Source of the DNA: Psychrobacter arenosus
GTDB lineage: Bacteria; Pseudomonadota; Gammaproteobacteria; Pseudomonadales; Moraxellaceae
Direction: 5' to 3'
Assembly: GCF_904848165.1 (NCBI RefSeq)
Contig: NZ_LR884459.1
Coordinates: 2,356,001-2,420,000, forward strand
Length of the DNA: 64,000 nucleotides
Shown here: piece after piece, positions 1 through 64,000 of the stretch
Layout of the letters: every line of letters starts with the position of its first letter
How positions within the stretch are numbered: position 1 is the stretch's first letter
Translations under genes and position numbers: made by a program
Notes under the pieces: generated by a model
What the model was told of the DNA's origin: nothing
Seen by the model: only the letters and a program-made list of their open reading frames with translations
The model's database searches: none

Positions 1-370
1 GCGTATCAAAGTTGATTTCACCCACTTTTAATAAAGCGAAATAACGCTCAGAATCTTTAGGCGGACGAATAGTGCCCGCGATGCTGTCGCCTGTTTTTAG
101 ACTAAAACGGCGAATCTGACTGGGACTGACATAGATGTCATCGGGTCCGGCAAGGTAAGAGCCTTCAGAGGAGCGTAAGAAACCAAAGCCATCAGGGAGA
201 ACTTCTAAAACGCCATCGCCATAAATAGCTTCGCCATTACGCGCATGGGTTTTTAGGATAGCGAAGATGATGTCTTGTTTGCGGCTGCGCGCCATATTTT
301 CAAGACCCATTTCCTCAGCAATAATCAACAGCTCAGTGACGGATTTTTTCTTTAATTCAGTTAAATTCAT
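1..370 (-). CDS. rho: Transcription termination factor Rho (N-terminal part, cut by window edge)
   Basis: Rho is the hexameric RNA helicase that ends transcription of C-rich, untranslated RNA. The first 123 codons are present on the minus strand; the rest lies outside the window. The start reads [20 protein letters not shown], the usual opening of the Rho N-terminal helical domain. It is followed by the cold-shock-like RNA-binding domain with the segments [17 protein letters not shown] and [13 protein letters not shown], which hold the aromatic primary-site residues. The motor domain is not in view. The gene follows trxA in the same direction, the order also found in E. coli. A trxA terminator and a separate promoter lie between them, so rho is probably transcribed on its own. 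Identification is secure. Confidence 0.95.
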
Positions 371-671
371 AGATAAGTCATTAGCAATTTATCGGAGGGG
401 ACTGCAATAGGTAGGGCAGCCCATGACATGGAGAGTGAGTAGCCATAGCGTGCTAACAGGGATACATAAGGGGTCGATCTCGTAGGTCAGCTCAAGGCAT
501 ACTGAGGTGATAACAGGCATCACTGTATGAATCTGGCTTGGCCAAAGAGTCTTGGATAAGAACGTAAATAATCTGTTATTAATCGTCGTGTTCGATATTG
601 ACAAACACAGAGGAGAGCAGCGGCTGCATGATGCTTGGAGCGCTTAGGAAACCTTTTTAAGTTTCTCTTGT
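371..671 (-). promoter_or_regulatory. Long C-rich rho leader
   Basis: About 300 nt separate the predicted rho promoter from the rho ATG. Read on the minus strand, the half next to rho is rich in C and pyrimidine runs and poor in G, which is the composition of a Rho utilisation site. In E. coli the rho leader is long and carries Rho-dependent attenuation, so autoregulation is a reasonable inference. A 71-codon open frame (604 to 389) lies inside, but it begins with TTG, has no ribosome-binding site and does not look like protein. I therefore treat the leader as untranslated. Confidence 0.45.
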
Positions 672-677
672 CAGCAG

Positions 678-707
678 ACTATACGGTTTTCAGGATAGAG
701 TTGTCAA
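678..707 (-). promoter_or_regulatory. Predicted sigma70 promoter of rho
   Basis: On the minus strand a perfect TTGACA (707-702) and TATAGT (683-678) are separated by 18 bp. Transcription would begin near 671 and produce the long rho leader. No other good promoter was seen between trxA and rho. Confidence 0.65.
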
Positions 708-783
708 TAATTTTTGTAAAAAAACGTGAATAAAGTTGATTAGCTGGGCAGTAGGCTGAGAGTCTATACGCACGCACTATATG

Positions 784-813
784 AAAAAGCCATTGTTATC
801 AATAACAATGGCT
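784..813 (-). terminator. Intrinsic terminator of trxA
   Basis: A perfect 12-bp stem (arms AGCCATTGTTAT and ATAACAATGGCT) with a 2-nt loop is followed on the minus strand by a T run. It lies about 30 bp after the trxA stop and separates trxA from rho. Confidence 0.85.
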
Positions 814-844
814 AAGTAAAAATAGAATAACTATCGCTAACTCA

Positions 845-1171
845 TTAGATATGTTTATCTAATACTTTAGCCAGTTCAGCTTTAGGCTGTAGACCCATAA
901 CTGCGTCCACTTTTTCGCCATCTTTAAAAACAAATAGCGTAGGGATATTGCGAATACCAAAACGGCTAGCCGCTTGTGGGTTGCTATCCACATCGACCTT
1001 GACGATCTTAACTTTGCCGTCGTATTCGTTAGCTAAATCCTCTAAAATAGGGGCGATAGCTTTACAAGGGCCACACCAAGCTGCCCAGAAATCGACTAAT
1101 ACAGGCACGTCCGACTTTAGAACATCTTCATCAAAGTTGGCATCGGTAGTGTTAATAATATTATCTGACAT
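845..1171 (-). CDS. trxA: Thioredoxin 1
   Basis: Small cytoplasmic dithiol protein that reduces disulfides in ribonucleotide reductase, methionine sulfoxide reductase and others, and is itself reduced by thioredoxin reductase. The 108 residues match the normal length. The active site WCGPCK is at residues 32-37, the buried Asp at 27, and the cis-proline segment RNIPTLFVF near residue 77. The ATG follows GAGGA, which sits in the loop of a short 4-bp hairpin (TAAG/CTTA). The gene has its own terminator and is divergent from rluA. Identification is secure. Confidence 0.97.
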
Positions 1172-1341
1172 TAAGTCCTCGCTTATATAGGGAATTATTT
1201 ATAGGTAATCAGTGTGACTTATCTTAGCATGATTCCCCAACATTCATAGATGTGGCCCAGTTAATATAGCAAACAATTAATATTTGCATAATAAATCGCA
1301 ACATAAGGCAATACTGCTTGCAATCAGACTGAAAGAGACCT

Positions 1342-2055
1342 ATGGCTATTACTCAAGAGTATATCGAGCAACAAAACCTCCAAGAACAACAGTATTCTCA
1401 GACCTTTTTTAAAGAGTTTGCCGATGCTATCACCGTCTTTGAAGACGAAGATATCTGGATAGTCGACAAGCCGGCGGGGCTATTGAGTGTCGATGGCAAA
1501 GCGCTAAAAGTCAGTCTGTTGTCGCGTTTAGAGCGCGCCAATCCTGAGGTGAAACTGATTCACCGTCTGGATATGGATACTTCTGGCATTATGATATTTG
1601 GCAAAAATAAAGCGGCGCAATCGCACATCAGTAAACAGTTCATCGAGCGCTTGCCACAAAAGCAATACCAGGCAGTCGTGATGGGCACGCTGGCGGCAAC
1701 AGAGAAAAAAGGTAAGATAGATATTCCGGTGCGCTATGAGCCGACTTTAAAACCGCGCCATATTACCGATCCCAATTGGTCAAAACAAGCTTTGACCCAG
1801 TATGAAGTCTTGCACCATGAGTTGCGAGCGGGCAATGCAGTGACCCGTGTCGCGCTGTATCCAGTAACCGGCCGCAGTCATCAATTGCGAGTGCATATGA
1901 CTCATATCGGCCATGTCATCATTGGCGACCCTATTTATGCTGAGGGCACACCGCTGACGCTGGCACCAAGACTGTGCTTGCATGCGCACTCCTTGCGGCT
2001 AAAACATCCAGTATTGAACGGTTGGATGGAGTGGCAAAGCCCGGTGCCTTTTTAA
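1342..2055 (+). CDS. rluA: RluA-family 23S rRNA/tRNA pseudouridine synthase
   Basis: Isomerises specific uridines to pseudouridine in stable RNA; E. coli RluA modifies 23S U746 and tRNA U32. The 237 residues contain the family motif HRLDMDTSG, with catalytic Asp at about residue 77, the upstream block VDKPAGLLSV and the C-terminal block PVTGRSHQLRVHM. There is no S4 domain, which fits RluA rather than RluC/D. The C-terminal part (IGDPIYAEG, APRLCLHAHSL) follows the E. coli RluA pattern closely. Exact target sites cannot be read from sequence. The monooxygenase gene begins 42 bp downstream and may be co-transcribed. Confidence 0.85.
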   Translation: MAITQEYIEQQNLQEQQYSQTFFKEFADAITVFEDEDIWIVDKPAGLLSVDGKALKVSLLSRLERANPEVKLIHRLDMDTSGIMIFGKNKAAQSHISKQFIERLPQKQYQAVVMGTLAATEKKGKIDIPVRYEPTLKPRHITDPNWSKQALTQYEVLHHELRAGNAVTRVALYPVTGRSHQLRVHMTHIGHVIIGDPIYAEGTPLTLAPRLCLHAHSLRLKHPVLNGWMEWQSPVPF

Positions 2056-2097
2056 CCGCTGCCTTTTTATTACCTTTATGGTTCAAGGATTGATCCT

Positions 2098-3756
2098 ATG
2101 CAATTGTCTCTGTTACCCAGCCAAACTTACCGCAAGGCTCGTAAGCAAATCGTTGAGCTGCCACAAACTTTGGCAGATTTTAAACAACGCTTACTAACGC
2201 AACAAGGGGGCGCAGTTCACCCACAAGCTGAGCAAACCCTGCCGGATTACGAAGTGTTGATTATTGGGGCAGGGGTATCTGGGATTGATATGGGCTGCCA
2301 TCTGCAGCAACGCTATAGAGACCATGCTACCGCCTTAGGCAGAGCCGCTAAAAAGAAATTTTTAATTGTGGAAAAACGCGCGGATATGGGCGGGACTTGG
2401 GATTTATTTAAATACCCAGGGATTCGTTCGGATTCTGATATGTTTACCTTTGGCTTCGCCCATCGTCCTTGGCTCAGTAAAAAAACGCTGACCGATGGCG
2501 CCTCGATTAAGGCCTATATTCAACAGACCGCCACCGATGAACATTTGGATGAGGCGATTCGTTATCAAACCGAAGTCAAGAAAATCGATTGGTCTAGCCA
2601 AGATAAGTACTGGACAGCAACGCTCTATAATAGCGCTACGGGCATGACGCAAAAAATCACCGCCAGCTTTATCGTGGGTGCGACCGGCTATTATGATTAT
2701 GACCAAGGTTATCAACCTGACTTTCCGGGCCAAGAGGACTTCAAGGGGCAGTTAATACACCCACAGCAATGGGCAGAAGACACGGACTATCATGATAAGA
2801 AAATAGTCATCATTGGTAGTGGGGCGACCGCAGTAACTTTACTGCCCGCTTTGCTTGATACCACCAGCGAGCAGCAGGCCGCTCACGTCACTATGCTCCA
2901 GCGCTCGCCGACTTATATTGCTAATGTGCCGAGCGTGGATGAAGGGGTGCATACCTTGACCGGCAAACTGCCGTTGAATAATGAGCAGGCTTATACGCTG
3001 GTTCGTTGGAAAAATATCTTAACCCAACAAGGCATCTATCGGTTTGCAAAAGTCGCCCCAAAAGCTATGAAATTTGTGCTGACTCATAAAGCCCAACAAG
3101 ACCTAAAAGGCAGTGGGGTTTCGCTAAGTCATTTTAACCCCGACTATAACCCTTGGGATGAGCGGCTGTGTGCGGTACCAGATGGGGATTTATTCCAAGC
3201 CTTACAAAGCGATAATGCCGAGATTGTAACCGATGAGATTGAGCGCTTTACGGCAGATGGCATCCAGTTACGCAGTGGTCGTCATTTAGAGGCCGACATT
3301 ATTGTCAGTGCGACTGGCTTAACCTTGCAGATGTTAGGTGGGGCAGCAGCTAGTGTGGATCGCGTTCCAGTGGCCGTGGGCGAGCGTATGACTTATAAAG
3401 CGGTCTTGGTCGAAGGCATCCCGAATATGGCGGTTATGTTTGGTTATACCAATGCTTCTTGGACCCTAAAGATAGATTTGGCCTGTGATTATCTGCTGCG
3501 TCTATTCGACCATATGGACCGCCATCGCTATCAAAGCGTGGTCGCTCAAGCCTACTCTGAGACTGGCGAGCAAGTACAGCGCCAAGCGGATACCGTGATG
3601 GGCGCTTTGTCAGCAGGGTATATCCAACGCGCTAAAGACGTATTACCTAAGCAGGGCGACCGCTATCCGTGGCTAGTCACTAATAACTACATGACGGATA
3701 GGATCATGCTCAAATACCGCGGTATCGCTGATGAGTGGCTTAACTTTCAACGTTAA
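2098..3756 (+). CDS. Flavin-containing (Baeyer-Villiger type) monooxygenase
   Basis: FAD- and NADPH-dependent oxygenase of 552 residues. Two Rossmann fingerprints are visible: GAGVSG at residues 57-62 for FAD and GSGATA at 240-245 for NADPH. Between them FKGQLIHPQQW (215-225) matches the Baeyer-Villiger fingerprint FxGxxxHxxxW. A further GATGYYDYDQGY segment is typical of class B flavoproteins. The first 50 residues form an extension before the FAD domain. Such enzymes oxidise ketones to esters or hydroxylate soft nucleophiles; the substrate cannot be deduced, and the flanking genes give no pathway clue. Family assignment is firm, substrate unknown. Confidence 0.85.
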   Translation: MQLSLLPSQTYRKARKQIVELPQTLADFKQRLLTQQGGAVHPQAEQTLPDYEVLIIGAGVSGIDMGCHLQQRYRDHATALGRAAKKKFLIVEKRADMGGTWDLFKYPGIRSDSDMFTFGFAHRPWLSKKTLTDGASIKAYIQQTATDEHLDEAIRYQTEVKKIDWSSQDKYWTATLYNSATGMTQKITASFIVGATGYYDYDQGYQPDFPGQEDFKGQLIHPQQWAEDTDYHDKKIVIIGSGATAVTLLPALLDTTSEQQAAHVTMLQRSPTYIANVPSVDEGVHTLTGKLPLNNEQAYTLVRWKNILTQQGIYRFAKVAPKAMKFVLTHKAQQDLKGSGVSLSHFNPDYNPWDERLCAVPDGDLFQALQSDNAEIVTDEIERFTADGIQLRSGRHLEADIIVSATGLTLQMLGGAAASVDRVPVAVGERMTYKAVLVEGIPNMAVMFGYTNASWTLKIDLACDYLLRLFDHMDRHRYQSVVAQAYSETGEQVQRQADTVMGALSAGYIQRAKDVLPKQGDRYPWLVTNNYMTDRIMLKYRGIADEWLNFQR

Positions 3757-3819
3757 GTCCATTCTTTATGCCTTCCTATACAGCTGTTGGCGCTAAGCTA
3801 AGCTTTAGTTGCTGCTGCC

Positions 3820-3861
3820 TTGGTTGCCGCTACTTAATTACCGCTACTTAATTGTCGCTAC
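3820..3861 (+). repeat. 14-bp tandem repeat across the end of the dehydrogenase gene
   Basis: Three units of 14 bp lie head to tail: TTGGTTGCCGCTAC, TTAATTACCGCTAC and TTAATTGTCGCTAC. The last unit holds the final codons of the minus-strand dehydrogenase and the middle one carries its stop. The unit length is not a multiple of three, so copy-number change would alter the protein's C-terminus. Confidence 0.7.
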
Positions 3862-4788
3862 AAAGTCACTTACTTGTTTGCTTAAGATTGCCCAGAGCTT
3901 TTCTTGAGCGGCTAGGCTGCCCCAGGCATTGTGCGGACTGAAAACAACACGCGGATGGTCAGCTAGGGTAAATAATGGGTCGTCGTCGCTGATAGGCTCT
4001 TGGGCAAAGACATCGGTCGCATAGCCAAGGATTTGCTCGGCGTTAATAGCGTCCACTATAGCAGCACTATCGACGATGCCACCACGAGCTACGTTGACAA
4101 TTAACGGGGTTTGCTGCATTTTGCTCAACGTTTCGGCATTAATTAAATGCTCAGTGGCTTCGGTCAAAGGACAATGTAGGCTCAAAACATCCGCACGCGC
4201 TAAGACCTCATCAAAGGCCGTATAATCGCTATCGCGCGGCTCACGACCTTGATGCTCAGCCCATAATACCGTCATACCAAAGGCACGTGCTATCTCGGTA
4301 ACCCGTTTGCCAATAGTGCCTACCCCAATTATTCCCAAGGTTTTGTCTTCTAAATCCAAGAGCGGCTCATCAAGCAGACAGAAATTGCCATCTTCTTGCC
4401 AAGTGCCATCGACCACCTTAGTATGGTAATACAAGCCTGCGCGCATGCCATTGAGCATTAGCATAAAGGTATGTTCGGGCACACTTTTAATAGCATAGCC
4501 GGCGATGTTATATAGCTGTACATTGTGGTCTGCACAGGCGTCTTTATCGACGTTATTAATCCCAGTAGCTGTGAGCTGTATGAGCTTGAGCTTGGGCAAT
4601 TGCTCGATAACCTTGCGGCCAATTTTGACCTTATTAGCAATGATAATGTCGGCATCTTGACAGCGCTCAACGATTACCGCATCGTCTTGCGGGGTACTGC
4701 CATAAGTTTCATAATAGTTCACCCCTTGTGGGGCTGGCAGGTCGACACTATCCAAAAAAGTACCACGATCTAAAAATACAGCTTTCAT
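3844..4788 (-). CDS. D-2-hydroxyacid dehydrogenase (glycerate dehydrogenase-like)
   Basis: NAD(P)-dependent dehydrogenase of 314 residues that interconverts 2-oxoacids and D-2-hydroxyacids. The nucleotide-binding motif is LGIIGVGTIGKRV. The substrate-binding and catalytic regions follow: LHCPLTEAT, then VNVARGGIVD with the catalytic Arg, then the Glu of FAQEPI, then SPHNAW with the catalytic His. Length and order match glycerate/hydroxypyruvate reductases, but phosphoglycerate- or lactate-type substrates cannot be excluded. The ATG follows AAGGA. The stop is TAG, inside a 14-bp tandem repeat. Family assignment is secure. Confidence 0.88.
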   Translation of the reverse strand: MKAVFLDRGTFLDSVDLPAPQGVNYYETYGSTPQDDAVIVERCQDADIIIANKVKIGRKVIEQLPKLKLIQLTATGINNVDKDACADHNVQLYNIAGYAIKSVPEHTFMLMLNGMRAGLYYHTKVVDGTWQEDGNFCLLDEPLLDLEDKTLGIIGVGTIGKRVTEIARAFGMTVLWAEHQGREPRDSDYTAFDEVLARADVLSLHCPLTEATEHLINAETLSKMQQTPLIVNVARGGIVDSAAIVDAINAEQILGYATDVFAQEPISDDDPLFTLADHPRVVFSPHNAWGSLAAQEKLWAILSKQVSDFVATIK

Positions 4789-5388
4789 AAAATATCCTTA
4801 TAGCCTTTAGCATTGAGTTCTGACATGAACTATTATTTTAATAGCTCATATCTTAGCAATAGCTCACGCGCTTTGGTACTGCCGATAACCTAACTCTTAT
4901 AATCTACTGCTGACTTCTTTTACACCCCTTATAGCAAGGGATGTTGGCGCTCGTTTATTATTTAGTGTGTTTCTTAATTTTCAATTCCCAATTCCCAATT
5001 CTTAGTCCTTGGCTTTTGGTTCTTGGTTCTTACTGTATGGCTTAACATAGTAATGCCTTGGTGAGTTACCAATAAAAAATCCTACAGTTAAAGGCATTTG
5101 TTGGCGGTTGACCCAAAACCGTACAGAGTTAACATAAAACCCAATTTTCTAGCCCTTGAAAATCACCACTGACGCACACATTAAGCCCCTAACGTTATAT
5201 AATCTATGAGTCCGTGCCGCCTTTTGGTGCAGATGACTGTCTTCAGCTCCTGTAGTACCCTAGGTCATCAGTGATTACCGCTCACTATATAATTGCATAT
5301 ATTGTTGTATTTCATATAGTTGGTCTAAGGTAATAGACTCTGATTGATAACCACCTCTTTAATTCGCTAAGCACACAAGATCCTATAT
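4789..5388. other. Divergent intergenic region before rapA, no gene seen
   Basis: Six hundred bases without a credible reading frame separate the dehydrogenase and rapA starts. Between 4980 and 5030 there are short direct repeats of the type CAATTC and TTGGTTCTT. A TATAAT at 5198-5203 has no matching -35 box. Nothing else could be recognised. Confidence 0.4.
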
Positions 5389-8280
5389 ATGACTATCTCT
5401 GCTTCTTCTTTACACAGCGCCGACTTTGCCGTTGGTCAACGTTATCTGTCCGATACTGAATCTGAGCTCGGCCTCGGCGTCGTCATCGATGTCGATGATC
5501 GCTGTGTCCATATTCTCTTTCCTCAAAGTGAAGAGACTCGGGTCTATGCCAAAAGTTCTGCCCCGCTATCCCGCGTGGTCTTTAAGGTGGGCGATAAGAT
5601 TACTGATCAAACCGGGCAAACGCATACGGTAACCGGCGTGGACGAAGTCATGGGCGTGATTAAATATCAGGTCGAAGATATTGATAAAGGCATCATGGAA
5701 ACCCGCTTGGCTGCGAACATTACCTTAGCCAAACCTTTAGAGCGTTTGCTGGCGGGTCGTATCGAGCGCGGGGATTGGTATGAGTTGCGTCAAGATATTT
5801 TGCGTATGCAAGCTGCATTGGCTGGGCATCCTTTACGCGGCTTGATGGGTGCTCGTGTGGATATCATTGAGCATCAATTGTATATCGCTCACGAGGTCGG
5901 CAAGCGTATTGCTCCTCGCGTCTTGTTGGCCGATGAAGTTGGTCTGGGTAAAACTATCGAAGCGGGTTTGATTATTCATCAGCAGTTGATGACGGGTCGT
6001 GCAGAACGCGTGTTAATCCTCGTACCAGACAGTCTGCAATACCAGTGGATGATTGAGATGCGTCGCCGCTTTAACCTAGACTTTGCCTTATTTGACCTGG
6101 TGCGTACGGCGGCTATTAAAGAGCATGACCCAGAACAAAACGTCTTCGCTACTGAGCAATGCATTATTGCTAGCTTAGATTTGCTGCTCGACCACGATGA
6201 TTTGTATGAGCAAGCTATAGAAGCCGGTTTTGACTTGTTAGTGGTGGATGAAGCGCATCACTTGCATTGGGATAGCGAGCAAGGCGGCAATGATAAATAT
6301 GAGATGATTGCTGACTTTGCCAATGAAACGCCCGGTATGCTATTGCTAACTGCAACGCCTGAACAGCTCGGTTTAGAAAGCCATTTTGCTCGTCTGCGTC
6401 TGTTAGACCCGGATAGATTTGATGATTTAGACGATTTTGTAGCCAGTCAAGAGGCGTTTGCTGATACTGCGGCTGTGGCGGGTGTGTTAATCGCTGAAAA
6501 ACCCCTCACTGCAGGACAAATCTCCGCTTTAGCAGGCTTGATCAATATTGATGAAGATGAGCTAGCGCCGATTAATGACAATGATAAGCTGCGTAACCAT
6601 GCCCTCAATGAGTTGTTAGACCGTCATGGCACGGGCCGTGTATTATTCCGCAATACTCGCGATAGCGTCAAAGGTTTCCATGGTCGTCAATCGCAAGCGC
6701 ACCCTTTACCATTGCCTGAAGCATGGCAGGGCAGCTATCAGATGAATGGTAAGCTGCGTGAGCAATTATGGGCCGAGGAATCGCAACCCGAAGGCGGTTG
6801 GTTGGAAGACGATCCGCGCGTGCCTTGGTTGATTAATATCCTTAAAGGGGAGCTTAAGCACCATAAGGTCTTGCTCATCGGTCGCAGTGGCGCGACGATT
6901 GAAAGCTTAGAGGCGGTATTGCGTCTGCATGCGGGAATTAAAACCGCTATCTTTACTGAGCACATGACTCTACTTGAGCGTGACCAGGCTGCTGCCTACT
7001 TTGCTGATGTTGAAGGGGCGCAGATATTACTCTGCTCAGAGATTGGCTCAGAAGGGCGCAACTTCCAGTTTGCTAGCCATCTTATTTTATGGGATCTGCC
7101 TGCCAACCCTGATACCTTAGAGCAGCGGATTGGTCGATTAGATCGCATTGGGCAGACCCAACAGATTACCTTGCACGTGCCCTATATCCAAGGTACGGCA
7201 CAAGAGCGTCTGTATCAGTGGTATGATAATGCCCTGAATATATTTAACCATATTTCCCCTACTGCGCAGAGCGTGCAAGAGCGCTATATCACCGCTTTGA
7301 AGCCACTGCTCGAAGGCCAAGCGCCGGAAGGTACGGAAGTTGAGGCAGAGCTAGAAGCCTTGATTGCAGACGCTAAAGCGACGCGTCAAGATTTAGAGGC
7401 GCAGCTACAGTCAGGACGTGACCGCTTGCTGGAGTACAACTCTTGCCGTCCGCGGGTGGCTAGCCGTATTGCCAATGCGATGCATGAGTTTGATGAGCAC
7501 AATATCCTACCGCAATTCGTTGAGCGTTTTCTGGCATCAGCCAATATAGAATATAGCTTGCAACGCGATGGATCTTGGGTGATTCCACCTATCGATAGCG
7601 CGCAAAGCCATGAATATATCGATGGCCTACCGATTGATGAAGATGGGATGACGCTGACCTTTGAGCGCGACCAGGCGCTTATGCGTGAAGATATGGCTTA
7701 TCTGACCCATGAGCACCCTCTGATTCAAAGTATTTATGAGTTGGCAAGCTCAGGTACTTTCGGTAATACTTCAGTGGCGATGCTAAAAAGTGCCGCGATG
7801 CCACAAGGTATGTTGATGCTAGAGGTCAACTTCCGCGTGCAAGCGATTGCCCCTAAACTGCTAAATTTACCAGCAACTTTACCCGTCCAGAATCTGCGCA
7901 TTTTCATTAGTGAGCAGGGCGGTGACCTATCTGAACGTATCAGTGCGGATATGATTATGCCGCATATCGAGCGTTTAGATAAAACCCGCGCGCGCCAAGT
8001 CGTCAAAGTACGCAGTGAAGTGATTGAGCAGCGCTATCATGAAGCGCAGCAAATCGCGCAGAAAAAACTGGCAGAGATTGGTGCCCAAGCCAGTGCCCGC
8101 TTTAGCCAACAGTGGCAGCGTGAAATCAGCCGTTTACAGCACTTGCACAGTATCAACCCCAACGTACGTTTAGAAGAAATTGAGCGTCTAGAGAGCTTAA
8201 AGGCACAAGGAGAACAAGCTTTGGCCCAGTTATCTCTTGTACCAGACTCTATCCGAGTATTGGTAGCGGTACAGCCTTAG
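5389..8280 (+). CDS. rapA: RNA polymerase-associated Swi2/Snf2 ATPase RapA
   Basis: RapA (HepA) binds RNA polymerase and uses ATP to recycle it after transcription. The 963-residue length matches the family. N-terminal Tudor-like domains (about 1-110) precede the helicase core, with Walker A DEVGLGKT at 182-189 and the DEAH box at 287-290. Later motifs are LLLTATP, the SEIGSEGRNFQF block and QRIGRLDRIGQ (motif VI). The C-terminal RapA domain with ending RVLVAVQP completes it. It stands alone in the plus direction. Its ribosome-binding site is weak. Identification is secure. Confidence 0.96.
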   Translation: MTISASSLHSADFAVGQRYLSDTESELGLGVVIDVDDRCVHILFPQSEETRVYAKSSAPLSRVVFKVGDKITDQTGQTHTVTGVDEVMGVIKYQVEDIDKGIMETRLAANITLAKPLERLLAGRIERGDWYELRQDILRMQAALAGHPLRGLMGARVDIIEHQLYIAHEVGKRIAPRVLLADEVGLGKTIEAGLIIHQQLMTGRAERVLILVPDSLQYQWMIEMRRRFNLDFALFDLVRTAAIKEHDPEQNVFATEQCIIASLDLLLDHDDLYEQAIEAGFDLLVVDEAHHLHWDSEQGGNDKYEMIADFANETPGMLLLTATPEQLGLESHFARLRLLDPDRFDDLDDFVASQEAFADTAAVAGVLIAEKPLTAGQISALAGLINIDEDELAPINDNDKLRNHALNELLDRHGTGRVLFRNTRDSVKGFHGRQSQAHPLPLPEAWQGSYQMNGKLREQLWAEESQPEGGWLEDDPRVPWLINILKGELKHHKVLLIGRSGATIESLEAVLRLHAGIKTAIFTEHMTLLERDQAAAYFADVEGAQILLCSEIGSEGRNFQFASHLILWDLPANPDTLEQRIGRLDRIGQTQQITLHVPYIQGTAQERLYQWYDNALNIFNHISPTAQSVQERYITALKPLLEGQAPEGTEVEAELEALIADAKATRQDLEAQLQSGRDRLLEYNSCRPRVASRIANAMHEFDEHNILPQFVERFLASANIEYSLQRDGSWVIPPIDSAQSHEYIDGLPIDEDGMTLTFERDQALMREDMAYLTHEHPLIQSIYELASSGTFGNTSVAMLKSAAMPQGMLMLEVNFRVQAIAPKLLNLPATLPVQNLRIFISEQGGDLSERISADMIMPHIERLDKTRARQVVKVRSEVIEQRYHEAQQIAQKKLAEIGAQASARFSQQWQREISRLQHLHSINPNVRLEEIERLESLKAQGEQALAQLSLVPDSIRVLVAVQP

Positions 8281-8416
8281 TTCCCTTTTAATTCTGTCTT
8301 AATGCAGTGCTGCAGACTGGATTGGACTGAGCTAGCCGCCACAATTTTGAATAGCCCTTTGTATAGCCTAATGGTAGTTCATTTTACCCTTATTATCGCA
8401 AAAAACTGGAGGCCTC

Positions 8417-9313
8417 ATGCCTGATTATGCTGCCCTGATAGACCAACTTTTAGCCACGGTCACTTTAGAAGAGATTGGCCCTGATGTGTATGAGGGTCAG
8501 AGTCATGACTATGTAGGCAAACGAATTTTTGGTGGTCAGGTGTTGGCGCAAGCTTTGATGGCGGGCGCAAGAACGCTAAAGGATGACAAGCCTTGTCACT
8601 CTTTTCACAGTTATTTTTTAAGCGGTGGTGATATCTCACGTCCGGTGGTGTATCAAGTGCGCCGTTTGCGCGATGGTCGCACCTTATCTGCCCGTCAAAT
8701 CACAGCTGTGCAGTATAAAGACGATAAAAATGGTGGCGAGCCTGTTGAGCAAGTTATCTTTTCGATGATTGCTTCGTTTTCAGATGATGAGGCGGGTCTC
8801 GATTATCAAGGCAGCATGCCGGTCTATCCGCCGCCCGATGATCTCTTGACGGAGCAAGAGCTAAAAGAAGAGTATGTCGGTAGTATTCCTGAAGCTCTAC
8901 AAGCACGCTTTATGCGCCAGCGGCATGTTGAGATTAAACCTGTAAAGCCGCGCAATCCTATTTCTCCTGAGCCCATGAAGCCACAACAAGCCAACTGGTT
9001 GCGTATTAATGAGTTGGGCGAGCAGCCGGTGGCTATTCAGCAAGCCTTATTGGCTTTTGCCTCCGACTTCTATTTAGTCGGTACCGGCTTAATGCCGCAT
9101 GGCGTGAGCTTTATGACCAAAGGTTTGCAAGCCGCTAGTATTGATCATTCTATGCATTTCCATCGTCCATTCGATATCAATAACTGGATGCTGTATGACA
9201 TGCGAGCGGATACAACGTCTAATGCTAAAGGCTTAAATCATGGTCAGTTTTGGCAAGATGGCAAATTGGTGGCTAGCGTGCAGCAAGAAGGCTTGATGCG
9301 ATTGCGTCAGTAA
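8417..9313 (+). CDS. tesB: Acyl-CoA thioesterase II
   Basis: Hydrolyses acyl-CoA to free fatty acid and CoA in the cytoplasm. The 298 residues form two hotdog domains. The N-terminal half has the signature RIFGGQVLAQAL and FHSYFLSGGDISRPVVYQV; the C-terminal half has SIDHSMHFHRPFDINNWMLYDM, which carries the catalytic Asp region, and ends in SVQQEGLMRLR. The ATG follows GGAGG at good spacing. A strong terminator lies 28 bp after the stop, so the gene is probably monocistronic. Identification is secure. Confidence 0.94.
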   Translation: MPDYAALIDQLLATVTLEEIGPDVYEGQSHDYVGKRIFGGQVLAQALMAGARTLKDDKPCHSFHSYFLSGGDISRPVVYQVRRLRDGRTLSARQITAVQYKDDKNGGEPVEQVIFSMIASFSDDEAGLDYQGSMPVYPPPDDLLTEQELKEEYVGSIPEALQARFMRQRHVEIKPVKPRNPISPEPMKPQQANWLRINELGEQPVAIQQALLAFASDFYLVGTGLMPHGVSFMTKGLQAASIDHSMHFHRPFDINNWMLYDMRADTTSNAKGLNHGQFWQDGKLVASVQQEGLMRLRQ

Positions 9314-9340
9314 TAGTATTAACTAAGATTTACACCAATA

Positions 9341-9380
9341 AAAACAGCCCTTCATAGTTAGTATGACGGGCTGTTTTTTT
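9341..9380 (+). terminator. Intrinsic terminator after tesB
   Basis: Stem CAGCCC/GGGCTG extended by TCATA/TATGA with a single mismatch, followed by seven T. An A run on the other side may let it serve the converging transglycosylase gene too. Confidence 0.85.
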
Positions 9381-9431
9381 ATAGCTTACTGAGCCAGATA
9401 ACTGTGCTATGCGCACTATTCGTAGATTAAT

Positions 9432-10736
9432 CTACCAAATTAGCGTCGAAGCACTGCGCTGCGAGATAAAGCCATCGGGCGTCTGACCATTGGCCGCTTG
9501 CCAACGTTGGAAAGCCTTACGCGTATTGGTACCAATCACACCATCAGCCCCTTTAGTATCAAAGCCGGCACTGGTTAAACGCTGCTGTAAATTGGTCACT
9601 TGCACCGTTGATAAAGGCTGCTCATAACGTGGCCATGACTTCTGTAGGCCGCCTTGACCAGAAATAGCTTTGCCCAATAAACTCACGCCTAGCGCATAGT
9701 TTGATGAGTTGTTATAGACCTTAATCACATCAAAGTTTTTGCTCAGCAGTAGCGCAGGGCCATCTTTACCCGCAGGCAACCACAACTCAAACTGGCCATT
9801 GGCATCCAGATAGCTGCCATTGATGCTGGTCACACCCAGCGCACGCCATTCAGAAAATGAGCGTTTCGTGCCCACAGTATTATAATCAAAAGCGCCGGAC
9901 AGGGTGGCTTCATAAAAAGGCGCTAACCCGCGTACCCAGCCCGAGTTGCCTAAGTAGTTGGCCGTTGACGCTAGCGCATCAGCAGTAGACCAAGGGTTAC
10001 GATGCCCGTCGCCATCCCCATCAACCCCGTGTTGTAACCATGTGCCTGGGATAAACTGAGTCTGTCCCATACCACCGGCCCATGAGCCATTCAGCTGTGT
10101 CCAATATACATCGCCACGCTGTAGCAATTGCACTAAGGACAATAGCTGAGTTTCTGCAAATTCTTGACGGCGACCATCGAAGGCTAAGCTGGATAAGGCG
10201 CTAGGAATATCACTATTGCCCGTGACCGCGCCGAAAGACGACTCCATACCCCAAATAGCGGCAATGATATCTGCACTCACACCATAACGTGACTCAAGCT
10301 CTGACAAATAAGCGCGTTGCTCAGCGAATTTACGTTTGCCCGTACTCACGCGGCCATCAGATACCGCAGAGTCGGCATAATCCCAAGGCATTTTTGAGAA
10401 TTCCGGCTGTCCCGAATCTAGAGAGATTACTTGTTGGTTTAATTGCGCTGAACTCATTAGACGCTGCACGTCTGAGGGACTATAACCTGAAGCAATAGCT
10501 CGCGAAGTAAAGTCGTTTTTCCAGTCATAAAAGCTGTTATAGCTTTTTGGTACAGGCTTCACCGTAGGCGTCTGCTCGATGATGACCGGGGTTGGTTTGA
10601 CTTTAATGACCTGCGTCTGCGTCACTTGCACATTGCCTTGGCGCACAGGTGGCTTGGTCTGCATAGCTTGTTGACTGGCACAACCAGACGCTAAAAGTAT
10701 GGCGGGAACCAGCGTAAGATATTGCTTTTTTAACAT
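9432..10736 (-). CDS. Lipoprotein lytic murein transglycosylase (MltB/SLT_2 family) with C-terminal peptidoglycan-binding domain
   Basis: Cleaves the glycan strand of peptidoglycan to give 1,6-anhydro-muropeptides. I chose the ATG at 10736: it gives a lipoprotein signal MLKKQYLTLVPAILLASGC with lipobox LASGC, whereas the longer frame starts at a TTG. The SLT_2 domain holds the catalytic Glu in WGMESSFG, the block WAGGMGQTQFIPGTW and DGDGDGHRNPW. The last 60 residues (LQQRLTSAGFDTKGADGVIG) form a PG_binding_1 domain. About 434 residues, outer-membrane anchored. Its anhydro products are substrates for anmK, also in this window. Confidence 0.9.
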   Translation of the reverse strand: MLKKQYLTLVPAILLASGCASQQAMQTKPPVRQGNVQVTQTQVIKVKPTPVIIEQTPTVKPVPKSYNSFYDWKNDFTSRAIASGYSPSDVQRLMSSAQLNQQVISLDSGQPEFSKMPWDYADSAVSDGRVSTGKRKFAEQRAYLSELESRYGVSADIIAAIWGMESSFGAVTGNSDIPSALSSLAFDGRRQEFAETQLLSLVQLLQRGDVYWTQLNGSWAGGMGQTQFIPGTWLQHGVDGDGDGHRNPWSTADALASTANYLGNSGWVRGLAPFYEATLSGAFDYNTVGTKRSFSEWRALGVTSINGSYLDANGQFELWLPAGKDGPALLLSKNFDVIKVYNNSSNYALGVSLLGKAISGQGGLQKSWPRYEQPLSTVQVTNLQQRLTSAGFDTKGADGVIGTNTRKAFQRWQAANGQTPDGFISQRSASTLIW

Positions 10737-11001
10737 AATAAAAAATCTCGAAATAGATAAGGAGGAAAATTGGCGCAAAACTAAAGCAAAGTCTGAAGTT
10801 ATGACTAGGATGAATTTAATTCATTCATACTGAATTAGGTTACGAGCGGACGTCATAAAAAATTACTGTAGCAATAAATGCTAACAAAGTCGATGGCATA
10901 AATAAGGGGATTATCGTACTTTGGTAGGGGAATTCAGCAACAATTCTCTATTATGCTAAATTAGTTCAGTGAATAGCAGATGAATAAAAATTGAGGTAGG
11001 A

Positions 11002-11631
11002 ATGAAATCATTGTATATCGTTAGGCACGGTCAAAGCCTTGCTAATACGGGCGCTGAGTCGATGCCGGATAAGACTATACCGCTTACAGCCTTGGGTATC
11101 GAGCAAGCAACAACGCTTTGTGCCAACTGGCAAGCACTATTGCCAAAGCCTAGTACTATCTATTGCTCACAGATGCTTAGAGCTCAGCAGACGGCACAAA
11201 TTTTTTGTGAGCACCACCAAATTGAAGCGCAGGCGCTGCCTTTATTAAATGAATTTGGCTGTCTTGGGTTTACTACCGTGAAAGGCTTAAAAGGGGAGGC
11301 GCGCGGTAAATTAGCGCAGCAGTATTGGGTGAGCGCAGACTTAAACTATCGTGATACCGAGGACTCCGATAGCTTTGCGGATTTTGTAGAGCGGGTTGAT
11401 GGCTTTATTGATACAGCGGCTAGCTACGAGCATCACAGTGTGTTTTTTGGTCATGGGATTTGGCTAGGATTGCTAGCGTGGCGCTTGCTCGGTATCGATA
11501 TTCAAGACAATACTGATATGCGTCGCTTTCGCCAGTTTCAGACAGCTATGCCGATGTACAACACCGTAGTATATCGACTAGATATCTCTGATGACGGCGT
11601 GATGCAGTTGCAGGCGGTTCGTATAAATTGA
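11002..11631 (+). CDS. Histidine phosphatase (phosphoglycerate mutase superfamily)
   Basis: A 209-residue protein that begins MKSLYIVRHGQSLANTG: the RHG motif with the phospho-accepting His is at residues 8-10. The C-terminal segment VFFGHGIWLGLLAWRLL carries the second catalytic His. The core resembles the SixA/CobC/GpmB branch. The substrate cannot be predicted. A ribosome-binding site (GAGGTAGGA) precedes the ATG. The gene stands alone, divergent from the lytic transglycosylase. Confidence 0.85.
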   Translation: MKSLYIVRHGQSLANTGAESMPDKTIPLTALGIEQATTLCANWQALLPKPSTIYCSQMLRAQQTAQIFCEHHQIEAQALPLLNEFGCLGFTTVKGLKGEARGKLAQQYWVSADLNYRDTEDSDSFADFVERVDGFIDTAASYEHHSVFFGHGIWLGLLAWRLLGIDIQDNTDMRRFRQFQTAMPMYNTVVYRLDISDDGVMQLQAVRIN

Positions 11632-11685
11632 TAAGTAGTTAATCTTGACTCCACGGCAATCCGTACAGCAGATTAAATGAGGTAG

Positions 11686-11713
11686 CGTGTGGTTAGCGAT
11701 AGCGTAACCCACG
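11686..11713. repeat. REP-like palindrome
   Basis: Arms CGTGTGGTTA and TAACCCACG close around a GCG-rich centre. The same core (GTGGGTTA ... TAACCCAC) recurs in the cluster before the rRNA operon at 45980-46358. It lies between two converging genes, where such extragenic palindromes are common. A separate perfect palindrome, CTAGCTTTTAAAAGCTAG, lies at 11761-11778 over the end of the next gene. Confidence 0.65.
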
Positions 11714-11774
11714 TTATTAAATAGCAAACTTAAACTACCAAAAAACTTGCTCTAAGGTGCCTAGCTTTTAAAAG

Positions 11775-12323
11775 CTAGAGAGATGTCAAATAGCCATATT
11801 CTATAAGCTCGCTTGTCGTTGGCGGTATCATAGTTTCTAAATGACCAAGTGGTTCATCTTCAAGAAAATTTGAGTGATTGCAGGATTGGCAAAAAAATGC
11901 CAAAGCATCGTGGTTGCTGTATTTAACGAGGATAACCTCTCCACCGCCATCAGAGTGACAGTTGGGGCAGGTATGCGCTTTTAGTTCGACATAAAGTAAA
12001 TCTTCTAAATGACTCCTTAATAACATAGCGAAACTACTTCTATGTTTAAAAGGTATAGAGATCATCTGGTCTAAACGACTATCAATATATCTTGAGAAAC
12101 CAAGGTAATTCTTATGAAAAACGGAATGATTAATGGGGTATTCATTAAGGTCTAAGTCTTTATAAGCCAGTAATCCCCAATCAGAGAAAGGAGGTTGCGA
12201 AAAAACAGCCTCATAGTCATTGATGACGTCGAGAATAGTTTGGGCAAACTCCCTAGGCGTAATAACTTCCATATCGCTAAATCTTTTTTTGATACCGTTA
12301 AATATTTTTGGATTTAGCACCAT
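11775..12323 (-). CDS. Hypothetical protein with zinc-ribbon-like C-terminus
   Basis: I do not recognise this 182-residue protein. Its N-terminal two thirds look globular and soluble. The last third holds two Cys pairs, CPNC and CQSC, about 27 residues apart with an acidic/Gly-rich segment between, which suggests one bound zinc. It starts 35 bp after mutY in the same direction, so co-transcription with mutY is likely. That context does not prove a DNA-repair role. Coding is supported by length, its own start and lack of overlap. Confidence 0.7.
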   Translation of the reverse strand: MVLNPKIFNGIKKRFSDMEVITPREFAQTILDVINDYEAVFSQPPFSDWGLLAYKDLDLNEYPINHSVFHKNYLGFSRYIDSRLDQMISIPFKHRSSFAMLLRSHLEDLLYVELKAHTCPNCHSDGGGEVILVKYSNHDALAFFCQSCNHSNFLEDEPLGHLETMIPPTTSELIEYGYLTSL

Positions 12324-12358
12324 AGGTGACCCTTATGAAGTTAATTGGGGTAGGTTAT

Positions 12359-13588
12359 TTAAACACTCTCCAAAACCTTAATCATAGCTTTAGGCAAACC
12401 CAAATTCGCCCGAGCGTCATCACTACTTGACCAAACCACATTAATATCCGCAGCTTGCAATGCCTTGGTTAATGCTTGCGCTTGCTCTGCACTCAAAGTT
12501 AACTGTTGTGGCTGCAAATACCAGTGAAAGTGAGTCAGCGAGTGCTTTATCGGCGCGTCATCAAGCAGAGAGTTACTAACCGATTGCGCAGTCAATTTAT
12601 TCTTGGCTAGCCATTCATTAATGATTTGCTCAGCCGTAGTGAATTCACTCTCATAAACGTCATCATCTTGCGCAGTGGTTAGCACCGTCTTACCCTGAGT
12701 TTTCTGTTCAAATTGAAGCGGCAACACCCAAAGTCCACCCCAGATGCCACTATCAGGACGTTGCAGCCACAGTATCTCACCCGAATCATTTTGCATCAGT
12801 AGCGCATTGCTAAACCGGCTAGGTTTAGGTTTCTTTTTAGCTTTCACCGGATAGTCAGTCTCGCGACCTTGCGCATGGGCAATACAATCGGCACTCACTG
12901 GACAAAGCTCACATTGCGGATTACGGCGAGTACATAGCGTCGCGCCCATATCCATCATGGCTTGGGCGAAGTGACCACTATCGTTGCTCGGGGTTAAGCG
13001 TTCAGCCAATGCCCACAGCTCTTTAGTCGTCGCCGACTTCATGATATCGCCGTCAATCCCTGCCCAGCGCGTCATTACCCGTTTGACGTTACCATCGCAA
13101 ATCACCCCGTAGCCGTGCAATCCCATCGCGACAATAGCACCTGCTGTGGATAATCCCACGCCAGATATAGCTTCCCAACCTGCGACAGTTTGCGGAAAGT
13201 CGCCTGTCTCATCGATAACAGCGACCAACTGCTTAGCGCCTTTGTGGAGATTACGCGCTCGCGCATAATAGCCAAGCCCTGCCCAATGCTCTGCCACCGT
13301 ATCCCAATCTGCATTGGCCAAATCCTGAACCGTGGGGAACGAGGTCATGAAGCGGGCAAAGTAGGGGATGACAGTCGTGACTTGGGTTTGCTGCAGCATC
13401 ACCTCGGACAGCCAGACAATATAAGGATTGGGCGTGTCGGTTTTATGCTGCTGCCAAGGTAAATCGTGGCGACCATTGGTGTCAAACCATTTAAGGATAC
13501 GCGGTGCAAAGGTGTCTAATGATTGAGAAGTTTGAGTGAATGGAGTGTCTGTAGATAGGGTATTTGAATTGGCGGTTAGCTCGGTCAT
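12359..13588 (-). CDS. mutY: A/G-specific adenine DNA glycosylase
   Basis: Removes adenine mispaired with 8-oxoguanine. Motifs in order: SEVMLQQTQV with catalytic Glu at about 62, the helix-hairpin-helix region SGVGLSTAGAIVAMG, GVICDGNVKRV with the catalytic Asp, and the iron-sulfur loop with Cys spacing C-x6-C-x2-C-x5-C (CTRRNPQCELCPVSADC). The C-terminal third is the Nudix-like 8-oxoG recognition domain. At 409 residues it is longer than E. coli MutY, mainly through an extended N-terminus of about 25 residues and a longer tail. No clear ribosome-binding site precedes the ATG, so an internal start is possible. Confidence 0.95.
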   Translation of the reverse strand: MTELTANSNTLSTDTPFTQTSQSLDTFAPRILKWFDTNGRHDLPWQQHKTDTPNPYIVWLSEVMLQQTQVTTVIPYFARFMTSFPTVQDLANADWDTVAEHWAGLGYYARARNLHKGAKQLVAVIDETGDFPQTVAGWEAISGVGLSTAGAIVAMGLHGYGVICDGNVKRVMTRWAGIDGDIMKSATTKELWALAERLTPSNDSGHFAQAMMDMGATLCTRRNPQCELCPVSADCIAHAQGRETDYPVKAKKKPKPSRFSNALLMQNDSGEILWLQRPDSGIWGGLWVLPLQFEQKTQGKTVLTTAQDDDVYESEFTTAEQIINEWLAKNKLTAQSVSNSLLDDAPIKHSLTHFHWYLQPQQLTLSAEQAQALTKALQAADINVVWSSSDDARANLGLPKAMIKVLESV

Positions 13589-13734
13589 ATATAAGTTTTA
13601 TCTAAAATTTAAGGTAGGTAATTATACCTTATATATACTGTTTCTATGATTGAGGTTTGTAGGATTGAGCAGGCGGGTAAGTATGGCTTTCGCTATCAAA
13701 GTTAAGGACAATTTTATAAATTATGGTTAAAATT

Positions 13735-14145
13735 CTAAGTGGTCGCTGATACCAGTCCTAAATACTGCACAAAAGGTAAAAAGTCTTTATCTCGAAATAA
13801 TAAAGGTAAATTATGGTCGATACAGTAGCCGGCAATCATGACATCATTGGACTTACGAATAGTAATGCCTTTTTTACGCAATTGGCGATAGTAATCCACA
13901 TATCTTAACGCCTTTTGCTTATCCATGATTTCAAAGCAAGTGAGTTCGCTTAGTAATGATGCGGCTTGCATATACGCTTTATCATTACGAAATCCTTGCA
14001 ATACTTCAAGCAAAATAACATCTGTAATGGCTACCTCAGTGCCTAGCAATAAACTATCTAGCCTATCGGTATGGGGCGTACTAATTTGCGAAAAATAATC
14101 AATCCAAACACTAGAATCAACAATGACAAGTTGCAAATTATCCAT
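13735..14145 (-). CDS. vapC: PIN-domain toxin (VapC family)
   Basis: Predicted magnesium-dependent ribonuclease toxin of 136 residues. The PIN acidic residues appear in VDSSVWIDYF (first Asp), LLEVLQG (Glu), SNDVMIAGYC (Asp) and LFRDKDF (last Asp). Its ATG overlaps the antitoxin stop by one base (TAATG), the normal antitoxin-first arrangement with translational coupling. VapC toxins cut tRNA or rRNA; the target here is unknown. Confidence 0.88.
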   Translation of the reverse strand: MDNLQLVIVDSSVWIDYFSQISTPHTDRLDSLLLGTEVAITDVILLEVLQGFRNDKAYMQAASLLSELTCFEIMDKQKALRYVDYYRQLRKKGITIRKSNDVMIAGYCIDHNLPLLFRDKDFLPFVQYLGLVSATT

Positions 14146-14390
14146 TAGATGTGTTCTTTATCGACTGGGCCAGTATTGTCCAAATCAGAGATAAATTGAA
14201 CATTACTACGCATGTCGTCCAAGTCACCATCCCACTGCAACTTGCCCCGTAGTTTGCGTAGCTCTTCTTGTGCTTTCATTCTTACCAAAAGCCTTAACGC
14301 TTCATCTACAGTATCTTTTTTAGTGGTATTACCTGATATCTGTTGTGCTTTGCTCATTAACTCATCATCAATCACGATATTAGTGCGCAT
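14145..14390 (-). CDS. vapB: VapB-family antitoxin
   Basis: An 81-residue protein that begins MRTNIVIDDELM, typical of the VapB antitoxin family: an N-terminal DNA-binding strand-helix segment, then a helix with EALRLLVRMKAQEELRKL, then an acidic toxin-binding tail. It precedes and overlaps vapC by one base. The ATG follows GGAG. Autoregulation of the pair is expected from the family. Confidence 0.87.
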   Translation of the reverse strand: MRTNIVIDDELMSKAQQISGNTTKKDTVDEALRLLVRMKAQEELRKLRGKLQWDGDLDDMRSNVQFISDLDNTGPVDKEHI

Positions 14391-14473
14391 AGTAGACTCC
14401 GAAATGTGTATATTAACTTAGTATTATACACATAAAGAAGTTAAGGATACTTTTAATTTAGTTTGTGGCTTAG

Positions 14474-15427
14474 CTACTTCTTCCGATTCTTCTTAGCCCG
14501 CAGACGTCGCAAGCGTTTCTCTTCTAACTTAGCTTCCTTTTTCTCTTCAGCCGCCGCTAGCAAGCCTGCGACCATAATTTCTTCCTCTTCACGCATAGCG
14601 GGGGTCTCTAAGCTAATACGACCGAGCGTACCACTGCGCAGTTCATTGACCAAAATCTCGCTCATGCGGTAAGTATCGACCACTCCGCCTCTTTGCAAAA
14701 GCCCACGATTACGACCGGCCATTTCAAAAAATTCCCAGTCTGTCTTTGGCAGCTCGTCAATTTTATAGCGAGCCTTAAGCAAATGAGGGTAAGCCTGAAG
14801 CAAATACTCAGCGGTAAAGCCTGCCACATCTTCAAAATCAAAAGCCGTATCTTTAATACCGCCCGTAGCCGCTAAGCGATAGCCCGAATTCGGGTTTTGG
14901 ATTTTTGGCCACAGCATCCCCGGCGTGTCATATAGCATGATGTCATCATCAATTTTAATCAGCTGCTGCGACTTGGTCACTGCCGGCTCATCTCCGGTTC
15001 TAGCGATAGCACGACCTGCCAAAGCATTAATCAACGTGGATTTACCGACGTTAGGAATGCCCATAATTAGCACTTTAATTTGTCTGCCCGTGCCGACTTT
15101 ATTGGGCACTAATTGCTTGCACAGTTGTACGATTCGCTTGACCTCAGCCGATTTATTATCGTCACAAGTGATTGCTTTGACTTGCTCTTGGCTCTCTAAA
15201 TACTCAATCCAAGCTTGGTTTTGATTGGGATCCGCTAAATCCGCTTTGTTTAAGATTTTAATAACCGGTTTTTGCCCACGCAGTCGCGCCACCATTGGGT
15301 TTTCGCTACTGTAAGGGATGCGCGCGTCGATCACTTCAATCACCACATCCATCTCTGGCATGATTTCTTTGATTTCGTTGCGAGCTTTGTTCATGTGGCC
15401 CGGAAACCACTGAATAGTTTGTGTCAT
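14474..15427 (-). CDS. Ribosome biogenesis GTPase (RbgA/YlqF, circularly permuted)
   Basis: A 317-residue GTPase for large-subunit maturation. The G motifs appear in permuted order: G4 NKAD comes first (about residue 62), then G1 GIPNVGKST, then G3 DTPG in YDTPGML. That order defines the YlqF/RbgA/YawG group. The N-terminal WFPGHMNKA segment is typical of YlqF. The C-terminus is strongly basic (LRRLRAKKNRKK) and probably contacts rRNA. Confidence 0.9.
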   Translation of the reverse strand: MTQTIQWFPGHMNKARNEIKEIMPEMDVVIEVIDARIPYSSENPMVARLRGQKPVIKILNKADLADPNQNQAWIEYLESQEQVKAITCDDNKSAEVKRIVQLCKQLVPNKVGTGRQIKVLIMGIPNVGKSTLINALAGRAIARTGDEPAVTKSQQLIKIDDDIMLYDTPGMLWPKIQNPNSGYRLAATGGIKDTAFDFEDVAGFTAEYLLQAYPHLLKARYKIDELPKTDWEFFEMAGRNRGLLQRGGVVDTYRMSEILVNELRSGTLGRISLETPAMREEEEIMVAGLLAAAEEKKEAKLEEKRLRRLRAKKNRKK

Positions 15428-15702
15428 TAGCTATACTAACCTTGTATGAATTGGCGAGCGATTCGGCAATCGACTCTAAAGGCGATTCTATGATTTGGCA
15501 GTTTAGCCATTGAGCTATCTATGCCGTTTTTAATAATAAAAATCATAGGTTGTCGGGCTTATTATACACAAGCGCAGCGGCTAGCAGGGTTTGCATTCTA
15601 TAAGGGCTGTAAGGGAGGTTCAATTTACTGAGGGGTAACTATTAAATGGGCTAAAGCTGTCGAAATAACCTTCAAAGTTAAGGCAAAACCCAAGTTAAGG
15701 CT

Positions 15703-16014
15703 TCAGTGGGCGTAATACTCACTATATTTCTCATCAAGGTGTTCATGATAAGCATCTTGGAGCTCCGCAGAGCTATGATTAGGTCGTTTATCCGCTAGGC
15801 AACCTGCAAGCTGTCGAGTCAATGGCAGTAAATCCTGAGTATTTTGCACAGACTCTTCAATTTTTCTATTGTTATCATTATCTAAAGGAATAGCAGGCAA
15901 CCGCTGCAAATAATCTGCTACCAGTTGAGAGAGCGATTGGCCCGTCTGTTGGGACAAGGCTTCTGCCTTAATAATTAGCGCCTCGTCTAGGTTTAGCGTA
16001 ATTTCCTTAGTCAT
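15703..16014 (-). CDS. Orphan ribbon-helix-helix antitoxin-like protein (DUF6364-like)
   Basis: A 103-residue protein opening MTKEITLNLDEALIIKAEAL, a ribbon-helix-helix pattern like that of DUF6364 antitoxin-type proteins. The rest is hydrophilic with an acidic, Tyr/His-rich end. A good ribosome-binding site (AAGGAG) precedes it. No partner toxin follows: the 275 bp downstream contain no gene. It is either a solitary regulator or what remains of a toxin-antitoxin pair. Confidence 0.65.
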   Translation of the reverse strand: MTKEITLNLDEALIIKAEALSQQTGQSLSQLVADYLQRLPAIPLDNDNNRKIEESVQNTQDLLPLTRQLAGCLADKRPNHSSAELQDAYHEHLDEKYSEYYAH

Positions 16015-16146
16015 GTGCGACTCCTTAGCAGAGATATCAAATCAGGCTAACAAGAATGTCTCACTACTTAATTAGCATACTCGTTAGCAACTGGTTTCAC
16101 AAATGCCGCCCTTAATAAGGCAATAACGAGCCTTTCCCAAAACCTA

Positions 16147-19100
16147 TCAACTCTCCCCATTACCTTTAAGAGCATCCTCAGGTTTATCCTCTTGTAACGG
16201 AGGCAGTGGCGCCAAATAACCAATCAACAGAATCAAACTGCCCGCGCCAATAAAGGACACTACTCGCCAAATCGCTTCTGTTTGCGAGAGATCGACCAAG
16301 ACCAGCTTGAGCACGACCAACCCGAGTAAACCAATACCCATAAACCAAAGCAGACGCTGCCAATAACGGCTGGCAATAATTGTCGCTACTAAAGCTGTCA
16401 GCGTCCAAAGAATAGTCAATCCTGTTTGTACTTTTTCGCTATCCCATGCGCCGTTATACCACAGTGGGGTATCGCTAAAAGCGTGCAGCGTGCGTACCAA
16501 CATACTGGATAGATGCCAAAAGCTAATCAAGCCTAAGACGATAAATACAAAATTGCTTGGCGACGGCAAATTTTTAGCATAACGGCCATTAATTAATTTA
16601 GCAGGAGGAGTAGCTTGCTGCTGCAAATAGTAGGTTCCTAGACCAGCGATTAACGTTAATATCGCTGCGATATCATATAAATTTAAGGCAGGGAAATACG
16701 ATAAGCTCCAAATAACGCCATCATAATAGGCGTTGGTCACGATGACCCAAACTAGCACAAAGGGTAAGAAGATATTGGCATTATCTAAAAGGGCTTGCTG
16801 CCAATCGAACCAAGGTAAAGGGCGTTGCGCTGAGTTTAGGTGACGCTGATTATTGTTTTGGCGATGGCTGACCCATAGACTGACTAACAACAACGCTGTA
16901 GGGATGAGAATAGGCATTACACCTTTGGAGGCTGGCAGACCATAATGCAGGCTAGCAGCTAGTAATAGTATGCCGGTCGCCAACCAGCTGGCACTAGATA
17001 AACGTATAAACGCTAACGATGAGCGGTGCGATTGCCAAGTCTTAATCCACAGCTGTCCTACTATGAGCCAGCCCAGCACTAAACCTGCAAAGACCAGCCA
17101 GTGACCTGTCAGCCAACTACTATGAAATTCAAAGTGCTGCGGTAGCTGAATAACCAGCATGAGATAAAATAAAATCGCTATGCCATGACTAAACTGACGG
17201 CTTTCTTGCCAAGCGCGATAGCGGTTAATTAATAAATAACCAATTAGACTAATTAAGGCGGCCAGCGCAATCAGCATCGAGGTGGGGAATTGCCAAGCAC
17301 GGAACCAATGGTCCAAATCTAAGGTTAAGACAAAGAGCGTCCATATCATAGCTACTAAGGTCAACAGAGTCGTCATGATAGGAGAGCGCCAGAGCACTTG
17401 GAAAGCGACACTTTGCTGATTAATACTGCTAAGCCACTGTTGGGCAGCGTGTTGGCTAATCCCTAAAGACGTGGCGTAGCCGGCAGCGGGACTCGCTGTG
17501 GCATCTTGCGCAAGGTCCGTTTTCTCTAGCGAATCGACAGACTGCTCGAAGGCCAACGGTGAGTTGCTGGCGCGTAAAATAAATACAGAAGCTAGCGCGC
17601 TTAAGGCGGACAGCGTGAGCGTTAACGTTGGGAAATCAGAAGTCGAGGAGTCCAGTATGTTGACAAGTAGACCAACACTGACGAGCTGTAAACCTATGCC
17701 AAATAATACTGACCAAGCACGTAACGAGCGGCGACCAAACCAGACTAACGCTAAACCTTGCAGCGACCAGCCCCCGGCAATCCACTCGGCATCAAAGGCC
17801 AATGGAATGACTAACGCTAAAAAGCCACAACCTAAAGCCAACATGCCTTCAGTGATAAGGGCATAACGCTGACTGCGTTTAATAAATAACGCACTCAAAG
17901 TCAAATAGACGGCCGCCAATACGGCACTGGTAATGGTTAATGCATGATTAATATCATTCAATAAAACCGGAAATAGACCGAAAGCTAAGATAGGTACGGA
18001 GAATAACAGCCCAATATCAATAGGGAATAAATAGGCGCTATGAGCAGATTTAACACTATGAATGACGTCTGGTGAATCAGCGTTATCCGGCTGAGCAGAG
18101 GTGGCTTCGTAATCGGTGTTATAAGCGATGATTTGTTGGGCGTAGCGAATTACCACAAACAGGTACAGCGCCAGATGTAGCGCCACTAAGACAACTAACG
18201 ACCAACGTTGCGAGTCGATAGCTGCTGATAAATTTTCAGTGAGGCCTAGATAGTAGGCAAAGCCAAAGGTAACCATAGCGCCCAATAGGTTGAGTACCTT
18301 CCAGGTGCGATAATGGGCAATGACTGCAATGGCAACGTTTAATAGCAGGTAATAACTAAATAGCGTGACTAAACTGCCGGTATCGGTGCCCGTTAAGATA
18401 GGGGCGAAAAAGCCACCGGATAACGCCAATAGCGCCAACGGAAAAGCATTTTGTCGCACGGCTAAAGCTACTGTAAGCGCCGCTAAAATACCGAGAGCTA
18501 CAAAGCTGGGCAGGCTAGAAATGACGTGATAGACCCGATAGGCAAAAAAGGTACTTAGATAAGCAATCGCAAGTCCGGTACCTTGTAAAGTAATCCCGTA
18601 GGTAAAGCGCTGTTTTGCCAGTTTTAATCCTAGTCCAGCCAACGCGAGCCCCGCTACGACCATACCACCCAGTTTAAGCCCAATCGGAATCTCAATAAAT
18701 TCACTTAGTAAGCGCAGTAATAACACCACACCCACAAGTAAGACGATAACACCGACGCGCACGACTAGATTACCGCCTAAAAACCAATTCTTTAGCGAAT
18801 AAACCAGTGAAGTGACCATCGGTAGCGAACGCTCGTCCGGCTCCATTGGCGCGGTAGATGGCTTGGATAGAGTAGGGGTTGGATTTAGAGGTTGTGCAGG
18901 GGTTGTAGCGTCAAAAGTATCAGTTTCGGCCGTAAATATAGCATTAGGCGGTGCTAAAGCATCAGCAGGAGTAGTAGGTAGCGTTTGACTAGTAGAGCTT
19001 TCTTGAGAAGGACGGTTTTGCTCAGAATTATCTGCACGAGGAGCAGTAGAGACAAGAGGTGAGGTATTTATATTAGTACGGGAGTTGGTAGCATCGACAG

Positions 19101-19275
19101 GATAAATAGTTCGCTGCTTAACTTGATTTAGTTCCTCTTTTAAATGGTCTACATCACGACGCAGCAAAGCTATGCGTTGATTGGCTTTACCAACCATCAC
19201 TACTACTATGATAAATAGAACAATAAAAGCTAACCAACCTGGCTGCTCTAGCAATAGATATAGCATCATTACCAC
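16147..19275 (-). CDS. Very large polytopic membrane protein (DUF2339)
   Basis: 1042 residues. After one N-terminal membrane helix comes a short coiled coil (IALLRRDVDHLKEELNQV), then about 80 residues rich in Ser, Thr, Pro and Gln, then at least twenty hydrophobic helices. The phrases LVRVGVIVLLVGVVLLLR and GLALAGLGLKLAKQRFTYG fit the DUF2339 family. No enzymatic motif is visible and the function of the family is unknown. The start region offers several ATGs (MVMML); the ribosome-binding site is weak. It seems to be monocistronic. Confidence 0.85.
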   Translation of the reverse strand: MVMMLYLLLEQPGWLAFIVLFIIVVVMVGKANQRIALLRRDVDHLKEELNQVKQRTIYPVDATNSRTNINTSPLVSTAPRADNSEQNRPSQESSTSQTLPTTPADALAPPNAIFTAETDTFDATTPAQPLNPTPTLSKPSTAPMEPDERSLPMVTSLVYSLKNWFLGGNLVVRVGVIVLLVGVVLLLRLLSEFIEIPIGLKLGGMVVAGLALAGLGLKLAKQRFTYGITLQGTGLAIAYLSTFFAYRVYHVISSLPSFVALGILAALTVALAVRQNAFPLALLALSGGFFAPILTGTDTGSLVTLFSYYLLLNVAIAVIAHYRTWKVLNLLGAMVTFGFAYYLGLTENLSAAIDSQRWSLVVLVALHLALYLFVVIRYAQQIIAYNTDYEATSAQPDNADSPDVIHSVKSAHSAYLFPIDIGLLFSVPILAFGLFPVLLNDINHALTITSAVLAAVYLTLSALFIKRSQRYALITEGMLALGCGFLALVIPLAFDAEWIAGGWSLQGLALVWFGRRSLRAWSVLFGIGLQLVSVGLLVNILDSSTSDFPTLTLTLSALSALASVFILRASNSPLAFEQSVDSLEKTDLAQDATASPAAGYATSLGISQHAAQQWLSSINQQSVAFQVLWRSPIMTTLLTLVAMIWTLFVLTLDLDHWFRAWQFPTSMLIALAALISLIGYLLINRYRAWQESRQFSHGIAILFYLMLVIQLPQHFEFHSSWLTGHWLVFAGLVLGWLIVGQLWIKTWQSHRSSLAFIRLSSASWLATGILLLAASLHYGLPASKGVMPILIPTALLLVSLWVSHRQNNNQRHLNSAQRPLPWFDWQQALLDNANIFLPFVLVWVIVTNAYYDGVIWSLSYFPALNLYDIAAILTLIAGLGTYYLQQQATPPAKLINGRYAKNLPSPSNFVFIVLGLISFWHLSSMLVRTLHAFSDTPLWYNGAWDSEKVQTGLTILWTLTALVATIIASRYWQRLLWFMGIGLLGLVVLKLVLVDLSQTEAIWRVVSFIGAGSLILLIGYLAPLPPLQEDKPEDALKGNGES

Positions 19276-19433
19276 TCACTCGTTGAATGAAGTGATAATG
19301 ACGCTAATTAATCATAAACACAAGTACAGCGATTGTAGCTAGCGATTATGGTTAAACCCTAATGGGTATAGCTACTATACCCAGTTAGGAAGGCAATTAA
19401 GTTATGCCTATAAATAGGTTTTATAACAACGTT

Positions 19434-20174
19434 TTACTTTAAGCATGTAGTCATAAAGTTGATCATTTTATCCCAGCTTTGCGTCGCAGCAGCTTCGTTA
19501 TAACCTAGATCGACGCCATTTTCGGCAGCACGTTTGTCGGCGTCAGGATTAGTAAAGCCGTGTTTCGCATTGTCATACACATCGACATGGTAGCTGACGC
19601 CGGCGTTATCGAGCTCTTTTTTCAGCGCTTCAATACCTGCCATCGGTACCATAGAATCCTCTGCGCCATGAGCAACCAATACTTCCGCGTTAAACTTACC
19701 TTTTTCAGCAGGCTGCTTAGGCGTTGGGTTACCGTGGAAGGTTGCCACAGCCTTAACGGGCATACCTTCGCGCGCCATGTCTAATGCGATTTTGCCGCCA
19801 AAGCAATAACCAATCACACCCAGTCGCTTGCTATCTACCGCCATCTGATCGCTAAAGTCATTAAGGACCAATTGGCAACGTCCCATTAGCATGTCTTGAT
19901 CGGCCAACATCTGCTCCATCCATTCATTGGCTTGGGCAGCATCCGAAGTGAGCTTGCCTTCACCAAACACATCGATGACGACCGCTGCAAAGCCTGCCTT
20001 AGCTAATTTTTCACAGACAGAACGTGGGTAATCAACGACACCCCACCACTCTGGTGCTACTAAAATGCCCGGTGCTGGATTTTCTGCACTGGCACCTTCT
20101 GGTAAGGCTACATAGCTTAAAAGTTCCACACCTTCTGCTGAGGTGCTAGCGAGTTCAAAAGTTTTAATACTCAT
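19434..20174 (-). CDS. Dienelactone hydrolase family protein
   Basis: Alpha/beta hydrolase of 246 residues. The nucleophile is Cys124 in GYCFGG, characteristic of dienelactone hydrolases; the acid is in AHGAEDSMVP and the His in AKHGFTNP. Members include carboxymethylenebutenolidase, but most chromosomal copies act on unknown lactones or esters. No aromatic-degradation genes lie nearby. AAGGA precedes the ATG. Confidence 0.88.
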   Translation of the reverse strand: MSIKTFELASTSAEGVELLSYVALPEGASAENPAPGILVAPEWWGVVDYPRSVCEKLAKAGFAAVVIDVFGEGKLTSDAAQANEWMEQMLADQDMLMGRCQLVLNDFSDQMAVDSKRLGVIGYCFGGKIALDMAREGMPVKAVATFHGNPTPKQPAEKGKFNAEVLVAHGAEDSMVPMAGIEALKKELDNAGVSYHVDVYDNAKHGFTNPDADKRAAENGVDLGYNEAAATQSWDKMINFMTTCLK

Positions 20175-20409
20175 ATAATTTCCTTATTTATTTAATTTAT
20201 TCATTAGGATTTGTTTTGACATCTTTTTATAAAAGATAATGAGTGCCGCTGATGCAAACTGTAGTAAGTAAGCTAATTTATTGGTTTTAAACTATAGGCT
20301 TAACTCATTGCTGAATCTGGATTTACGGCCAACTTGCTCACTTACCTTAACGCTCAGCCGCTCGAAAAACAGCTATAATACTGTAACTAACCCTAACTGA
20401 TTGCTGCTC

Positions 20410-21003
20410 ATGATTAACCTCTTCACGCCATCCTCTCCTAATCCAACGCTAGGCGAAATTACAGACAAACATACTGATATAAAAATCGAATCAGCAGCTG
20501 CAAAAGCTAGCTTGCAAGAGTCATCTAGCGCCCCTACTTTACGCCCACTATTTTGGCAAAGTTTCGCTTTGGATGAACTCACTACAGTAGAGTGGGAAGC
20601 CTTATGTGACGGCTGCGGAGCTTGTTGTCTGGTGAAGTTTTTGGAAGATTACGACGATCAGACCGACGTTGAATATACTGACGTGGCTTGTCGCTTATTA
20701 GATTGCGAGTCGGGTTACTGTTCTAACTATGCCGACCGCCAGCAATATGTGCCCGATTGTGTCTCGCTAACCTACGATAAATTGGTCGATATGATGTGGT
20801 TACCCAGTAACTGCGCTTACAAACGCTTATATTTAGGCCAAGATTTACCCGAGTGGCATTTGCTAATTACCGGCGATGCGGTAGCCACGCAACATGGTAT
20901 GCGAGCGGCAGGGGTAGGGGTAGCAGGGCGTTGCATTAGTGAAGTGGGCGTTGGCGAAGAGGAATTAGAAGAGCGGGTTGTGACTTGGATTGAGGTTAAT
21001 TAA
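20410..21003 (+). CDS. ycgN: YcgN family (UPF0260) cysteine cluster protein
   Basis: A protein of about 197 residues with many conserved Cys: CDGCGACCLVKF, CRLLDCESGYC, DCVSL and NCAYKRLY. This pattern is that of YcgN/UPF0260, probably a metal-binding protein of unknown function. I chose the ATG at 20410; the longer frame begins with TTG. The last 28 codons occur again at 21499-21589, identical in protein apart from two missing residues and the last residue, but with several synonymous base differences. A small AT-rich gene begins 6 bp after its stop. Confidence 0.88.
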   Translation: MINLFTPSSPNPTLGEITDKHTDIKIESAAAKASLQESSSAPTLRPLFWQSFALDELTTVEWEALCDGCGACCLVKFLEDYDDQTDVEYTDVACRLLDCESGYCSNYADRQQYVPDCVSLTYDKLVDMMWLPSNCAYKRLYLGQDLPEWHLLITGDAVATQHGMRAAGVGVAGRCISEVGVGEEELEERVVTWIEVN

Positions 21004-21009
21004 AGAGAT

Positions 21010-21255
21010 ATGAAAAAAAGCTTGGAAGAAATTAAATCAAATAGAGCTGATTGGGAAGCTATTGCATACGCTTTTTACTCACTTGCACATAACGATTTTA
21101 GTATATGGGATAATCTGTCATATGATCTAAAAGATAGCGAGGTAGGAACGATATGTCAAAAGTATATCGATACTAAAGACTATAAGTACGTTAGAGAAGC
21201 AGGTCAAATGCTTGCTGGAGAGCACTGGTTTACTGCATTAGGAAGAACATTTTAA
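21010..21255 (+). CDS. Small AT-rich protein of unknown function (possible cargo/immunity-like)
   Basis: An 81-residue soluble protein (MKKSLEEIKSNRADWEAI...) that I do not recognise. It is rich in Asp, Lys, Tyr and Trp and lower in GC than ycgN and DUF4105. It starts 6 bp after ycgN with an AAAGAG ribosome-binding site, and is followed by a fragment of the DUF4105 gene on the other strand. Such small, acidic, AT-rich genes often are immunity proteins, but that is only a guess here. It sits in the first of two duplicated ycgN/DUF4105 intervals. Confidence 0.55.
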   Translation: MKKSLEEIKSNRADWEAIAYAFYSLAHNDFSIWDNLSYDLKDSEVGTICQKYIDTKDYKYVREAGQMLAGEHWFTALGRTF

Positions 21256-21285
21256 TGCTTAGCTTAACGAGCAAAGGACACTTGG

Positions 21286-21504
21286 TTAATTTTCTTTAAG
21301 CATAGTATCAGTCAGTCCTTTCCGAATCAGCTTGGAATAAGCATCGACAGACTGCTTTTCTGCCGCGCTAAAAGTTTGAGTTTTTGGATTGGTATGCGAC
21401 TGGCGATACCATTCCTTCATTGACCATTTGCCGTCTTGATTATCTTGGTCATTCTTACTAGCACCACTTTGCTCGCTAGCCGTAGATTTGTTAGCAATAG
21501 CGGC
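21286..21504 (-). pseudogene. Truncated second copy of the DUF4105 gene 3' end
   Basis: The minus strand reads about 72 codons in an unbroken frame homologous to the end of the full DUF4105 gene at 23485-24741. Shared segments include NQDGKWSM, EWYRQSH, NPKT and QSVDAYSKLIR. It ends in its own TAA with a different tail (GLTDTMLKEN). Its upstream border is an abrupt join at the 6-bp sequence AGCGGC (21499-21504), which also occurs at the matching points in ycgN and full DUF4105. No promoter or start is present, so it is a fragment, not a working gene. Confidence 0.85.
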
Positions 21505-21589
21505 AGGGGTAGCAGGGCGTTGTATTAGTGAAGTGGGCGTGGGTGAAGAAGAGTTAGAAGAGCGGGTTGTGACTTGGATTGAGGTTTAG
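21499..21589 (+). pseudogene. Truncated second copy of the ycgN 3' end
   Basis: Encodes the last 28 codons of ycgN in frame up to TAG, with protein nearly identical to the resident gene (CISEVGVGEEELEERV) but several third-position changes. One GVGVAG repeat unit is shortened to GVAG. Similarity stops at the stop codon. Synonymous divergence suggests that the copy came from a related strain's functional allele rather than from decay of a recent duplicate. Confidence 0.85.
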
Positions 21590-21929
21590 AGGTAGATGAT
21601 AAAAATGGGTTTCTATTCACTCTATCCAATTTATTAGCTGCGATTGAGTCTATGTCATAAATGTACTGCATCATATAGTTTATGGGAAGCTCGTAATATG
21701 CCTTATGGGAGCAGCACGGTTCCCTAGTGAGGACTTGAATACTAGGCTGTGTGCTAATGATGTCAACGTTTTAACTCACTAAGATAGTCGCAGTGTACTT
21801 TATGGTGTACATGCAGTAAGCTTTTTGATGTTGAGTCGCATTACTGCTACTTGTATTAAATAATTTAGCAGGTAGCTTGATAGGTACTACACTAGTAATC
21901 ACCATAATTCATTCTCAAGAGCAATAAAA
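21590..21929. other. Gene-free AT-rich spacer in the accessory pocket
   Basis: No credible coding frame on either strand. A short inverted repeat around TGTAC/GTACA lies near 21795-21815. The composition resembles the cargo genes rather than the flanking core genes. Confidence 0.4.
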
Positions 21930-22379
21930 ATGAGTAGCTTAGTCAATTATGATGAAAACATATCCATTCAGCTTGCACCAGTTTCTTATAATGAGTTTGG
22001 CGTAATGTGCAGCTTGGAAGTAAAAACAAAGCTGATATGCTTGGATTTTAAAAATGTTAATGAAGTAAATAGATATATGTCATATGAGAATATAACTTAT
22101 CTGCAAAAACAACTTACAAAGCTGGATAATTTAGATCAGTTTGAAGAGGAGGATGAACTAGTCTTTTCTATCTATCCTATTGATATGTTCTTCACTATGG
22201 ATATCTTTAAATCAAATGACTACTTGTTGTTTATCAAGCTAAGAGTGCCTGTTGGAGTTTATACAAACAGTAAAATTACAGGATATGACTTTGGTTTGGA
22301 TTTTTCCGTTAGGGCAAGTGCTTTTAAATTGTTTTTAGAGGATTTTCTCAATGATTGCCAAGAAATGTCGATTTCTTAA
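21930..22379 (+). CDS. Hypothetical AT-rich protein (distantly WapI/immunity-like?)
   Basis: A 149-residue acidic, beta-rich soluble protein (MSSLVNYDENISIQL...) without a recognised domain. The layout, with alternating hydrophobic strands and a C-terminal helix with FKLFLEDFLNDC, faintly recalls small immunity proteins such as the WapI group, but I cannot confirm this. The ribosome-binding site is weak (AAGAG). It lies in the second duplicated ycgN/DUF4105 interval and is AT-rich relative to its neighbours. Confidence 0.5.
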   Translation: MSSLVNYDENISIQLAPVSYNEFGVMCSLEVKTKLICLDFKNVNEVNRYMSYENITYLQKQLTKLDNLDQFEEEDELVFSIYPIDMFFTMDIFKSNDYLLFIKLRVPVGVYTNSKITGYDFGLDFSVRASAFKLFLEDFLNDCQEMSIS

Positions 22380-22686
22380 TAACCTATCTGTAAGTGAGGT
22401 GTGCTTATGGCGAACCAATCATGTGCTTTCACTGGTTCGGTGCGCTATACAGGCATCTAACTACTCATGTTGCATACGAATTGCATGATTACTAAATCGA
22501 TAGAACAGACTATTATTAAGCGGTAGGCTTAAAACCTCCCAAGTTAGTTTCTACCGACTTTACAGCATATCACCACCACATGTAACAATGAGCGTTAGGT
22601 TATTAGTGATGCTTTCAGAGGCTTAATTTTCTAGGCATAGCTACTGTTTTTTAATTAGCTCTTTTATGCTAGACGTTGATTAATTA
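22380..22686. other. Gene-free spacer between two unknown genes
   Basis: About 300 AT-rich bases between genes that converge. I see no gene, repeat or clear terminator in it. Confidence 0.35.
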
Positions 22687-23073
22687 TTAGAAGAAAACAC
22701 CTTCAATATATAATAAGTAAAACACATACATAATTAAGCTTAGGACAAAAGCAATAATAAACTTAAAAATACTATTTAATATCTGACTAGTATTGCTTTT
22801 GGATATTATTGTCAAAAATAAAAATATTATTGATGAATAAATTCCATAGTAATAAACACTGAGTAATATTACAAAGAATACAACTAACTTAATTGTATTC
22901 TTGTGAAAAAATCTATAGCTATATATAAATGGGATGCACAATAAAACTAACCAAGAGATTTCTATCGTATCAGAATATAGACATTGTCTCATTGGACAAT
23001 AAATATTAATTAGCAATACTGTGATAATACTTATTGAAAGATAATAGGTAATTAATATGCTGATTTTTTTCAT
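22687..23073 (-). CDS. Small hydrophobic membrane protein of unknown function
   Basis: 128 residues, very AT-rich, with about four membrane helices: residues 5-25, about 38-53, 62-80 and 100-122. The opening MKKISILITYYLSISIITVL is a membrane anchor. There is no recognised family. An AAAGGT ribosome-binding site precedes the ATG. It could be a membrane immunity protein or other cargo of the accessory pocket; this is speculative. Confidence 0.5.
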   Translation of the reverse strand: MKKISILITYYLSISIITVLLINIYCPMRQCLYSDTIEISWLVLLCIPFIYSYRFFHKNTIKLVVFFVILLSVYYYGIYSSIIFLFLTIISKSNTSQILNSIFKFIIAFVLSLIMYVFYLLYIEGVFF

Positions 23074-23484
23074 GACTCTTTACCTTTATTTTTAAAATTC
23101 TCAATCACAGTATTTCTTTCATTAAATCTCTTGCATAAGTTGGCACTATCCGTTGAAGCTTAGCTATTGGAAGCCAATAAAATGGTGCTTTTGCAAGAAA
23201 TTTACTCTGAAATATCTAAAAATCACCAGTAATTTTTTTTTGGAATTATTGATTCAAAATTAATATTATGAATTAGGGTATACCCTAGCAGAACCAGTTA
23301 TTTCAGCCTTTAAACCGATTAAGAAACCACTTAAAACAGACTGGTGTAATGGAACCACTTAGAACGTTAATAGGTGCTAGGTTTATAAGGCTTAACTTTA
23401 ATACTAAAGGGCTAAGAGTTTAATCTCCTAGCTCTTTTTTATTGCCTAATAAATAATAAACCCAGAATAAAGGACAGTAAGAAT
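23074..23484. other. AT-rich spacer with one terminator-like hairpin
   Basis: No gene is seen. At 23409-23440 a plus-strand hairpin (arms GGGCTA and TAGCTC plus inner GAG/CTC) is followed by TTTTTT. It would stop transcription entering the convergent DUF4105 gene. The rest is AT-rich without recognisable structure. Confidence 0.45.
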
Positions 23485-24741
23485 TTACGGGGTATCTGTT
23501 GAATCGTCCGGCATGAGCACAGTTTTAGGCAAGCCCTGACGAATCAGCTTGGAGTAAGCATCGACAGACTGATTGTCTTGAGCACTAAAGGTTTTAGTCT
23601 TCGGATTAATATGCGACTGACGATACCACTCATCCATTGACCACTTGCCGTCTTGATTATTCTGATCATTGTTATCAGTGCTATTTTGCTCGGTGACCGC
23701 TGCTTGATTGGTAATAGCGGCTTGTTTAGCAGAATTAGTATTGGGGGTATTCGGTAGGATGCCTAAGTCATACAGATAATTGGGCAACCAACCGGATACC
23801 CAAACACGGTAGTCCCAAGGTAGCTCACCACCACTGATAGCATGCGCCATATAAAAGATGATGTTGGTGCAATTGCTGGTCAGCGTGTTATACCACTGCG
23901 GCTGCGCTTGCAAATCATCGGCAGCAGTAAGATAGGCCTCAAACAGTTTCTGTATTTCTGCTTTTGTCAGATTATCGATAGGGAATAGATAGACTTGTTC
24001 GCCGCGCGCATTGGTACGGGTATAAATAATATCGCGTTCCTCAGCAGCGACCAGACTGAGTTCATACTGCTTAAAAAAACCGCCAATTGCCGAAAAGCTT
24101 TCATTCTTCTCTTTGCGAATCTCAAAAGAAAAAGACAGTGGTTGCGCATCCTCAAAGTGAAAACTCACCAAAGTGTGCGCAATCAATGGCCCCATCCAAT
24201 AAGCATTCGCAATATCCACCCCAGTAAGCTTAGAGAGGTCGACTTGGCGAGTCTGCCAGTGCTCATCTGCTGTTTCAGCCGTCTGCCAATCAAAGTTACG
24301 CACATTATGTAGGGTGACCAGATTCGGATTATTAGCATCGCGCTCGTAGTGTAAGACCTCGGCGACTTCAGGTTTCCAATCGCGTTGTTGCTGCGGGGCT
24401 AAGGAAACAAACCAAATCAGGCCCAATAACCAGATGCCTGTATAAAGCCAACCCAAACGCTTAGCAGAAGTGCCAGTGACACTAGGTTTATGACGGGCTA
24501 GTAATAAAGCCAATGCCAATAAAGCGACTACAGCAATCAAGGGCCAACGTAATAAAGGCGTGGCTGCCAGCTCATACCAGAATGCCGTGGTGAGCCAAGC
24601 CGCACTCAGGACAATAGCTATACTAGAGCCCCATTGCCATAGACGCGGTAACCAGCGTTTGGGTTTTTTGTGCCGCGTCAATGCTGACACGGGTTGAGTG
24701 CCAGTAGCAGTAGGACGGTTTGCATCATGAGACGGGGGCAT
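23485..24741 (-). CDS. DUF4105 membrane protein (Lnb N-terminal periplasmic domain family)
   Basis: 418 residues with three N-terminal membrane helices (about 35-55, 62-80, 92-110), then a periplasmic domain. The stretch QWYNTLTSNCTNIIFYMAHA contains the conserved Cys of the DUF4105 papain-like fold, and a His in LIAHTLVSFHF may be its partner. Function is unknown. The C-terminal 100 residues are hydrophilic with Asn/Gln runs. The last 75 codons occur again as a fragment at 21286-21504. It converges with ycgN across the accessory pocket. Confidence 0.85.
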   Translation of the reverse strand: MPPSHDANRPTATGTQPVSALTRHKKPKRWLPRLWQWGSSIAIVLSAAWLTTAFWYELAATPLLRWPLIAVVALLALALLLARHKPSVTGTSAKRLGWLYTGIWLLGLIWFVSLAPQQQRDWKPEVAEVLHYERDANNPNLVTLHNVRNFDWQTAETADEHWQTRQVDLSKLTGVDIANAYWMGPLIAHTLVSFHFEDAQPLSFSFEIRKEKNESFSAIGGFFKQYELSLVAAEERDIIYTRTNARGEQVYLFPIDNLTKAEIQKLFEAYLTAADDLQAQPQWYNTLTSNCTNIIFYMAHAISGGELPWDYRVWVSGWLPNYLYDLGILPNTPNTNSAKQAAITNQAAVTEQNSTDNNDQNNQDGKWSMDEWYRQSHINPKTKTFSAQDNQSVDAYSKLIRQGLPKTVLMPDDSTDTP

Positions 24742-24944
24742 GGCAGCGTTTACTTATAGGGAAATAATGACCATAGCAAACTTCTATCTACAGTGACAAG
24801 TGGCTGATTGGTAATCTCTTTTAATAGAGTGAGGTAGACAATAACAGGTTGCGAAATAGATATTTTTATCTTAAAGATTCGGCTCTGGTTAAAGAAGTCT
24901 TCTATAGCAATCCTTTATAGCGCAAAGGTTATGCTGATACTCCT

Positions 24945-24974
24945 TTGATAAAAGCTCAACATAGTGGATACAAT
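24945..24974 (+). promoter_or_regulatory. Possible promoter of corC-lnt
   Basis: TTGATA (24945-24950) and TACAAT (24969-24974) with an 18-bp spacer, about 80 bp before the chosen corC start. A reasonable sigma70 match, not unique. Confidence 0.4.
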
Positions 24975-25059
24975 TCACGTAAATTAGCCGTTGAATGTCA
25001 AATTGCCATGGGCTAAAGTGAGGGTAATTTGGTTCATAACGAGGTTAAATTACCCCACC

Positions 25060-25947
25060 ATGTCTGACGACACTCCCAGCTCAAGTAGCTGGTCCATGCG
25101 CGGCTTAAAACGTTGGTTGCAAGCTGCGCCTGAGACCCGCGACGAACTTATCAAGCTGGTGCACAATTCGCACCAATTTTTAGAGCCCGATACTGTAGAT
25201 ATGCTAGAAGGGGTGCTCGATTTGCCGGCCACGCAAGTGCGGGAAATCATGACGCCGCGCCCGCAAGTGATCGGCATCCATGAGAGCACCAGTCTGCCAG
25301 AGGTAATGGATATTATCTTGGAGACTACGCATTCGCGCTACCCTGTCTTTGACAGTCAGGATGATGATGCGGTCATTGGTATTTTATTGGCCAAAGATTT
25401 GATTCCGATTTTGGTGCATATGCTGCGCGACAATCAAGACGATATTGGCAGCACGCGCCTAAAAGACTTGGTGCGCCAACCGTTATATATTAATGAAACG
25501 GCACGCTCTGATACGCTGCTCCGCTCACTGCAGCGCACCCAAGTGCATATGGCCATTGTTGTCGATGAATTCGGTAACTTTGGCGGGGTCGTCACCATGG
25601 AAGACCTGTTAGAGGAAATCGTCGGTGATATCGTTGATGAGCACGATGACTTTGATGAAGACAGTGATATTAATAACATTGTTCCGCATCCTGACAAGCT
25701 CAACAGCTGGCTGGTACAAGCTTCGACGGTGATTGAAGACTGTAACGATGAGCTGGGCACGCGCTTTGATGACACCGATGTTGATACGATGGGCGGTCTG
25801 GTCATGCAAGCATTGGGTAACGTGGGTGACTTGGAAGGGGAAGTGGTTACAATTGATAATTGGCAAATTACTATCGTCAATGTCGAAGGCCGCTTTATTA
25901 AGTCCCTCGAGCTGACGCCTACGAATATCTCTGGGTTAGAAATTTAG
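25060..25947 (+). CDS. corC: CorC/HlyC family protein (two CBS domains)
   Basis: Cytoplasmic protein linked to magnesium/cobalt efflux in enterobacteria (YbeX/CorC). I chose the ATG at 25060 (MSDDTPSSSS); the longer frame adds 23 untypical residues. A CBS pair follows the signature VREIMTPRPQV and contains SRYPVF and MAIVVDEFGNFGGVVTMEDL; the last 80 residues form the transporter-associated CorC_HlyC domain. There is no membrane domain. A terminator follows, then lnt: the corC-lnt order is the same as in E. coli. Confidence 0.9.
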   Translation: MSDDTPSSSSWSMRGLKRWLQAAPETRDELIKLVHNSHQFLEPDTVDMLEGVLDLPATQVREIMTPRPQVIGIHESTSLPEVMDIILETTHSRYPVFDSQDDDAVIGILLAKDLIPILVHMLRDNQDDIGSTRLKDLVRQPLYINETARSDTLLRSLQRTQVHMAIVVDEFGNFGGVVTMEDLLEEIVGDIVDEHDDFDEDSDINNIVPHPDKLNSWLVQASTVIEDCNDELGTRFDDTDVDTMGGLVMQALGNVGDLEGEVVTIDNWQITIVNVEGRFIKSLELTPTNISGLEI

Positions 25948-25986
25948 CTGCTATTCACTATAGCACGGTGCAGTTGACGTGATTTT

Positions 25987-26036
25987 AAAGCCACTAAACA
26001 CTCCTTATTATGAGGTAGGGTTTAGTGGCTTTTTTT
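25987..26036 (+). terminator. Intrinsic terminator after corC
   Basis: A 12-bp stem AAAGCCACTAAA/TTTAGTGGCTTT with a run of T. It falls between corC and lnt, so lnt probably has its own promoter or depends on read-through. Confidence 0.85.
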
Positions 26037-26247
26037 GTATAACAACATCTAGAGCAGCTTAGCAATACAGCACCAGTATAAAGCGCGGCTATAAAGAGTC
26101 ACCAAGCGGTACGAAGCTGTTAGATAATTATTGGCGAACACTGCTATCATACGCACGACGAGTTTGTTGTCTCGGCTCTACTCTTTGCTGTTTTTATCTT
26201 ATTATCTTTTATATCACTATCATCCCTTAAGTTTTATTGGAAGTCCC

Positions 26248-27858
26248 ATGCGTCCTACCACTCATCATTTACAAAATCGTCTCGCCCGCAATCGTGAGAA
26301 TAGCGGCATTAAGCTACCAATGGCGCTGTCATTACTGATCGCTTGGTTGGCAGGGGCATTATTTACCTTAGCCTTAGCGCCCTACGGTTATTGGATATTA
26401 GCGATTGTATCGCCAGCGATTTTATATGCCTTGTTAATTCCTAAAATGACGGGCAAGCGCGCTTTCCTCATTGGGGAGGCTTATGGGATGGGCTTGTGGT
26501 GTGTGGGGGCCTTTTGGTTATACACCTCCATTCATGACTATGGCGATACCCCCGTCTGGCTATCGTTATTAGCGATTGCCGTAATGGGTTTAGGGATGGG
26601 CTTGTTCCATGGCTTTTTAGCCTTAGTGTTTAACCGTTATATGGGCAAGCAGCCTTTTGCTTTTGCCGCGCTGTGGGTACTACAAGAGTGGCTAAAAACT
26701 TGGCTATTTACCGGCTTTCCTTGGTTATTTGTCGGTTACGCCTTTACTGAGCAACAATGGGTTTCGTCACTTGCGCCAGTGCTTGGTGTCTTTGCGGTCT
26801 CTTTCGTTGCTGTATTATTGGCAGCAAGTTTGGTCGAGGCAGCTCGTCGTCGTGCGGGCTATTTAGTGGCTAGCGTGGCATTATTGGCCGTAAGTACAGT
26901 ATTGTGGTTGGTGAATCCACAATGGACGCAGGCAAAAGATGAGCCTAGATTAAAGGTTTCTTTGATTCAGGGTAATATTCCACAAGATTTAAAATGGCTG
27001 ACTGAGTTCCAGGTAGAAACTTTAGAGATTTATGCCGGGCTAAGCAGTACTGAGTGGGGCCGGGATATTGTGTTATGGCCTGAATCGTCTATTCCTATGT
27101 TTCAGACCGAAGCTTGGCCTTTTATTACCCAAATGGTCTCGAAAGCCCAAGAGTCTGGCACGACTTGGGTCACTGGTATTCCTTATAAAGACGATGCGGC
27201 TTTTGACCCCAAGACCCAGAAATACCCCCCATTTTATAACAGTGTCATTGCCTTAGGTTCACAAGCAGATGGCTTATATAAGAAGCAACGTTTAGTCCCC
27301 TTTGGCGAATATATTCCTTTTGAAGGGGCGCTAGATTTATTCCCTAATCTCGCCGGCAGTCAGGATATCATGAGCTATAGCCGCGGCAGTGCTGAGCAAT
27401 CACCGCTGCGAGTACGTGGCCATAATTTAGGCGCTGCAGTTTGCTATGAAGTGGCTTACCCTGATACCACACGTCGCAATGCGGCAGGTACGGATTTCTT
27501 ATTAACCATTTCCAATGATGCTTGGTTTGGCACTTCTGCCGGTCCATTGCAGCATTTACAAATGGTGCAGATGCGGGCGTTAGAGACAGGGCGCTGGTTT
27601 ATGCGCGCTACCAATACGGGCGTAACAGCTATCATCGATGAAAAAGGTCATATTGTAGAGCGCGCACCGCAGTTTGAGCGGTTGGTATTGCGCGGTGAGA
27701 TTGAAGCGCGTACGGGTACCACTCCCTTTGTTCGCTTTGGCAGTACGCCCATTTTAATCATCGCAGCTTTGCTATTGTTACTTAGCTATCTAGGGGCGCG
27801 CGCAGGTCGCCGCAGATATGCAAAAGTGTTGCCAAATCATAAGGGCCTAGAGAAATAA
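26248..27858 (+). CDS. lnt: Apolipoprotein N-acyltransferase
   Basis: Inner-membrane enzyme that adds the third acyl chain to bacterial lipoproteins. I chose the ATG at 26248 (MRPTTHHL); the longer frame starts at TTG. About six to seven N-terminal helices are followed by the periplasmic nitrilase domain with the Glu-Lys-Cys triad: LWPESSIP (Glu), YKKQRLVPFGEYIPF (Lys) and GAAVCYEVAYPD (Cys). A last helix closes it. About 536 residues, normal. Substrates here would include the lipoproteins at 9432, 52922 and 55151. Confidence 0.94.
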   Translation: MRPTTHHLQNRLARNRENSGIKLPMALSLLIAWLAGALFTLALAPYGYWILAIVSPAILYALLIPKMTGKRAFLIGEAYGMGLWCVGAFWLYTSIHDYGDTPVWLSLLAIAVMGLGMGLFHGFLALVFNRYMGKQPFAFAALWVLQEWLKTWLFTGFPWLFVGYAFTEQQWVSSLAPVLGVFAVSFVAVLLAASLVEAARRRAGYLVASVALLAVSTVLWLVNPQWTQAKDEPRLKVSLIQGNIPQDLKWLTEFQVETLEIYAGLSSTEWGRDIVLWPESSIPMFQTEAWPFITQMVSKAQESGTTWVTGIPYKDDAAFDPKTQKYPPFYNSVIALGSQADGLYKKQRLVPFGEYIPFEGALDLFPNLAGSQDIMSYSRGSAEQSPLRVRGHNLGAAVCYEVAYPDTTRRNAAGTDFLLTISNDAWFGTSAGPLQHLQMVQMRALETGRWFMRATNTGVTAIIDEKGHIVERAPQFERLVLRGEIEARTGTTPFVRFGSTPILIIAALLLLLSYLGARAGRRRYAKVLPNHKGLEK

Positions 27859-27883
27859 CAGACATTTATAGCAGCGCTAGGCA

Positions 27884-27978
27884 ATTTGTGCACATTAATC
27901 CCCTTAAAAACCTGTGGGTTTGCACAAATCACTATAAATTACGATATAATAGGCTAAAATTTTTAACCTCTTTGTGCA
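27884..27978 (+). promoter_or_regulatory. Promoter with three TTTGTGCA half-sites
   Basis: ATTTGTGCA (27884-27892) and its inverse TGCACAAAT (27921-27929) are 28 bp apart, and TTTGTGCA returns at 27971-27978. A -10 box TATAAT lies at 27945-27950, with TTGCAC (27920-27925) as a weak -35 that the middle copy overlaps. The layout looks like an operator for the next gene; the regulator is unknown. Confidence 0.5.
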
Positions 27979-27991
27979 AGGTAGGTCAGAC

Positions 27992-28435
27992 ATGTCATCA
28001 GATATTAGCGAAAATAACCCTAAAAAAGAGACCCTCTATGCTTTAGGTGGTGTGGGACTATTTTTAGCAATTGTATTACTTATTGGAATTTCTGCCTTTT
28101 TGCGTCCAGCGGGCGAGCATATCAAAGCTGAACCTGCTGCTGATGAAGCGGTAGCCGAAGCCCCTGCAGAAACTGCTGCGGCCCCTGCGGCAGAAGCTGA
28201 AGCGACGGCCGAAGCCCCTGCAACAGACGATACGATGGCAGTTACTGAAGAAGTTAGCACGACGCCAGCTGCTGATGCGCCTGCTACTGAGACAGCTGCC
28301 CCTGCGGAAGCGGCACCTGCCGACACAGCTACGGCGACTGCTGAAGCGCCAGCAGCAGAGACGGCACCTACAGAAGCAGAAGCAGATAATGCGACCGGCG
28401 AAACAGACACTGTGCCAGCGACAGTCAAGCAGTAG
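27992..28435 (+). CDS. Membrane-anchored Ala/Glu/Pro/Thr-rich protein
   Basis: About 147 residues. The ATG at 27992 follows AAGGTAGG; a longer frame would begin at GTG. A short cytoplasmic N-terminus is followed by one membrane helix (GGVGLFLAIVLLIGISAFL), then about 100 residues that are almost only Ala, Glu, Pro, Thr and Asp in a loosely repeated APAE/TAEAP pattern. Such a tail is probably extended in the periplasm, like a TonB-type spacer, but no terminal domain follows. The reverse-strand open frame is an artefact of the repeat. Function unknown. A terminator follows. Confidence 0.7.
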   Translation: MSSDISENNPKKETLYALGGVGLFLAIVLLIGISAFLRPAGEHIKAEPAADEAVAEAPAETAAAPAAEAEATAEAPATDDTMAVTEEVSTTPAADAPATETAAPAEAAPADTATATAEAPAAETAPTEAEADNATGETDTVPATVKQ

Positions 28436-28554
28436 TCAATCAATAATAAGTTAGGTGTAGGGTGGTCAGCTCCTTGTTACAGCACTAGCAGAGCGACTGT
28501 TCTTGCCTTGATGGTATTATGTTGACCGTCTTATAAAGCTTAAAATATCGTAAA

Positions 28555-28591
28555 AGCTCGCTTAATCTTTTGATTGGGCGGGCTTTTTTAT
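28555..28591 (+). terminator. Intrinsic terminator
   Basis: A 14-bp stem (AAGCTCGCTTAATC with GATTGGGCGGGCTT, allowing G-T pairs) around a TTTT loop, followed by a T run. Confidence 0.85.
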
Positions 28592-28945
28592 TGGCATTTT
28601 GTAGCTGCCATCTTTACATAGATGGGCGGTAGTGGAACAATGTCGCCCATATTTACTGGCCTGTTTGCTAAATTTGGGCGGCTTTTTGCTTGGCTTATGA
28701 GCTCCGAAAGAGTAATTAAATCCATACGTTAGCAACAATGTAGCAGACCGTCAGTAAACTAAACTCAACCTAGACACCTGCATGAGAATAGCAGCGCAAT
28801 GGCGGTCGCTAAGAGACTGGGTATATAGGTTCCTCTAAGTCGCTTTATTGAAGTTAAGACCCCGCGTCCATTAGCTAGCCAATCCCTTGCAGGTCGTTCG
28901 ATATAATTTTGTTATAGACAATTTTATAGCTAAAGGATTAATTGT
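28592..28945. other. Intergenic region before the peptide transporter
   Basis: No gene is seen. A short hairpin TGGGCG/CGCCCA lies near 28622-28650. A TATAAT near 28901-28906 may be the transporter's -10 box, without a clear -35. Confidence 0.35.
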
Positions 28946-30508
28946 ATGAACACGGATTCACAACGCTCGCTGTCTGCCGCAGAGGTAGAGGCGTTAGACA
29001 ACGGCTTTATGGGGCATCCCAAGCCGTTACGCTCCCTATTTTTCACCGAGATGTGGGAGCGCTTTTCTTATTATAGTATTCGTCCGCTCTTGGTTTTATT
29101 CATGGTGGCGACGGTTAGTAGTGGTGGTTTTGGCTTTGATGAAACCACGGCTTCAGCTATTTACGGTATTTTTGCTGGTTCCTTATATTTGGCGGCAGTA
29201 CCGGGCGGTTGGCTCGCTGACAACTGGTTAGGTCAGGAGCGCGCATTATGGTGGGGCAGTATCATTATTGCTCTAGGTCACCTATGTATTGCGTTGTCTG
29301 CCATGTTTGGTATGTCTTTATTTTTTATGGGGTTGGTGTTTATCGTCTTAGGGTCAGGGCTGTTTAAGACCTGTATCTCTGTGATGGTTGGTGCGCTCTA
29401 TCCTAAAGGCGATGTGCGCCGCGATAGTGGCTTTACCCTGTTTTATATGGGCATCAACATCGGCGCGTTATTGGCCGCCTTAATCGTAGGTGTCTTTAAA
29501 GAAAAAGGCTTGTGGCATATCGGCTTTGGTGTCGGTGGTCTAGGCATGTTAGTGTCATTATTGGTGTACCGCTTTGCCGCACAAAAGAACCTAACCCGTT
29601 ATGCGCGCGCGAAGAATATTGTGGCTGAGTGGGAAACCGCCAACGATCGCTTTAGCAATGTCGGCCGCTGGGTTATAGGGTTTATCGTTTTACTAGCGGT
29701 GCTCTTTGTCACTATCTCGACCGGTATGCTGCCGTTTAACCCAGAGTTGGTCGCGGAATACATGACTTACATTATCGCGGGGGTGGTACTGCTGTACTTC
29801 GTCGTGATGTTCTTATCACCACGCTTAGACAAAACCGACAAACTGCGTTTACTGATTTGTTTAATCCTAATCATCGGTTCGACGCTATTCTGGTCAAGTT
29901 TTGAGCAGCAACCCACCTCGTTTAACTTATTTGCGGATCGTTATACTGATTTGAACGTGATGGGCTTTGAGATTCCTAGCATTTGGTTCCAATCGTTAAA
30001 CCCATTATTTATTCTACTATTAGCTCCTATCGTTAGTATCATTTGGGTGAAATTAGGCAAACGTGGTCTTGAGCCTAACAGCATGATGAAGTTTGCCATG
30101 GGTATGCTGTTAGCGGCGGCAGGGTTTGCGTTGATGATTTTTGCAGCGAAAATTGTGGTAACCAATCCAGGAGCTTTAGCCTCACCACTTTGGTTAGTGG
30201 GTAGTTTATTGCTATTAACTTTAGGTGAGTTAGCCTTGAGTCCAGTCGGTCTATCTTCTATGACCAAGCTGGCGCCAAAAGGTATGCAGGGTCAAATGAT
30301 GGGGTTATTCTTTGCCTCGGTCGCTTTGGGTAACTTAGTAGCAGCCTTCTTCGGTGGTCATGTGTCAGCCGATAAAATCGAAGGTCTGCCCACGCTATTT
30401 ACGACTATGACCGTGTTCTTGGCGGTGACTGCAGTTATCTTGCTGATATTAGCCAAACCTATTGGCAATATGCTTAAAGCCAGTGAAGAGGCTGATAAAC
30501 TCAGCTAA
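28946..30508 (+). CDS. POT-family proton-dependent oligopeptide transporter
   Basis: A 520-residue inner-membrane symporter for di- and tripeptides with 12-14 helices. The POT signature ExxERFxYY is at residues 35-43 (EMWERFSYY). The loop GGWLADNWLGQERALWWG and the later LSPVGLSSMTKLAPKGMQGQMMG fit the PTR2 family motifs. It is probably monocistronic, with terminators before and after. Imported peptides could feed the M24 aminopeptidase gene downstream; this is an inference from proximity only. Confidence 0.92.
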   Translation: MNTDSQRSLSAAEVEALDNGFMGHPKPLRSLFFTEMWERFSYYSIRPLLVLFMVATVSSGGFGFDETTASAIYGIFAGSLYLAAVPGGWLADNWLGQERALWWGSIIIALGHLCIALSAMFGMSLFFMGLVFIVLGSGLFKTCISVMVGALYPKGDVRRDSGFTLFYMGINIGALLAALIVGVFKEKGLWHIGFGVGGLGMLVSLLVYRFAAQKNLTRYARAKNIVAEWETANDRFSNVGRWVIGFIVLLAVLFVTISTGMLPFNPELVAEYMTYIIAGVVLLYFVVMFLSPRLDKTDKLRLLICLILIIGSTLFWSSFEQQPTSFNLFADRYTDLNVMGFEIPSIWFQSLNPLFILLLAPIVSIIWVKLGKRGLEPNSMMKFAMGMLLAAAGFALMIFAAKIVVTNPGALASPLWLVGSLLLLTLGELALSPVGLSSMTKLAPKGMQGQMMGLFFASVALGNLVAAFFGGHVSADKIEGLPTLFTTMTVFLAVTAVILLILAKPIGNMLKASEEADKLS

Positions 30509-30545
30509 TCCTCGCATAAATTAGGTCAATTGTTGATAGTAAAAT

Positions 30546-30581
30546 AAAGCGCGTTATCTTTTAGGATAGCGCGTTTTTTTT
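30546..30581 (+). terminator. Intrinsic terminator after the peptide transporter
   Basis: A 13-bp stem (AAAGCGCGTTATC pairing with GATAGCGCGTTTT) around a short loop, followed by a long T run. Confidence 0.88.
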
Positions 30582-30690
30582 GGCTAAATAGGGTTAGGTA
30601 AGTTGGACTAAATATACAGCCCTTACAAAAACCGTATGTCATCTGAGCAAGCCGAGTCGTAAAATAGTCCCATAGCGATCGTGTCTTAAC

Positions 30691-30770
30691 GACAGCCGCT
30701 GTTTATTAATGAAAGCCGCTGTTTACTAACGAAAATGAGTGTCTGCTATTGAAAATCAATGCTTTACCCC
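30691..30770 (+). repeat. Degenerate 20-bp tandem repeat
   Basis: Four consecutive 20-bp units. The first two (beginning GACAGCCGCTG and GAAAGCCGCTG) are 85% identical; the next two (beginning GAAAATGAGTG and GAAAATCAATG) are decayed. The 490-bp gap around it (30582-31073) holds no other recognisable feature. Confidence 0.6.
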
Positions 30771-31073
30771 AATAGCTAGGTAACTTACATTTAGCTTGGC
30801 TATGAGTTAGCTGGTCATAATTAGCTAGCCTGCATAGACCTTCAGTGTATCGCTAAGTTATAACAAGTTATCTTAGAGCTATTTGTCATCTCCAATCCGC
30901 TTAAATAAACCCACTGCGACCCAGTCTTGACCGCTCACTGGTGGCTTGTGCTATTAAAAAATGCAATTCAGATAAAAATGCACTGAGCTTCAGTCTGTTA
31001 GTCGGTCAATCACTGTCACGCCAATAAGCCAAATGGCTAAAAAGCCAAGCGCTTAATAAGGAACTATCTATTT

Positions 31074-32879
31074 ATGAACAAACAAATTATCAAAGATCGT
31101 ATTACTAGCCTGCGCGAAGTACTAAAAGCTAAAGATATTACGGCGCTAATTATTCCTTCAGCAGATCCGCATCTGTCAGAATACCTGCCAGAGTATTGGC
31201 AAGGGCGCTTATGGCTGTCTGGCTTTACTGGCTCGGTAGGCACTTTAGTGGTCACGCAGGATTTCGCTGGCGTTTGGACCGACAGCCGTTATTTCGTCCA
31301 TGCAGCGGCACAGTTAGAAGGGACGGGCATCACCCTACAAAAATTACAAAAAGGGTCGCCTAACCATATCGAATGGCTCGCAGAAAATTTACAGGCAGGC
31401 AATAGCATCGCGGTCGATGGCAACGTTTTATCGCTGTCTGAGCAAGACCGTCTAGTTGATGCGCTAGCGGATAATGATATTCGTATTCTTACTAGCCAAG
31501 ACGTATTAAGTGACGTGTGGCAAGACCGTCCTGCGCTACCGACCGCGAAGTTATTTGCTCATGATGACGCTTTTTTATCCCAATCGGCGAAAGACAAACT
31601 AGCGGCCGTCCGCGCCGAAGTGGCAGAGATTGGTGCGAGCCATCATTTAATTTCTAGCTTAGATGATATCGCTTGGTTGACCAACTTACGCGGTAGCGAT
31701 GTGGACTATAACCCCGTATTTTTAGCCCATATGCTTATTAGCCAAGATAAAGCGACCTTGTTTGTTGATAATGTAAAAGTCGGTAGCGATGTGCAGCAGT
31801 TGTTAGATGACAGTGGCATTGAGTTGGCGGAATACGATGAGATTAAAGCCGCCCTAAGCGCATTAACGCCAGCAGATTTATTGTTAATTGACCCTAATAA
31901 AGTCGCCGTGGGCACGTTATCTGAGCTGGCTGACGGTATCAGCATGATTGAGCGTATTGCGCCGAGCACTTTATTAAAATCGGTAAAGTCTGACCAAGAT
32001 ATCGAACACGTGCGTGAAGCCATGCGTCAAGACGGTGCAGCTTTGTGCGAGTTCTTTGCAGAGTTTGAGCAGCGTCTCAATGCCGGCGAGCGTCTCAGCG
32101 AATTAGATGTCGATAGCATGTTAATTGATGTGCGTAGCAAGCAGCCACACTATGTATCACCGAGCTTTCCGACGATTGCAGGCTATAATGCTAATGGCGC
32201 GTTACCGCATTACCGCGCTACCGAAGAGCAGTTTAGCTACCTAGATGGCGATGGTTTGTTATTGATTGACTCAGGGGCGCAATACCAGAACGGTACCACC
32301 GATATTACCCGTGTGGTGGGTATTGGTAATGTGAGTGCAGAGCAAAAACGTGACTTTACCTTAGTGTTAAAAGCGCATGTAGCTTTAGCCGTTGCTTGTT
32401 TCCCAGAGGGTATCGCTTCACCATTGATTGATGCTATTTGCCGTGCGCCCTTATGGCAGGCACAAATGGATTATGGTCATGGCACCGGGCATGGCGTAGG
32501 TTATTTCTTAAACGTACATGAAGGCCCACAAGTGATTGCGTATAGCGCGTCAAACCCACCAGAACGTGCTATGAAAGCCGGTATGATCTCGAGCAATGAG
32601 CCGGGTCTATATCGTGAAGGCGGTTGGGGCATTCGTATCGAAAACTTATGTGTGAATCAGCCTGTCCCTAATCCTAGCGAGACAGAGTTTGGCAGTTATC
32701 TGTATTTCGAGACAGTGACCCTATGCCCAATCGATACGCGTTTAATCGAACCTTCGTTATTGCGTGAAGACGAAAAAGCGTGGCTCAATAGCTACCATGA
32801 GCAAGTCTTTAATGAGTTAAAAGACCGTGTGGATGGTGATGCCTTGACTTGGTTGACGGAACGTACTCAAGCTATTTAA
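31074..32879 (+). CDS. Xaa-Pro aminopeptidase (M24 family, long form)
   Basis: A 601-residue metalloprotease that removes an N-terminal residue before proline. Two creatinase-like N-terminal domains are followed by the M24 catalytic domain. Metal ligands appear as Asp399 in LLIDSGAQ, Asp410 in TTDITRV, the HGTGHGVG segment at 469-476, then SSNEPGLY and IRIENL with the two Glu. The long three-domain form resembles eukaryotic-type cytosolic aminopeptidase P. The ATG follows AAGGA. A terminator lies 50 bp after the stop. Confidence 0.92.
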   Translation: MNKQIIKDRITSLREVLKAKDITALIIPSADPHLSEYLPEYWQGRLWLSGFTGSVGTLVVTQDFAGVWTDSRYFVHAAAQLEGTGITLQKLQKGSPNHIEWLAENLQAGNSIAVDGNVLSLSEQDRLVDALADNDIRILTSQDVLSDVWQDRPALPTAKLFAHDDAFLSQSAKDKLAAVRAEVAEIGASHHLISSLDDIAWLTNLRGSDVDYNPVFLAHMLISQDKATLFVDNVKVGSDVQQLLDDSGIELAEYDEIKAALSALTPADLLLIDPNKVAVGTLSELADGISMIERIAPSTLLKSVKSDQDIEHVREAMRQDGAALCEFFAEFEQRLNAGERLSELDVDSMLIDVRSKQPHYVSPSFPTIAGYNANGALPHYRATEEQFSYLDGDGLLLIDSGAQYQNGTTDITRVVGIGNVSAEQKRDFTLVLKAHVALAVACFPEGIASPLIDAICRAPLWQAQMDYGHGTGHGVGYFLNVHEGPQVIAYSASNPPERAMKAGMISSNEPGLYREGGWGIRIENLCVNQPVPNPSETEFGSYLYFETVTLCPIDTRLIEPSLLREDEKAWLNSYHEQVFNELKDRVDGDALTWLTERTQAI

Positions 32880-32931
32880 TTGGAGGAGTCCTACCCCATT
32901 TAATTACTTGAAAGAGATTTCTTCAAATAGC

Positions 32932-32962
32932 AAAAAAGGAGCCTAATTAGGCTCCTTTTTTA
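32932..32962. terminator. Bidirectional intrinsic terminator
   Basis: The hairpin AAAAAAGGAGCC/GGCTCCTTTTTT has an A run on one side and a T run on the other. It serves the aminopeptidase gene (plus) and the converging coiled-coil gene (minus). Confidence 0.9.
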
Positions 32963-33007
32963 TGGGCAGTGCTTATGTGTAGGGTATTTATTAATCCTTC
33001 AGCCGGC

Positions 33008-33883
33008 TTATTTAGTGCGGGCTAGCTGGCGTTGGACTTCATCGCGCAGCCAAGCTTTGAGGTTTTCTGACATATCCGCCATCTGCTCACTGAGATAATC
33101 ATCAATACGCACTTCTAACTCACGAACGAAATTTTCTTGTTCTTGGCTTAAGGCGATAGGCTCGGCAGGGGCACTTTCCTTTTCTGTGTGGCTAAGAAAT
33201 TCTTGAGCTACGCTTTCTTCAATGAGACTCTCTTGAACCGTATTCGCTTGAACATTTTCCTGCACAACCCCTTCTTGATTCACTTCTTCTTGAGTAGTAG
33301 GGGCTGACACATTTGGCGTTGCTGTAGAGGCTGTCACAGTATCCAGACTCTGAGTCTCTGCATCCAATTGCGGCACTATCGTCAAAGTAGCGGTTTGCTC
33401 ACCATCGCCACTGATCTCTTGCTCATTAGCTACAGCCGCCGCTTGTTGTTCCGCTTGCTCCGCTTCGGCTTGCTGCTGCGCGCGTTGTAGCTCGGCTTGC
33501 TCATAGTCTTTTTGTTTGGCTTCTGCCTCTATACGGGCTATTTCCAAACGCTCTTGTGCTAATTGCTCCTGCTCGAGCTGTTCTTTTTCTAAACGCTCTT
33601 CTTCTTTACGCTGTGCCTCTAAAGCTTCACGCTCGACCCGCTCTTGTTCTTGAGCAATGCGTATCGCTTCGGCATCGGCCGCCTTTTGAATACGGTCTTG
33701 CGCATACAGCTCATCGAGATACCCATCTAAGTCTGGTTGGGTAAAGGCAAATTCTGCGACCGTCGTATCCGTCTGTAGCAGCGTCATGATATCTTTGAGG
33801 TCTTGCACGATCGCAGCGCGCACTTGCGCCGGCGCTTGTGACCAGCGCTGATAGAATTGATGTGAAAATGCATACCCTGCCAT
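33008..33883 (-). CDS. Coiled-coil, Glu/Gln/Ala-rich protein of unknown function
   Basis: 291 residues. The first 75 look globular (MAGYAFSHQFYQRW...). Residues about 80-150 form a long charged coiled coil with repeated EQER/EEERLEKEQLEQEQ. A low-complexity linker rich in Thr, Val and Glu follows, then a predicted helical end (EQENFVRELEVRIDDYLSEQM). There is no signal peptide. I do not recognise a family; a lineage-specific protein is likely. It is upstream of no obvious partner. Confidence 0.7.
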   Translation of the reverse strand: MAGYAFSHQFYQRWSQAPAQVRAAIVQDLKDIMTLLQTDTTVAEFAFTQPDLDGYLDELYAQDRIQKAADAEAIRIAQEQERVEREALEAQRKEEERLEKEQLEQEQLAQERLEIARIEAEAKQKDYEQAELQRAQQQAEAEQAEQQAAAVANEQEISGDGEQTATLTIVPQLDAETQSLDTVTASTATPNVSAPTTQEEVNQEGVVQENVQANTVQESLIEESVAQEFLSHTEKESAPAEPIALSQEQENFVRELEVRIDDYLSEQMADMSENLKAWLRDEVQRQLARTK

Positions 33884-33978
33884 AGTGCTTCCAGAATTAA
33901 TAATAAGTTATCCCCTTATAATACGAACTACCGCCAGACGCTGCAAGCCCTATAGCGTGAAGTGACCTTGCAAAACCT

Positions 33979-34015
33979 AAAAAGCCCGCATCACTTACAT
34001 AGAAGTAATGCGGGC
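33979..34015 (-). terminator. Intrinsic terminator of fabF
   Basis: On the minus strand GCCCGCATTACTT pairs with AAGTGATGCGGGC, followed by TTTTT. It lies about 80 bp after the fabF stop. Confidence 0.85.
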
Positions 34016-34093
34016 GCAACAGTCTGCTGTATTTTGCGCAGTCTCTTAAGCGAGACTTTACTAAAGCTAAGCTTAGGCGCTATTCGCTAGCAG

Positions 34094-35416
34094 CTACTGC
34101 CAGCGAGCAAAGACTAAGGAGCCATTAGTGCCACCAAAACCAAAGCTGTTGGAGACCGCATAATTTAAGTCGGTCACTTGACGAGCAGTGTTGGGCACAT
34201 AATCTAAGCGGCAATTTTCATCGACATTATCGAGGTTGATAGTCGGAGGCACGAGTTGATTCTGTAGCGCTAAAATCGTAAAGATAGCTTCAATGCCGCC
34301 GGCAGCGCCAAGTAGGTGACCGGTCATAGATTTGGTTGAGCTGACTAGGATATCATCTTTGCAGTCAGCAAATACCGTTTCAATCGCAATGGATTCAGCA
34401 ACATCACCGGCTGGCGTACTGGTACCATGAGCATTGATATAGCCCACGTCACAAGGGTTAATGCCGGCATCCGCTAATGCAATACGCATAGCCCGGGCAG
34501 CCCCTTCGCCGTCTTCGGGTGGCGCAGTAATATGACTGGCATCGTCGCTCATACCGAAGCCGACCAACTCCGCTAAGATGTTGGCACCCCGTGCCTTCGC
34601 ATGGGCTAAACTTTCTAATACTACTACACCGGCGCCATCGCCCATCACAAAACCGTCGCGGTCTTTGTCAAAAGGACGGCTAGCGCGGGCAGGCTCTTCA
34701 TTGCGCGTCGATAAAGCGTGCATAGCGGCAAAGCCCGATAGACCAAGCGTGCTTGAGGCTTTCTCACACCCACCAGCGAGCATCACATCGGCATCCCCAT
34801 AAGCGATTAAGCGCGCTGCCAAGCCCATAGCATGGGTAGAAGTAGTGCAGGCGGTAGCTACCGCTAAGTTGGGGCCGCGTAAACCATGTTTAATCGCCAC
34901 TAACCCAGCGGGCATGTTGACGATAGAGCCGGGAATGATAAATGGGGAGACTTTTTTAGGCCCATGTTCGCGTAGGGTATCGCGGCTATTTTCTATGGTT
35001 TGAATCCCACCAATACCGGAGCCCAGTACGATACCAAATCTTTCAGGATCAACGTTTTGTACAAGGGCAGTATCCGCACCAACCGTTTCGATAAAACCGG
35101 CATCGGCTAAGGCGCTACTCGATGCAGCAATCCCATAATGCATAAATTCATCGTAGCGGCGCGCATCTTTAGCATTCATATAATTTTTGGCGTCAAAGCC
35201 TTCTAGTGTCCCTGCAAACTGAGCACGATAATCGCTAGTATCAAAATGCTCGATAGGTTTGATACCACTCTTGCCTGCCGTCACGCCTTGCCAACTGGTC
35301 GCAACATCTAATCCGAGCGGCGTTACGGCACCCATGCCAGTCACGACTACCCGCTGGTGATCCGGGCGTTGGTGATGGGCAGGCTTACTCCCATTGTGAT
35401 TAGTAGGTTGAGTCAT
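34094..35416 (-). CDS. fabF: Beta-ketoacyl-ACP synthase II
   Basis: Condensing enzyme of fatty acid synthesis; FabF also controls temperature-dependent unsaturation in other bacteria. The Cys-His-His triad is visible: Cys190 in VATACTTSTHAMG, then NAHGTSTPAGD (His), then SMTGHLLGAAGG (His). The C-terminus SNSFGFGGTNGSLVF is typical. The 440 residues include about 20 extra N-terminal His/Pro-rich residues before VVVTGMGAVTPLG. No other fab gene is adjacent, so a FabB-like role cannot be ruled out from context. CAGGAAGG precedes the ATG. Confidence 0.88.
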   Translation of the reverse strand: MTQPTNHNGSKPAHHQRPDHQRVVVTGMGAVTPLGLDVATSWQGVTAGKSGIKPIEHFDTSDYRAQFAGTLEGFDAKNYMNAKDARRYDEFMHYGIAASSSALADAGFIETVGADTALVQNVDPERFGIVLGSGIGGIQTIENSRDTLREHGPKKVSPFIIPGSIVNMPAGLVAIKHGLRGPNLAVATACTTSTHAMGLAARLIAYGDADVMLAGGCEKASSTLGLSGFAAMHALSTRNEEPARASRPFDKDRDGFVMGDGAGVVVLESLAHAKARGANILAELVGFGMSDDASHITAPPEDGEGAARAMRIALADAGINPCDVGYINAHGTSTPAGDVAESIAIETVFADCKDDILVSSTKSMTGHLLGAAGGIEAIFTILALQNQLVPPTINLDNVDENCRLDYVPNTARQVTDLNYAVSNSFGFGGTNGSLVFARWQ

Positions 35417-35578
35417 ACTTCCTTCCTGTCGCTGTCTTTTATTATGAATAGAGTCGTAAAAATAGAGTGGCGAAAGTGGTCGCCTAATTAGGCTAAAGCA
35501 TAACCTATCAGTATACGGGTGTAAACTTAATTTATGTCGCGCTGTTAGCTAGCCGCTGTTAAGGTAACAAAATATTAG

Positions 35579-36910
35579 CTAGCCAAAACATACCTGACCC
35601 AATACTACCCCTTTACTCGCGCCAGTCACTGCGGGTAAATTGCCCATTTCGCCCATAATCGATTGTTTAGCGAGCCAAGCAAATGCCATAGCCTCGACCC
35701 AAGTAGGCGCAATACCTAAAGTATCGCTAGTCGTTACTTGCCAATTAGGCAGCGCCTCACTCAGTAACTTTAGCAAACGCGCGTTATAAGCACCGCCCCC
35801 ACAAACGACCAACTCACCGTTAGTTAGGGTTAAACGCTCTGCTTCCTTACTAATAGCCTGTGCCAACGATTGCACAGTAAGTAAGGTTAACGTGGCTTGC
35901 ACATCTGCGGCACTAATGGTGATATTAGTGGCTGCTTCCACTAAAGCTATTTGCTCCGTGAGCCAAGCTAGATGAAAGTCTTCACGCCCCGTACTTTTTG
36001 GGGTAGGTCGCTCGAAGTAGGGGTGGGTTAATAATTGCGCTAATAAAGCCTCATTAATAGTACCGGTCGCCGCCCATTGACCGTCTTTATCATAAAGCGG
36101 CTCGTCAGCAGTAATAGTGCCAGCTGCCATATGATATTGATACCAAGCATCCAGTAAGTTATTGGCAGGCCCAGTGTCATAACCAATGACTTTATCGGGT
36201 TGACCGGCTGGCAAGACGGTAATGTTAGCAATACCGCCTAAATTCACGATGATACGGTCGTTAGTTGGCTGATTATCTGACGCAGTGCCAAACTGTGCCA
36301 AATGAAAAGCGGGGGCGAGGGGAGCGCCTTGACCACCCACCGCCATATCGCGACGACGGAAATCGGTGACGACGCTAATACCGGTGCGCTCTGCGATTAC
36401 GTTAGCATCGACGAGTTGTAAGCTAAACCCTAATTGCGGACGATGGCGTACGGTCTGACCATGACAACCAATGGCTAAAATAGACTCAGCATCGATAGCG
36501 GATTTTTCCAGCAGCTCTGCAACCACCTCACTAGCAAATTCTGCATATTCGCGACTCGCCCAACCGAACCAATCTAGCTCGCTCTGCGGTTGTTGTTCGC
36601 CATCTACTTTAATATTCGTTAAGTCATCGACACCATTAGGTTGGCATAAGGCTAGCAAGACACTGCGCAGATTTGCTGGGAAGTCTTTGGTATGGGTGGC
36701 GACGATTTTATTCTTTGCACTGCCCTCTGTAGCCTCAGCATCATCCTCTTCATCAAACTGACAGATAACAGCATCTAGACCATCCAAGCTGGTGCCTGAC
36801 ATCATACCGAGGTAATAGCCTGAGTCAAAACTGTCAAATAGGGTTTCAGATAAGGCATCTGCTAGCTCGTTAATATTATTAGCGTCGGGCTCAGGGAGGG
36901 CGTTTGGCAT
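35579..36910 (-). CDS. anmK: Anhydro-N-acetylmuramic acid kinase
   Basis: Phosphorylates 1,6-anhydroMurNAc recovered from peptidoglycan turnover, giving MurNAc-6-phosphate. Signature blocks are GMMSGTSLDGLDAV near the N-terminus, GCHGQTVRHRP, INVNLGGIANIT-like IVNLGGIANITVL, and CGGGAYNARLL near the end. I chose the second ATG (36910), since it gives a 7-nt gap to AGGA; the first ATG is too close. About 443 residues, longer than usual (about 370), with extra acidic segments at 20-30 and 60-75. It completes a recycling route with the lytic transglycosylase at 9432-10736. Confidence 0.92.
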   Translation of the reverse strand: MPNALPEPDANNINELADALSETLFDSFDSGYYLGMMSGTSLDGLDAVICQFDEEDDAEATEGSAKNKIVATHTKDFPANLRSVLLALCQPNGVDDLTNIKVDGEQQPQSELDWFGWASREYAEFASEVVAELLEKSAIDAESILAIGCHGQTVRHRPQLGFSLQLVDANVIAERTGISVVTDFRRRDMAVGGQGAPLAPAFHLAQFGTASDNQPTNDRIIVNLGGIANITVLPAGQPDKVIGYDTGPANNLLDAWYQYHMAAGTITADEPLYDKDGQWAATGTINEALLAQLLTHPYFERPTPKSTGREDFHLAWLTEQIALVEAATNITISAADVQATLTLLTVQSLAQAISKEAERLTLTNGELVVCGGGAYNARLLKLLSEALPNWQVTTSDTLGIAPTWVEAMAFAWLAKQSIMGEMGNLPAVTGASKGVVLGQVCFG

Positions 36911-37007
36911 AATCATGTCCTAAATTTATTACGAATTAAAGAATTGAAAGTGTTTATGGTTTTAAAAGTATTTTATGGGGTTAAAAGGTGATGACCTAGC
37001 GAATCCA

Positions 37008-37850
37008 CTATATCGCAATCTGCCCCACCATATAGTCCACCGCCTGACCGACCAACCGCACCTGCGCAGCAGCTTCTGTCGATAGCAACTCACATTGTAG
37101 ATGACCACGACGTTGCGAAACTTGTACTGTGGCAAGTTTAGTTTTATTCAATTGCGCCGCCCAATAGGGTGTCAGTAAACAATGCGCTGAGCCGGTCACA
37201 GGGTCTTCAGCTTTGCCTAACTGGGTATATAAACAGCGACTGACGAAGTCTATATTAGGGTCGTCACTCTTAGATGTCACAATCACTCTTCTAGCGTTTA
37301 AATGGCCCCAGTGACTTTGGTCTGGCGTTAGCGCTGCGAGTGCATTAGGACTGTCCAACACCACAATATAGTCTGACCCCGAGCTGGTAGTAAGCACTGC
37401 ATTTATGACTAAATTACTGTTAATAGTCTGAGAATCGCCAGCAAGACCAATAGCCAACTGTTCTGGCACCGCTGCTAACTCGACAGGATAAATGGGGATA
37501 GCAGGGAATACCATGGCATAGGCGTCGGTTGTTTTGGTTACGCTCAATAAACCACTTTTAGTCGCAAAATTAATAACCGTTTCACTAAACCCAAGGTGGG
37601 TAAATAGCACATGAGCGGCCGCCAAAGTCCCGTGACCGCATAAATCGACCTCGCCAGTCGGCATAAACCAACGCAGCTCGTAAGTTGAGTCATTAGCTAC
37701 TATAAAAGAGGTCTCGGATAGGTTGTTTTCGCTAGCGATAGCTTGCAAGATAGCATCGTCTAACCACGACTCTAAAGGAATCACAGCGGCAGGATTACCG
37801 CCAAATAAGCGGTTGGTAAAGGCGTCTACTTGATAGATGGGCAGGGTCAT
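37008..37850 (-). CDS. PhzF-family isomerase/epimerase-like protein
   Basis: A 280-residue protein opening MTLPIYQVDAFTNRLFGGNPAAV, the standard start of the PhzF family. The catalytic Glu is in NNLSETSFIV, and the halves repeat the fold with GEVDLCGHGTLAAAHVL and DPVTGSAHCLLTPYW. PhzF proteins act as isomerases; outside phenazine clusters their substrates are mostly unknown, and no phenazine genes are nearby. It lies about 100 bp before anmK in the same direction. Confidence 0.9.
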   Translation of the reverse strand: MTLPIYQVDAFTNRLFGGNPAAVIPLESWLDDAILQAIASENNLSETSFIVANDSTYELRWFMPTGEVDLCGHGTLAAAHVLFTHLGFSETVINFATKSGLLSVTKTTDAYAMVFPAIPIYPVELAAVPEQLAIGLAGDSQTINSNLVINAVLTTSSGSDYIVVLDSPNALAALTPDQSHWGHLNARRVIVTSKSDDPNIDFVSRCLYTQLGKAEDPVTGSAHCLLTPYWAAQLNKTKLATVQVSQRRGHLQCELLSTEAAAQVRLVGQAVDYMVGQIAI

Positions 37851-38000
37851 AGTAGCCTACTGTAATTAAATGCGATTGATATATAAATGATATGCGCTGA
37901 GAAGAAATATTAAGGCTTGAGACGCGCCAGCACTCAACGTAGTATAATCCTGATACTCTAACACTTTAATCTTGTAAATTTAATTAGAAAAGAGACAACC

Positions 38001-39245
38001 ATGAGCCAAACTGCACCAACCGCTGCCGACCATAATCCACAAAAATTATCTTTAGAGGAGCAGCTAGCAATCATACAGCGCGGGACTCACGAGATACTGT
38101 CAGAAGAAGACCTGATTAGTAAACTGAAAGAAGGCCGCCCGCTGAAGATCAAAGCCGGCTTTGATCCTACCGCTCCTGATCTGCATTTAGGTCATACGGT
38201 ATTGATTAATAAGCTCAAGCACTTCCAAGATTTAGGCCATGAGATTTATTTTCTCATCGGGGATTATACGGCCAGAATTGGTGACCCATCGGGTAAGAAT
38301 GCCACGCGTCCACCACTGACTGAAGAGCAAATAAAAGCCAACGCACAGACCTATGCTGAGCAAGTCTTCAAGATTTTGGACAAGGAAAAGACCAAGGTAG
38401 TCTTTAACTCAGAATGGTTTAGCAAAATGACTGCTGCCGATATGATTCAGCTGGCGAGTCAACAAACGGTCTCACGTATGCTAGAACGTGATGATTTCTC
38501 TAAGCGTTATGCTTCGCAGACTCCGATTTCTATCCATGAGTTCTTATACCCACTCGTGCAGGGCTACGATTCAATCGCCCTAGAGGCAGACGTAGAGCTT
38601 GGCGGTACGGATCAGACTTTTAACCTATTGATGGGCCGTACTTTGCAAGGCCGCTATGGTCAAAAGTCACAGGTTTGTATTACGGTACCTATCCTAGAAG
38701 GTCTCGATGGCGTCAATAAGATGTCTAAATCGCTGAACAACTATGTCGGCATTTACGATACCCCAGGCAGCATGTACCAAAAAATCCTATCTATGCCAGA
38801 CACTTTGATTCGTCGCTACTATGAATTCTTGAGCTTTAAGCCTATGGATGAAGTAGATGCGCTAATGGCAGAGATGGAAGGCGGTCGCAACCCACAAGAG
38901 ATTAAACGTATTTTGGCGGAAGAATTAATCGAGCGTTTCCACGATGCTGAAGCCGCAGCCAATGCGCATAAATCAGCGGGTAACGTGTTAGCCGACGGCG
39001 AACTACCGTTGGATTTACCAGAAAAAACCTTAGAGTTAGAGGCTGGTCAAGACGCCCTGTTTATTACTCAAGTTTTAAACCAAGCCGAGTTGGCGAAAAA
39101 CAATGCAGCAGCTAAAGACTTAATCAAACGCGGTGCAGTAAAAGTGGATAATGAAGTGGTTGATGCGGGCTTTAGCCTCACTTCAGGTCAAACTGTGGTG
39201 ATTCAAGCGGGCAAAAAAGCTTTTGCTAAGGTGACTGTTGCTTAA
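38001..39245 (+). CDS. tyrS: Tyrosyl-tRNA synthetase
   Basis: Class I aminoacyl-tRNA synthetase. The HIGH-type motif is HLGH at residues 62-65 and the KMSKS motif is intact ([10 protein letters not shown]). The tyrosine-binding region [13 protein letters not shown] and the C-terminal S4 RNA-binding domain ([14 protein letters not shown]) are present. Its 414 residues and motif variants resemble the TyrRS-alpha/TyrZ-like group common in gammaproteobacteria. GAGA precedes the ATG at suitable spacing. Identification is secure. Confidence 0.95.
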
Positions 39246-39316
39246 TCAGAGAGTTTTGCTCAAGGCATCTTTCAGATAATGGCTATATACAATAGCCACC
39301 AATAAGGAAAGTCAGG

Positions 39317-39667
39317 ATGAAAACGATTGTATTAACGGTAAAGGACACTGCTGTAGACCATGTCTTGGCAGTATTAAAGCGCCAGTTATCCGCCGATGAA
39401 GTCGTTATTCATCCGCCTACTCCTGTAGACGATCCTGTTTTACCACAATCTGAATTTAGAGTTATTACTCTGGGTGATATCGAGAAGGGTAATATAAAGG
39501 AAGTCGAGCAGGGGCAAAATGAGACGTTAGATAGACGGGCTAACTTTTTAGCTTGGCGTCGTGAGCTCGAAGCTCAGCTTACTGATGAGGACCATGAAAA
39601 ATGGGAAGACCCGTGGGCAAACGTGCGCTCTAAAGAAAAGGGCCGTGATTTTAGTTGGGATGAATAG
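39317..39667 (+). CDS. Putative antitoxin partner of PIN-domain toxin
   Basis: A 116-residue acidic protein with start MKTIVLTVKDTAVDHVLAVL and a charged helical C-terminus (NFLAWRRELEAQL). It does not match a common antitoxin family that I recognise. The call rests on position: its stop is 2 bp before a PIN toxin start, the normal antitoxin-toxin order. A ribosome-binding site (GTCAGGATG context, with AAGGAAA upstream) is present. Alternative: a conserved hypothetical co-transcribed by chance. Confidence 0.65.
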   Translation: MKTIVLTVKDTAVDHVLAVLKRQLSADEVVIHPPTPVDDPVLPQSEFRVITLGDIEKGNIKEVEQGQNETLDRRANFLAWRRELEAQLTDEDHEKWEDPWANVRSKEKGRDFSWDE

Positions 39668-39669
39668 GT

Positions 39670-40077
39670 ATGTACCTTTTAGATACCAATGTTTTTTCTG
39701 AAATCACTAAACCCTTTCCTAATAAAAAAGTCATCGAGACTTATCATTATCGTTTAAACCAAATTTATCTTGCCACTACCGTGTGGCAGGAACTCAGTTA
39801 TGGTTATCAAATCCTGCCGGAAGGTAGAAAGAAAAAAGACATTCAAAAGTTTCTAACTTCACAAATCGTGACCTTGCCTCATTTAAATTACACCAAAGCC
39901 TGCGCTGATATTTATGCGACTATAAGAGCACAAGCTAAATCCGCTCGCACGCCTATTGCTTTTGTTGATAGTCAGATAGCTGCCATTGCTATGGCGAATA
40001 ATATGGTGCTAGTAACCCGAAATATAAAAGACTTTGCCGCGATTAATGGCTTAAAATTAGCAAATTGGTTTGAGTAA
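39670..40077 (+). CDS. PIN-domain toxin (VapC-like)
   Basis: A 135-residue PIN protein. The acidic site is visible in MYLLDTNVFSE (Asp), TVWQELSYG (Glu), FVDSQIAAIA (Asp) and LVTRNIKDF (Asp). The start and order match the VapC/FitB type of ribonuclease toxins. It is the second such pair in the window and differs clearly from that at 13735-14390. Confidence 0.85.
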   Translation: MYLLDTNVFSEITKPFPNKKVIETYHYRLNQIYLATTVWQELSYGYQILPEGRKKKDIQKFLTSQIVTLPHLNYTKACADIYATIRAQAKSARTPIAFVDSQIAAIAMANNMVLVTRNIKDFAAINGLKLANWFE

Positions 40078-40145
40078 TCCGTTACCTCAAAATTAATTAA
40101 TATAAGCATTACTCTATAACCTAACTACCTAAAAATATCATTCTT

Positions 40146-40164
40146 CAAGGTATCTACCGCCATT
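40146..40164 (+). repeat. 19-bp exact copy of the DUF1653 gene start
   Basis: CAAGGTATCTACCGCCATT occurs here and again at 40886-40904, inside the DUF1653 gene. In the same frame both encode QGIYRH; here the frame closes with TGA a few codons later. The GNAT gene lies between the two copies, 740 bp apart, so this looks like a vestige of the DUF1653 gene left by an insertion or rearrangement. Confidence 0.7.
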
Positions 40165-40234
40165 TGATTCTGTGATTGATAAAACTATCTTGTCACAGAG
40201 TATTAAAACTTGATTTTTGAATTGTGAGAGCCTA

Positions 40235-40813
40235 ATGGTAGCCCCAGTCTTTTTATCCTATTGCGGTATTACCCTTGAGCCATTAACCATGATGCATGCC
40301 AAAGGATTGTCTGAGGCTTGCCAAGATGGCAAACTTTGGACCATAGAGGTAACCTCAGCACCCACGCCAGAAAGTGTTAGTGACTATATTCAACTCGCTG
40401 ACTCAATGGATAACAGGGTAGCGTTTGCCGTCATTGACGACATTTCAGGTCAAGTGATTGGTTCTACAAGCTATCATGATATTTTGCCAAATGCTAAGCG
40501 TTTGGAGATTGGCTATACTTGGTATGCTCAGTCTTATTGGCGGACTTATGTGAATACGGCCTGTAAGCTAATGCTGCTAGCCCATGCGTTCGAAACGCTA
40601 CACTATCAAACGGTTGGTTGGCGTACCGATGGCGAGAATTTGCAATCGCAAAAAGCTATCAAGCGTTTAGGGGCTAAAAAGGACGGAGTGATTCGAGGCA
40701 ATCGTGTGCGCCGTAATGGCATCATCGCTGACACTGTTATGTACAGTATGATCGCTGATGAATGGCCTGATGCAAAAGCGACGCTTGAAGAGAAATTAGC
40801 CCATTATTCTTAA
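40235..40813 (+). CDS. GNAT N-acetyltransferase (RimJ/RimL-like)
   Basis: About 192 residues from the ATG at 40235; the longer frame starts at TTG. The fold is seen in FAVIDDISGQVIGSTSY, LEIGYTWYAQSYWRTYVN and the acetyl-CoA segment ACKLMLLAHAFETL, with HYQTVGWRTDGENLQSQKAIKRLGAKKDGV following the RimL-type pattern. The substrate could be a protein N-terminus, an amino group of an antibiotic, or a small amine. It lies between two copies of a 19-bp DUF1653 sequence. Confidence 0.82.
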   Translation: MVAPVFLSYCGITLEPLTMMHAKGLSEACQDGKLWTIEVTSAPTPESVSDYIQLADSMDNRVAFAVIDDISGQVIGSTSYHDILPNAKRLEIGYTWYAQSYWRTYVNTACKLMLLAHAFETLHYQTVGWRTDGENLQSQKAIKRLGAKKDGVIRGNRVRRNGIIADTVMYSMIADEWPDAKATLEEKLAHYS

Positions 40814-40855
40814 TTTATTTTTTTATTAATTTCTAACTATCATAAGCCTATCTCT

Positions 40856-41092
40856 ATGACCCAATCTATCCAACATCCTATACCCCAAGGTATCTACCGC
40901 CATTACAAAGGCAACTTATACCAAGTCCTGCATACCGCACGCCACTCCGAGACCGAAGAGACGCTAGTGGTCTATCGTTGTCTATATGGCGAATACGGCG
41001 TTTGGGTACGACCTATCGAGATGTTTAGCGAAAGCGTCACAGTAGATGGCCAACAGATGCCAAGGTTTGAGTTGATCCAAGCTTTGTCATAA
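40856..41092 (+). CDS. DUF1653 domain protein
   Basis: A 78-residue protein that consists of a single DUF1653 domain: IPQGIYRHYKGNLYQVL, then ARHSETEETLVVYRCLYG and VWVRPIEMF. Function is unknown. It is a small cytoplasmic beta-rich protein. The ribosome-binding site is poor. The gene is complete; a 19-bp piece of it is repeated 740 bp upstream. Confidence 0.85.
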   Translation: MTQSIQHPIPQGIYRHYKGNLYQVLHTARHSETEETLVVYRCLYGEYGVWVRPIEMFSESVTVDGQQMPRFELIQALS

Positions 41093-41135
41093 ATCTATTA
41101 TTAAACATGTTAATTCGTAGATTAATGACCGTTAG

Positions 41136-42131
41136 CTAAATAGCCGACGGTTTGAGCTGACCCCGTATCTCATCATACTTGCCTTCCAAAAAGCCCTTTA
41201 ATACTTTATAAAAGCCAATCGGTTCATCGAGTGGGACGGCATGTCCGGAATTCTCTAAGATAATTTCGGTAGCATTCGGCAGCATCTCGGTCACTTTACG
41301 CTGCCATTCGGGATCATACAGCTGCGAGCGACCGCCAATAAGATTGACTACAGGAATAGGTAACTTTTCGGCGACGCTACGGAAGTCATAAGGCATAGCT
41401 AAATAAGCCTGCAGGCAACGCATTTTATGTTTCCAAGTTTTATGGTCGAAAAACACCAATTGATGGTCGGTCTGGTGGGTCATTACTTTGATAAACGCTT
41501 GCGAGCGTGGCCGGCTAGCCGACATCAACGAGAACATTCGCTCGGTATCGGTAGTCCGACGTTTGAGGTCATGAGGCAGATGGGTAAAGCTTTCGACATC
41601 TTGATAAGCCAACCCTTCAGTGAGTAAGCGCTGAAACACATCAAAGACCTCATCCTGACGCTCACCAAACAGACCGCCTCGCCAATCCGGTTGGTTATGC
41701 ACAGTGGGGGTCTGGTCGATATTGAGATAACGACTCACTCGCGAGCTGCCATAACGTCCAAAATAAGCCCACATGACCTGTGACCCCATAGAGATAGCCG
41801 CTACAGGCAAGATACTTACCTCACGCCAGCGACATATTTGCTCGATAATCGCGTTAACATCTTCCGCATACTGACCTACGAAATCAAACTGGGTCAGCGG
41901 AATTTCTTTAGATAAGCCAAACCCTCGTAAATGCGGAATATAGAATTGATATTTCGTAGTCAGGGGCAGCACAAAAGGTAAAAACTCCCGCGCGTCCATC
42001 CCATAGGCATGCAGTAACAGCATCGGCTCACCTTTACCGATGACAGTAATAGGTAGCGGTTTATCACAGTTAGGCACCGCGACTTCGCGGATAGTGGCAC
42101 GGTAGGATTTAGGGACTAAAGCAGTAAGCAT
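41136..42131 (-). CDS. Alpha/beta hydrolase
   Basis: A 331-residue hydrolase. The oxyanion region is LLLHAYGMDAREF, the nucleophile elbow AISMGSQV (a variant with Ala in place of the first Gly), and the catalytic His is in NSGHAVPLDEP. A cap insertion lies between about residues 150 and 230. No signal peptide is seen. Likely an esterase or lipase-like enzyme of unknown substrate. Its start is divergent from the MITE-like element. Confidence 0.82.
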   Translation of the reverse strand: MLTALVPKSYRATIREVAVPNCDKPLPITVIGKGEPMLLLHAYGMDAREFLPFVLPLTTKYQFYIPHLRGFGLSKEIPLTQFDFVGQYAEDVNAIIEQICRWREVSILPVAAISMGSQVMWAYFGRYGSSRVSRYLNIDQTPTVHNQPDWRGGLFGERQDEVFDVFQRLLTEGLAYQDVESFTHLPHDLKRRTTDTERMFSLMSASRPRSQAFIKVMTHQTDHQLVFFDHKTWKHKMRCLQAYLAMPYDFRSVAEKLPIPVVNLIGGRSQLYDPEWQRKVTEMLPNATEIILENSGHAVPLDEPIGFYKVLKGFLEGKYDEIRGQLKPSAI

Positions 42132-42314
42132 AAGGGGACGACTGTATGAAGAAATATCCGCTACCCTAGCATAAGTTGGTGACAGTTAGCAGTGCTAAAT
42201 AAGGGGCTTTAGTTTACTAAAGATGAATTATAACGCGCTAGGTTGACCGCCTATTAGGGCAGCTACATAGACCTGATAAACGGTCTATCTGCTATTTATA
42301 GGAGTCTGCTACAC

Positions 42315-42488
42315 TAGGGCGTGTCCTCAATTAACAACACTGTCGTGTAATGGACTAAAACTGGCTATATTTCCGCCACTCTGCGAAAATTGTCTAGACA
42401 ATATGCTCATATTCTCTGCAAAATTTCCATGGACTGACAAAAATCTATCTCACTTTTAGTCTCATGATTCAATTGAGGGCACACCCTA
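42315..42488. mobile_element. MITE-like element with 18-bp terminal inverted repeats
   Basis: The left end TAGGGCGTGTCCTCAATT (42315-42332) and right end AATTGAGGGCACACCCTA (42471-42488) are inverted repeats matching at 16 of 18 positions. The outer TA on both sides could be a duplicated target, as in Tc1/mariner and some IS5-type elements. The interior, about 140 bp, has no coding frame but a palindromic TTGTCTAGACAA. It lies directly before the gene at 42494 and supplies its upstream region. Confidence 0.75.
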
Positions 42489-42493
42489 ACGCC

Positions 42494-43216
42494 ATGATGA
42501 AATTATTTGGTAATAAATCCCAACAGCGTGCTGCGACGCGGCCCACTTTACCGAGTTTAGAGGACAGTCTGTACCCTCTGACTTGGTCATATTTTAGTGA
42601 GCTGAATAACAGAAACTTTAAGTTTAATAGCTCTGTAGATTTATTGTCAGCGATTATCTGTACTGAACCGGCGCCGAGTCAGCAAGATTTTTATCAATTA
42701 CTTTATGCCGATGAGGTTTATCAGCAATGGATAAATTTCACTGTGTTTGGTCGTTATATTCAGCGTAGTTTTGCCGCGTTCTATAGCCAAAGTGAAGACA
42801 GTTTTAATACGGATATGCCCGACATCTTACGCCATGAGCTTATGCGCCACTCGCAGTATTTACCGATGGAGCAAGGATTATTCTTTGGGGGCAAGTTACC
42901 GCTACAAGTGCGCAAAGATAAACTGTTCACCACGACGCTTAATCCTTGGACCGCACTTATAAACGCAAAGCACTTCACCAAAGCGTCTAGCAACACTCCT
43001 TTTATAGTAAATACGGTCAAAGTAAAGGGTAAAGAGGTTTTAGCTTTTGCCGTACGCCATAATAAGCGCACAAGCGAGCGTCTGCGTAGCGAAGTGATGG
43101 TGCTAGACTTTAAAGAACTGCGTTTAGTGCATGAGCGCGAGATTATTCCTGCGAATCCTAACTTTCTCGATATTCAAATTAGCCAAGCTATACTGCGTGA
43201 TTACGAACTGCGTTAA
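42494..43216 (+). CDS. Hypothetical protein, possible ADP-ribosyltransferase-like fold
   Basis: About 240 residues. A longer frame starts at 42464, but that start lies inside the inverted repeat of the element upstream, so I chose 42494. The C-terminal half shows an order seen in ADP-ribosyltransferases: a YLPMEQGLFFGG strand (122-133), FTTTLNPWTALINAKHF (STS-like, 145-161), IVNTVKVKGKEVLAF, and RSEVMVLDFKELRLV with a Glu at 200. The first-motif Arg is not present at the expected place, so activity is doubtful. No toxin secretion signal is visible. The family is otherwise unknown to me. Confidence 0.6.
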   Translation: MMKLFGNKSQQRAATRPTLPSLEDSLYPLTWSYFSELNNRNFKFNSSVDLLSAIICTEPAPSQQDFYQLLYADEVYQQWINFTVFGRYIQRSFAAFYSQSEDSFNTDMPDILRHELMRHSQYLPMEQGLFFGGKLPLQVRKDKLFTTTLNPWTALINAKHFTKASSNTPFIVNTVKVKGKEVLAFAVRHNKRTSERLRSEVMVLDFKELRLVHEREIIPANPNFLDIQISQAILRDYELR

Positions 43217-43267
43217 GCCAGTTATTAATTTTGCTCAGAAAGTTAAACCTATTAATTACTAGCGCAT

Positions 43268-43302
43268 AAAAAAGCAGCTGTCTTATATCGAGACAACTGC
43301 TG
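43268..43302 (-). terminator. Intrinsic terminator of the SDR gene
   Basis: On the minus strand GCAGTTGTCT pairs with AGACAGCTGC (one mismatch), followed by TTTTTT. It may also help the converging gene at 42494. Confidence 0.8.
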
Positions 43303-43329
43303 ATTAAAATAACGGTATTAGTGTAAGGA

Positions 43330-44076
43330 TTAGTCCTTCGCGATGGTCAAACCGTTATAAGTCTGCGCCACCGGCATAACCTCAAGGCGATTCACGTTCA
43401 CATGAGCGGGCGACTCGATTAGCCAAACTAAGATATCGGCAATATCCTCTGCACTCATGGACTTAAAGCCTTCATAGACCTTAGCCGCTTTTTCTTCATC
43501 ACCGTGATAGCGGACGTTAGAAAATTCCGTACCACCGACATTACCCGGTTCTAAATTGCTCACTCGCACTTTGGTACCTAGCAAATCCGCGCGCAAGTTT
43601 AGGCTAAACTGCTGCACAAAAGCTTTCGTCGCGCCATAGACGTTGCCACCATAGTAAGGCCAAGTACCCGCTATAGACCCTAAGTTAATGATATAACCGC
43701 TATTGCGCTTAACCATAGCTGGCAAGATTGCATGAGTTAATGCCATCAACCCTTTGATATTGGTATCGACCATGCGCATCCAGTCATCGAGTTGCGCTTT
43801 ATAAGCGGGTTCAGTACCTAGCGCAAGACCAGCATTATTTACCAACACATCGATAGTGCGGAAATCTGCAGGCAGCTTAGCCAACGCAGCCTCAATAGAC
43901 TCAGTATCGCTAACGTCCATCACTAATGGGAAAAACGCTTCGCCTAGGGATTGTGCAATACCGTCTAATTTTTCAGCGCGGCGGGCACAACCAATCACGC
44001 GGTGACCTTTCGCAACCAACTGTCTAGCAAGCGCTTCGCCAAAACCAGCACTAGCACCCGTAATTAAAATATTCAT
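43330..44076 (-). CDS. Short-chain dehydrogenase (YdfG-like)
   Basis: A 248-residue NADP-type SDR. The cofactor motif is GASAGFGEA at residues 7-15, then NNAGLAL, the catalytic Ser in NLGSIAGTWPY and the YxxxK in YGATK. The ending SPAHVNVNRLEVMPVAQTY matches the E. coli YdfG pattern (3-hydroxy acid/malonic semialdehyde reductase). Its Shine-Dalgarno AAGG lies in the loop of a perfect 6-bp hairpin (TAGAAT/ATTCTA, 44078-44093). Confidence 0.87.
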   Translation of the reverse strand: MNILITGASAGFGEALARQLVAKGHRVIGCARRAEKLDGIAQSLGEAFFPLVMDVSDTESIEAALAKLPADFRTIDVLVNNAGLALGTEPAYKAQLDDWMRMVDTNIKGLMALTHAILPAMVKRNSGYIINLGSIAGTWPYYGGNVYGATKAFVQQFSLNLRADLLGTKVRVSNLEPGNVGGTEFSNVRYHGDEEKAAKVYEGFKSMSAEDIADILVWLIESPAHVNVNRLEVMPVAQTYNGLTIAKD

Positions 44077-44189
44077 TTAGAATCCTTATTCTATTATTGA
44101 ATTGAAAAAGAGTAGAGATGTTGTTATTACATTGGATTAATGACTAACAGGCTTAGCTTAGCAAATATAGTCAATCATATGGCCAATAG

Positions 44190-44214
44190 AAAAATACCGC
44201 TAATAATTAGCGGC
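44190..44214 (-). terminator. Intrinsic terminator of upp
   Basis: Palindromic stem CCGCTAAT/ATTAGCGG, with a T run on the minus strand, about 25 bp after the upp stop. Confidence 0.75.
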
Positions 44215-44236
44215 ATCTCGAAATAAATCAGTCTGT

Positions 44237-44878
44237 TTAGTCTTGTTTAGTACCAAATATCTTATCACCAGCATCACCCAGACCTGGGATGATATAACCG
44301 TTGTCATCTAAATGGCTGTCTAAGGCAGCAGTAAAGATAGTGACGTCAGGATGGGCTTCATTGACCAAGCGTACGCCTTCTGGCGCTGCGACTAATACTA
44401 AGGCTTTGATATTTTTGCAGCCGTGTTTTTTTAGCATCTCGATAGTTGCGACCATAGAGCCACCAGTCGCTAGCATCGGATCAATGATTAGGGCAGGGCG
44501 ACGGTGCACATCTTTTACCAGTTTTTCAAAAAATGGCACAGGCTGCAGCGTCTCTTCATCGCGTTGTAGGCCGACCACTGAAATCTTCGCGGTTGGGATT
44601 AAATCGAGCACCCCATCCAACATGCCAATACCTGCGCGTAAGATAGGCACGACCGTTACAGTCTTACCGACGATTTGCTCGCCTTCGATTTCGCCATTCC
44701 ACCCTTGCATGGGAAAGGTTTCAATCTCAAAGTCACGACTCGCCTCATACGCCATTAAGCGGGCTAGCTCATTGGTCAACGTACGGAATTTATAAGTACT
44801 ACAGTCTTTCTCTCGCATCAGGCTTAGTTTATGGCGCACTAGCGGATGGTCGATGATGGTCACATTTAGGTCGGTCAT
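44237..44878 (-). CDS. upp: Uracil phosphoribosyltransferase
   Basis: Salvages uracil to UMP with PRPP. 213 residues. The PRPP loop is [10 protein letters not shown], the uracil site is in the C-terminal [17 protein letters not shown], and [15 protein letters not shown] is conserved. The N-terminus with [13 protein letters not shown] is typical. A terminator follows. Identification is secure. Confidence 0.96.
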
Positions 44879-45061
44879 GGCAGGTCTCGTTATAGTGTTA
44901 TCGGTAGCAATCTCTAGGATTTACCTGGTATATGATAACAAAATTACCTGCAAACATGCCGGATTCTATGAGCAAAACGCCATAACTATAAAGATTTTTA
45001 ACATAACTCTTATTTCAAGCCGCTGCGATGTTATCCATCATAAAAGACACTATTATTAACC

Positions 45062-45796
45062 ATGACTTTCATCAGCTTAAATAAGAGAGACCTTGTGAGC
45101 CACGCTACTATCCGCAGTTATCTACTCAATGGACTGCATTCAGATGATATTTTCCCCTATGATTTAGATGAGTCGGTATCGCCGCCGATTGAGTCGCACC
45201 CATTTCCACCGTTTTTACCTCCCGATGCGACGATTATGATGATGGGCTCTATGCCACCTACCCCTGATAAATGGGGCATGGAATTTCACTACCCCAACTT
45301 TAGCAATGACATGTGGCGTATCTATGGTCGTGTATTTTTTGATGATGCCGACCACTTTCGCAAGGGCGATGAAAAAGGGTTTGACCCTAAGTTAATTAAA
45401 GCGTTTCTAAAAGAACGCGGTATCGCGTCTTGTCCCACGGTGCGTCGAGCGATTCGTGAACAGGGCAACGCCTCAGACAAACATCTCACCATCGTTGAGA
45501 CCGTCGACTTTGAGCATATCCTACCGCAAGTCCCTAAGGTAAAGACGATATTTACTACAGGTGGCAAAGCGACTGAGATTCTATTAGAGCTATTGCCAGC
45601 AGACGTCCGTCCCAAATTGCCAAAGACCAATCAAGAAGTGGACTTTCCTTTTGGTGACCGCGAGCTCAAGCTGTATCGTTTACCCTCGACGTCTCGCGCC
45701 TATCCACAGTCTCTAGATAAAAAGGTTGCTGCTTGGCGTGCTTTCTTTGAGCATGTAGGCAAACTGGATTCAAAGAGTGATGACTTACCTATATAG
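45062..45796 (+). CDS. Uracil-DNA glycosylase superfamily protein (HDG/Mug-like)
   Basis: A 244-residue protein. The segment MMGSMPPTPDKWGMEFHYP followed by NDMWRIYGRVFF matches the GSxP...YxxPxNxFW start of the UDG fold as in Mug/TDG and the hypoxanthine-DNA glycosylase group (family 6). Later VKTIFTTGGKATEIL and LYRLPSTSRAYP fit the ending LPSTSP-like motif II. The catalytic Asn of Mug is not seen at GSMPP. Base-excision function is therefore an inference. The start is uncertain; a GTG lies 33 bases downstream. Confidence 0.72.
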   Translation: MTFISLNKRDLVSHATIRSYLLNGLHSDDIFPYDLDESVSPPIESHPFPPFLPPDATIMMMGSMPPTPDKWGMEFHYPNFSNDMWRIYGRVFFDDADHFRKGDEKGFDPKLIKAFLKERGIASCPTVRRAIREQGNASDKHLTIVETVDFEHILPQVPKVKTIFTTGGKATEILLELLPADVRPKLPKTNQEVDFPFGDRELKLYRLPSTSRAYPQSLDKKVAAWRAFFEHVGKLDSKSDDLPI

Positions 45797-45825
45797 GAAG
45801 GGTTTGAAATAGGTTGGATTTAATC

Positions 45826-45861
45826 GCGCTGCTATTCTAATTAGGATGGTGGCGCTTTTTT
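45826..45861 (+). terminator. Intrinsic terminator
   Basis: A GCGC-based stem of up to 15 pairs including several G-T pairs, followed by six T, 30 bp after the glycosylase-like gene. Confidence 0.8.
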
Positions 45862-45979
45862 ATGGGAGAGAGGAGAGACATTCTTTATAAGTATTGTTTA
45901 TGCCTTAAAGCCGCAGAAAATTCCCCCAACCCTCTTTTAGAAAGGGGGCTTAAAACCCTGTGCATCTTATATATCGAAT

Positions 45980-46006
45980 CGTGGGTTACGCTTCGCTAAC
46001 CGCACG
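45980..46006. repeat. REP-like palindrome 1 of the rrn-upstream cluster
   Basis: CGTGGGTTA and TAACCGCACG close around CGCTTCGC. It has the same core as the palindromes at 11686 and 46300. Confidence 0.65.
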
Positions 46007-46039
46007 CTACGGCTGCTTTTTATAAAAAGTAAAGCTTTT

Positions 46040-46175
46040 GTAGGGTGCGTCCCACGCACCATAAAGTGTGGAAAGTCCAATTCTTTAGCAAATCTCAAAG
46101 GTATTCGTTTGCTTCAAGAAAATTGCTTAAAGGTTAAAGATATTGATCACCAATCGTGCGCCGAGCGCACCCTAC
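46040..46175. repeat. REPIN-like pair of inverted palindromes
   Basis: The ends GTAGGGTGCG (46040-46049) and CGCACCCTAC (46166-46175) are perfect 10-bp inverted repeats. Each end is itself a hairpin (GGTGCGT/ACGCACC on the left, GTGCGC/GCGCAC on the right). Two such REPs facing each other over a spacer of about 100 bp is the architecture called REPIN, normally mobilised by a RAYT transposase encoded elsewhere. Confidence 0.6.
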
Positions 46176-46200
46176 ATGTATTTATAAACAGGGTGAGTAG

Positions 46201-46218
46201 CGTGGGTGGCAACCCACG
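46201..46218. repeat. REP-like palindrome
   Basis: CGTGGGT and ACCCACG around a 4-nt loop. A minimal form of the palindromes nearby. Confidence 0.55.
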
Positions 46219-46299
46219 GATTGATAGATAACTCTATATAAACAATCGCAGTCAATGAGATAAGGTCTCTCCTTCTAGAGAGAGATCATAGAAATAACC

Positions 46300-46358
46300 G
46301 TAGGGTGGGTTAGTTGTAACGAGCACGCGCAGCGTGCGAAGGAAGAACGTAACCCACC
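46300..46358. repeat. REP-like palindrome with inner hairpin
   Basis: GTAGGGTGGGTTA at the left pairs with TAACCCACC at the right; inside lies a second perfect palindrome, GCACGCGCAGCGTGC. Confidence 0.6.
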
Positions 46359-46420
46359 AACATAGGATGGTTGAGTTAGAAACTAACTATATAAAGAACG
46401 CACCCTCCTTCTTTAATACA

Positions 46421-46491
46421 GGAATTTCCATTCAAAGAAATTCCTCTTGCACACCTAAAATTGACATGCAATTTTTAAACGGTACTCAGGG
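46421..46491 (+). repeat. 71-bp structured repeat, copy A
   Basis: Starts with hairpin 1 (GGAATTTC/GAAATTCC, 8-nt loop) and contains hairpin 2 (AAAATTG/CAATTTT around ACATG). The portion 46441-46491 matches 52536-52586 at 45 of 51 bases. Copy B on the other side of the rRNA operon has exactly the same length and keeps both stems even where the sequence differs. Confidence 0.75.
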
Positions 46492-46545
46492 AAGGGGAGG
46501 ATTTATAAGATGGTTGAATCAGGGGCAGAGCATATTAAAGTAGTA

Positions 46546-46567
46546 CCCTTCCCCTAAGAGGGGAAGG
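46546..46567. repeat. C/G-tract palindrome
   Basis: CCCTTCCCC and GGGGAAGGG form a strong hairpin, followed by CTAGGGAAGGGG. A related C/G tract lies at about 45925-45955. Their role is unknown. Confidence 0.5.
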
Positions 46568-46638
46568 GCTAGGGAAGGGGTGTTCTTCTAAGCAAACAAG
46601 CTCAATCCAACCAATTTGAAATAATATTCCAAAAGAGG

Positions 46639-46666
46639 TTGACGCCCAGTGAGAAATCTATATACT
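46639..46666 (+). promoter_or_regulatory. rrn promoter P1 (predicted)
   Basis: TTGACG and TATACT with a 16-bp spacer, followed by the GC-rich discriminator ACGCCCC. Such a discriminator is typical of stringently controlled rRNA promoters. Confidence 0.65.
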
Positions 46667-46790
46667 ACGCCCCTGTTGAGACGGAAGCTTGGCTAACAAG
46701 AGCTAAATTAGCGATTGGGACGCAGAGCGGAACAAGGACTTTAGCAAATTAGAGATTATCTAATTGGCTGAATGAATTGAAAATTACTTC

Positions 46791-46818
46791 TTGACACAGG
46801 CTATAAAGCGTCTATAAT
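46791..46818 (+). promoter_or_regulatory. rrn promoter P2 (predicted)
   Basis: Consensus TTGACA and TATAAT with a 16-bp spacer and the discriminator ACGCACC. An AT-rich stretch just upstream (46770-46790) may act as an UP element. This is the best promoter of the three. Confidence 0.8.
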
Positions 46819-46900
46819 ACGCACCTCATCGGGAAGAGCTAAACTGTCAATCACAGATTGATAACGCAGCTAACCAGATGAAACAAATATAGAATAAAGC

Positions 46901-46928
46901 TTGACAGATATCTAATTGATGATATACT
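46901..46928 (+). promoter_or_regulatory. rrn promoter P3 (predicted)
   Basis: TTGACA and TATACT with a 16-bp spacer, about 315 bp before the 16S gene. Unlike P1 and P2 it lacks the ACGC discriminator. Confidence 0.6.
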
Positions 46929-47242
46929 TGACGGCTCGCTAAGTAAGACGAACAATTAGTTTATCTTATTAGTGATATAACTTAACTTGGACGACAAGCT
47001 AAGTCAACTATTTAAAAGCTAAATCAAAGAACAACTTGTGTGGATTTTTGCTGATTCAGAATGCTAAAAAATAAAGTTGGTTGAGTTCCTTTTCGGAACG
47101 ATTCTAACTATAAAAATTATCATTCTTTATAAGCAAAGAAACTCTAAGTTAATTCATTATATGAAACATACGGAAAGCAAATTTGCTAGTAATAGAATGA
47201 GCCAAGTTTAGAAGCTTCTTTAAAGAGCTTCATAGCAAGATT

Positions 47243-48779
<1,537 letters not shown>

Positions 48780-48868
48780 TAGACGCATTCGGTCAGCAAG
48801 AATTCACAACAAGTTGTTCTTTGGTTTAGTTAGAAAGCATTCAAGCTTTAAGATGAACGTTATCTTAC

Positions 48869-48945
48869 AGGCCTGTAGCTCAGCTGGTTAGAGCACCGTG
48901 TTGATAACGCGGGGGTCGGCAGTTCAAGTCTGCCCAGGCCTACCA
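48869..48945 (+). tRNA. tRNA-Ile (GAT)
   Basis: 77 nt with acceptor stem AGGCCTG/CAGGCCT, anticodon GAT at 48903-48905, T-loop TTCAAGT, and encoded CCA. It lies in the 16S-23S spacer, as usual in gammaproteobacteria. Confidence 0.95.
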
Positions 48946-48954
48946 TTATCTTCA

Positions 48955-49030
48955 GGGGCCATAGCTCAGTTGGTAGAGCGCCTGCCTTGCACGCAGGAGG
49001 TCAACGGTTCGACTCCGTTTGGCTCCACCA
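48955..49030 (+). tRNA. tRNA-Ala (TGC)
   Basis: 76 nt with acceptor stem GGGGCCA/TGGCTCC, anticodon TGC in loop CTTGCAC, T-loop TTCGACT, and encoded CCA. Second spacer tRNA, 9 bp after tRNA-Ile. Confidence 0.95.
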
Positions 49031-49331
49031 TCTTTATGATTGAATGCTAGTTAAAGTTATAAACCAGAATCAAATAATTTAGCGCAAGCTGATAGATTAT
49101 TTCATTCTGTTTTATACAGAACCAATATGACGATCTGATGAAGACGTTATTATTATTTAAAAACATAGATATGAGTCTGGGTTAGGAGTGGCGTGTTCAC
49201 GCGTCACACTTAACCTGATAACTGACCTCCCCAAGAGGTTGGTTATCGAAAAGTAATAGAGAACTGAATCAAGCGTAAATTATCAAGGTGATATCGTTAT
49301 AATTACGACTAAAGACCCTTTGGGGTTGTAT

Positions 49332-52187
<2,856 letters not shown>

Positions 52188-52323
52188 ACAACACCCAAGT
52201 GGTTTGTATTGTGATAGTTATAACGATTTTATATCATCTTGCTAAGCAAGCTTGATTCAGTCATACCGCTTAATATAAGCAAAGCTCAACCCAATACTTT
52301 TAGACTCATATCTATACCCCCTT

Positions 52324-52438
52324 TGCTGACGACAATAGCAAGACGGAACCACCTGATCCCTTCTCGAACTCAGAAGTGAAACGTCTTAGCGCCAATGGTA
52401 GTGTGGTTCGCCCATGTGAGAGTAGGTCATCGTCAGCT
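52324..52438 (+). rRNA. rrf: 5S ribosomal RNA
   Basis: About 115 nt. The ends GCTGACGA and TCGTCAGC pair, and the internal CGAACTCAGAAGTGAAACG is the conserved 5S loop. It is followed 11 bp later by a terminator. Confidence 0.93.
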
Positions 52439-52449
52439 CCCTATACCTG

Positions 52450-52486
52450 AAAAACCCCTTGATACTAACGTATCAAGGGGTTTTTC
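52450..52486 (+). terminator. rrn operon terminator
   Basis: A perfect 16-bp stem, AAAAACCCCTTGATAC with its complement, closes around a 4-nt loop and ends in a T run. Confidence 0.92.
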
Positions 52487-52515
52487 TTTGCTTTTAAATT
52501 AGTTCTATTTGGCTA

Positions 52516-52586
52516 GGAAATCCTATTAAAAGGATTTCCTCTTGCAAGCCTAAAATTGACATGCAATTTTTTAACGGCTTTCAGGG
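52516..52586 (+). repeat. 71-bp structured repeat, copy B
   Basis: Second copy of the element at 46421-46491, same orientation and same length. Hairpin 1 is GGAAATCC/GGATTTCC, differing from copy A on both arms in a way that keeps pairing. Hairpin 2 (AAAATTG/CAATTTT) is unchanged. Confidence 0.75.
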
Positions 52587-52628
52587 CTTTTCTTTGTCTG
52601 CGATTTAGTATTTCTGGATATAAGCAAC

Positions 52629-52662
52629 AAAGCCCCCAGTGCTGACGCACCGGGGGCTTCGT
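52629..52662 (+). terminator. Possible second rrn terminator hairpin
   Basis: A GC-rich stem AAGCCCCC-A-GTGC with GCAC-C-GGGGGCTT (one mismatch) and TGAC loop; it lacks a long T run. The surrounding gap 52439-52921 contains no gene. Confidence 0.5.
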
Positions 52663-52921
52663 TATGTCTGTAATATCTACTTTTTTATATAGGGTCTATA
52701 AATGTTGGTATATAGCAGATAATACTATTATTAAATAAATGAGATTAATAGCCTATAGGGACTATAAACTCCGCCCTTAAGTCGTAAAAGTTATTAAATT
52801 TCAGCAATTTAAAATTAATATATAAATTATTAATTACCTTACTTGCTATTATTAGCAATAATCGAGTAATATTAAAAACTCGAATTTTGTTATAAATATT
52901 GTTCAACTTAAGGATAGGTTT

Positions 52922-54661
52922 ATGAAATTAAAGTATAAGTTGCTGCTTAGCAGTATTTTGGCTATCTCGTTGCTTGGCTGTGGTGAAGACAATACCTCTT
53001 CTGCTAATAATGACAGCGTTAAACCTAGCAATCCTGCACCCGCTACTAAAGCCACGATTGTTAGCAAAGACATTGCTGTTTTTGGCGATTTTGCGAAAGA
53101 TAAGTTCAGCGAAGTTAAATTGTAAGACGGTACGAATGTTTTAATGCTAGACGATAGCGAAATAGATGCAAGTTATGCAGCTATGGGTTTAAAACTACCA
53201 AAATTAGAGTCGCAAAAGACACTAAATACAGTTAGTGATAATAAAGCAGCAGAGTATAACTTTGCTACCGTTGCTAGCAATAATGGTCAGAAGAATAGCT
53301 TATTGCGTTCACAAGTAAATAATCATATTGAAGTGATCCAAAAAGCCCTTAAAGACCAAGGCGCTAATGTAAATATTTTAGTGGATCAAACCACTATTAA
53401 TTCTCAGTCAGCCGTAGTGTTGGTGACCTTTAGCGTAGATTTAGGCAGTAACGTCCAAAGCGCAAATGAGACAAGAAACTTCGTGTTGTCGACCATGAAT
53501 AATGGCGCATTGCCTAAAGGTATCATTACAAATAGCAGCGAAGTGGGTAATAAGATATATCTAGACTTAACTTTCTGGCAGGATCAAGAAAAAATATTTG
53601 TTTGAACAGGAGCGAAGCTAGCAGAAGACTCAGAAGCAGTGTCTCAGAAATATAATGATCTTAAAAGTGCAGCAGCTTTAACGTCATCACGTTTAGTAGC
53701 TACTAAAAATAATAATGAAGATTTTAAGCAAGTTTCTGGTAATGCTGGCGGTGTTGATATCCTATGGTCTATTGACGCTTCTGGCTCTATGAGTGAAGAA
53801 CAAAATAACTTAGCTAGCGGTGCAGAGCAATTCTTTAATACGCTACAGACAGCCGGTATTGATTACCGTTTGGCAGTCAATACTCAAGGTTATGATTCAC
53901 GGAGTTATAGCTGTTCTACTTTGAGAGAGACGGCCGATGGAGAAAAATTCATTAATAGTGCTACTGTTAATGGTCTTGAAAAGTGGCGCTTATTAGCCCG
54001 TCCTGGCACTAACGACAGTGGTGTAGAAACTGGATTTTATTGTGCAAGAGAAGTTGATTTAACAGGTTTCGATCGACCTGAAGCAAAAAATCTAGTGGTC
54101 TTTGTATCGGATGAAGCTGAAAATGAAACTTTCTCACGAGGGCGTCCAGCGGCAGCAGATTATGGTTATGAAAGAAGAGACTTCAATGATTATAAACAGC
54201 ACTTTACTAGCACGGGAGCCACGTATTTTGCTATTACGGGGACTGGTTCTATAGTAAGACCCACCTTTGACGATTATGTAAGTAGCTATGATGATGCTAA
54301 CTTCTATTGTAATGGAGAAGGTGGTCGTGCTGAAGGTGGTGCTCATTTCAAAGCGATAGCTCAAGCGACTGGAGGCAGTTCTGCATCTATATGTTCAAGT
54401 GCGGATGATTGGGACGAAATGTTTGAGCAGATACTTGAAACTGCTACCGGTTTAGCGAGTAACTTTAAATTAAAATATGCTCCTATTCCCTCTTTAACTA
54501 CCATTACCGTCGATGGCAAAAAAGTCTTGCGTGACCCTAGTCATAAAAATGGCTTTGATATTAACTATGGTCAAAAAGAAGCTTCTATAATTTTCTATGG
54601 TGACAGCTTACCTAAGCAAGGTAGCCTAATTAAAGTCAAATACGACTATATAGCCAATTAA
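52922..54661 (+). pseudogene. von Willebrand factor A lipoprotein gene broken by two in-frame stops
   Basis: One frame runs 580 codons, interrupted by TAA at 53123-53125 and TGA at 53603-53605, with no frameshift. The N-terminus MKLKYKLLLSSILAISLLGC is a lipoprotein signal (LLGC). The C-terminal half is a vWA domain: the MIDAS motif is DASGSMSEE, and VVFVSDEAEN supplies another acidic metal-binding strand. Both stops can come from single C-to-T or G-to-A changes (for example CAA to TAA, TGG or CGA to TGA). The Shine-Dalgarno lies in a hairpin loop (52905-52920). A downstream ATG could still give a vWA fragment, but without export signal. Confidence 0.8.
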
Positions 54662-54701
54662 GATAGCTTAAGCCTTGAGCTGTTTTATATATAGCAAAAA
54701 T

Positions 54702-54736
54702 AAAACCTCTAGCGGGCAATCGTTGGAGGTTTTTTA
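54702..54736 (+). terminator. Intrinsic terminator after the vWA pseudogene
   Basis: AAAACCTC/GAGGTTTT stem with a further inner AGCG/CGTT pairing, followed by a T run, 40 bp after the stop. Confidence 0.8.
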
Positions 54737-55130
54737 ATTAAGAAACAACTATTTAAAATCATATATTTTTTGAATCATTTATTATTACGAATTATATTGC
54801 TTAGAAACCCTGATTTTTGTCACGCTTTAACTTATTTATTACTTATTATTTGCCCAAGATGGTGGTCTGAACCTAGTGCTATTCATAACAGAATTATCTT
54901 ACAGTAAATCATTAAAATGATTTGACTTATATCATTATAGTTGATATTTTGTAACTCTATCTTCAAAAGGACTTGAGGAGAACTGTTTAACTGCGGAGTA
55001 TAAATTAGCTATATTACTGTTTTTTATCCTAATAAAGTAATAATAGCTGAGCACTTTCAGATAAAAACATTAATAAACCAGTCCTTTATTTGTGGGCCAA
55101 ATATTACCTTCTATGGCTTCTATCCAGTTA
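54737..55130. other. AT-rich upstream region of the TRAP operon
   Basis: No gene is seen. A 14-bp palindrome, ATCATTAAAATGAT, lies near 54908-54921 and could be an operator, but no well-spaced promoter could be assigned. Confidence 0.35.
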
Positions 55131-55152
55131 ATTATCAAAAGGAATTGATAAT
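55131..55152 (+). promoter_or_regulatory. Hairpin presenting the dctP ribosome-binding site
   Basis: Perfect 8-bp arms ATTATCAA and TTGATAAT flank the 6-nt loop AAGGAA, which is the Shine-Dalgarno sequence. The right arm runs into the dctP ATG. A GGA in the loop of a hairpin over the start is the form of a CsrA/RsmA site; an RNA structure role is inferred. Confidence 0.55.
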
Positions 55153-56215
55153 GAAATTCTTATCATCTTTGTCTATCGCCACTATCACTGCTCTTGGTCT
55201 TTTAGGCTGTTCTAGCCCTTCTAGTAACGAGGCCGGCACTGATGCAGCCACCACAGGCTCAGGTGAAGTCACTACCTTGCGCTTCTCACACTTTTGGCCC
55301 GCTACCTCATCTATTAACCAAGAGGTGTTTGAGCCTTGGGCAAAGAAAATCGAGGCCGATTCTAATGGTCGTCTAAAAGTAGAGCTATACCCTTCTGCCA
55401 CGCTAAGTAAAGCGGATGTCACTTATGAGTCTGCCGTTAAAGGTACGGTCGATATCGGCTCTCAGGCGCATGGTTATACCAGTGGTCGCTTCCCGCTAAC
55501 GCAAATCGCTGAATTGCCAGGCTTATCAGGGTCAGCTACGCAAATGGGTTGTATTCTACAAACTCTATATGAAGATGGCACTATTGCTAGCGAATACAAA
55601 GACTCTCATATGTTGTTTATGTATGGCGCCGGTCCAGGCACCTTGCACACTACCAATAAGCTGATCAAAACTCCTGAAGATATGAAAGGGATGCGTATTC
55701 GTCGTCCTTCAGCAGTGGCGGGCGATATTATCGAGAGTATGGGTGCCTCTCCTGTAGGACTGCCGGCTAATGATATGTATACCTCGCTACAACGTGGTGT
55801 CGTCGATGGCTTGAGTTTCCCATGGGAAGCGGTAACCACCTTTAAAATTGATGAAATTACGAAATATCATACCAATATTCCATTTTATAGCTCTGCCTTA
55901 ATGGTCACCATGAACCAAGGCACCTATGACAGACTGCCTGATGATCTGAAAAAAGTATTGGATGATAACTCAGGGATGGCTATGGCCAAAAAAGTGGGTG
56001 AAGTTTTCGATAAGCATGACGATATGGCCATCCAAGCGGCCAGAGATAAAGGTGACGAGATTATTGATATTCCAGATCCGCTAAATGATCCTGCTTGGAA
56101 AGGTCCACTACTAAAAGGGACACAAAAATATTTGAGCGATGTGAAGCAGCTAGGTTTAGATTCTGAAGGCGTTTACGAGAAAGCTAAAGCAGCTAGTGCT
56201 GCCTGTAAGGTCTAA
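55151..56215 (+). CDS. dctP: TRAP transporter substrate-binding protein (DctP family, lipoprotein)
   Basis: Extracytoplasmic binding protein for an organic acid, about 354 residues from the ATG at 55151 (a TTG six bases earlier is part of the hairpin arm). Lipoprotein signal with lipobox LLGC, then SSPSSNEAG linker. DctP pattern: LRFSHFWPATSSINQEVFEPWAKKIEADSNG, then MKGMRIRRPS with the conserved ligand Arg, then DGLSFPWEAV. A lipoprotein DctP is less common than a free periplasmic one. First gene of a three-gene TRAP operon. The ligand cannot be predicted. Confidence 0.9.
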   Translation: MKFLSSLSIATITALGLLGCSSPSSNEAGTDAATTGSGEVTTLRFSHFWPATSSINQEVFEPWAKKIEADSNGRLKVELYPSATLSKADVTYESAVKGTVDIGSQAHGYTSGRFPLTQIAELPGLSGSATQMGCILQTLYEDGTIASEYKDSHMLFMYGAGPGTLHTTNKLIKTPEDMKGMRIRRPSAVAGDIIESMGASPVGLPANDMYTSLQRGVVDGLSFPWEAVTTFKIDEITKYHTNIPFYSSALMVTMNQGTYDRLPDDLKKVLDDNSGMAMAKKVGEVFDKHDDMAIQAARDKGDEIIDIPDPLNDPAWKGPLLKGTQKYLSDVKQLGLDSEGVYEKAKAASAACKV

Positions 56216-56232
56216 TCCATTGGAGGTGTCAC

Positions 56233-56760
56233 ATGGAATTTTTGGTCAAAATTAGTAAAGCCATCACTAAGCTATGTGAGTTTATAGGGGGCGTGAGTTT
56301 AGTCATCATTGTGCTAGTAACCATAGCTGATGTCGGCGCCCGTTATATCTTTAAACTTACTGGCGGCGAGATGGGCTTTACAGTCAAAGGCAGTGTAGAG
56401 ATCGTCTCTTATTTCATGCTCTTTGCGCTGCTGGCCGCCTTTGCCGCTTTCGTTGAGCGCTCACAAATTATAGTGGATGTGTTTACCCAAAAAATGCCGC
56501 GTTCTATTAAAGGCTATATGATGGGTGTCTTTATGATGGGCTTTTTTTTCATCGGTCTCGTGTTTGCTTGGGGACTCTTTGAGAGCGCTGTGGACGCGGT
56601 TAAGTTTGGCAAGGTTACGCAAGACCTTAGAGTCTCGATGATGCCTATCTATGGGTTGAGTGCTTTTTTAAGCCTGTTACTGGCTATCCGTGCATTCATT
56701 GAATCTATTAATATTTTCAAAACGGGCGAGTTCTTTGACGCCGAGGAGACAGGCGCATGA
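56233..56760 (+). CDS. dctQ: TRAP transporter small permease (DctQ)
   Basis: A 175-residue membrane protein with four helices; typical of DctQ with VTIADVGARYIFKLTGG in the first loop. It starts 17 bp after dctP with GGAGG, and its stop overlaps the dctM start (ATGA). Confidence 0.88.
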   Translation: MEFLVKISKAITKLCEFIGGVSLVIIVLVTIADVGARYIFKLTGGEMGFTVKGSVEIVSYFMLFALLAAFAAFVERSQIIVDVFTQKMPRSIKGYMMGVFMMGFFFIGLVFAWGLFESAVDAVKFGKVTQDLRVSMMPIYGLSAFLSLLLAIRAFIESINIFKTGEFFDAEETGA

Positions 56761-58049
56761 GTCCAGAAATTATTGGTGGGATTGGCATCCTATGCATGAT
56801 CGTACTGGTCTTGGTTAGGGTCCCAGTTGCGCTAGCTATGTTAGGGGTCGGACTGGTCGGTTTTGGCATAGTGACTTCGCCCAGTGGGGCCTTACAAATG
56901 CTTAAAGACGTGCCCGTAGACGTCTTAGCAAAGTACGATTTTAGTGCTATTCCTCTATTCGTATTAATGGGGGTCTTTGCCGCTCACTCAGGTATGGCGG
57001 GTAAGCTTTTTGACGCTACCCGTACCATTTTCGGCGGCGTCAGGGGCAGTTTGGGTATAGCCGGTATTGGTTCCTCAGGGATATTTGCATCGATTTCAGG
57101 CTCATCTTTAGCGACTGCCTCGACGATGACGCGAGTGGCTTTACCCGAGATGGAAAAGTACGGCTATCAGCCTGGGTTTGCCTGCGGGATTTTAGCGGCT
57201 GGCGGCACCTTAGGTATCATGATTCCTCCAAGTATTGCGCTGCTGGTCTACGCTATTTTGACTCAGCAATCGGTGGGCGATATGTTTATCGCTGGTTTTA
57301 TGCCGGGGATGTTGGGCATGGTTATGTACTCCATTACCGTGATGATTATGGTACGTTGGAAGCCGCATTTAGCACCGCGCGGAGAAAAGACCTCGTGGAA
57401 GGATAAGATAATATCCTTGACCGGTCTTATTCCTTTCAGCTTTATTTTTGTCATTATTATTGCGGGTATTTTCTTTGGCTTATTTACGCCAACAGAAGGG
57501 GCTGCAGTGGGAGCCTTTGTCTCTTGGGCCTATGCTGTGTTTAAAGGGATGCGCTTTGCCGGCTTAAAACAGTCCTTGGTTGAGACCTTAGCTTTATCCG
57601 CTGTGATTTTCTTCATGCTATTAGGGGCTGAGGCGCTAGGGTATTTTATCTCTGTATCGCGCATGTCTTTTACCTTGGCGACTTGGATTGGTGGTTTAGC
57701 GGTTAGCCCACTGATCGTATTAATCTGTATTTTAGTCATGTATTTCGTACTAGGGCTATTCATGGATGCTTTGGCGATGTTGGTCATCACCATTCCCGTA
57801 GTATTCCCTATTATTTTAGCCTTAGGATATGATCCGATTTGGTTTGGTGTGATTGCTGTACTTACGGTGGAGCTGGGCTTGATTACCCCACCTATGGGCA
57901 TGAATATCTTCGTGATTAAGGCTATGGCACCGCATATCAAGCTCGCTGATATGTTTAAGGGGGTAGCGCCCTTCATTGTCTCAGACTTGATACGACTGGT
58001 GATTTTAATAGCCTTTCCAGTCATATCGCTTGGTTTATTGAGCAAGTAA
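56757..58049 (+). CDS. dctM: TRAP transporter large permease (DctM)
   Basis: A 430-residue membrane protein with about 12 helices. Segments such as ISGSSLATASTMTRVALPEMEKYGY, GILAAGGTLGIMIPPSI, FTPTEGAAVGAF and LITPPMGMNIFVI are typical of DctM. It overlaps dctQ by 4 bp, which implies translational coupling. A terminator follows about 110 bp later. The TRAP complex uses a sodium gradient to import organic acids. Confidence 0.92.
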   Translation: MSPEIIGGIGILCMIVLVLVRVPVALAMLGVGLVGFGIVTSPSGALQMLKDVPVDVLAKYDFSAIPLFVLMGVFAAHSGMAGKLFDATRTIFGGVRGSLGIAGIGSSGIFASISGSSLATASTMTRVALPEMEKYGYQPGFACGILAAGGTLGIMIPPSIALLVYAILTQQSVGDMFIAGFMPGMLGMVMYSITVMIMVRWKPHLAPRGEKTSWKDKIISLTGLIPFSFIFVIIIAGIFFGLFTPTEGAAVGAFVSWAYAVFKGMRFAGLKQSLVETLALSAVIFFMLLGAEALGYFISVSRMSFTLATWIGGLAVSPLIVLICILVMYFVLGLFMDALAMLVITIPVVFPIILALGYDPIWFGVIAVLTVELGLITPPMGMNIFVIKAMAPHIKLADMFKGVAPFIVSDLIRLVILIAFPVISLGLLSK

Positions 58050-58155
58050 CGCGACTGCAGCCTTAATCTAAGCATTACCATCACGGTTTAATAAATGCAG
58101 TAGCCGTACAATAAGTGCCATAAGCGTTGTTTATCCCGTCTGTCCGTTTCTCCTG

Positions 58156-58188
58156 CCACATTGTTGCCACAACAATGTGGTTTTTTTT
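58156..58188 (+). terminator. Intrinsic terminator of the TRAP operon
   Basis: A perfect 11-bp stem CCACATTGTTG/CAACAATGTGG with a 3-nt loop and eight T. Confidence 0.92.
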
Positions 58189-58242
58189 GCGCGAAGCCCA
58201 GTGGTATGATAAAGGCTTTGAATTGATGGCGGCACTTTTATT

Positions 58243-59274
58243 ATGGCAATAGATCTTTCTAATACGCTTATCGTAGCTATATCAGCGAGCGCTTTGTTTG
58301 ATATGAGTGAGACCAGACGGCATTTACAGCATTTGGTCGCAAAAGACCCTGTTACGGCTATCGATAAGTTTCGGGCTTATATGCGCAAGCGTGAAAACGA
58401 TCCGTTAAATACAGGCGCGGGCTACCCTTTGATTGAAGCCCTACTGAATTTAAACCATTGCGGGGACACGAGCACTCAAGACTATGAGAATAATGCCCCG
58501 TTAGTTGAAGTGGTGGTGGTCTCTAAAAACAGTCCGGATACAGGGATTCAAATCCTTAATGCCATTCGCAGTCATGGTATTAGTATTACCCGCTCTGCGT
58601 TTATTTCAGGTGGTCGAGTAGCGGATTACATTGCAGATTTCGAAGTAGATTTATTTTTAACGACCAATCGTGAAGACGCCCAACAAGTCGCCGATGCCAA
58701 AATCTGTGCTTGCGCCATCTTGGATGCCACGCCCGTCAATACTTATGAATTAGATACCGAGCAACTGCGCATTGCTTTTGATGGCGATGCTGTCTTATTC
58801 GATGATTCAGGGGAGTTGCTCTATAAGGAAAAAGGTTTGAAAGCTTTTCATGATAGAGAAGCGGAAATGACCGACCTGCCGATAGAGAAGGGGCCTTATG
58901 CTGAGCTGTTAATCAAACTGTCTAACTTGCAGAAACGCTTGCCTACCACCTTGACCTATAAGCCTATTTGCATTGCGCTAGTCACTGCGCGTAATGCCCC
59001 TGCAGATATGCGCGCGATTAAGACCTTGCGTGAGTGGGGCGTGGATGTGGATATGGCTTTCTTTTTGGGCGGACTGGAGAAGACCGCGGTACTGAAGACC
59101 TTTGCGCCGCATATCTTTTTTGATGACTCTATCAAGCATATCGATGCAGCTCGTCATGTAGTGCCTTCAGCCTTAGTGCCTTACCATTCCACCTCATTAT
59201 TGCATAGCCCTGCCACCACCTCGGCCATACCACTCTTACTTAAGCCACCACGTAGTATTAAAAAAGAGGCTTAA
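58243..59274 (+). CDS. Cytosolic 5'-nucleotidase (NT5C1-like family)
   Basis: A 343-residue protein of the bacterial 5'-nucleotidase family related to eukaryotic cytosolic 5'-nucleotidase I. Recognisable parts are VAISASALFDM, NDPLNTGAGYPLIEALLNLN, VVVSKNSPDTG, RIAFDGDAVLFDD (HAD-like Asp region) and VALVTARNAPA-like IALVTARNAPADMRAI. Expected reaction: dephosphorylation of nucleoside 5'-monophosphates. The rhomboid gene starts 10 bp downstream, so the two are probably an operon. Confidence 0.85.
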   Translation: MAIDLSNTLIVAISASALFDMSETRRHLQHLVAKDPVTAIDKFRAYMRKRENDPLNTGAGYPLIEALLNLNHCGDTSTQDYENNAPLVEVVVVSKNSPDTGIQILNAIRSHGISITRSAFISGGRVADYIADFEVDLFLTTNREDAQQVADAKICACAILDATPVNTYELDTEQLRIAFDGDAVLFDDSGELLYKEKGLKAFHDREAEMTDLPIEKGPYAELLIKLSNLQKRLPTTLTYKPICIALVTARNAPADMRAIKTLREWGVDVDMAFFLGGLEKTAVLKTFAPHIFFDDSIKHIDAARHVVPSALVPYHSTSLLHSPATTSAIPLLLKPPRSIKKEA

Positions 59275-59283
59275 AACCCACAT

Positions 59284-59889
59284 ATGAAAACTATGACTTG
59301 GCAAAGTGTCTTGACCTTAATCGACCAGCGTATCAAGCAGGTCATTGGGTTATACGTAGCCGTATTGCTGCCTATGTGGCTGATGTACTTTTTAAACAGT
59401 ACCGTGCTATTTGGGGCATGGAACCGTTTGGGTATTATTCCGCGTAGCTTAGAGTTGAGCAGCCTGATTGGGGTAGCGGCCTCATGGACGATGCACGGCA
59501 GTTTTGGTCACCTATTAGGCAATACTTTAGTCTTAGTGCAAATCTTATTTTTATTTGGTCTATTTGAGCAGCGGGCTTACCGTACAGTATGGGTTTTGAT
59601 CATCGCTGCAGGCTTGATGACGTGGGGTCTGGGTTCACCTTTTTCGATCCATATTGGCGCTTCAGGATTAGCCTTTGCTATGCTTGGCTTTATGATCGGT
59701 GGGGCGGTATTTGCCAGACGTTGGGGCTATCTCATAGCCTGTATCATTATGGGCACGGGCTATTGGCTCACCATTAAGCAGGGGTTGATTCCACAAAGTG
59801 GCATCTCTTTTGCGGGGCATTTTGGCGGGCTATGTGCGGGGCTATTAATTGGTTCTAATTCTAAACATGATTGTAAAAAAATACGCTAG
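59284..59889 (+). CDS. Rhomboid-family intramembrane serine protease
   Basis: A 201-residue membrane protein with six helices. The oxyanion/structural motif HGSFGHLLGN contains His71, His76 and Asn80; the nucleophile is Ser127 in GASG; the base is His179 in AGHFGG. All key residues are present, so it is probably active. Substrate is unknown. It follows the 5'-nucleotidase gene by 10 bp. Confidence 0.9.
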   Translation: MKTMTWQSVLTLIDQRIKQVIGLYVAVLLPMWLMYFLNSTVLFGAWNRLGIIPRSLELSSLIGVAASWTMHGSFGHLLGNTLVLVQILFLFGLFEQRAYRTVWVLIIAAGLMTWGLGSPFSIHIGASGLAFAMLGFMIGGAVFARRWGYLIACIIMGTGYWLTIKQGLIPQSGISFAGHFGGLCAGLLIGSNSKHDCKKIR

Positions 59890-59926
59890 CAGCTTAAGGC
59901 GTAAGTGCTAGCCGTATAATGATTTT

Positions 59927-59950
59927 GAACGGTCATTTTTAACCGTTTTA
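59927..59950 (+). terminator. Probable terminator after the rhomboid gene
   Basis: The short hairpin AACGGT/ACCGTT is followed by TTTTA. It also faces the converging gene. Confidence 0.5.
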
Positions 59951-59959
59951 TAGCTGCGT

Positions 59960-60532
59960 TTATTTACAGACCGCTATAAATAAAGGGTCATCGTTAGTGA
60001 GGGCTATCCAATCGAGGTCAGCTAAGTTGCTGTTACTGTTACTTTCAGCCGCTGGTTTTACCTGGGCATTGCTAGTTGCAGCTGGATCTCGCATACCGGG
60101 TGGCAGATAGTCTGCGCGGCGACCTTTACCACAATCAATCACTTGCGGGATACGCTTGGTGCTCATGCGCCGCTCAAATAGATAGATATTGACCAGCTTG
60201 ACTTGCGGGTCGGCTTTAGAGGCATTAGCCTGCCCAACGTCTGCCGCCATAAAGCGCACGACTTGCGGTGTCACATAAGACCAAGGGCGATACCAAGAGG
60301 TTTCAGCAATATCTTTGACGACTTCCACACCGGCTGGCAGCTTGGCGACTTCTTGCTCGTACCAATAATACTCTTGATGAATCTGAAAGGCGAAAATACC
60401 AATCGCAGCGAAGAGAGGAATCAGCCATTTGGGCGCCTGAAACCCGGCTAATTTAGATAAATGTCTGATAATAAGCGCGATACCTGCCATACCAAACGCG
60501 GCTGCCAACGTCGCAATAAATTCGTAAACCAT
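59960..60532 (-). CDS. Membrane protein of unknown function
   Basis: About 190 residues from the ATG at 60532, preceded by GAGGGAAAG; a longer frame would add 11 residues. Two N-terminal membrane helices (about 3-22 and 32-50) are followed by a soluble part with VKDIAETSWYRPWSYVTPQVVRF and KLVNIYLFERRMSTKRIPQVIDC. A Cys near residue 135 and one at the last position may pair if the domain is periplasmic. I do not recognise the family. Confidence 0.7.
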   Translation of the reverse strand: MVYEFIATLAAAFGMAGIALIIRHLSKLAGFQAPKWLIPLFAAIGIFAFQIHQEYYWYEQEVAKLPAGVEVVKDIAETSWYRPWSYVTPQVVRFMAADVGQANASKADPQVKLVNIYLFERRMSTKRIPQVIDCGKGRRADYLPPGMRDPAATSNAQVKPAAESNSNSNLADLDWIALTNDDPLFIAVCK

Positions 60533-60640
60533 TAGGTACTTTCCCTCTACTAAAATAAAAATCACCCATAAGTCCTAATAACTTATGAGTGATGTGATTA
60601 TAGAACGATTCGGCTATCAATAGACCAGCTTTTGCTGTGA

Positions 60641-62509
60641 TTAGTGGTCGATTGCACCGCCGGCTCCGCGTGGATAACGGACACTTTCTACTAATTGTTG
60701 GATCTCTAAAGGTGGCGCTTTGGTCATCATAGACACCACGAAGGCGACGATGAAGTTAAGCAGGGCACCAATAGCACCGAACGATAGCGGAGAGATACCG
60801 AATAACCAGTATTGCTCAGTATCCGGTAGGTTGGCAGTACCGGCAATGAAGAACCAGCCTTTGTAAACAAAGATGTAGACTAAGGTAGTCAGTAGACCTG
60901 TCAACATACCAGCGACCGCACCATGATTGTTAATACGCTTAGAGAAGATACCCATCATCAGCGCAGGGAACAACGAGGCGCCGGCAATACCGAAGGCGAG
61001 GGCGACCACCTGGGCGGCAAAACCTGGTGGGTTAATGCCAAGCCAAGTCGCTACTACAATCGCAACCCCCATAGCGATACGGGCAGCCATCAGCTCACCT
61101 TTATCAGTGATATTAGGGTTGATATGGCCTTTGATTAAGTCGTGACTAATGGCTGAAGAGATAGCAAGGAGCAGACCGGCGGCAGTAGATAGCGCGGCTG
61201 CCAGACCGCCTGCTGCGATCAAACCAATGACCCAAGGTGGTAGATTAGCAATCTCTGGGTTGGCCAATACTAGGATGTCATTATTCACATCAAGTTCGTT
61301 ACCTGCCCAACCAGCATCAGCGAATTTACCATCGTTTTCAGCAGCATGGGCTGTACGTGCGGTTTCTACAGCGGTAGTTGCTGCACCGACGTCACCGCCT
61401 TCTGTTTGTGCATTGGTTAAGGCCAGCTCAGCCGCACCAAGACCACTGTCGTTATACATCTGGATACGACCATCGTTATTAAGGTCGTTATACTTGATTA
61501 GACCTGTGTCTTCCCAAGTTTTCATCCAGTCAGGACGTTGCTCGTAATTAATAGCAGGCTCATTAACCCCTTGTGGATAGATAGTATCGATAAGGTTTAG
61601 ACGCGCCATAGCACCAACAGCAGGGGCTGTGAAGTAAAGCAACGCGATGAATACTAGTGCCCAACCGGCTGACCAACGAGCGTCGGCAACTTTAGGCACG
61701 GTGAAAAAGCGAATGATAACGTGAGGGAGACCCGCAGTACCAATCATGAGAGATAACGTGAATAGCACCATGTTAAGTTTATTTGGCACATCAGCGGTAT
61801 AGGCGGCAAAGCCTAGATCCGTCACGACTTGATCGAGCTTGGTTAATAGGGGAATACCGGCTTCAGTGTGGTTTGAGAACAGACCAAATGCTGGGATTGG
61901 GTTGTCCGTCAACTGTAAAGAGATGAAGACCGCAGGAATAGTATAGGCCACGATAAGCACCACATACTGTGCTACCTGCGTATACGTAATCCCTTTCATA
62001 CCGCCCAATACGGCATAGAAGAAAACGACGACTGCAGCGATTAACAAGCCCGTGGTGTTTTCAACTTCTAAGAAGCGCGAGAAGGCTACTCCAGCCCCAG
62101 TCATCTGCCCGATAACATAGGTGGTAGAAGCCAAAATCAAACAAACTACCGCCACTAGAGCCGCGGTTTTGGAATAGAAACGATCCCCGATAAAGGCAGG
62201 AACGGTGAACTTACCAAATTTACGTAGGTAAGGCGCGAGTAGCATGGCTAATAGCACATAGCCCCCGGTCCAACCCATCAAATAACTGGAAGTGGCATAA
62301 CCGCCAGCGGCCAAGATACCGGCCATAGAGATGAAAGACGCGGCACTCATCCAGTCCGCGCCCGTTGCCATACCGTTCAAAATAGGGTGTACGCCACCAC
62401 CTGCTACATAAAATTCACTGGTCGAACCTGCGCGCGCCCAAATTGCAATCCCAAAATATAAGGCAAAAGATAAGCCCACAAAGATGATGTTAATCATAAA
62501 TTGACTCAT
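60641..62509 (-). CDS. Sodium:solute symporter, large subunit (VC_2705-like)
   Basis: A 622-residue SSS-family transporter with about 13 helices. ActP-like segments include GGVHPILNGMATGADWMSAASFI, YVIGQMTGAGVAFSRFLEV and GGMKGITYTQVAQY. Together with the small DUF4212 subunit upstream it matches the two-part VC_2705 type rather than acetate permease proper. A hydrophilic insertion of about 100 residues (after GVNEPAINYEQ) contains an EF-hand-like loop DLNNDGRI and a second ELDVNNDI. Substrate is probably a small carboxylate; unproven. Confidence 0.9.
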   Translation of the reverse strand: MSQFMINIIFVGLSFALYFGIAIWARAGSTSEFYVAGGGVHPILNGMATGADWMSAASFISMAGILAAGGYATSSYLMGWTGGYVLLAMLLAPYLRKFGKFTVPAFIGDRFYSKTAALVAVVCLILASTTYVIGQMTGAGVAFSRFLEVENTTGLLIAAVVVFFYAVLGGMKGITYTQVAQYVVLIVAYTIPAVFISLQLTDNPIPAFGLFSNHTEAGIPLLTKLDQVVTDLGFAAYTADVPNKLNMVLFTLSLMIGTAGLPHVIIRFFTVPKVADARWSAGWALVFIALLYFTAPAVGAMARLNLIDTIYPQGVNEPAINYEQRPDWMKTWEDTGLIKYNDLNNDGRIQMYNDSGLGAAELALTNAQTEGGDVGAATTAVETARTAHAAENDGKFADAGWAGNELDVNNDILVLANPEIANLPPWVIGLIAAGGLAAALSTAAGLLLAISSAISHDLIKGHINPNITDKGELMAARIAMGVAIVVATWLGINPPGFAAQVVALAFGIAGASLFPALMMGIFSKRINNHGAVAGMLTGLLTTLVYIFVYKGWFFIAGTANLPDTEQYWLFGISPLSFGAIGALLNFIVAFVVSMMTKAPPLEIQQLVESVRYPRGAGGAIDH

Positions 62510-62512
62510 GGG

Positions 62513-62773
62513 CTACTCCTCGTCAAGGCCATATTTTTTATCTAGCTGGTTCATACGCCAGGAATAGAAAAAAATGATTATTATGAAGAAAATAATGGAA
62601 CCTTGCTGAGCGAACCAAAAGCCTAAATCAGTACCACCAATGGTAATACCGGCTAATAGGGGTCTAAGCAAGATGCCAAAACCGTATGAGACGAGCGCCC
62701 ATACAAAGAGGCAGCCGAAAATGAGCCGGACGTTGGCTTTCCAATAGCCAGATGGGTCGGTGTTATGATCCAT
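62513..62773 (-). CDS. Sodium:solute symporter, small subunit (DUF4212)
   Basis: 86 residues, two membrane helices; the start with YWKANVRLIFGCLFVWALVSYGFGILL and the end GFWFAQQGSIIFFIIIIFFYSWRMNQLDKKYG are typical of DUF4212. Its stop is 3 bp before the large subunit. The Shine-Dalgarno sits in a 6-bp hairpin with the loop AAGGAG. Confidence 0.9.
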   Translation of the reverse strand: MDHNTDPSGYWKANVRLIFGCLFVWALVSYGFGILLRPLLAGITIGGTDLGFWFAQQGSIIFFIIIIFFYSWRMNQLDKKYGLDEE

Positions 62774-62774
62774 A

Positions 62775-62792
62775 AGACAACTCCTTTTGTCT
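62775..62792 (-). promoter_or_regulatory. Hairpin presenting the symporter ribosome-binding site
   Basis: On the minus strand AGACAA and TTGTCT flank the loop AAGGAG, immediately before the DUF4212 ATG. The form is the same as at dctP. Confidence 0.55.
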
Positions 62793-63012
62793 GATAAATA
62801 AAAATGAGCCCTTTATACCCTAAAAATTTCAGTAATACAGTAAGCTCGAGACAGCTATATCAATAGCTTTACTACTTCTACTGGTTTAACGGCTAACCTC
62901 TTCAACCCTCATAGAGTGAAATGTCGAAAAAGTTTTAAAACAGTAGGCAAAAAAAATACAAAAAATAAAAAGTGCACAAGATCATGAGCGCTGTTAATAA
63001 GACAGCACAGCT

Positions 63013-63066
63013 CTACAAAAGTTGCTTAAAAAAAGTAAAGGGTCGGGCGGTAGAAGGGAATAACAT
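63013..63066 (-). CDS. Candidate 17-residue leader peptide upstream of the symporter operon
   Basis: ATG with a strong AAAGGAG five bases upstream opens 17 codons, MLFPSTARPFTFFKQLL, then TAG. The Shine-Dalgarno again lies in a hairpin (TGACAA/TTGTCA, 63066-63082) almost identical to that of DUF4212. It ends 240 bp before DUF4212. A leader peptide or a decayed duplicate of the DUF4212 start are the two readings; coding cannot be proven from this alone. Confidence 0.35.
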   Translation of the reverse strand: MLFPSTARPFTFFKQLL

Positions 63067-63082
63067 GACAACTCCTTTGTCA

Positions 63083-63883
63083 ATTGTGGTCTCTTAGCAT
63101 CCTAGCTAGAGCCTGCACTGCCATAATACTTCACTATAAAATACTGACTTAATGGCTTATAAAAGCTCTTAGAGCGTCCTAAATTGTTATTAACAAACAA
63201 GGTATCTCTTTAGTCAATACAGTCACGCCGACCAGATTGCTTGGGCTTGACTTTAAGAAAAGTTACATCGAAATATCATTAGTGTTAACGCAGTGTATCA
63301 TTTTAGTCATAAAGTTTAGTATTTATCAATGAAATATTATTAGCGTTTACATTTTCCTGAGTGATTAAAAAAATTAGGAGCGATTAAACTATAGTTTAAG
63401 CGGTCAAATGTTGGTTTTCATGCGAAGCTTCGCTGATATCATTGTAAATCCTAGACTTTACTGACTTAGACTCATTAAAATCTCTACTTATAAATGCGAA
63501 TGATTATGCTAATACTAATACATTTAATAAGTAAAATTAAACAATATATGTGAATTATATATGTAATTATAACGATTAGAGTTAGTGTTTAAAGGTTACA
63601 AAGTCTTTTATCCCCTTGTAAACAGTTTGTCTAACTCTCCATTGCAATAAAACTTGGAATGAATAAATTTCTTGTTATCAAAGAGATAAAAAGTTATAAA
63701 GCTCGGTATAGGGCAACCTAGTGTATGGGCTGTATCTGATACAATGACTTTATAGCGTATTTTTATAGTGTAGATACCCTATCAAGTGAGAGTGTATAAA
63801 TAGGCTATTGAGGCCATTTATTTGATAAAAGTCCGGCTAGGCTTGGTCAGTATTTATATAACCGCTTTATAAAGGACAAACTT
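63083..63883. other. Long AT-rich divergent control region
   Basis: Between the symporter leader and the next gene no coding frame is credible. A 12-bp perfect palindrome GCGAAGCTTCGC lies at 63422-63433. AT tracts are frequent, and promoters for both directions must lie here, but none stands out. Confidence 0.4.
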
Positions 63884-64000
63884 ATGTTTGATTGGTTTAA
63901 TAGCTTTGTCAACTATGGCAACAGTGTCATTTGGGGTAGTGACGACTGGATTCTACTAAATAACCCTTGGCTCGGTATTTTAGTCTTCGTACTTATTGGG
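63884..64000 (+). CDS. Probable sodium:alanine symporter (N-terminus only)
   Basis: 39 codons before the window edge: MFDWFNSFVNYGNSVIWG then NNPWLGILVFVLIG. The Asn/Trp-rich start before the first helix resembles the AGCS (sodium:alanine/glycine) family, but too little is visible to be sure. AAAGGAC precedes the ATG. Confidence 0.5.
   Translation, partial: MFDWFNSFVNYGNSVIWGSDDWILLNNPWLGILVFVLIG

Follow-up and report, generated by a model that had tools for sequence, protein, structure and literature searches.

Integrons carry one attC type per cassette, with the array at one locus, and pdif modules have 28-bp XerC/XerD sites at both ends. In orphan CDI/Rhs toxin-immunity modules, fragments of flanking genes reportedly separate successive immunity genes. 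In the orphan immunity arrays of the Vibrio cholerae T6SS, the part of the report consulted describes a new module placed beside an old one whose immunity gene is kept, and proposes homology-facilitated illegitimate recombination as the cause (PMC5361080). In Acinetobacter, adaptive genes that travel from one replicon to another have short conserved sites on both sides, and the consulted sections of the survey describing them record no pdif modules in 31 Psychrobacter plasmids (PMC6449649). For the Psychrobacter plasmid pP62BP1, the available portion of the original account notes repeats with chromosomal copies, and its authors assumed that a 142-bp pair is linked to site-specific recombination or gene transfer (Lasek 2012, PMC3346939).

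The locus described here lies in a window of 64,000 nucleotides of Psychrobacter arenosus, whose assembly is one contig of 3.70 Mb with the join inside it. The gene order is ycgN, an 81-aa gene and a DUF4105 (Lnb_N) tail, followed by a ycgN tail, a 149-aa gene, a 128-aa gene and the full DUF4105 gene. The complete ycgN (ORF; CxxCxxCC domain, PF03692), which was found in 105 of 105 genomes of the genus, occupies positions 20401/20413-21003 on the plus strand, and its 3′ end belongs to version A of the region. Version A continues with the 81-aa cargo gene (21010-21255, plus strand), identified from the ORF list, its relatives and a structure model and predicted to be all-helical, and with a 3′ tail of DUF4105/Lnb_N in an open frame (21286-21504, minus strand). 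Versions A and B meet at AGCGGC (21499-21504), where the 3′ ycgN tail of version B begins (21499-21589, plus strand), and the full DUF4105/Lnb_N gene of version B lies at 23485-24741 on the minus strand. Every element listed in the preliminary description, including the open frames of both fragments, was seen at confirmed coordinates.

The doubled region contains direct repeats of 217 nt at 76% identity and 88 nt at 92% identity, far beyond chance. The two ycgN tails differ in 5 of 27 codons, all synonymously, and in a changed last codon and stop, which bears out the mainly synonymous divergence first reported, while the DUF4105 tails share 24 of 46 codons, with 14 synonymous and 8 nonsynonymous differences. 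The flanks outside the B cargo match P. pygoscelis (G043), the nearest relative of the genome analyzed (G000), at 83-84% on both sides (left flank, 21590-21716, 83%; right flank, 23368-23484, 84% over 105 bp), and among the 98 fetched loci none besides G043 matched them better than E 0.3. The DUF4105 tail of version B has a ...DDST.TP extension, as in G043, whereas tail A, like the tail in G087, does not have it. Judged by these comparisons, the ycgN and DUF4105 fragments are alleles of one intergenic region that were fused, as had been proposed. Since both flanks are common to the nearest relative, version B with its 149-aa and 128-aa genes is likely the native one, and an illegitimate join on one side is the likely route by which version A was added.

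Version A, which holds the 81-aa gene and neither of the cassette ends described below, would have arrived with foreign DNA, through homologous recombination on the left, within ycgN or upstream of it, and an illegitimate right join inside DUF4105 at AGCGGC. Such a right join, with at most 6 bp of homology, would leave the version A cargo added and the old cargo not replaced. The order of these events is our reading, as the species is represented by one strain. The AGCGGC site named in the preliminary description was found, but its 6-bp microhomology is valid only if the ycgN of version B had been without one GGGGTA unit present in version A; if it once carried the unit, the join had almost no microhomology.

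Version A could instead be a tandem copy of the resident region that later diverged and had its cargo replaced, with no donor DNA, which would give the same order of parts and alike tails (92% and 76%). This origin is nevertheless unlikely, because the cargoes of versions A and B are unrelated, the DUF4105 tail of version B resembles that of G043 while tail A does not, and the ycgN tail changes are all synonymous, though the fragment is under no coding constraint. An assembly artefact is less plausible still: the region is known from one assembly, examined without reads, but it lies on a single contig, the two versions differ in both sequence and cargo, and the protein database places the 81-aa protein on 8 contigs.

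The preliminary description had also taken the ycgN/DUF4105 gap for a likely docking site. A survey of 98 fetched loci from the 104 other genomes of the genus (all except G031, G037, G038, G039, G062, and G093), 6 of which had no nearby DUF4105, gave 92 measurable gaps. The gap was at most 180 bp in 77 of the 92 (median 46), one lipoprotein-like family was found in 12, Imm49 in 1, and a broken DUF4105 in 2. With 77 of the 92 short, a role of the gap as a general docking site is not supported, and the gap itself was rejected as a hotspot. No strain turned up in which the gap holds the 81-aa gene by itself, and 0 of 347 other Moraxellaceae genomes encode the 81-aa protein. Docking is a property of the cassette that surrounds the B cargo, which is present at many other places, and not of the ycgN/DUF4105 gap.

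This cassette is bracketed by a left end, L (21717-21811, plus strand), and a right end, R (23277-23367, plus strand), each of about 95 bases. Between them lie the 149-aa gene (21930-22379, plus strand), a partial L-like remnant 3′ of it (22393-22447, plus strand), and a second cargo gene encoding a 128-aa membrane protein predicted from its hydrophobic sequence (22687-23073, minus strand). L was present in 94 of 105 Psychrobacter genomes and so was R, while L occurred in 2 of 239 other Moraxellaceae. At E 1e-3 the L and R queries matched separate places with no cross-match. An Rfam scan of positions 21000-23500 of the window gave no match at E 1, and a known RNA was rejected on that basis; classical transposon ends were rejected as well, as L and R, with no cross-match at E 1e-3, do not form terminal inverted repeats. 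When L and R were folded as single strands, z ranged from -1.9 to 0.5. For the partial L remnant, the folding z was -2.5, with 3 of 200 shuffles as good.

The pairing of the ends was counted in the 150 matches listed for each of L and R. For 51 of the 150 R copies a listed L lay no more than 6 kb away, and 46 of the 51 close pairs were arranged L to R on one strand (P about 1e-22 against 25%, although the pairs are not independent, as related genomes share slots). Either end was also found alone, and on pP62BP1 and in G101 two L copies in inverted orientation enclose R-recombinase-R′. A serine recombinase gene follows many R copies, and in many R ends 13 bp before the gene. In a column-wise identity profile, with 16 same-cargo pairs for L and 14 for R chosen by hand, the inner half of L followed the cargo and the outside followed the slot, while identity inside R followed neither. 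A ten-base stretch close to the outer edge of L (GTGAGGACTT) was 96-99% identical in all three pair classes; the preceding ten bases were 84-95% identical.

Turnover of cargo was seen at a slot beside crcB, for which 30 loci were listed (100 of 105 genomes matched). R was present in 27 of these loci, and 20 had R and at least part of L; seven had no L in the retrieved DNA, and for these the ORFs counted were those in the 1.3 kb preceding R; one locus (L338) ends before the site. The 42 ORFs beside R fell into 34 families. In both G000 and G043 the 3.5 kb surrounding crcB contained no L or R, and no precise empty site was recovered. The same cargo also occurred in different slots with homology running from L to R, as seen for a 337-aa gene (L281, L293/L306, L314), Imm49 (L208, L291, L335), and a cation-efflux gene (L288, L304). 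Other shared cargo had the L end only in common (L270/L285, L301/L320, L272/L309) or the R end only (L274/L304, L277/L328, L299/L317), so movement from end to end accounts for only part of the pattern. We are reasonably confident, though short of certain, that the locus is a tandem two-version gap whose B cargo belongs to a genus-wide L/R cassette family, in which the cargo is likely swapped while the slot and the ends stay.

Cassette cargo includes Imm49, barstar, relatives of a CDI-linked gene, metal resistance, and Sel1 proteins. Among the 25 of 88 Pfam families listed for the cargo scan, immunity families accounted for 6 of 105 scanned cargo ORFs (Imm49, 3; barstar, 3), so immunity is not the main cargo; the scan covered ORFs of at least 85 aa, counted identical copies once, and excluded a transposase ORF (L198), the two cargo genes of the window itself, and the long G069 and G093 spans (L197, L200). 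In P. pygoscelis, the same ycgN/DUF4105 slot holds Imm49 between L and a partial R, of which only about 41 bp are recognizable. In two genomes, cargo of the crcB slot shows 54-56% identity to an 88-aa gene that follows the filamentous-haemagglutinin-like toxin of the P. arenosus genome.

The 149-aa gene is predicted to encode an orphan immunity protein that would counter a CDI-type toxin. This link comes from a single relative with 35% identity (L202:4041-4487), which directly follows an ORF (L202:4496-4837) belonging to an array with a PT-VENN/PT-HINT protein at its head. This ORF is taken as a toxin tail because it shares its start with the array head, and it had no Pfam match above the cut-off (DUF4258 at E 0.03). 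A search of the P. arenosus genome with the tail gave no clear match (best E 0.139), a search that a toxin unlike that tail would escape. Relatives of the 149-aa gene elsewhere in G068 and G020 also have L and R around them, those in G069 and G093 have L beside them and R 4-5 kb away, and the one in G010 has R only. The 81-aa gene is possibly immunity-like. Its four relatives comprise two from Microbulbifer, one from Agarivorans, and one other, and among 390 genomes of the order the family was found only in G000. Structure models of the 81-aa and 149-aa proteins (pLDDT 95.5 and 86.7) gave no PDB fold match at E 0.001, neither protein was matched in the plasmids searched, and Pfam and NCBIfam returned nothing above cut-off for the 81-, 149-, and 128-aa proteins. 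The immunity-like cargo originally suggested gains support in the case of the 149-aa gene, through its relative after the toxin-tail ORF, and also from Imm49 in the G043 slot.

Cassette movement might depend on site-specific recombination or, once DNA has been taken up, on ordinary homologous recombination within the ends. That exchange is purely RecA-dependent, in the conserved ends and flanks after natural transformation, with the serine recombinase unrelated, is a serious contender that we rate slightly below an even chance. None of 26 R copies at the crcB slot has a recombinase gene behind it, so the recombinase may be a passenger; the inner L follows the cargo and the outside the slot, as expected of crossovers inside L; and some cargo shares one end only. 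The conservation of GTGAGGACTT, however, goes beyond the need of a homology arm. Moreover, res sites lie just before the recombinase gene, and the position of R, 13 bp before that gene in many copies, is like theirs. R was also assigned to a multimer resolution system, according to the part of the plasmid study consulted (Lasek 2012, PMC3346939). A different reading takes L and R as dispersed short repeats, MITE- or REP-like, that land alone in variable regions with coincidental cargo between them. Both ends are short non-coding sequences with multiple copies, each also occurs by itself, and among the matches listed most R copies lack a listed L (51 of 150 have one), yet the agreement of 46 of 51 listed close pairs in order and strand, the L-to-R homology of three cargo types in different slots, and the 20 of 30 listed crcB loci with R and at least part of L around mostly different cargo make this reading improbable.

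The L/R cassettes resemble integron cassettes in their small and varied cargo, fixed sites, and cargo exchange, but they have two unlike ends and many slots in place of a single site type. Whereas pdif modules have 28-bp sites, the cassettes have two dissimilar ends, L and R, each about 95 bp long. As in the orphan CDI/Rhs modules, gene fragments lie between successive cargo genes, although here the fragments come from ycgN and DUF4105, not from a toxin. Compared with the V. cholerae T6SS arrays, as far as the consulted part of that report describes them, there is no effector and no secretion cluster at this site, the flanks are housekeeping genes, and the resident cargo lies inside an L/R cassette (PMC5361080). 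By position, R is the counterpart of the 83-bp repeats around the serine recombinase of pP62BP1, and L that of the 142-bp repeat pair; the L-cargo-R unit, fixed slots, cargo turnover, and immunity cargo do not appear in the portion of that account available, which reports such repeats also for P. arcticus 273-4 and P. cryohalolentis K5 (PMC3346939). No description of L-cargo-R cassettes was found in the titles and abstract openings of open-licence PMC papers.

Taken further, the data may reflect a gene-cassette exchange system of Psychrobacter, for which we see the chances as evenly balanced. The left end (GGTWCCCTAGTGAGGACTTGAA...) would be followed by one to about five genes and then by a right end that has a promoter-like TATAAT directly before a serine recombinase or core gene, and the cargo would be swapped at fixed chromosomal slots and on plasmids. 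The cargo would be partly a shared store of immunity genes against the contact-dependent toxins of rivals, illegitimate joins would stack immunities, and the system would be the genus counterpart of integrons and Acinetobacter pdif modules.

If the cassette reading holds, the whole genus has an overlooked trade of small accessory genes at fixed places, noticed here through one doubled slot. The doubled region would then be a chromosomal case of immunity-like genes that were stacked, not swapped, outside any toxin cluster. The two end sequences would offer a simple handle on many small uncharacterized genes, which may include new immunity proteins and hence lead to their toxins.

The window lies in a single-contig 3.70-Mb Psychrobacter genome (bases 2356001-2420000), and its sequence and ORFs gave exactly the gene order of the preliminary description: ycgN, an 81-aa gene, a DUF4105 tail, a ycgN tail, a 149-aa gene, a 128-aa gene, and DUF4105 (Pfam Lnb_N under its present name). 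The two ycgN/DUF4105 gaps are referred to as version A, with the 81-aa gene, and version B, with the 149-aa and 128-aa genes. The ycgN tails, described as differing mainly at synonymous sites, differed at 5 of 27 shared codons, all synonymously, and the 46 codons of DUF4105 tails A and B comprised 24 identical, 14 synonymous, and 8 nonsynonymous positions. Since decayed fragments are not expected to retain such a pattern, this argues for two alleles rather than duplication followed by decay. The 6-bp microhomology AGCGGC proposed at the join held only if the version B ycgN is taken without one GGGGTA unit.

The sequences flanking the version B cassette (127 bp left, 105 bp right) matched the nearest relative, G043, selected by both flanking genes among 104 other genomes, at 83-84%, with no match better than E 0.3 in any other of the 98 fetched loci. 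The C-terminal extension of the version B DUF4105 tail was also common to G043 and absent from tail A. Version B is therefore likely the resident version of the gap. The stack likely arose from foreign DNA by an illegitimate join. An incoming fragment with ycgN, the 81-aa gene, and DUF4105 would have paired at the ycgN region of the resident chromosome, and a point inside its DUF4105 would have been fused to the resident copy of ycgN with no long homology at that join, thereby adding the 81-aa cargo ahead of the resident cassette. A similar mechanism has been proposed for the orphan immunity arrays of V. cholerae (PMC5361080). No donor of version A was found; the four relatives of the 81-aa gene were from two Microbulbifer, one Agarivorans, and one further contig.

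The suggestion that this gap is a likely docking site was not borne out. The flanking genes ycgN and DUF4105 were present in 105/105 and 103/105 genus genomes, respectively, and both stops could be placed in 92 of the 98 intervals fetched from the 104 other genomes. The gap measured at most 180 bp in 77 of these 92 (median 46); 12 larger gaps all carried one family read as lipoproteins (no Pfam match in the one member scanned), two held a broken DUF4105, and that of G043 carried a 315-aa Imm49 gene (PF15575, E 5e-11, above the cut-off). The gap is thus seldom a docking site. Stop codons interrupted DUF4105 in loci L124 (G048) and L175 (G012).

Comparison of the version B interval with other loci revealed two non-coding repeats bracketing the cargo, L at 21717-21811 and R at 23277-23367. 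Both recurred near relatives of the 149-aa gene elsewhere in other chromosomes (G068, G020); G069 and G093 had L beside the relative and R 4-5 kb away, and G010 had R only. L and R were each found in 94/105 Psychrobacter genomes, and L in 2/239 other Moraxellaceae. Among plasmid records, R occurred on 78 (52 Psychrobacter, 22 Acinetobacter, 2 Moraxella, 2 Klebsiella) and L on 43 (35 Psychrobacter, 5 Acinetobacter, 2 Moraxella, 1 uncultured). Among the matches listed (150 for R), an L lay no more than 6 kb from 51 R copies. Of these pairs, 46 ran L to R on the same strand, with their centres 745 to 5477 bp apart, the others being four opposite-strand pairs and one R to L; this excess gave P ~1e-22 against one in four, a value to be read with caution because related genomes share slots. 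A partial or full second L followed the 149-aa gene, before differing genes, in the window, G020, G068, and G069, which suggests that cassettes may also be joined in series.

The crcB region, a cassette slot, was matched in 100/105 genomes. Among the best 30 of these 100 loci, R was present in 27, and 20 of these also had L, in whole or in part, within the DNA examined; the 42 ORFs beside R formed 34 families. Cargo at this slot (L309-L338) differed in most fetched genomes and included barstar, Imm49, Hint-like, and Sel1-like proteins. Neither L nor R was found in the 3.5 kb around crcB in the window's own genome or G043. Further common slots adjoined apaH, a pseudouridine-synthase gene, and ksgA/pdxA, as named from their ORFs.

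The same cargo could occupy different slots. A 337-aa gene was found at three types of site (L281, L293/L306, L314) with 97-98% DNA identity over a block that started between 4 bp before and 42 bp inside the L match and ended no more than 13 bp from the R edge. For Imm49, the cassettes at ycgN (G043, with only ~41 bp of R recognisable), the pseudouridine-synthase slot, and crcB matched at 78-80% from L to R, and cation-efflux cassettes L288 and L304 matched at 99%. Other loci with cargo in common shared its L side only (L270/L285, L301/L320) or its R side only (L274/L304, L277/L328, L299/L317), so cassettes also recombine internally. In column profiles, sequence outside L tracked the slot and the inner half of L tracked the cargo, ten bases near the L edge were 96-99% identical in all classes of pairs, and identity in the R interior showed no trend. 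Judged from these alignments, the end profiles and cargo sharing are consistent with exchange through crossovers within or at these ends.

A gene for a serine recombinase of 212 aa (Resolvase, PF00239) started within 40 bp after R in 15/32 R copies at the top loci and in 7/41 at the L-R pair loci (10/41 when homology within 400 bp of R was counted), and followed none of 26 R copies at crcB. Plasmid pP62BP1 (L339) had the order L, SDS-degradation operon, R, recombinase, inverted R, further genes, inverted L. In Lasek et al. 2012 (PMC3346939), its repeats are described as 83-bp and 142-bp inverted repeats, also noted in other Psychrobacter chromosomes, and the 142-bp repeats are assumed to act in recombination or gene transfer. 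No description of L-cargo-R units was found in the open-access literature, so far as its text was accessible.

Cargo had been described as perhaps immunity-like, which gained support from Imm49 in the G043 gap and from the 149-aa gene. A relative of the 149-aa gene in G318 (35% identity over 148 aa) directly followed a short ORF, itself below the Pfam cut-off, whose start resembles that of the remaining toxin tails in an array led by a protein with PT-VENN and PT-HINT domains; the 149-aa gene is therefore likely an immunity gene. It would be an orphan, since the best own-genome match to the G318 tail was not clear (E 0.139). The G318 array (L202, contig C27) comprised five pairs of a toxin tail and an immunity-like gene, and the PT-VENN/PT-HINT protein stood at the head of the first pair. 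Distant relatives (25-28%) of the 149-aa gene in another genus of the family (L203, G129; L204, G178) lay beside an oligopeptidase-like gene, perhaps another fixed slot.

Elsewhere in the window's own genome, an 88-aa gene starts 7 bp behind the gene for a filamentous-haemagglutinin-like toxin of at least 2750 aa. Relatives of this 88-aa gene (54-56% identity) were crcB cassette cargo in G048 and G063, which independently supports the collection of immunity genes by cassettes. This CDI-like locus (L349:1-16600, from 2948500 onwards), with the 88-aa gene as putative immunity gene, also held IS copies, an endonuclease-type toxin tail, and one L copy. Cassette cargo in G063 (L292) matched two genes of this locus, of 139 and 142 aa, at 88% and 81% identity, respectively, and cargo in G101 (L281) matched a third, of 156 aa, at 69%.

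Overall, the 123 cargo ORFs formed 88 families. Among the 105 ORFs scanned against Pfam, and considering the 25 most frequent of the 88 Pfam families, Sel1 repeats occurred in six, cation efflux in four, MerR, ankyrin, barstar, and Imm49 in three each, and beta-lactamase in two; one cassette, L280 (G058:C122), carried a mercury-resistance operon. Beta-lactamase-family or mercury-resistance cargo was seen in cassettes L280, L294, and L276. From the Pfam spread and the mercury-resistance operon, it follows that the cassettes hold accessory genes in general, of which immunity genes form one class.
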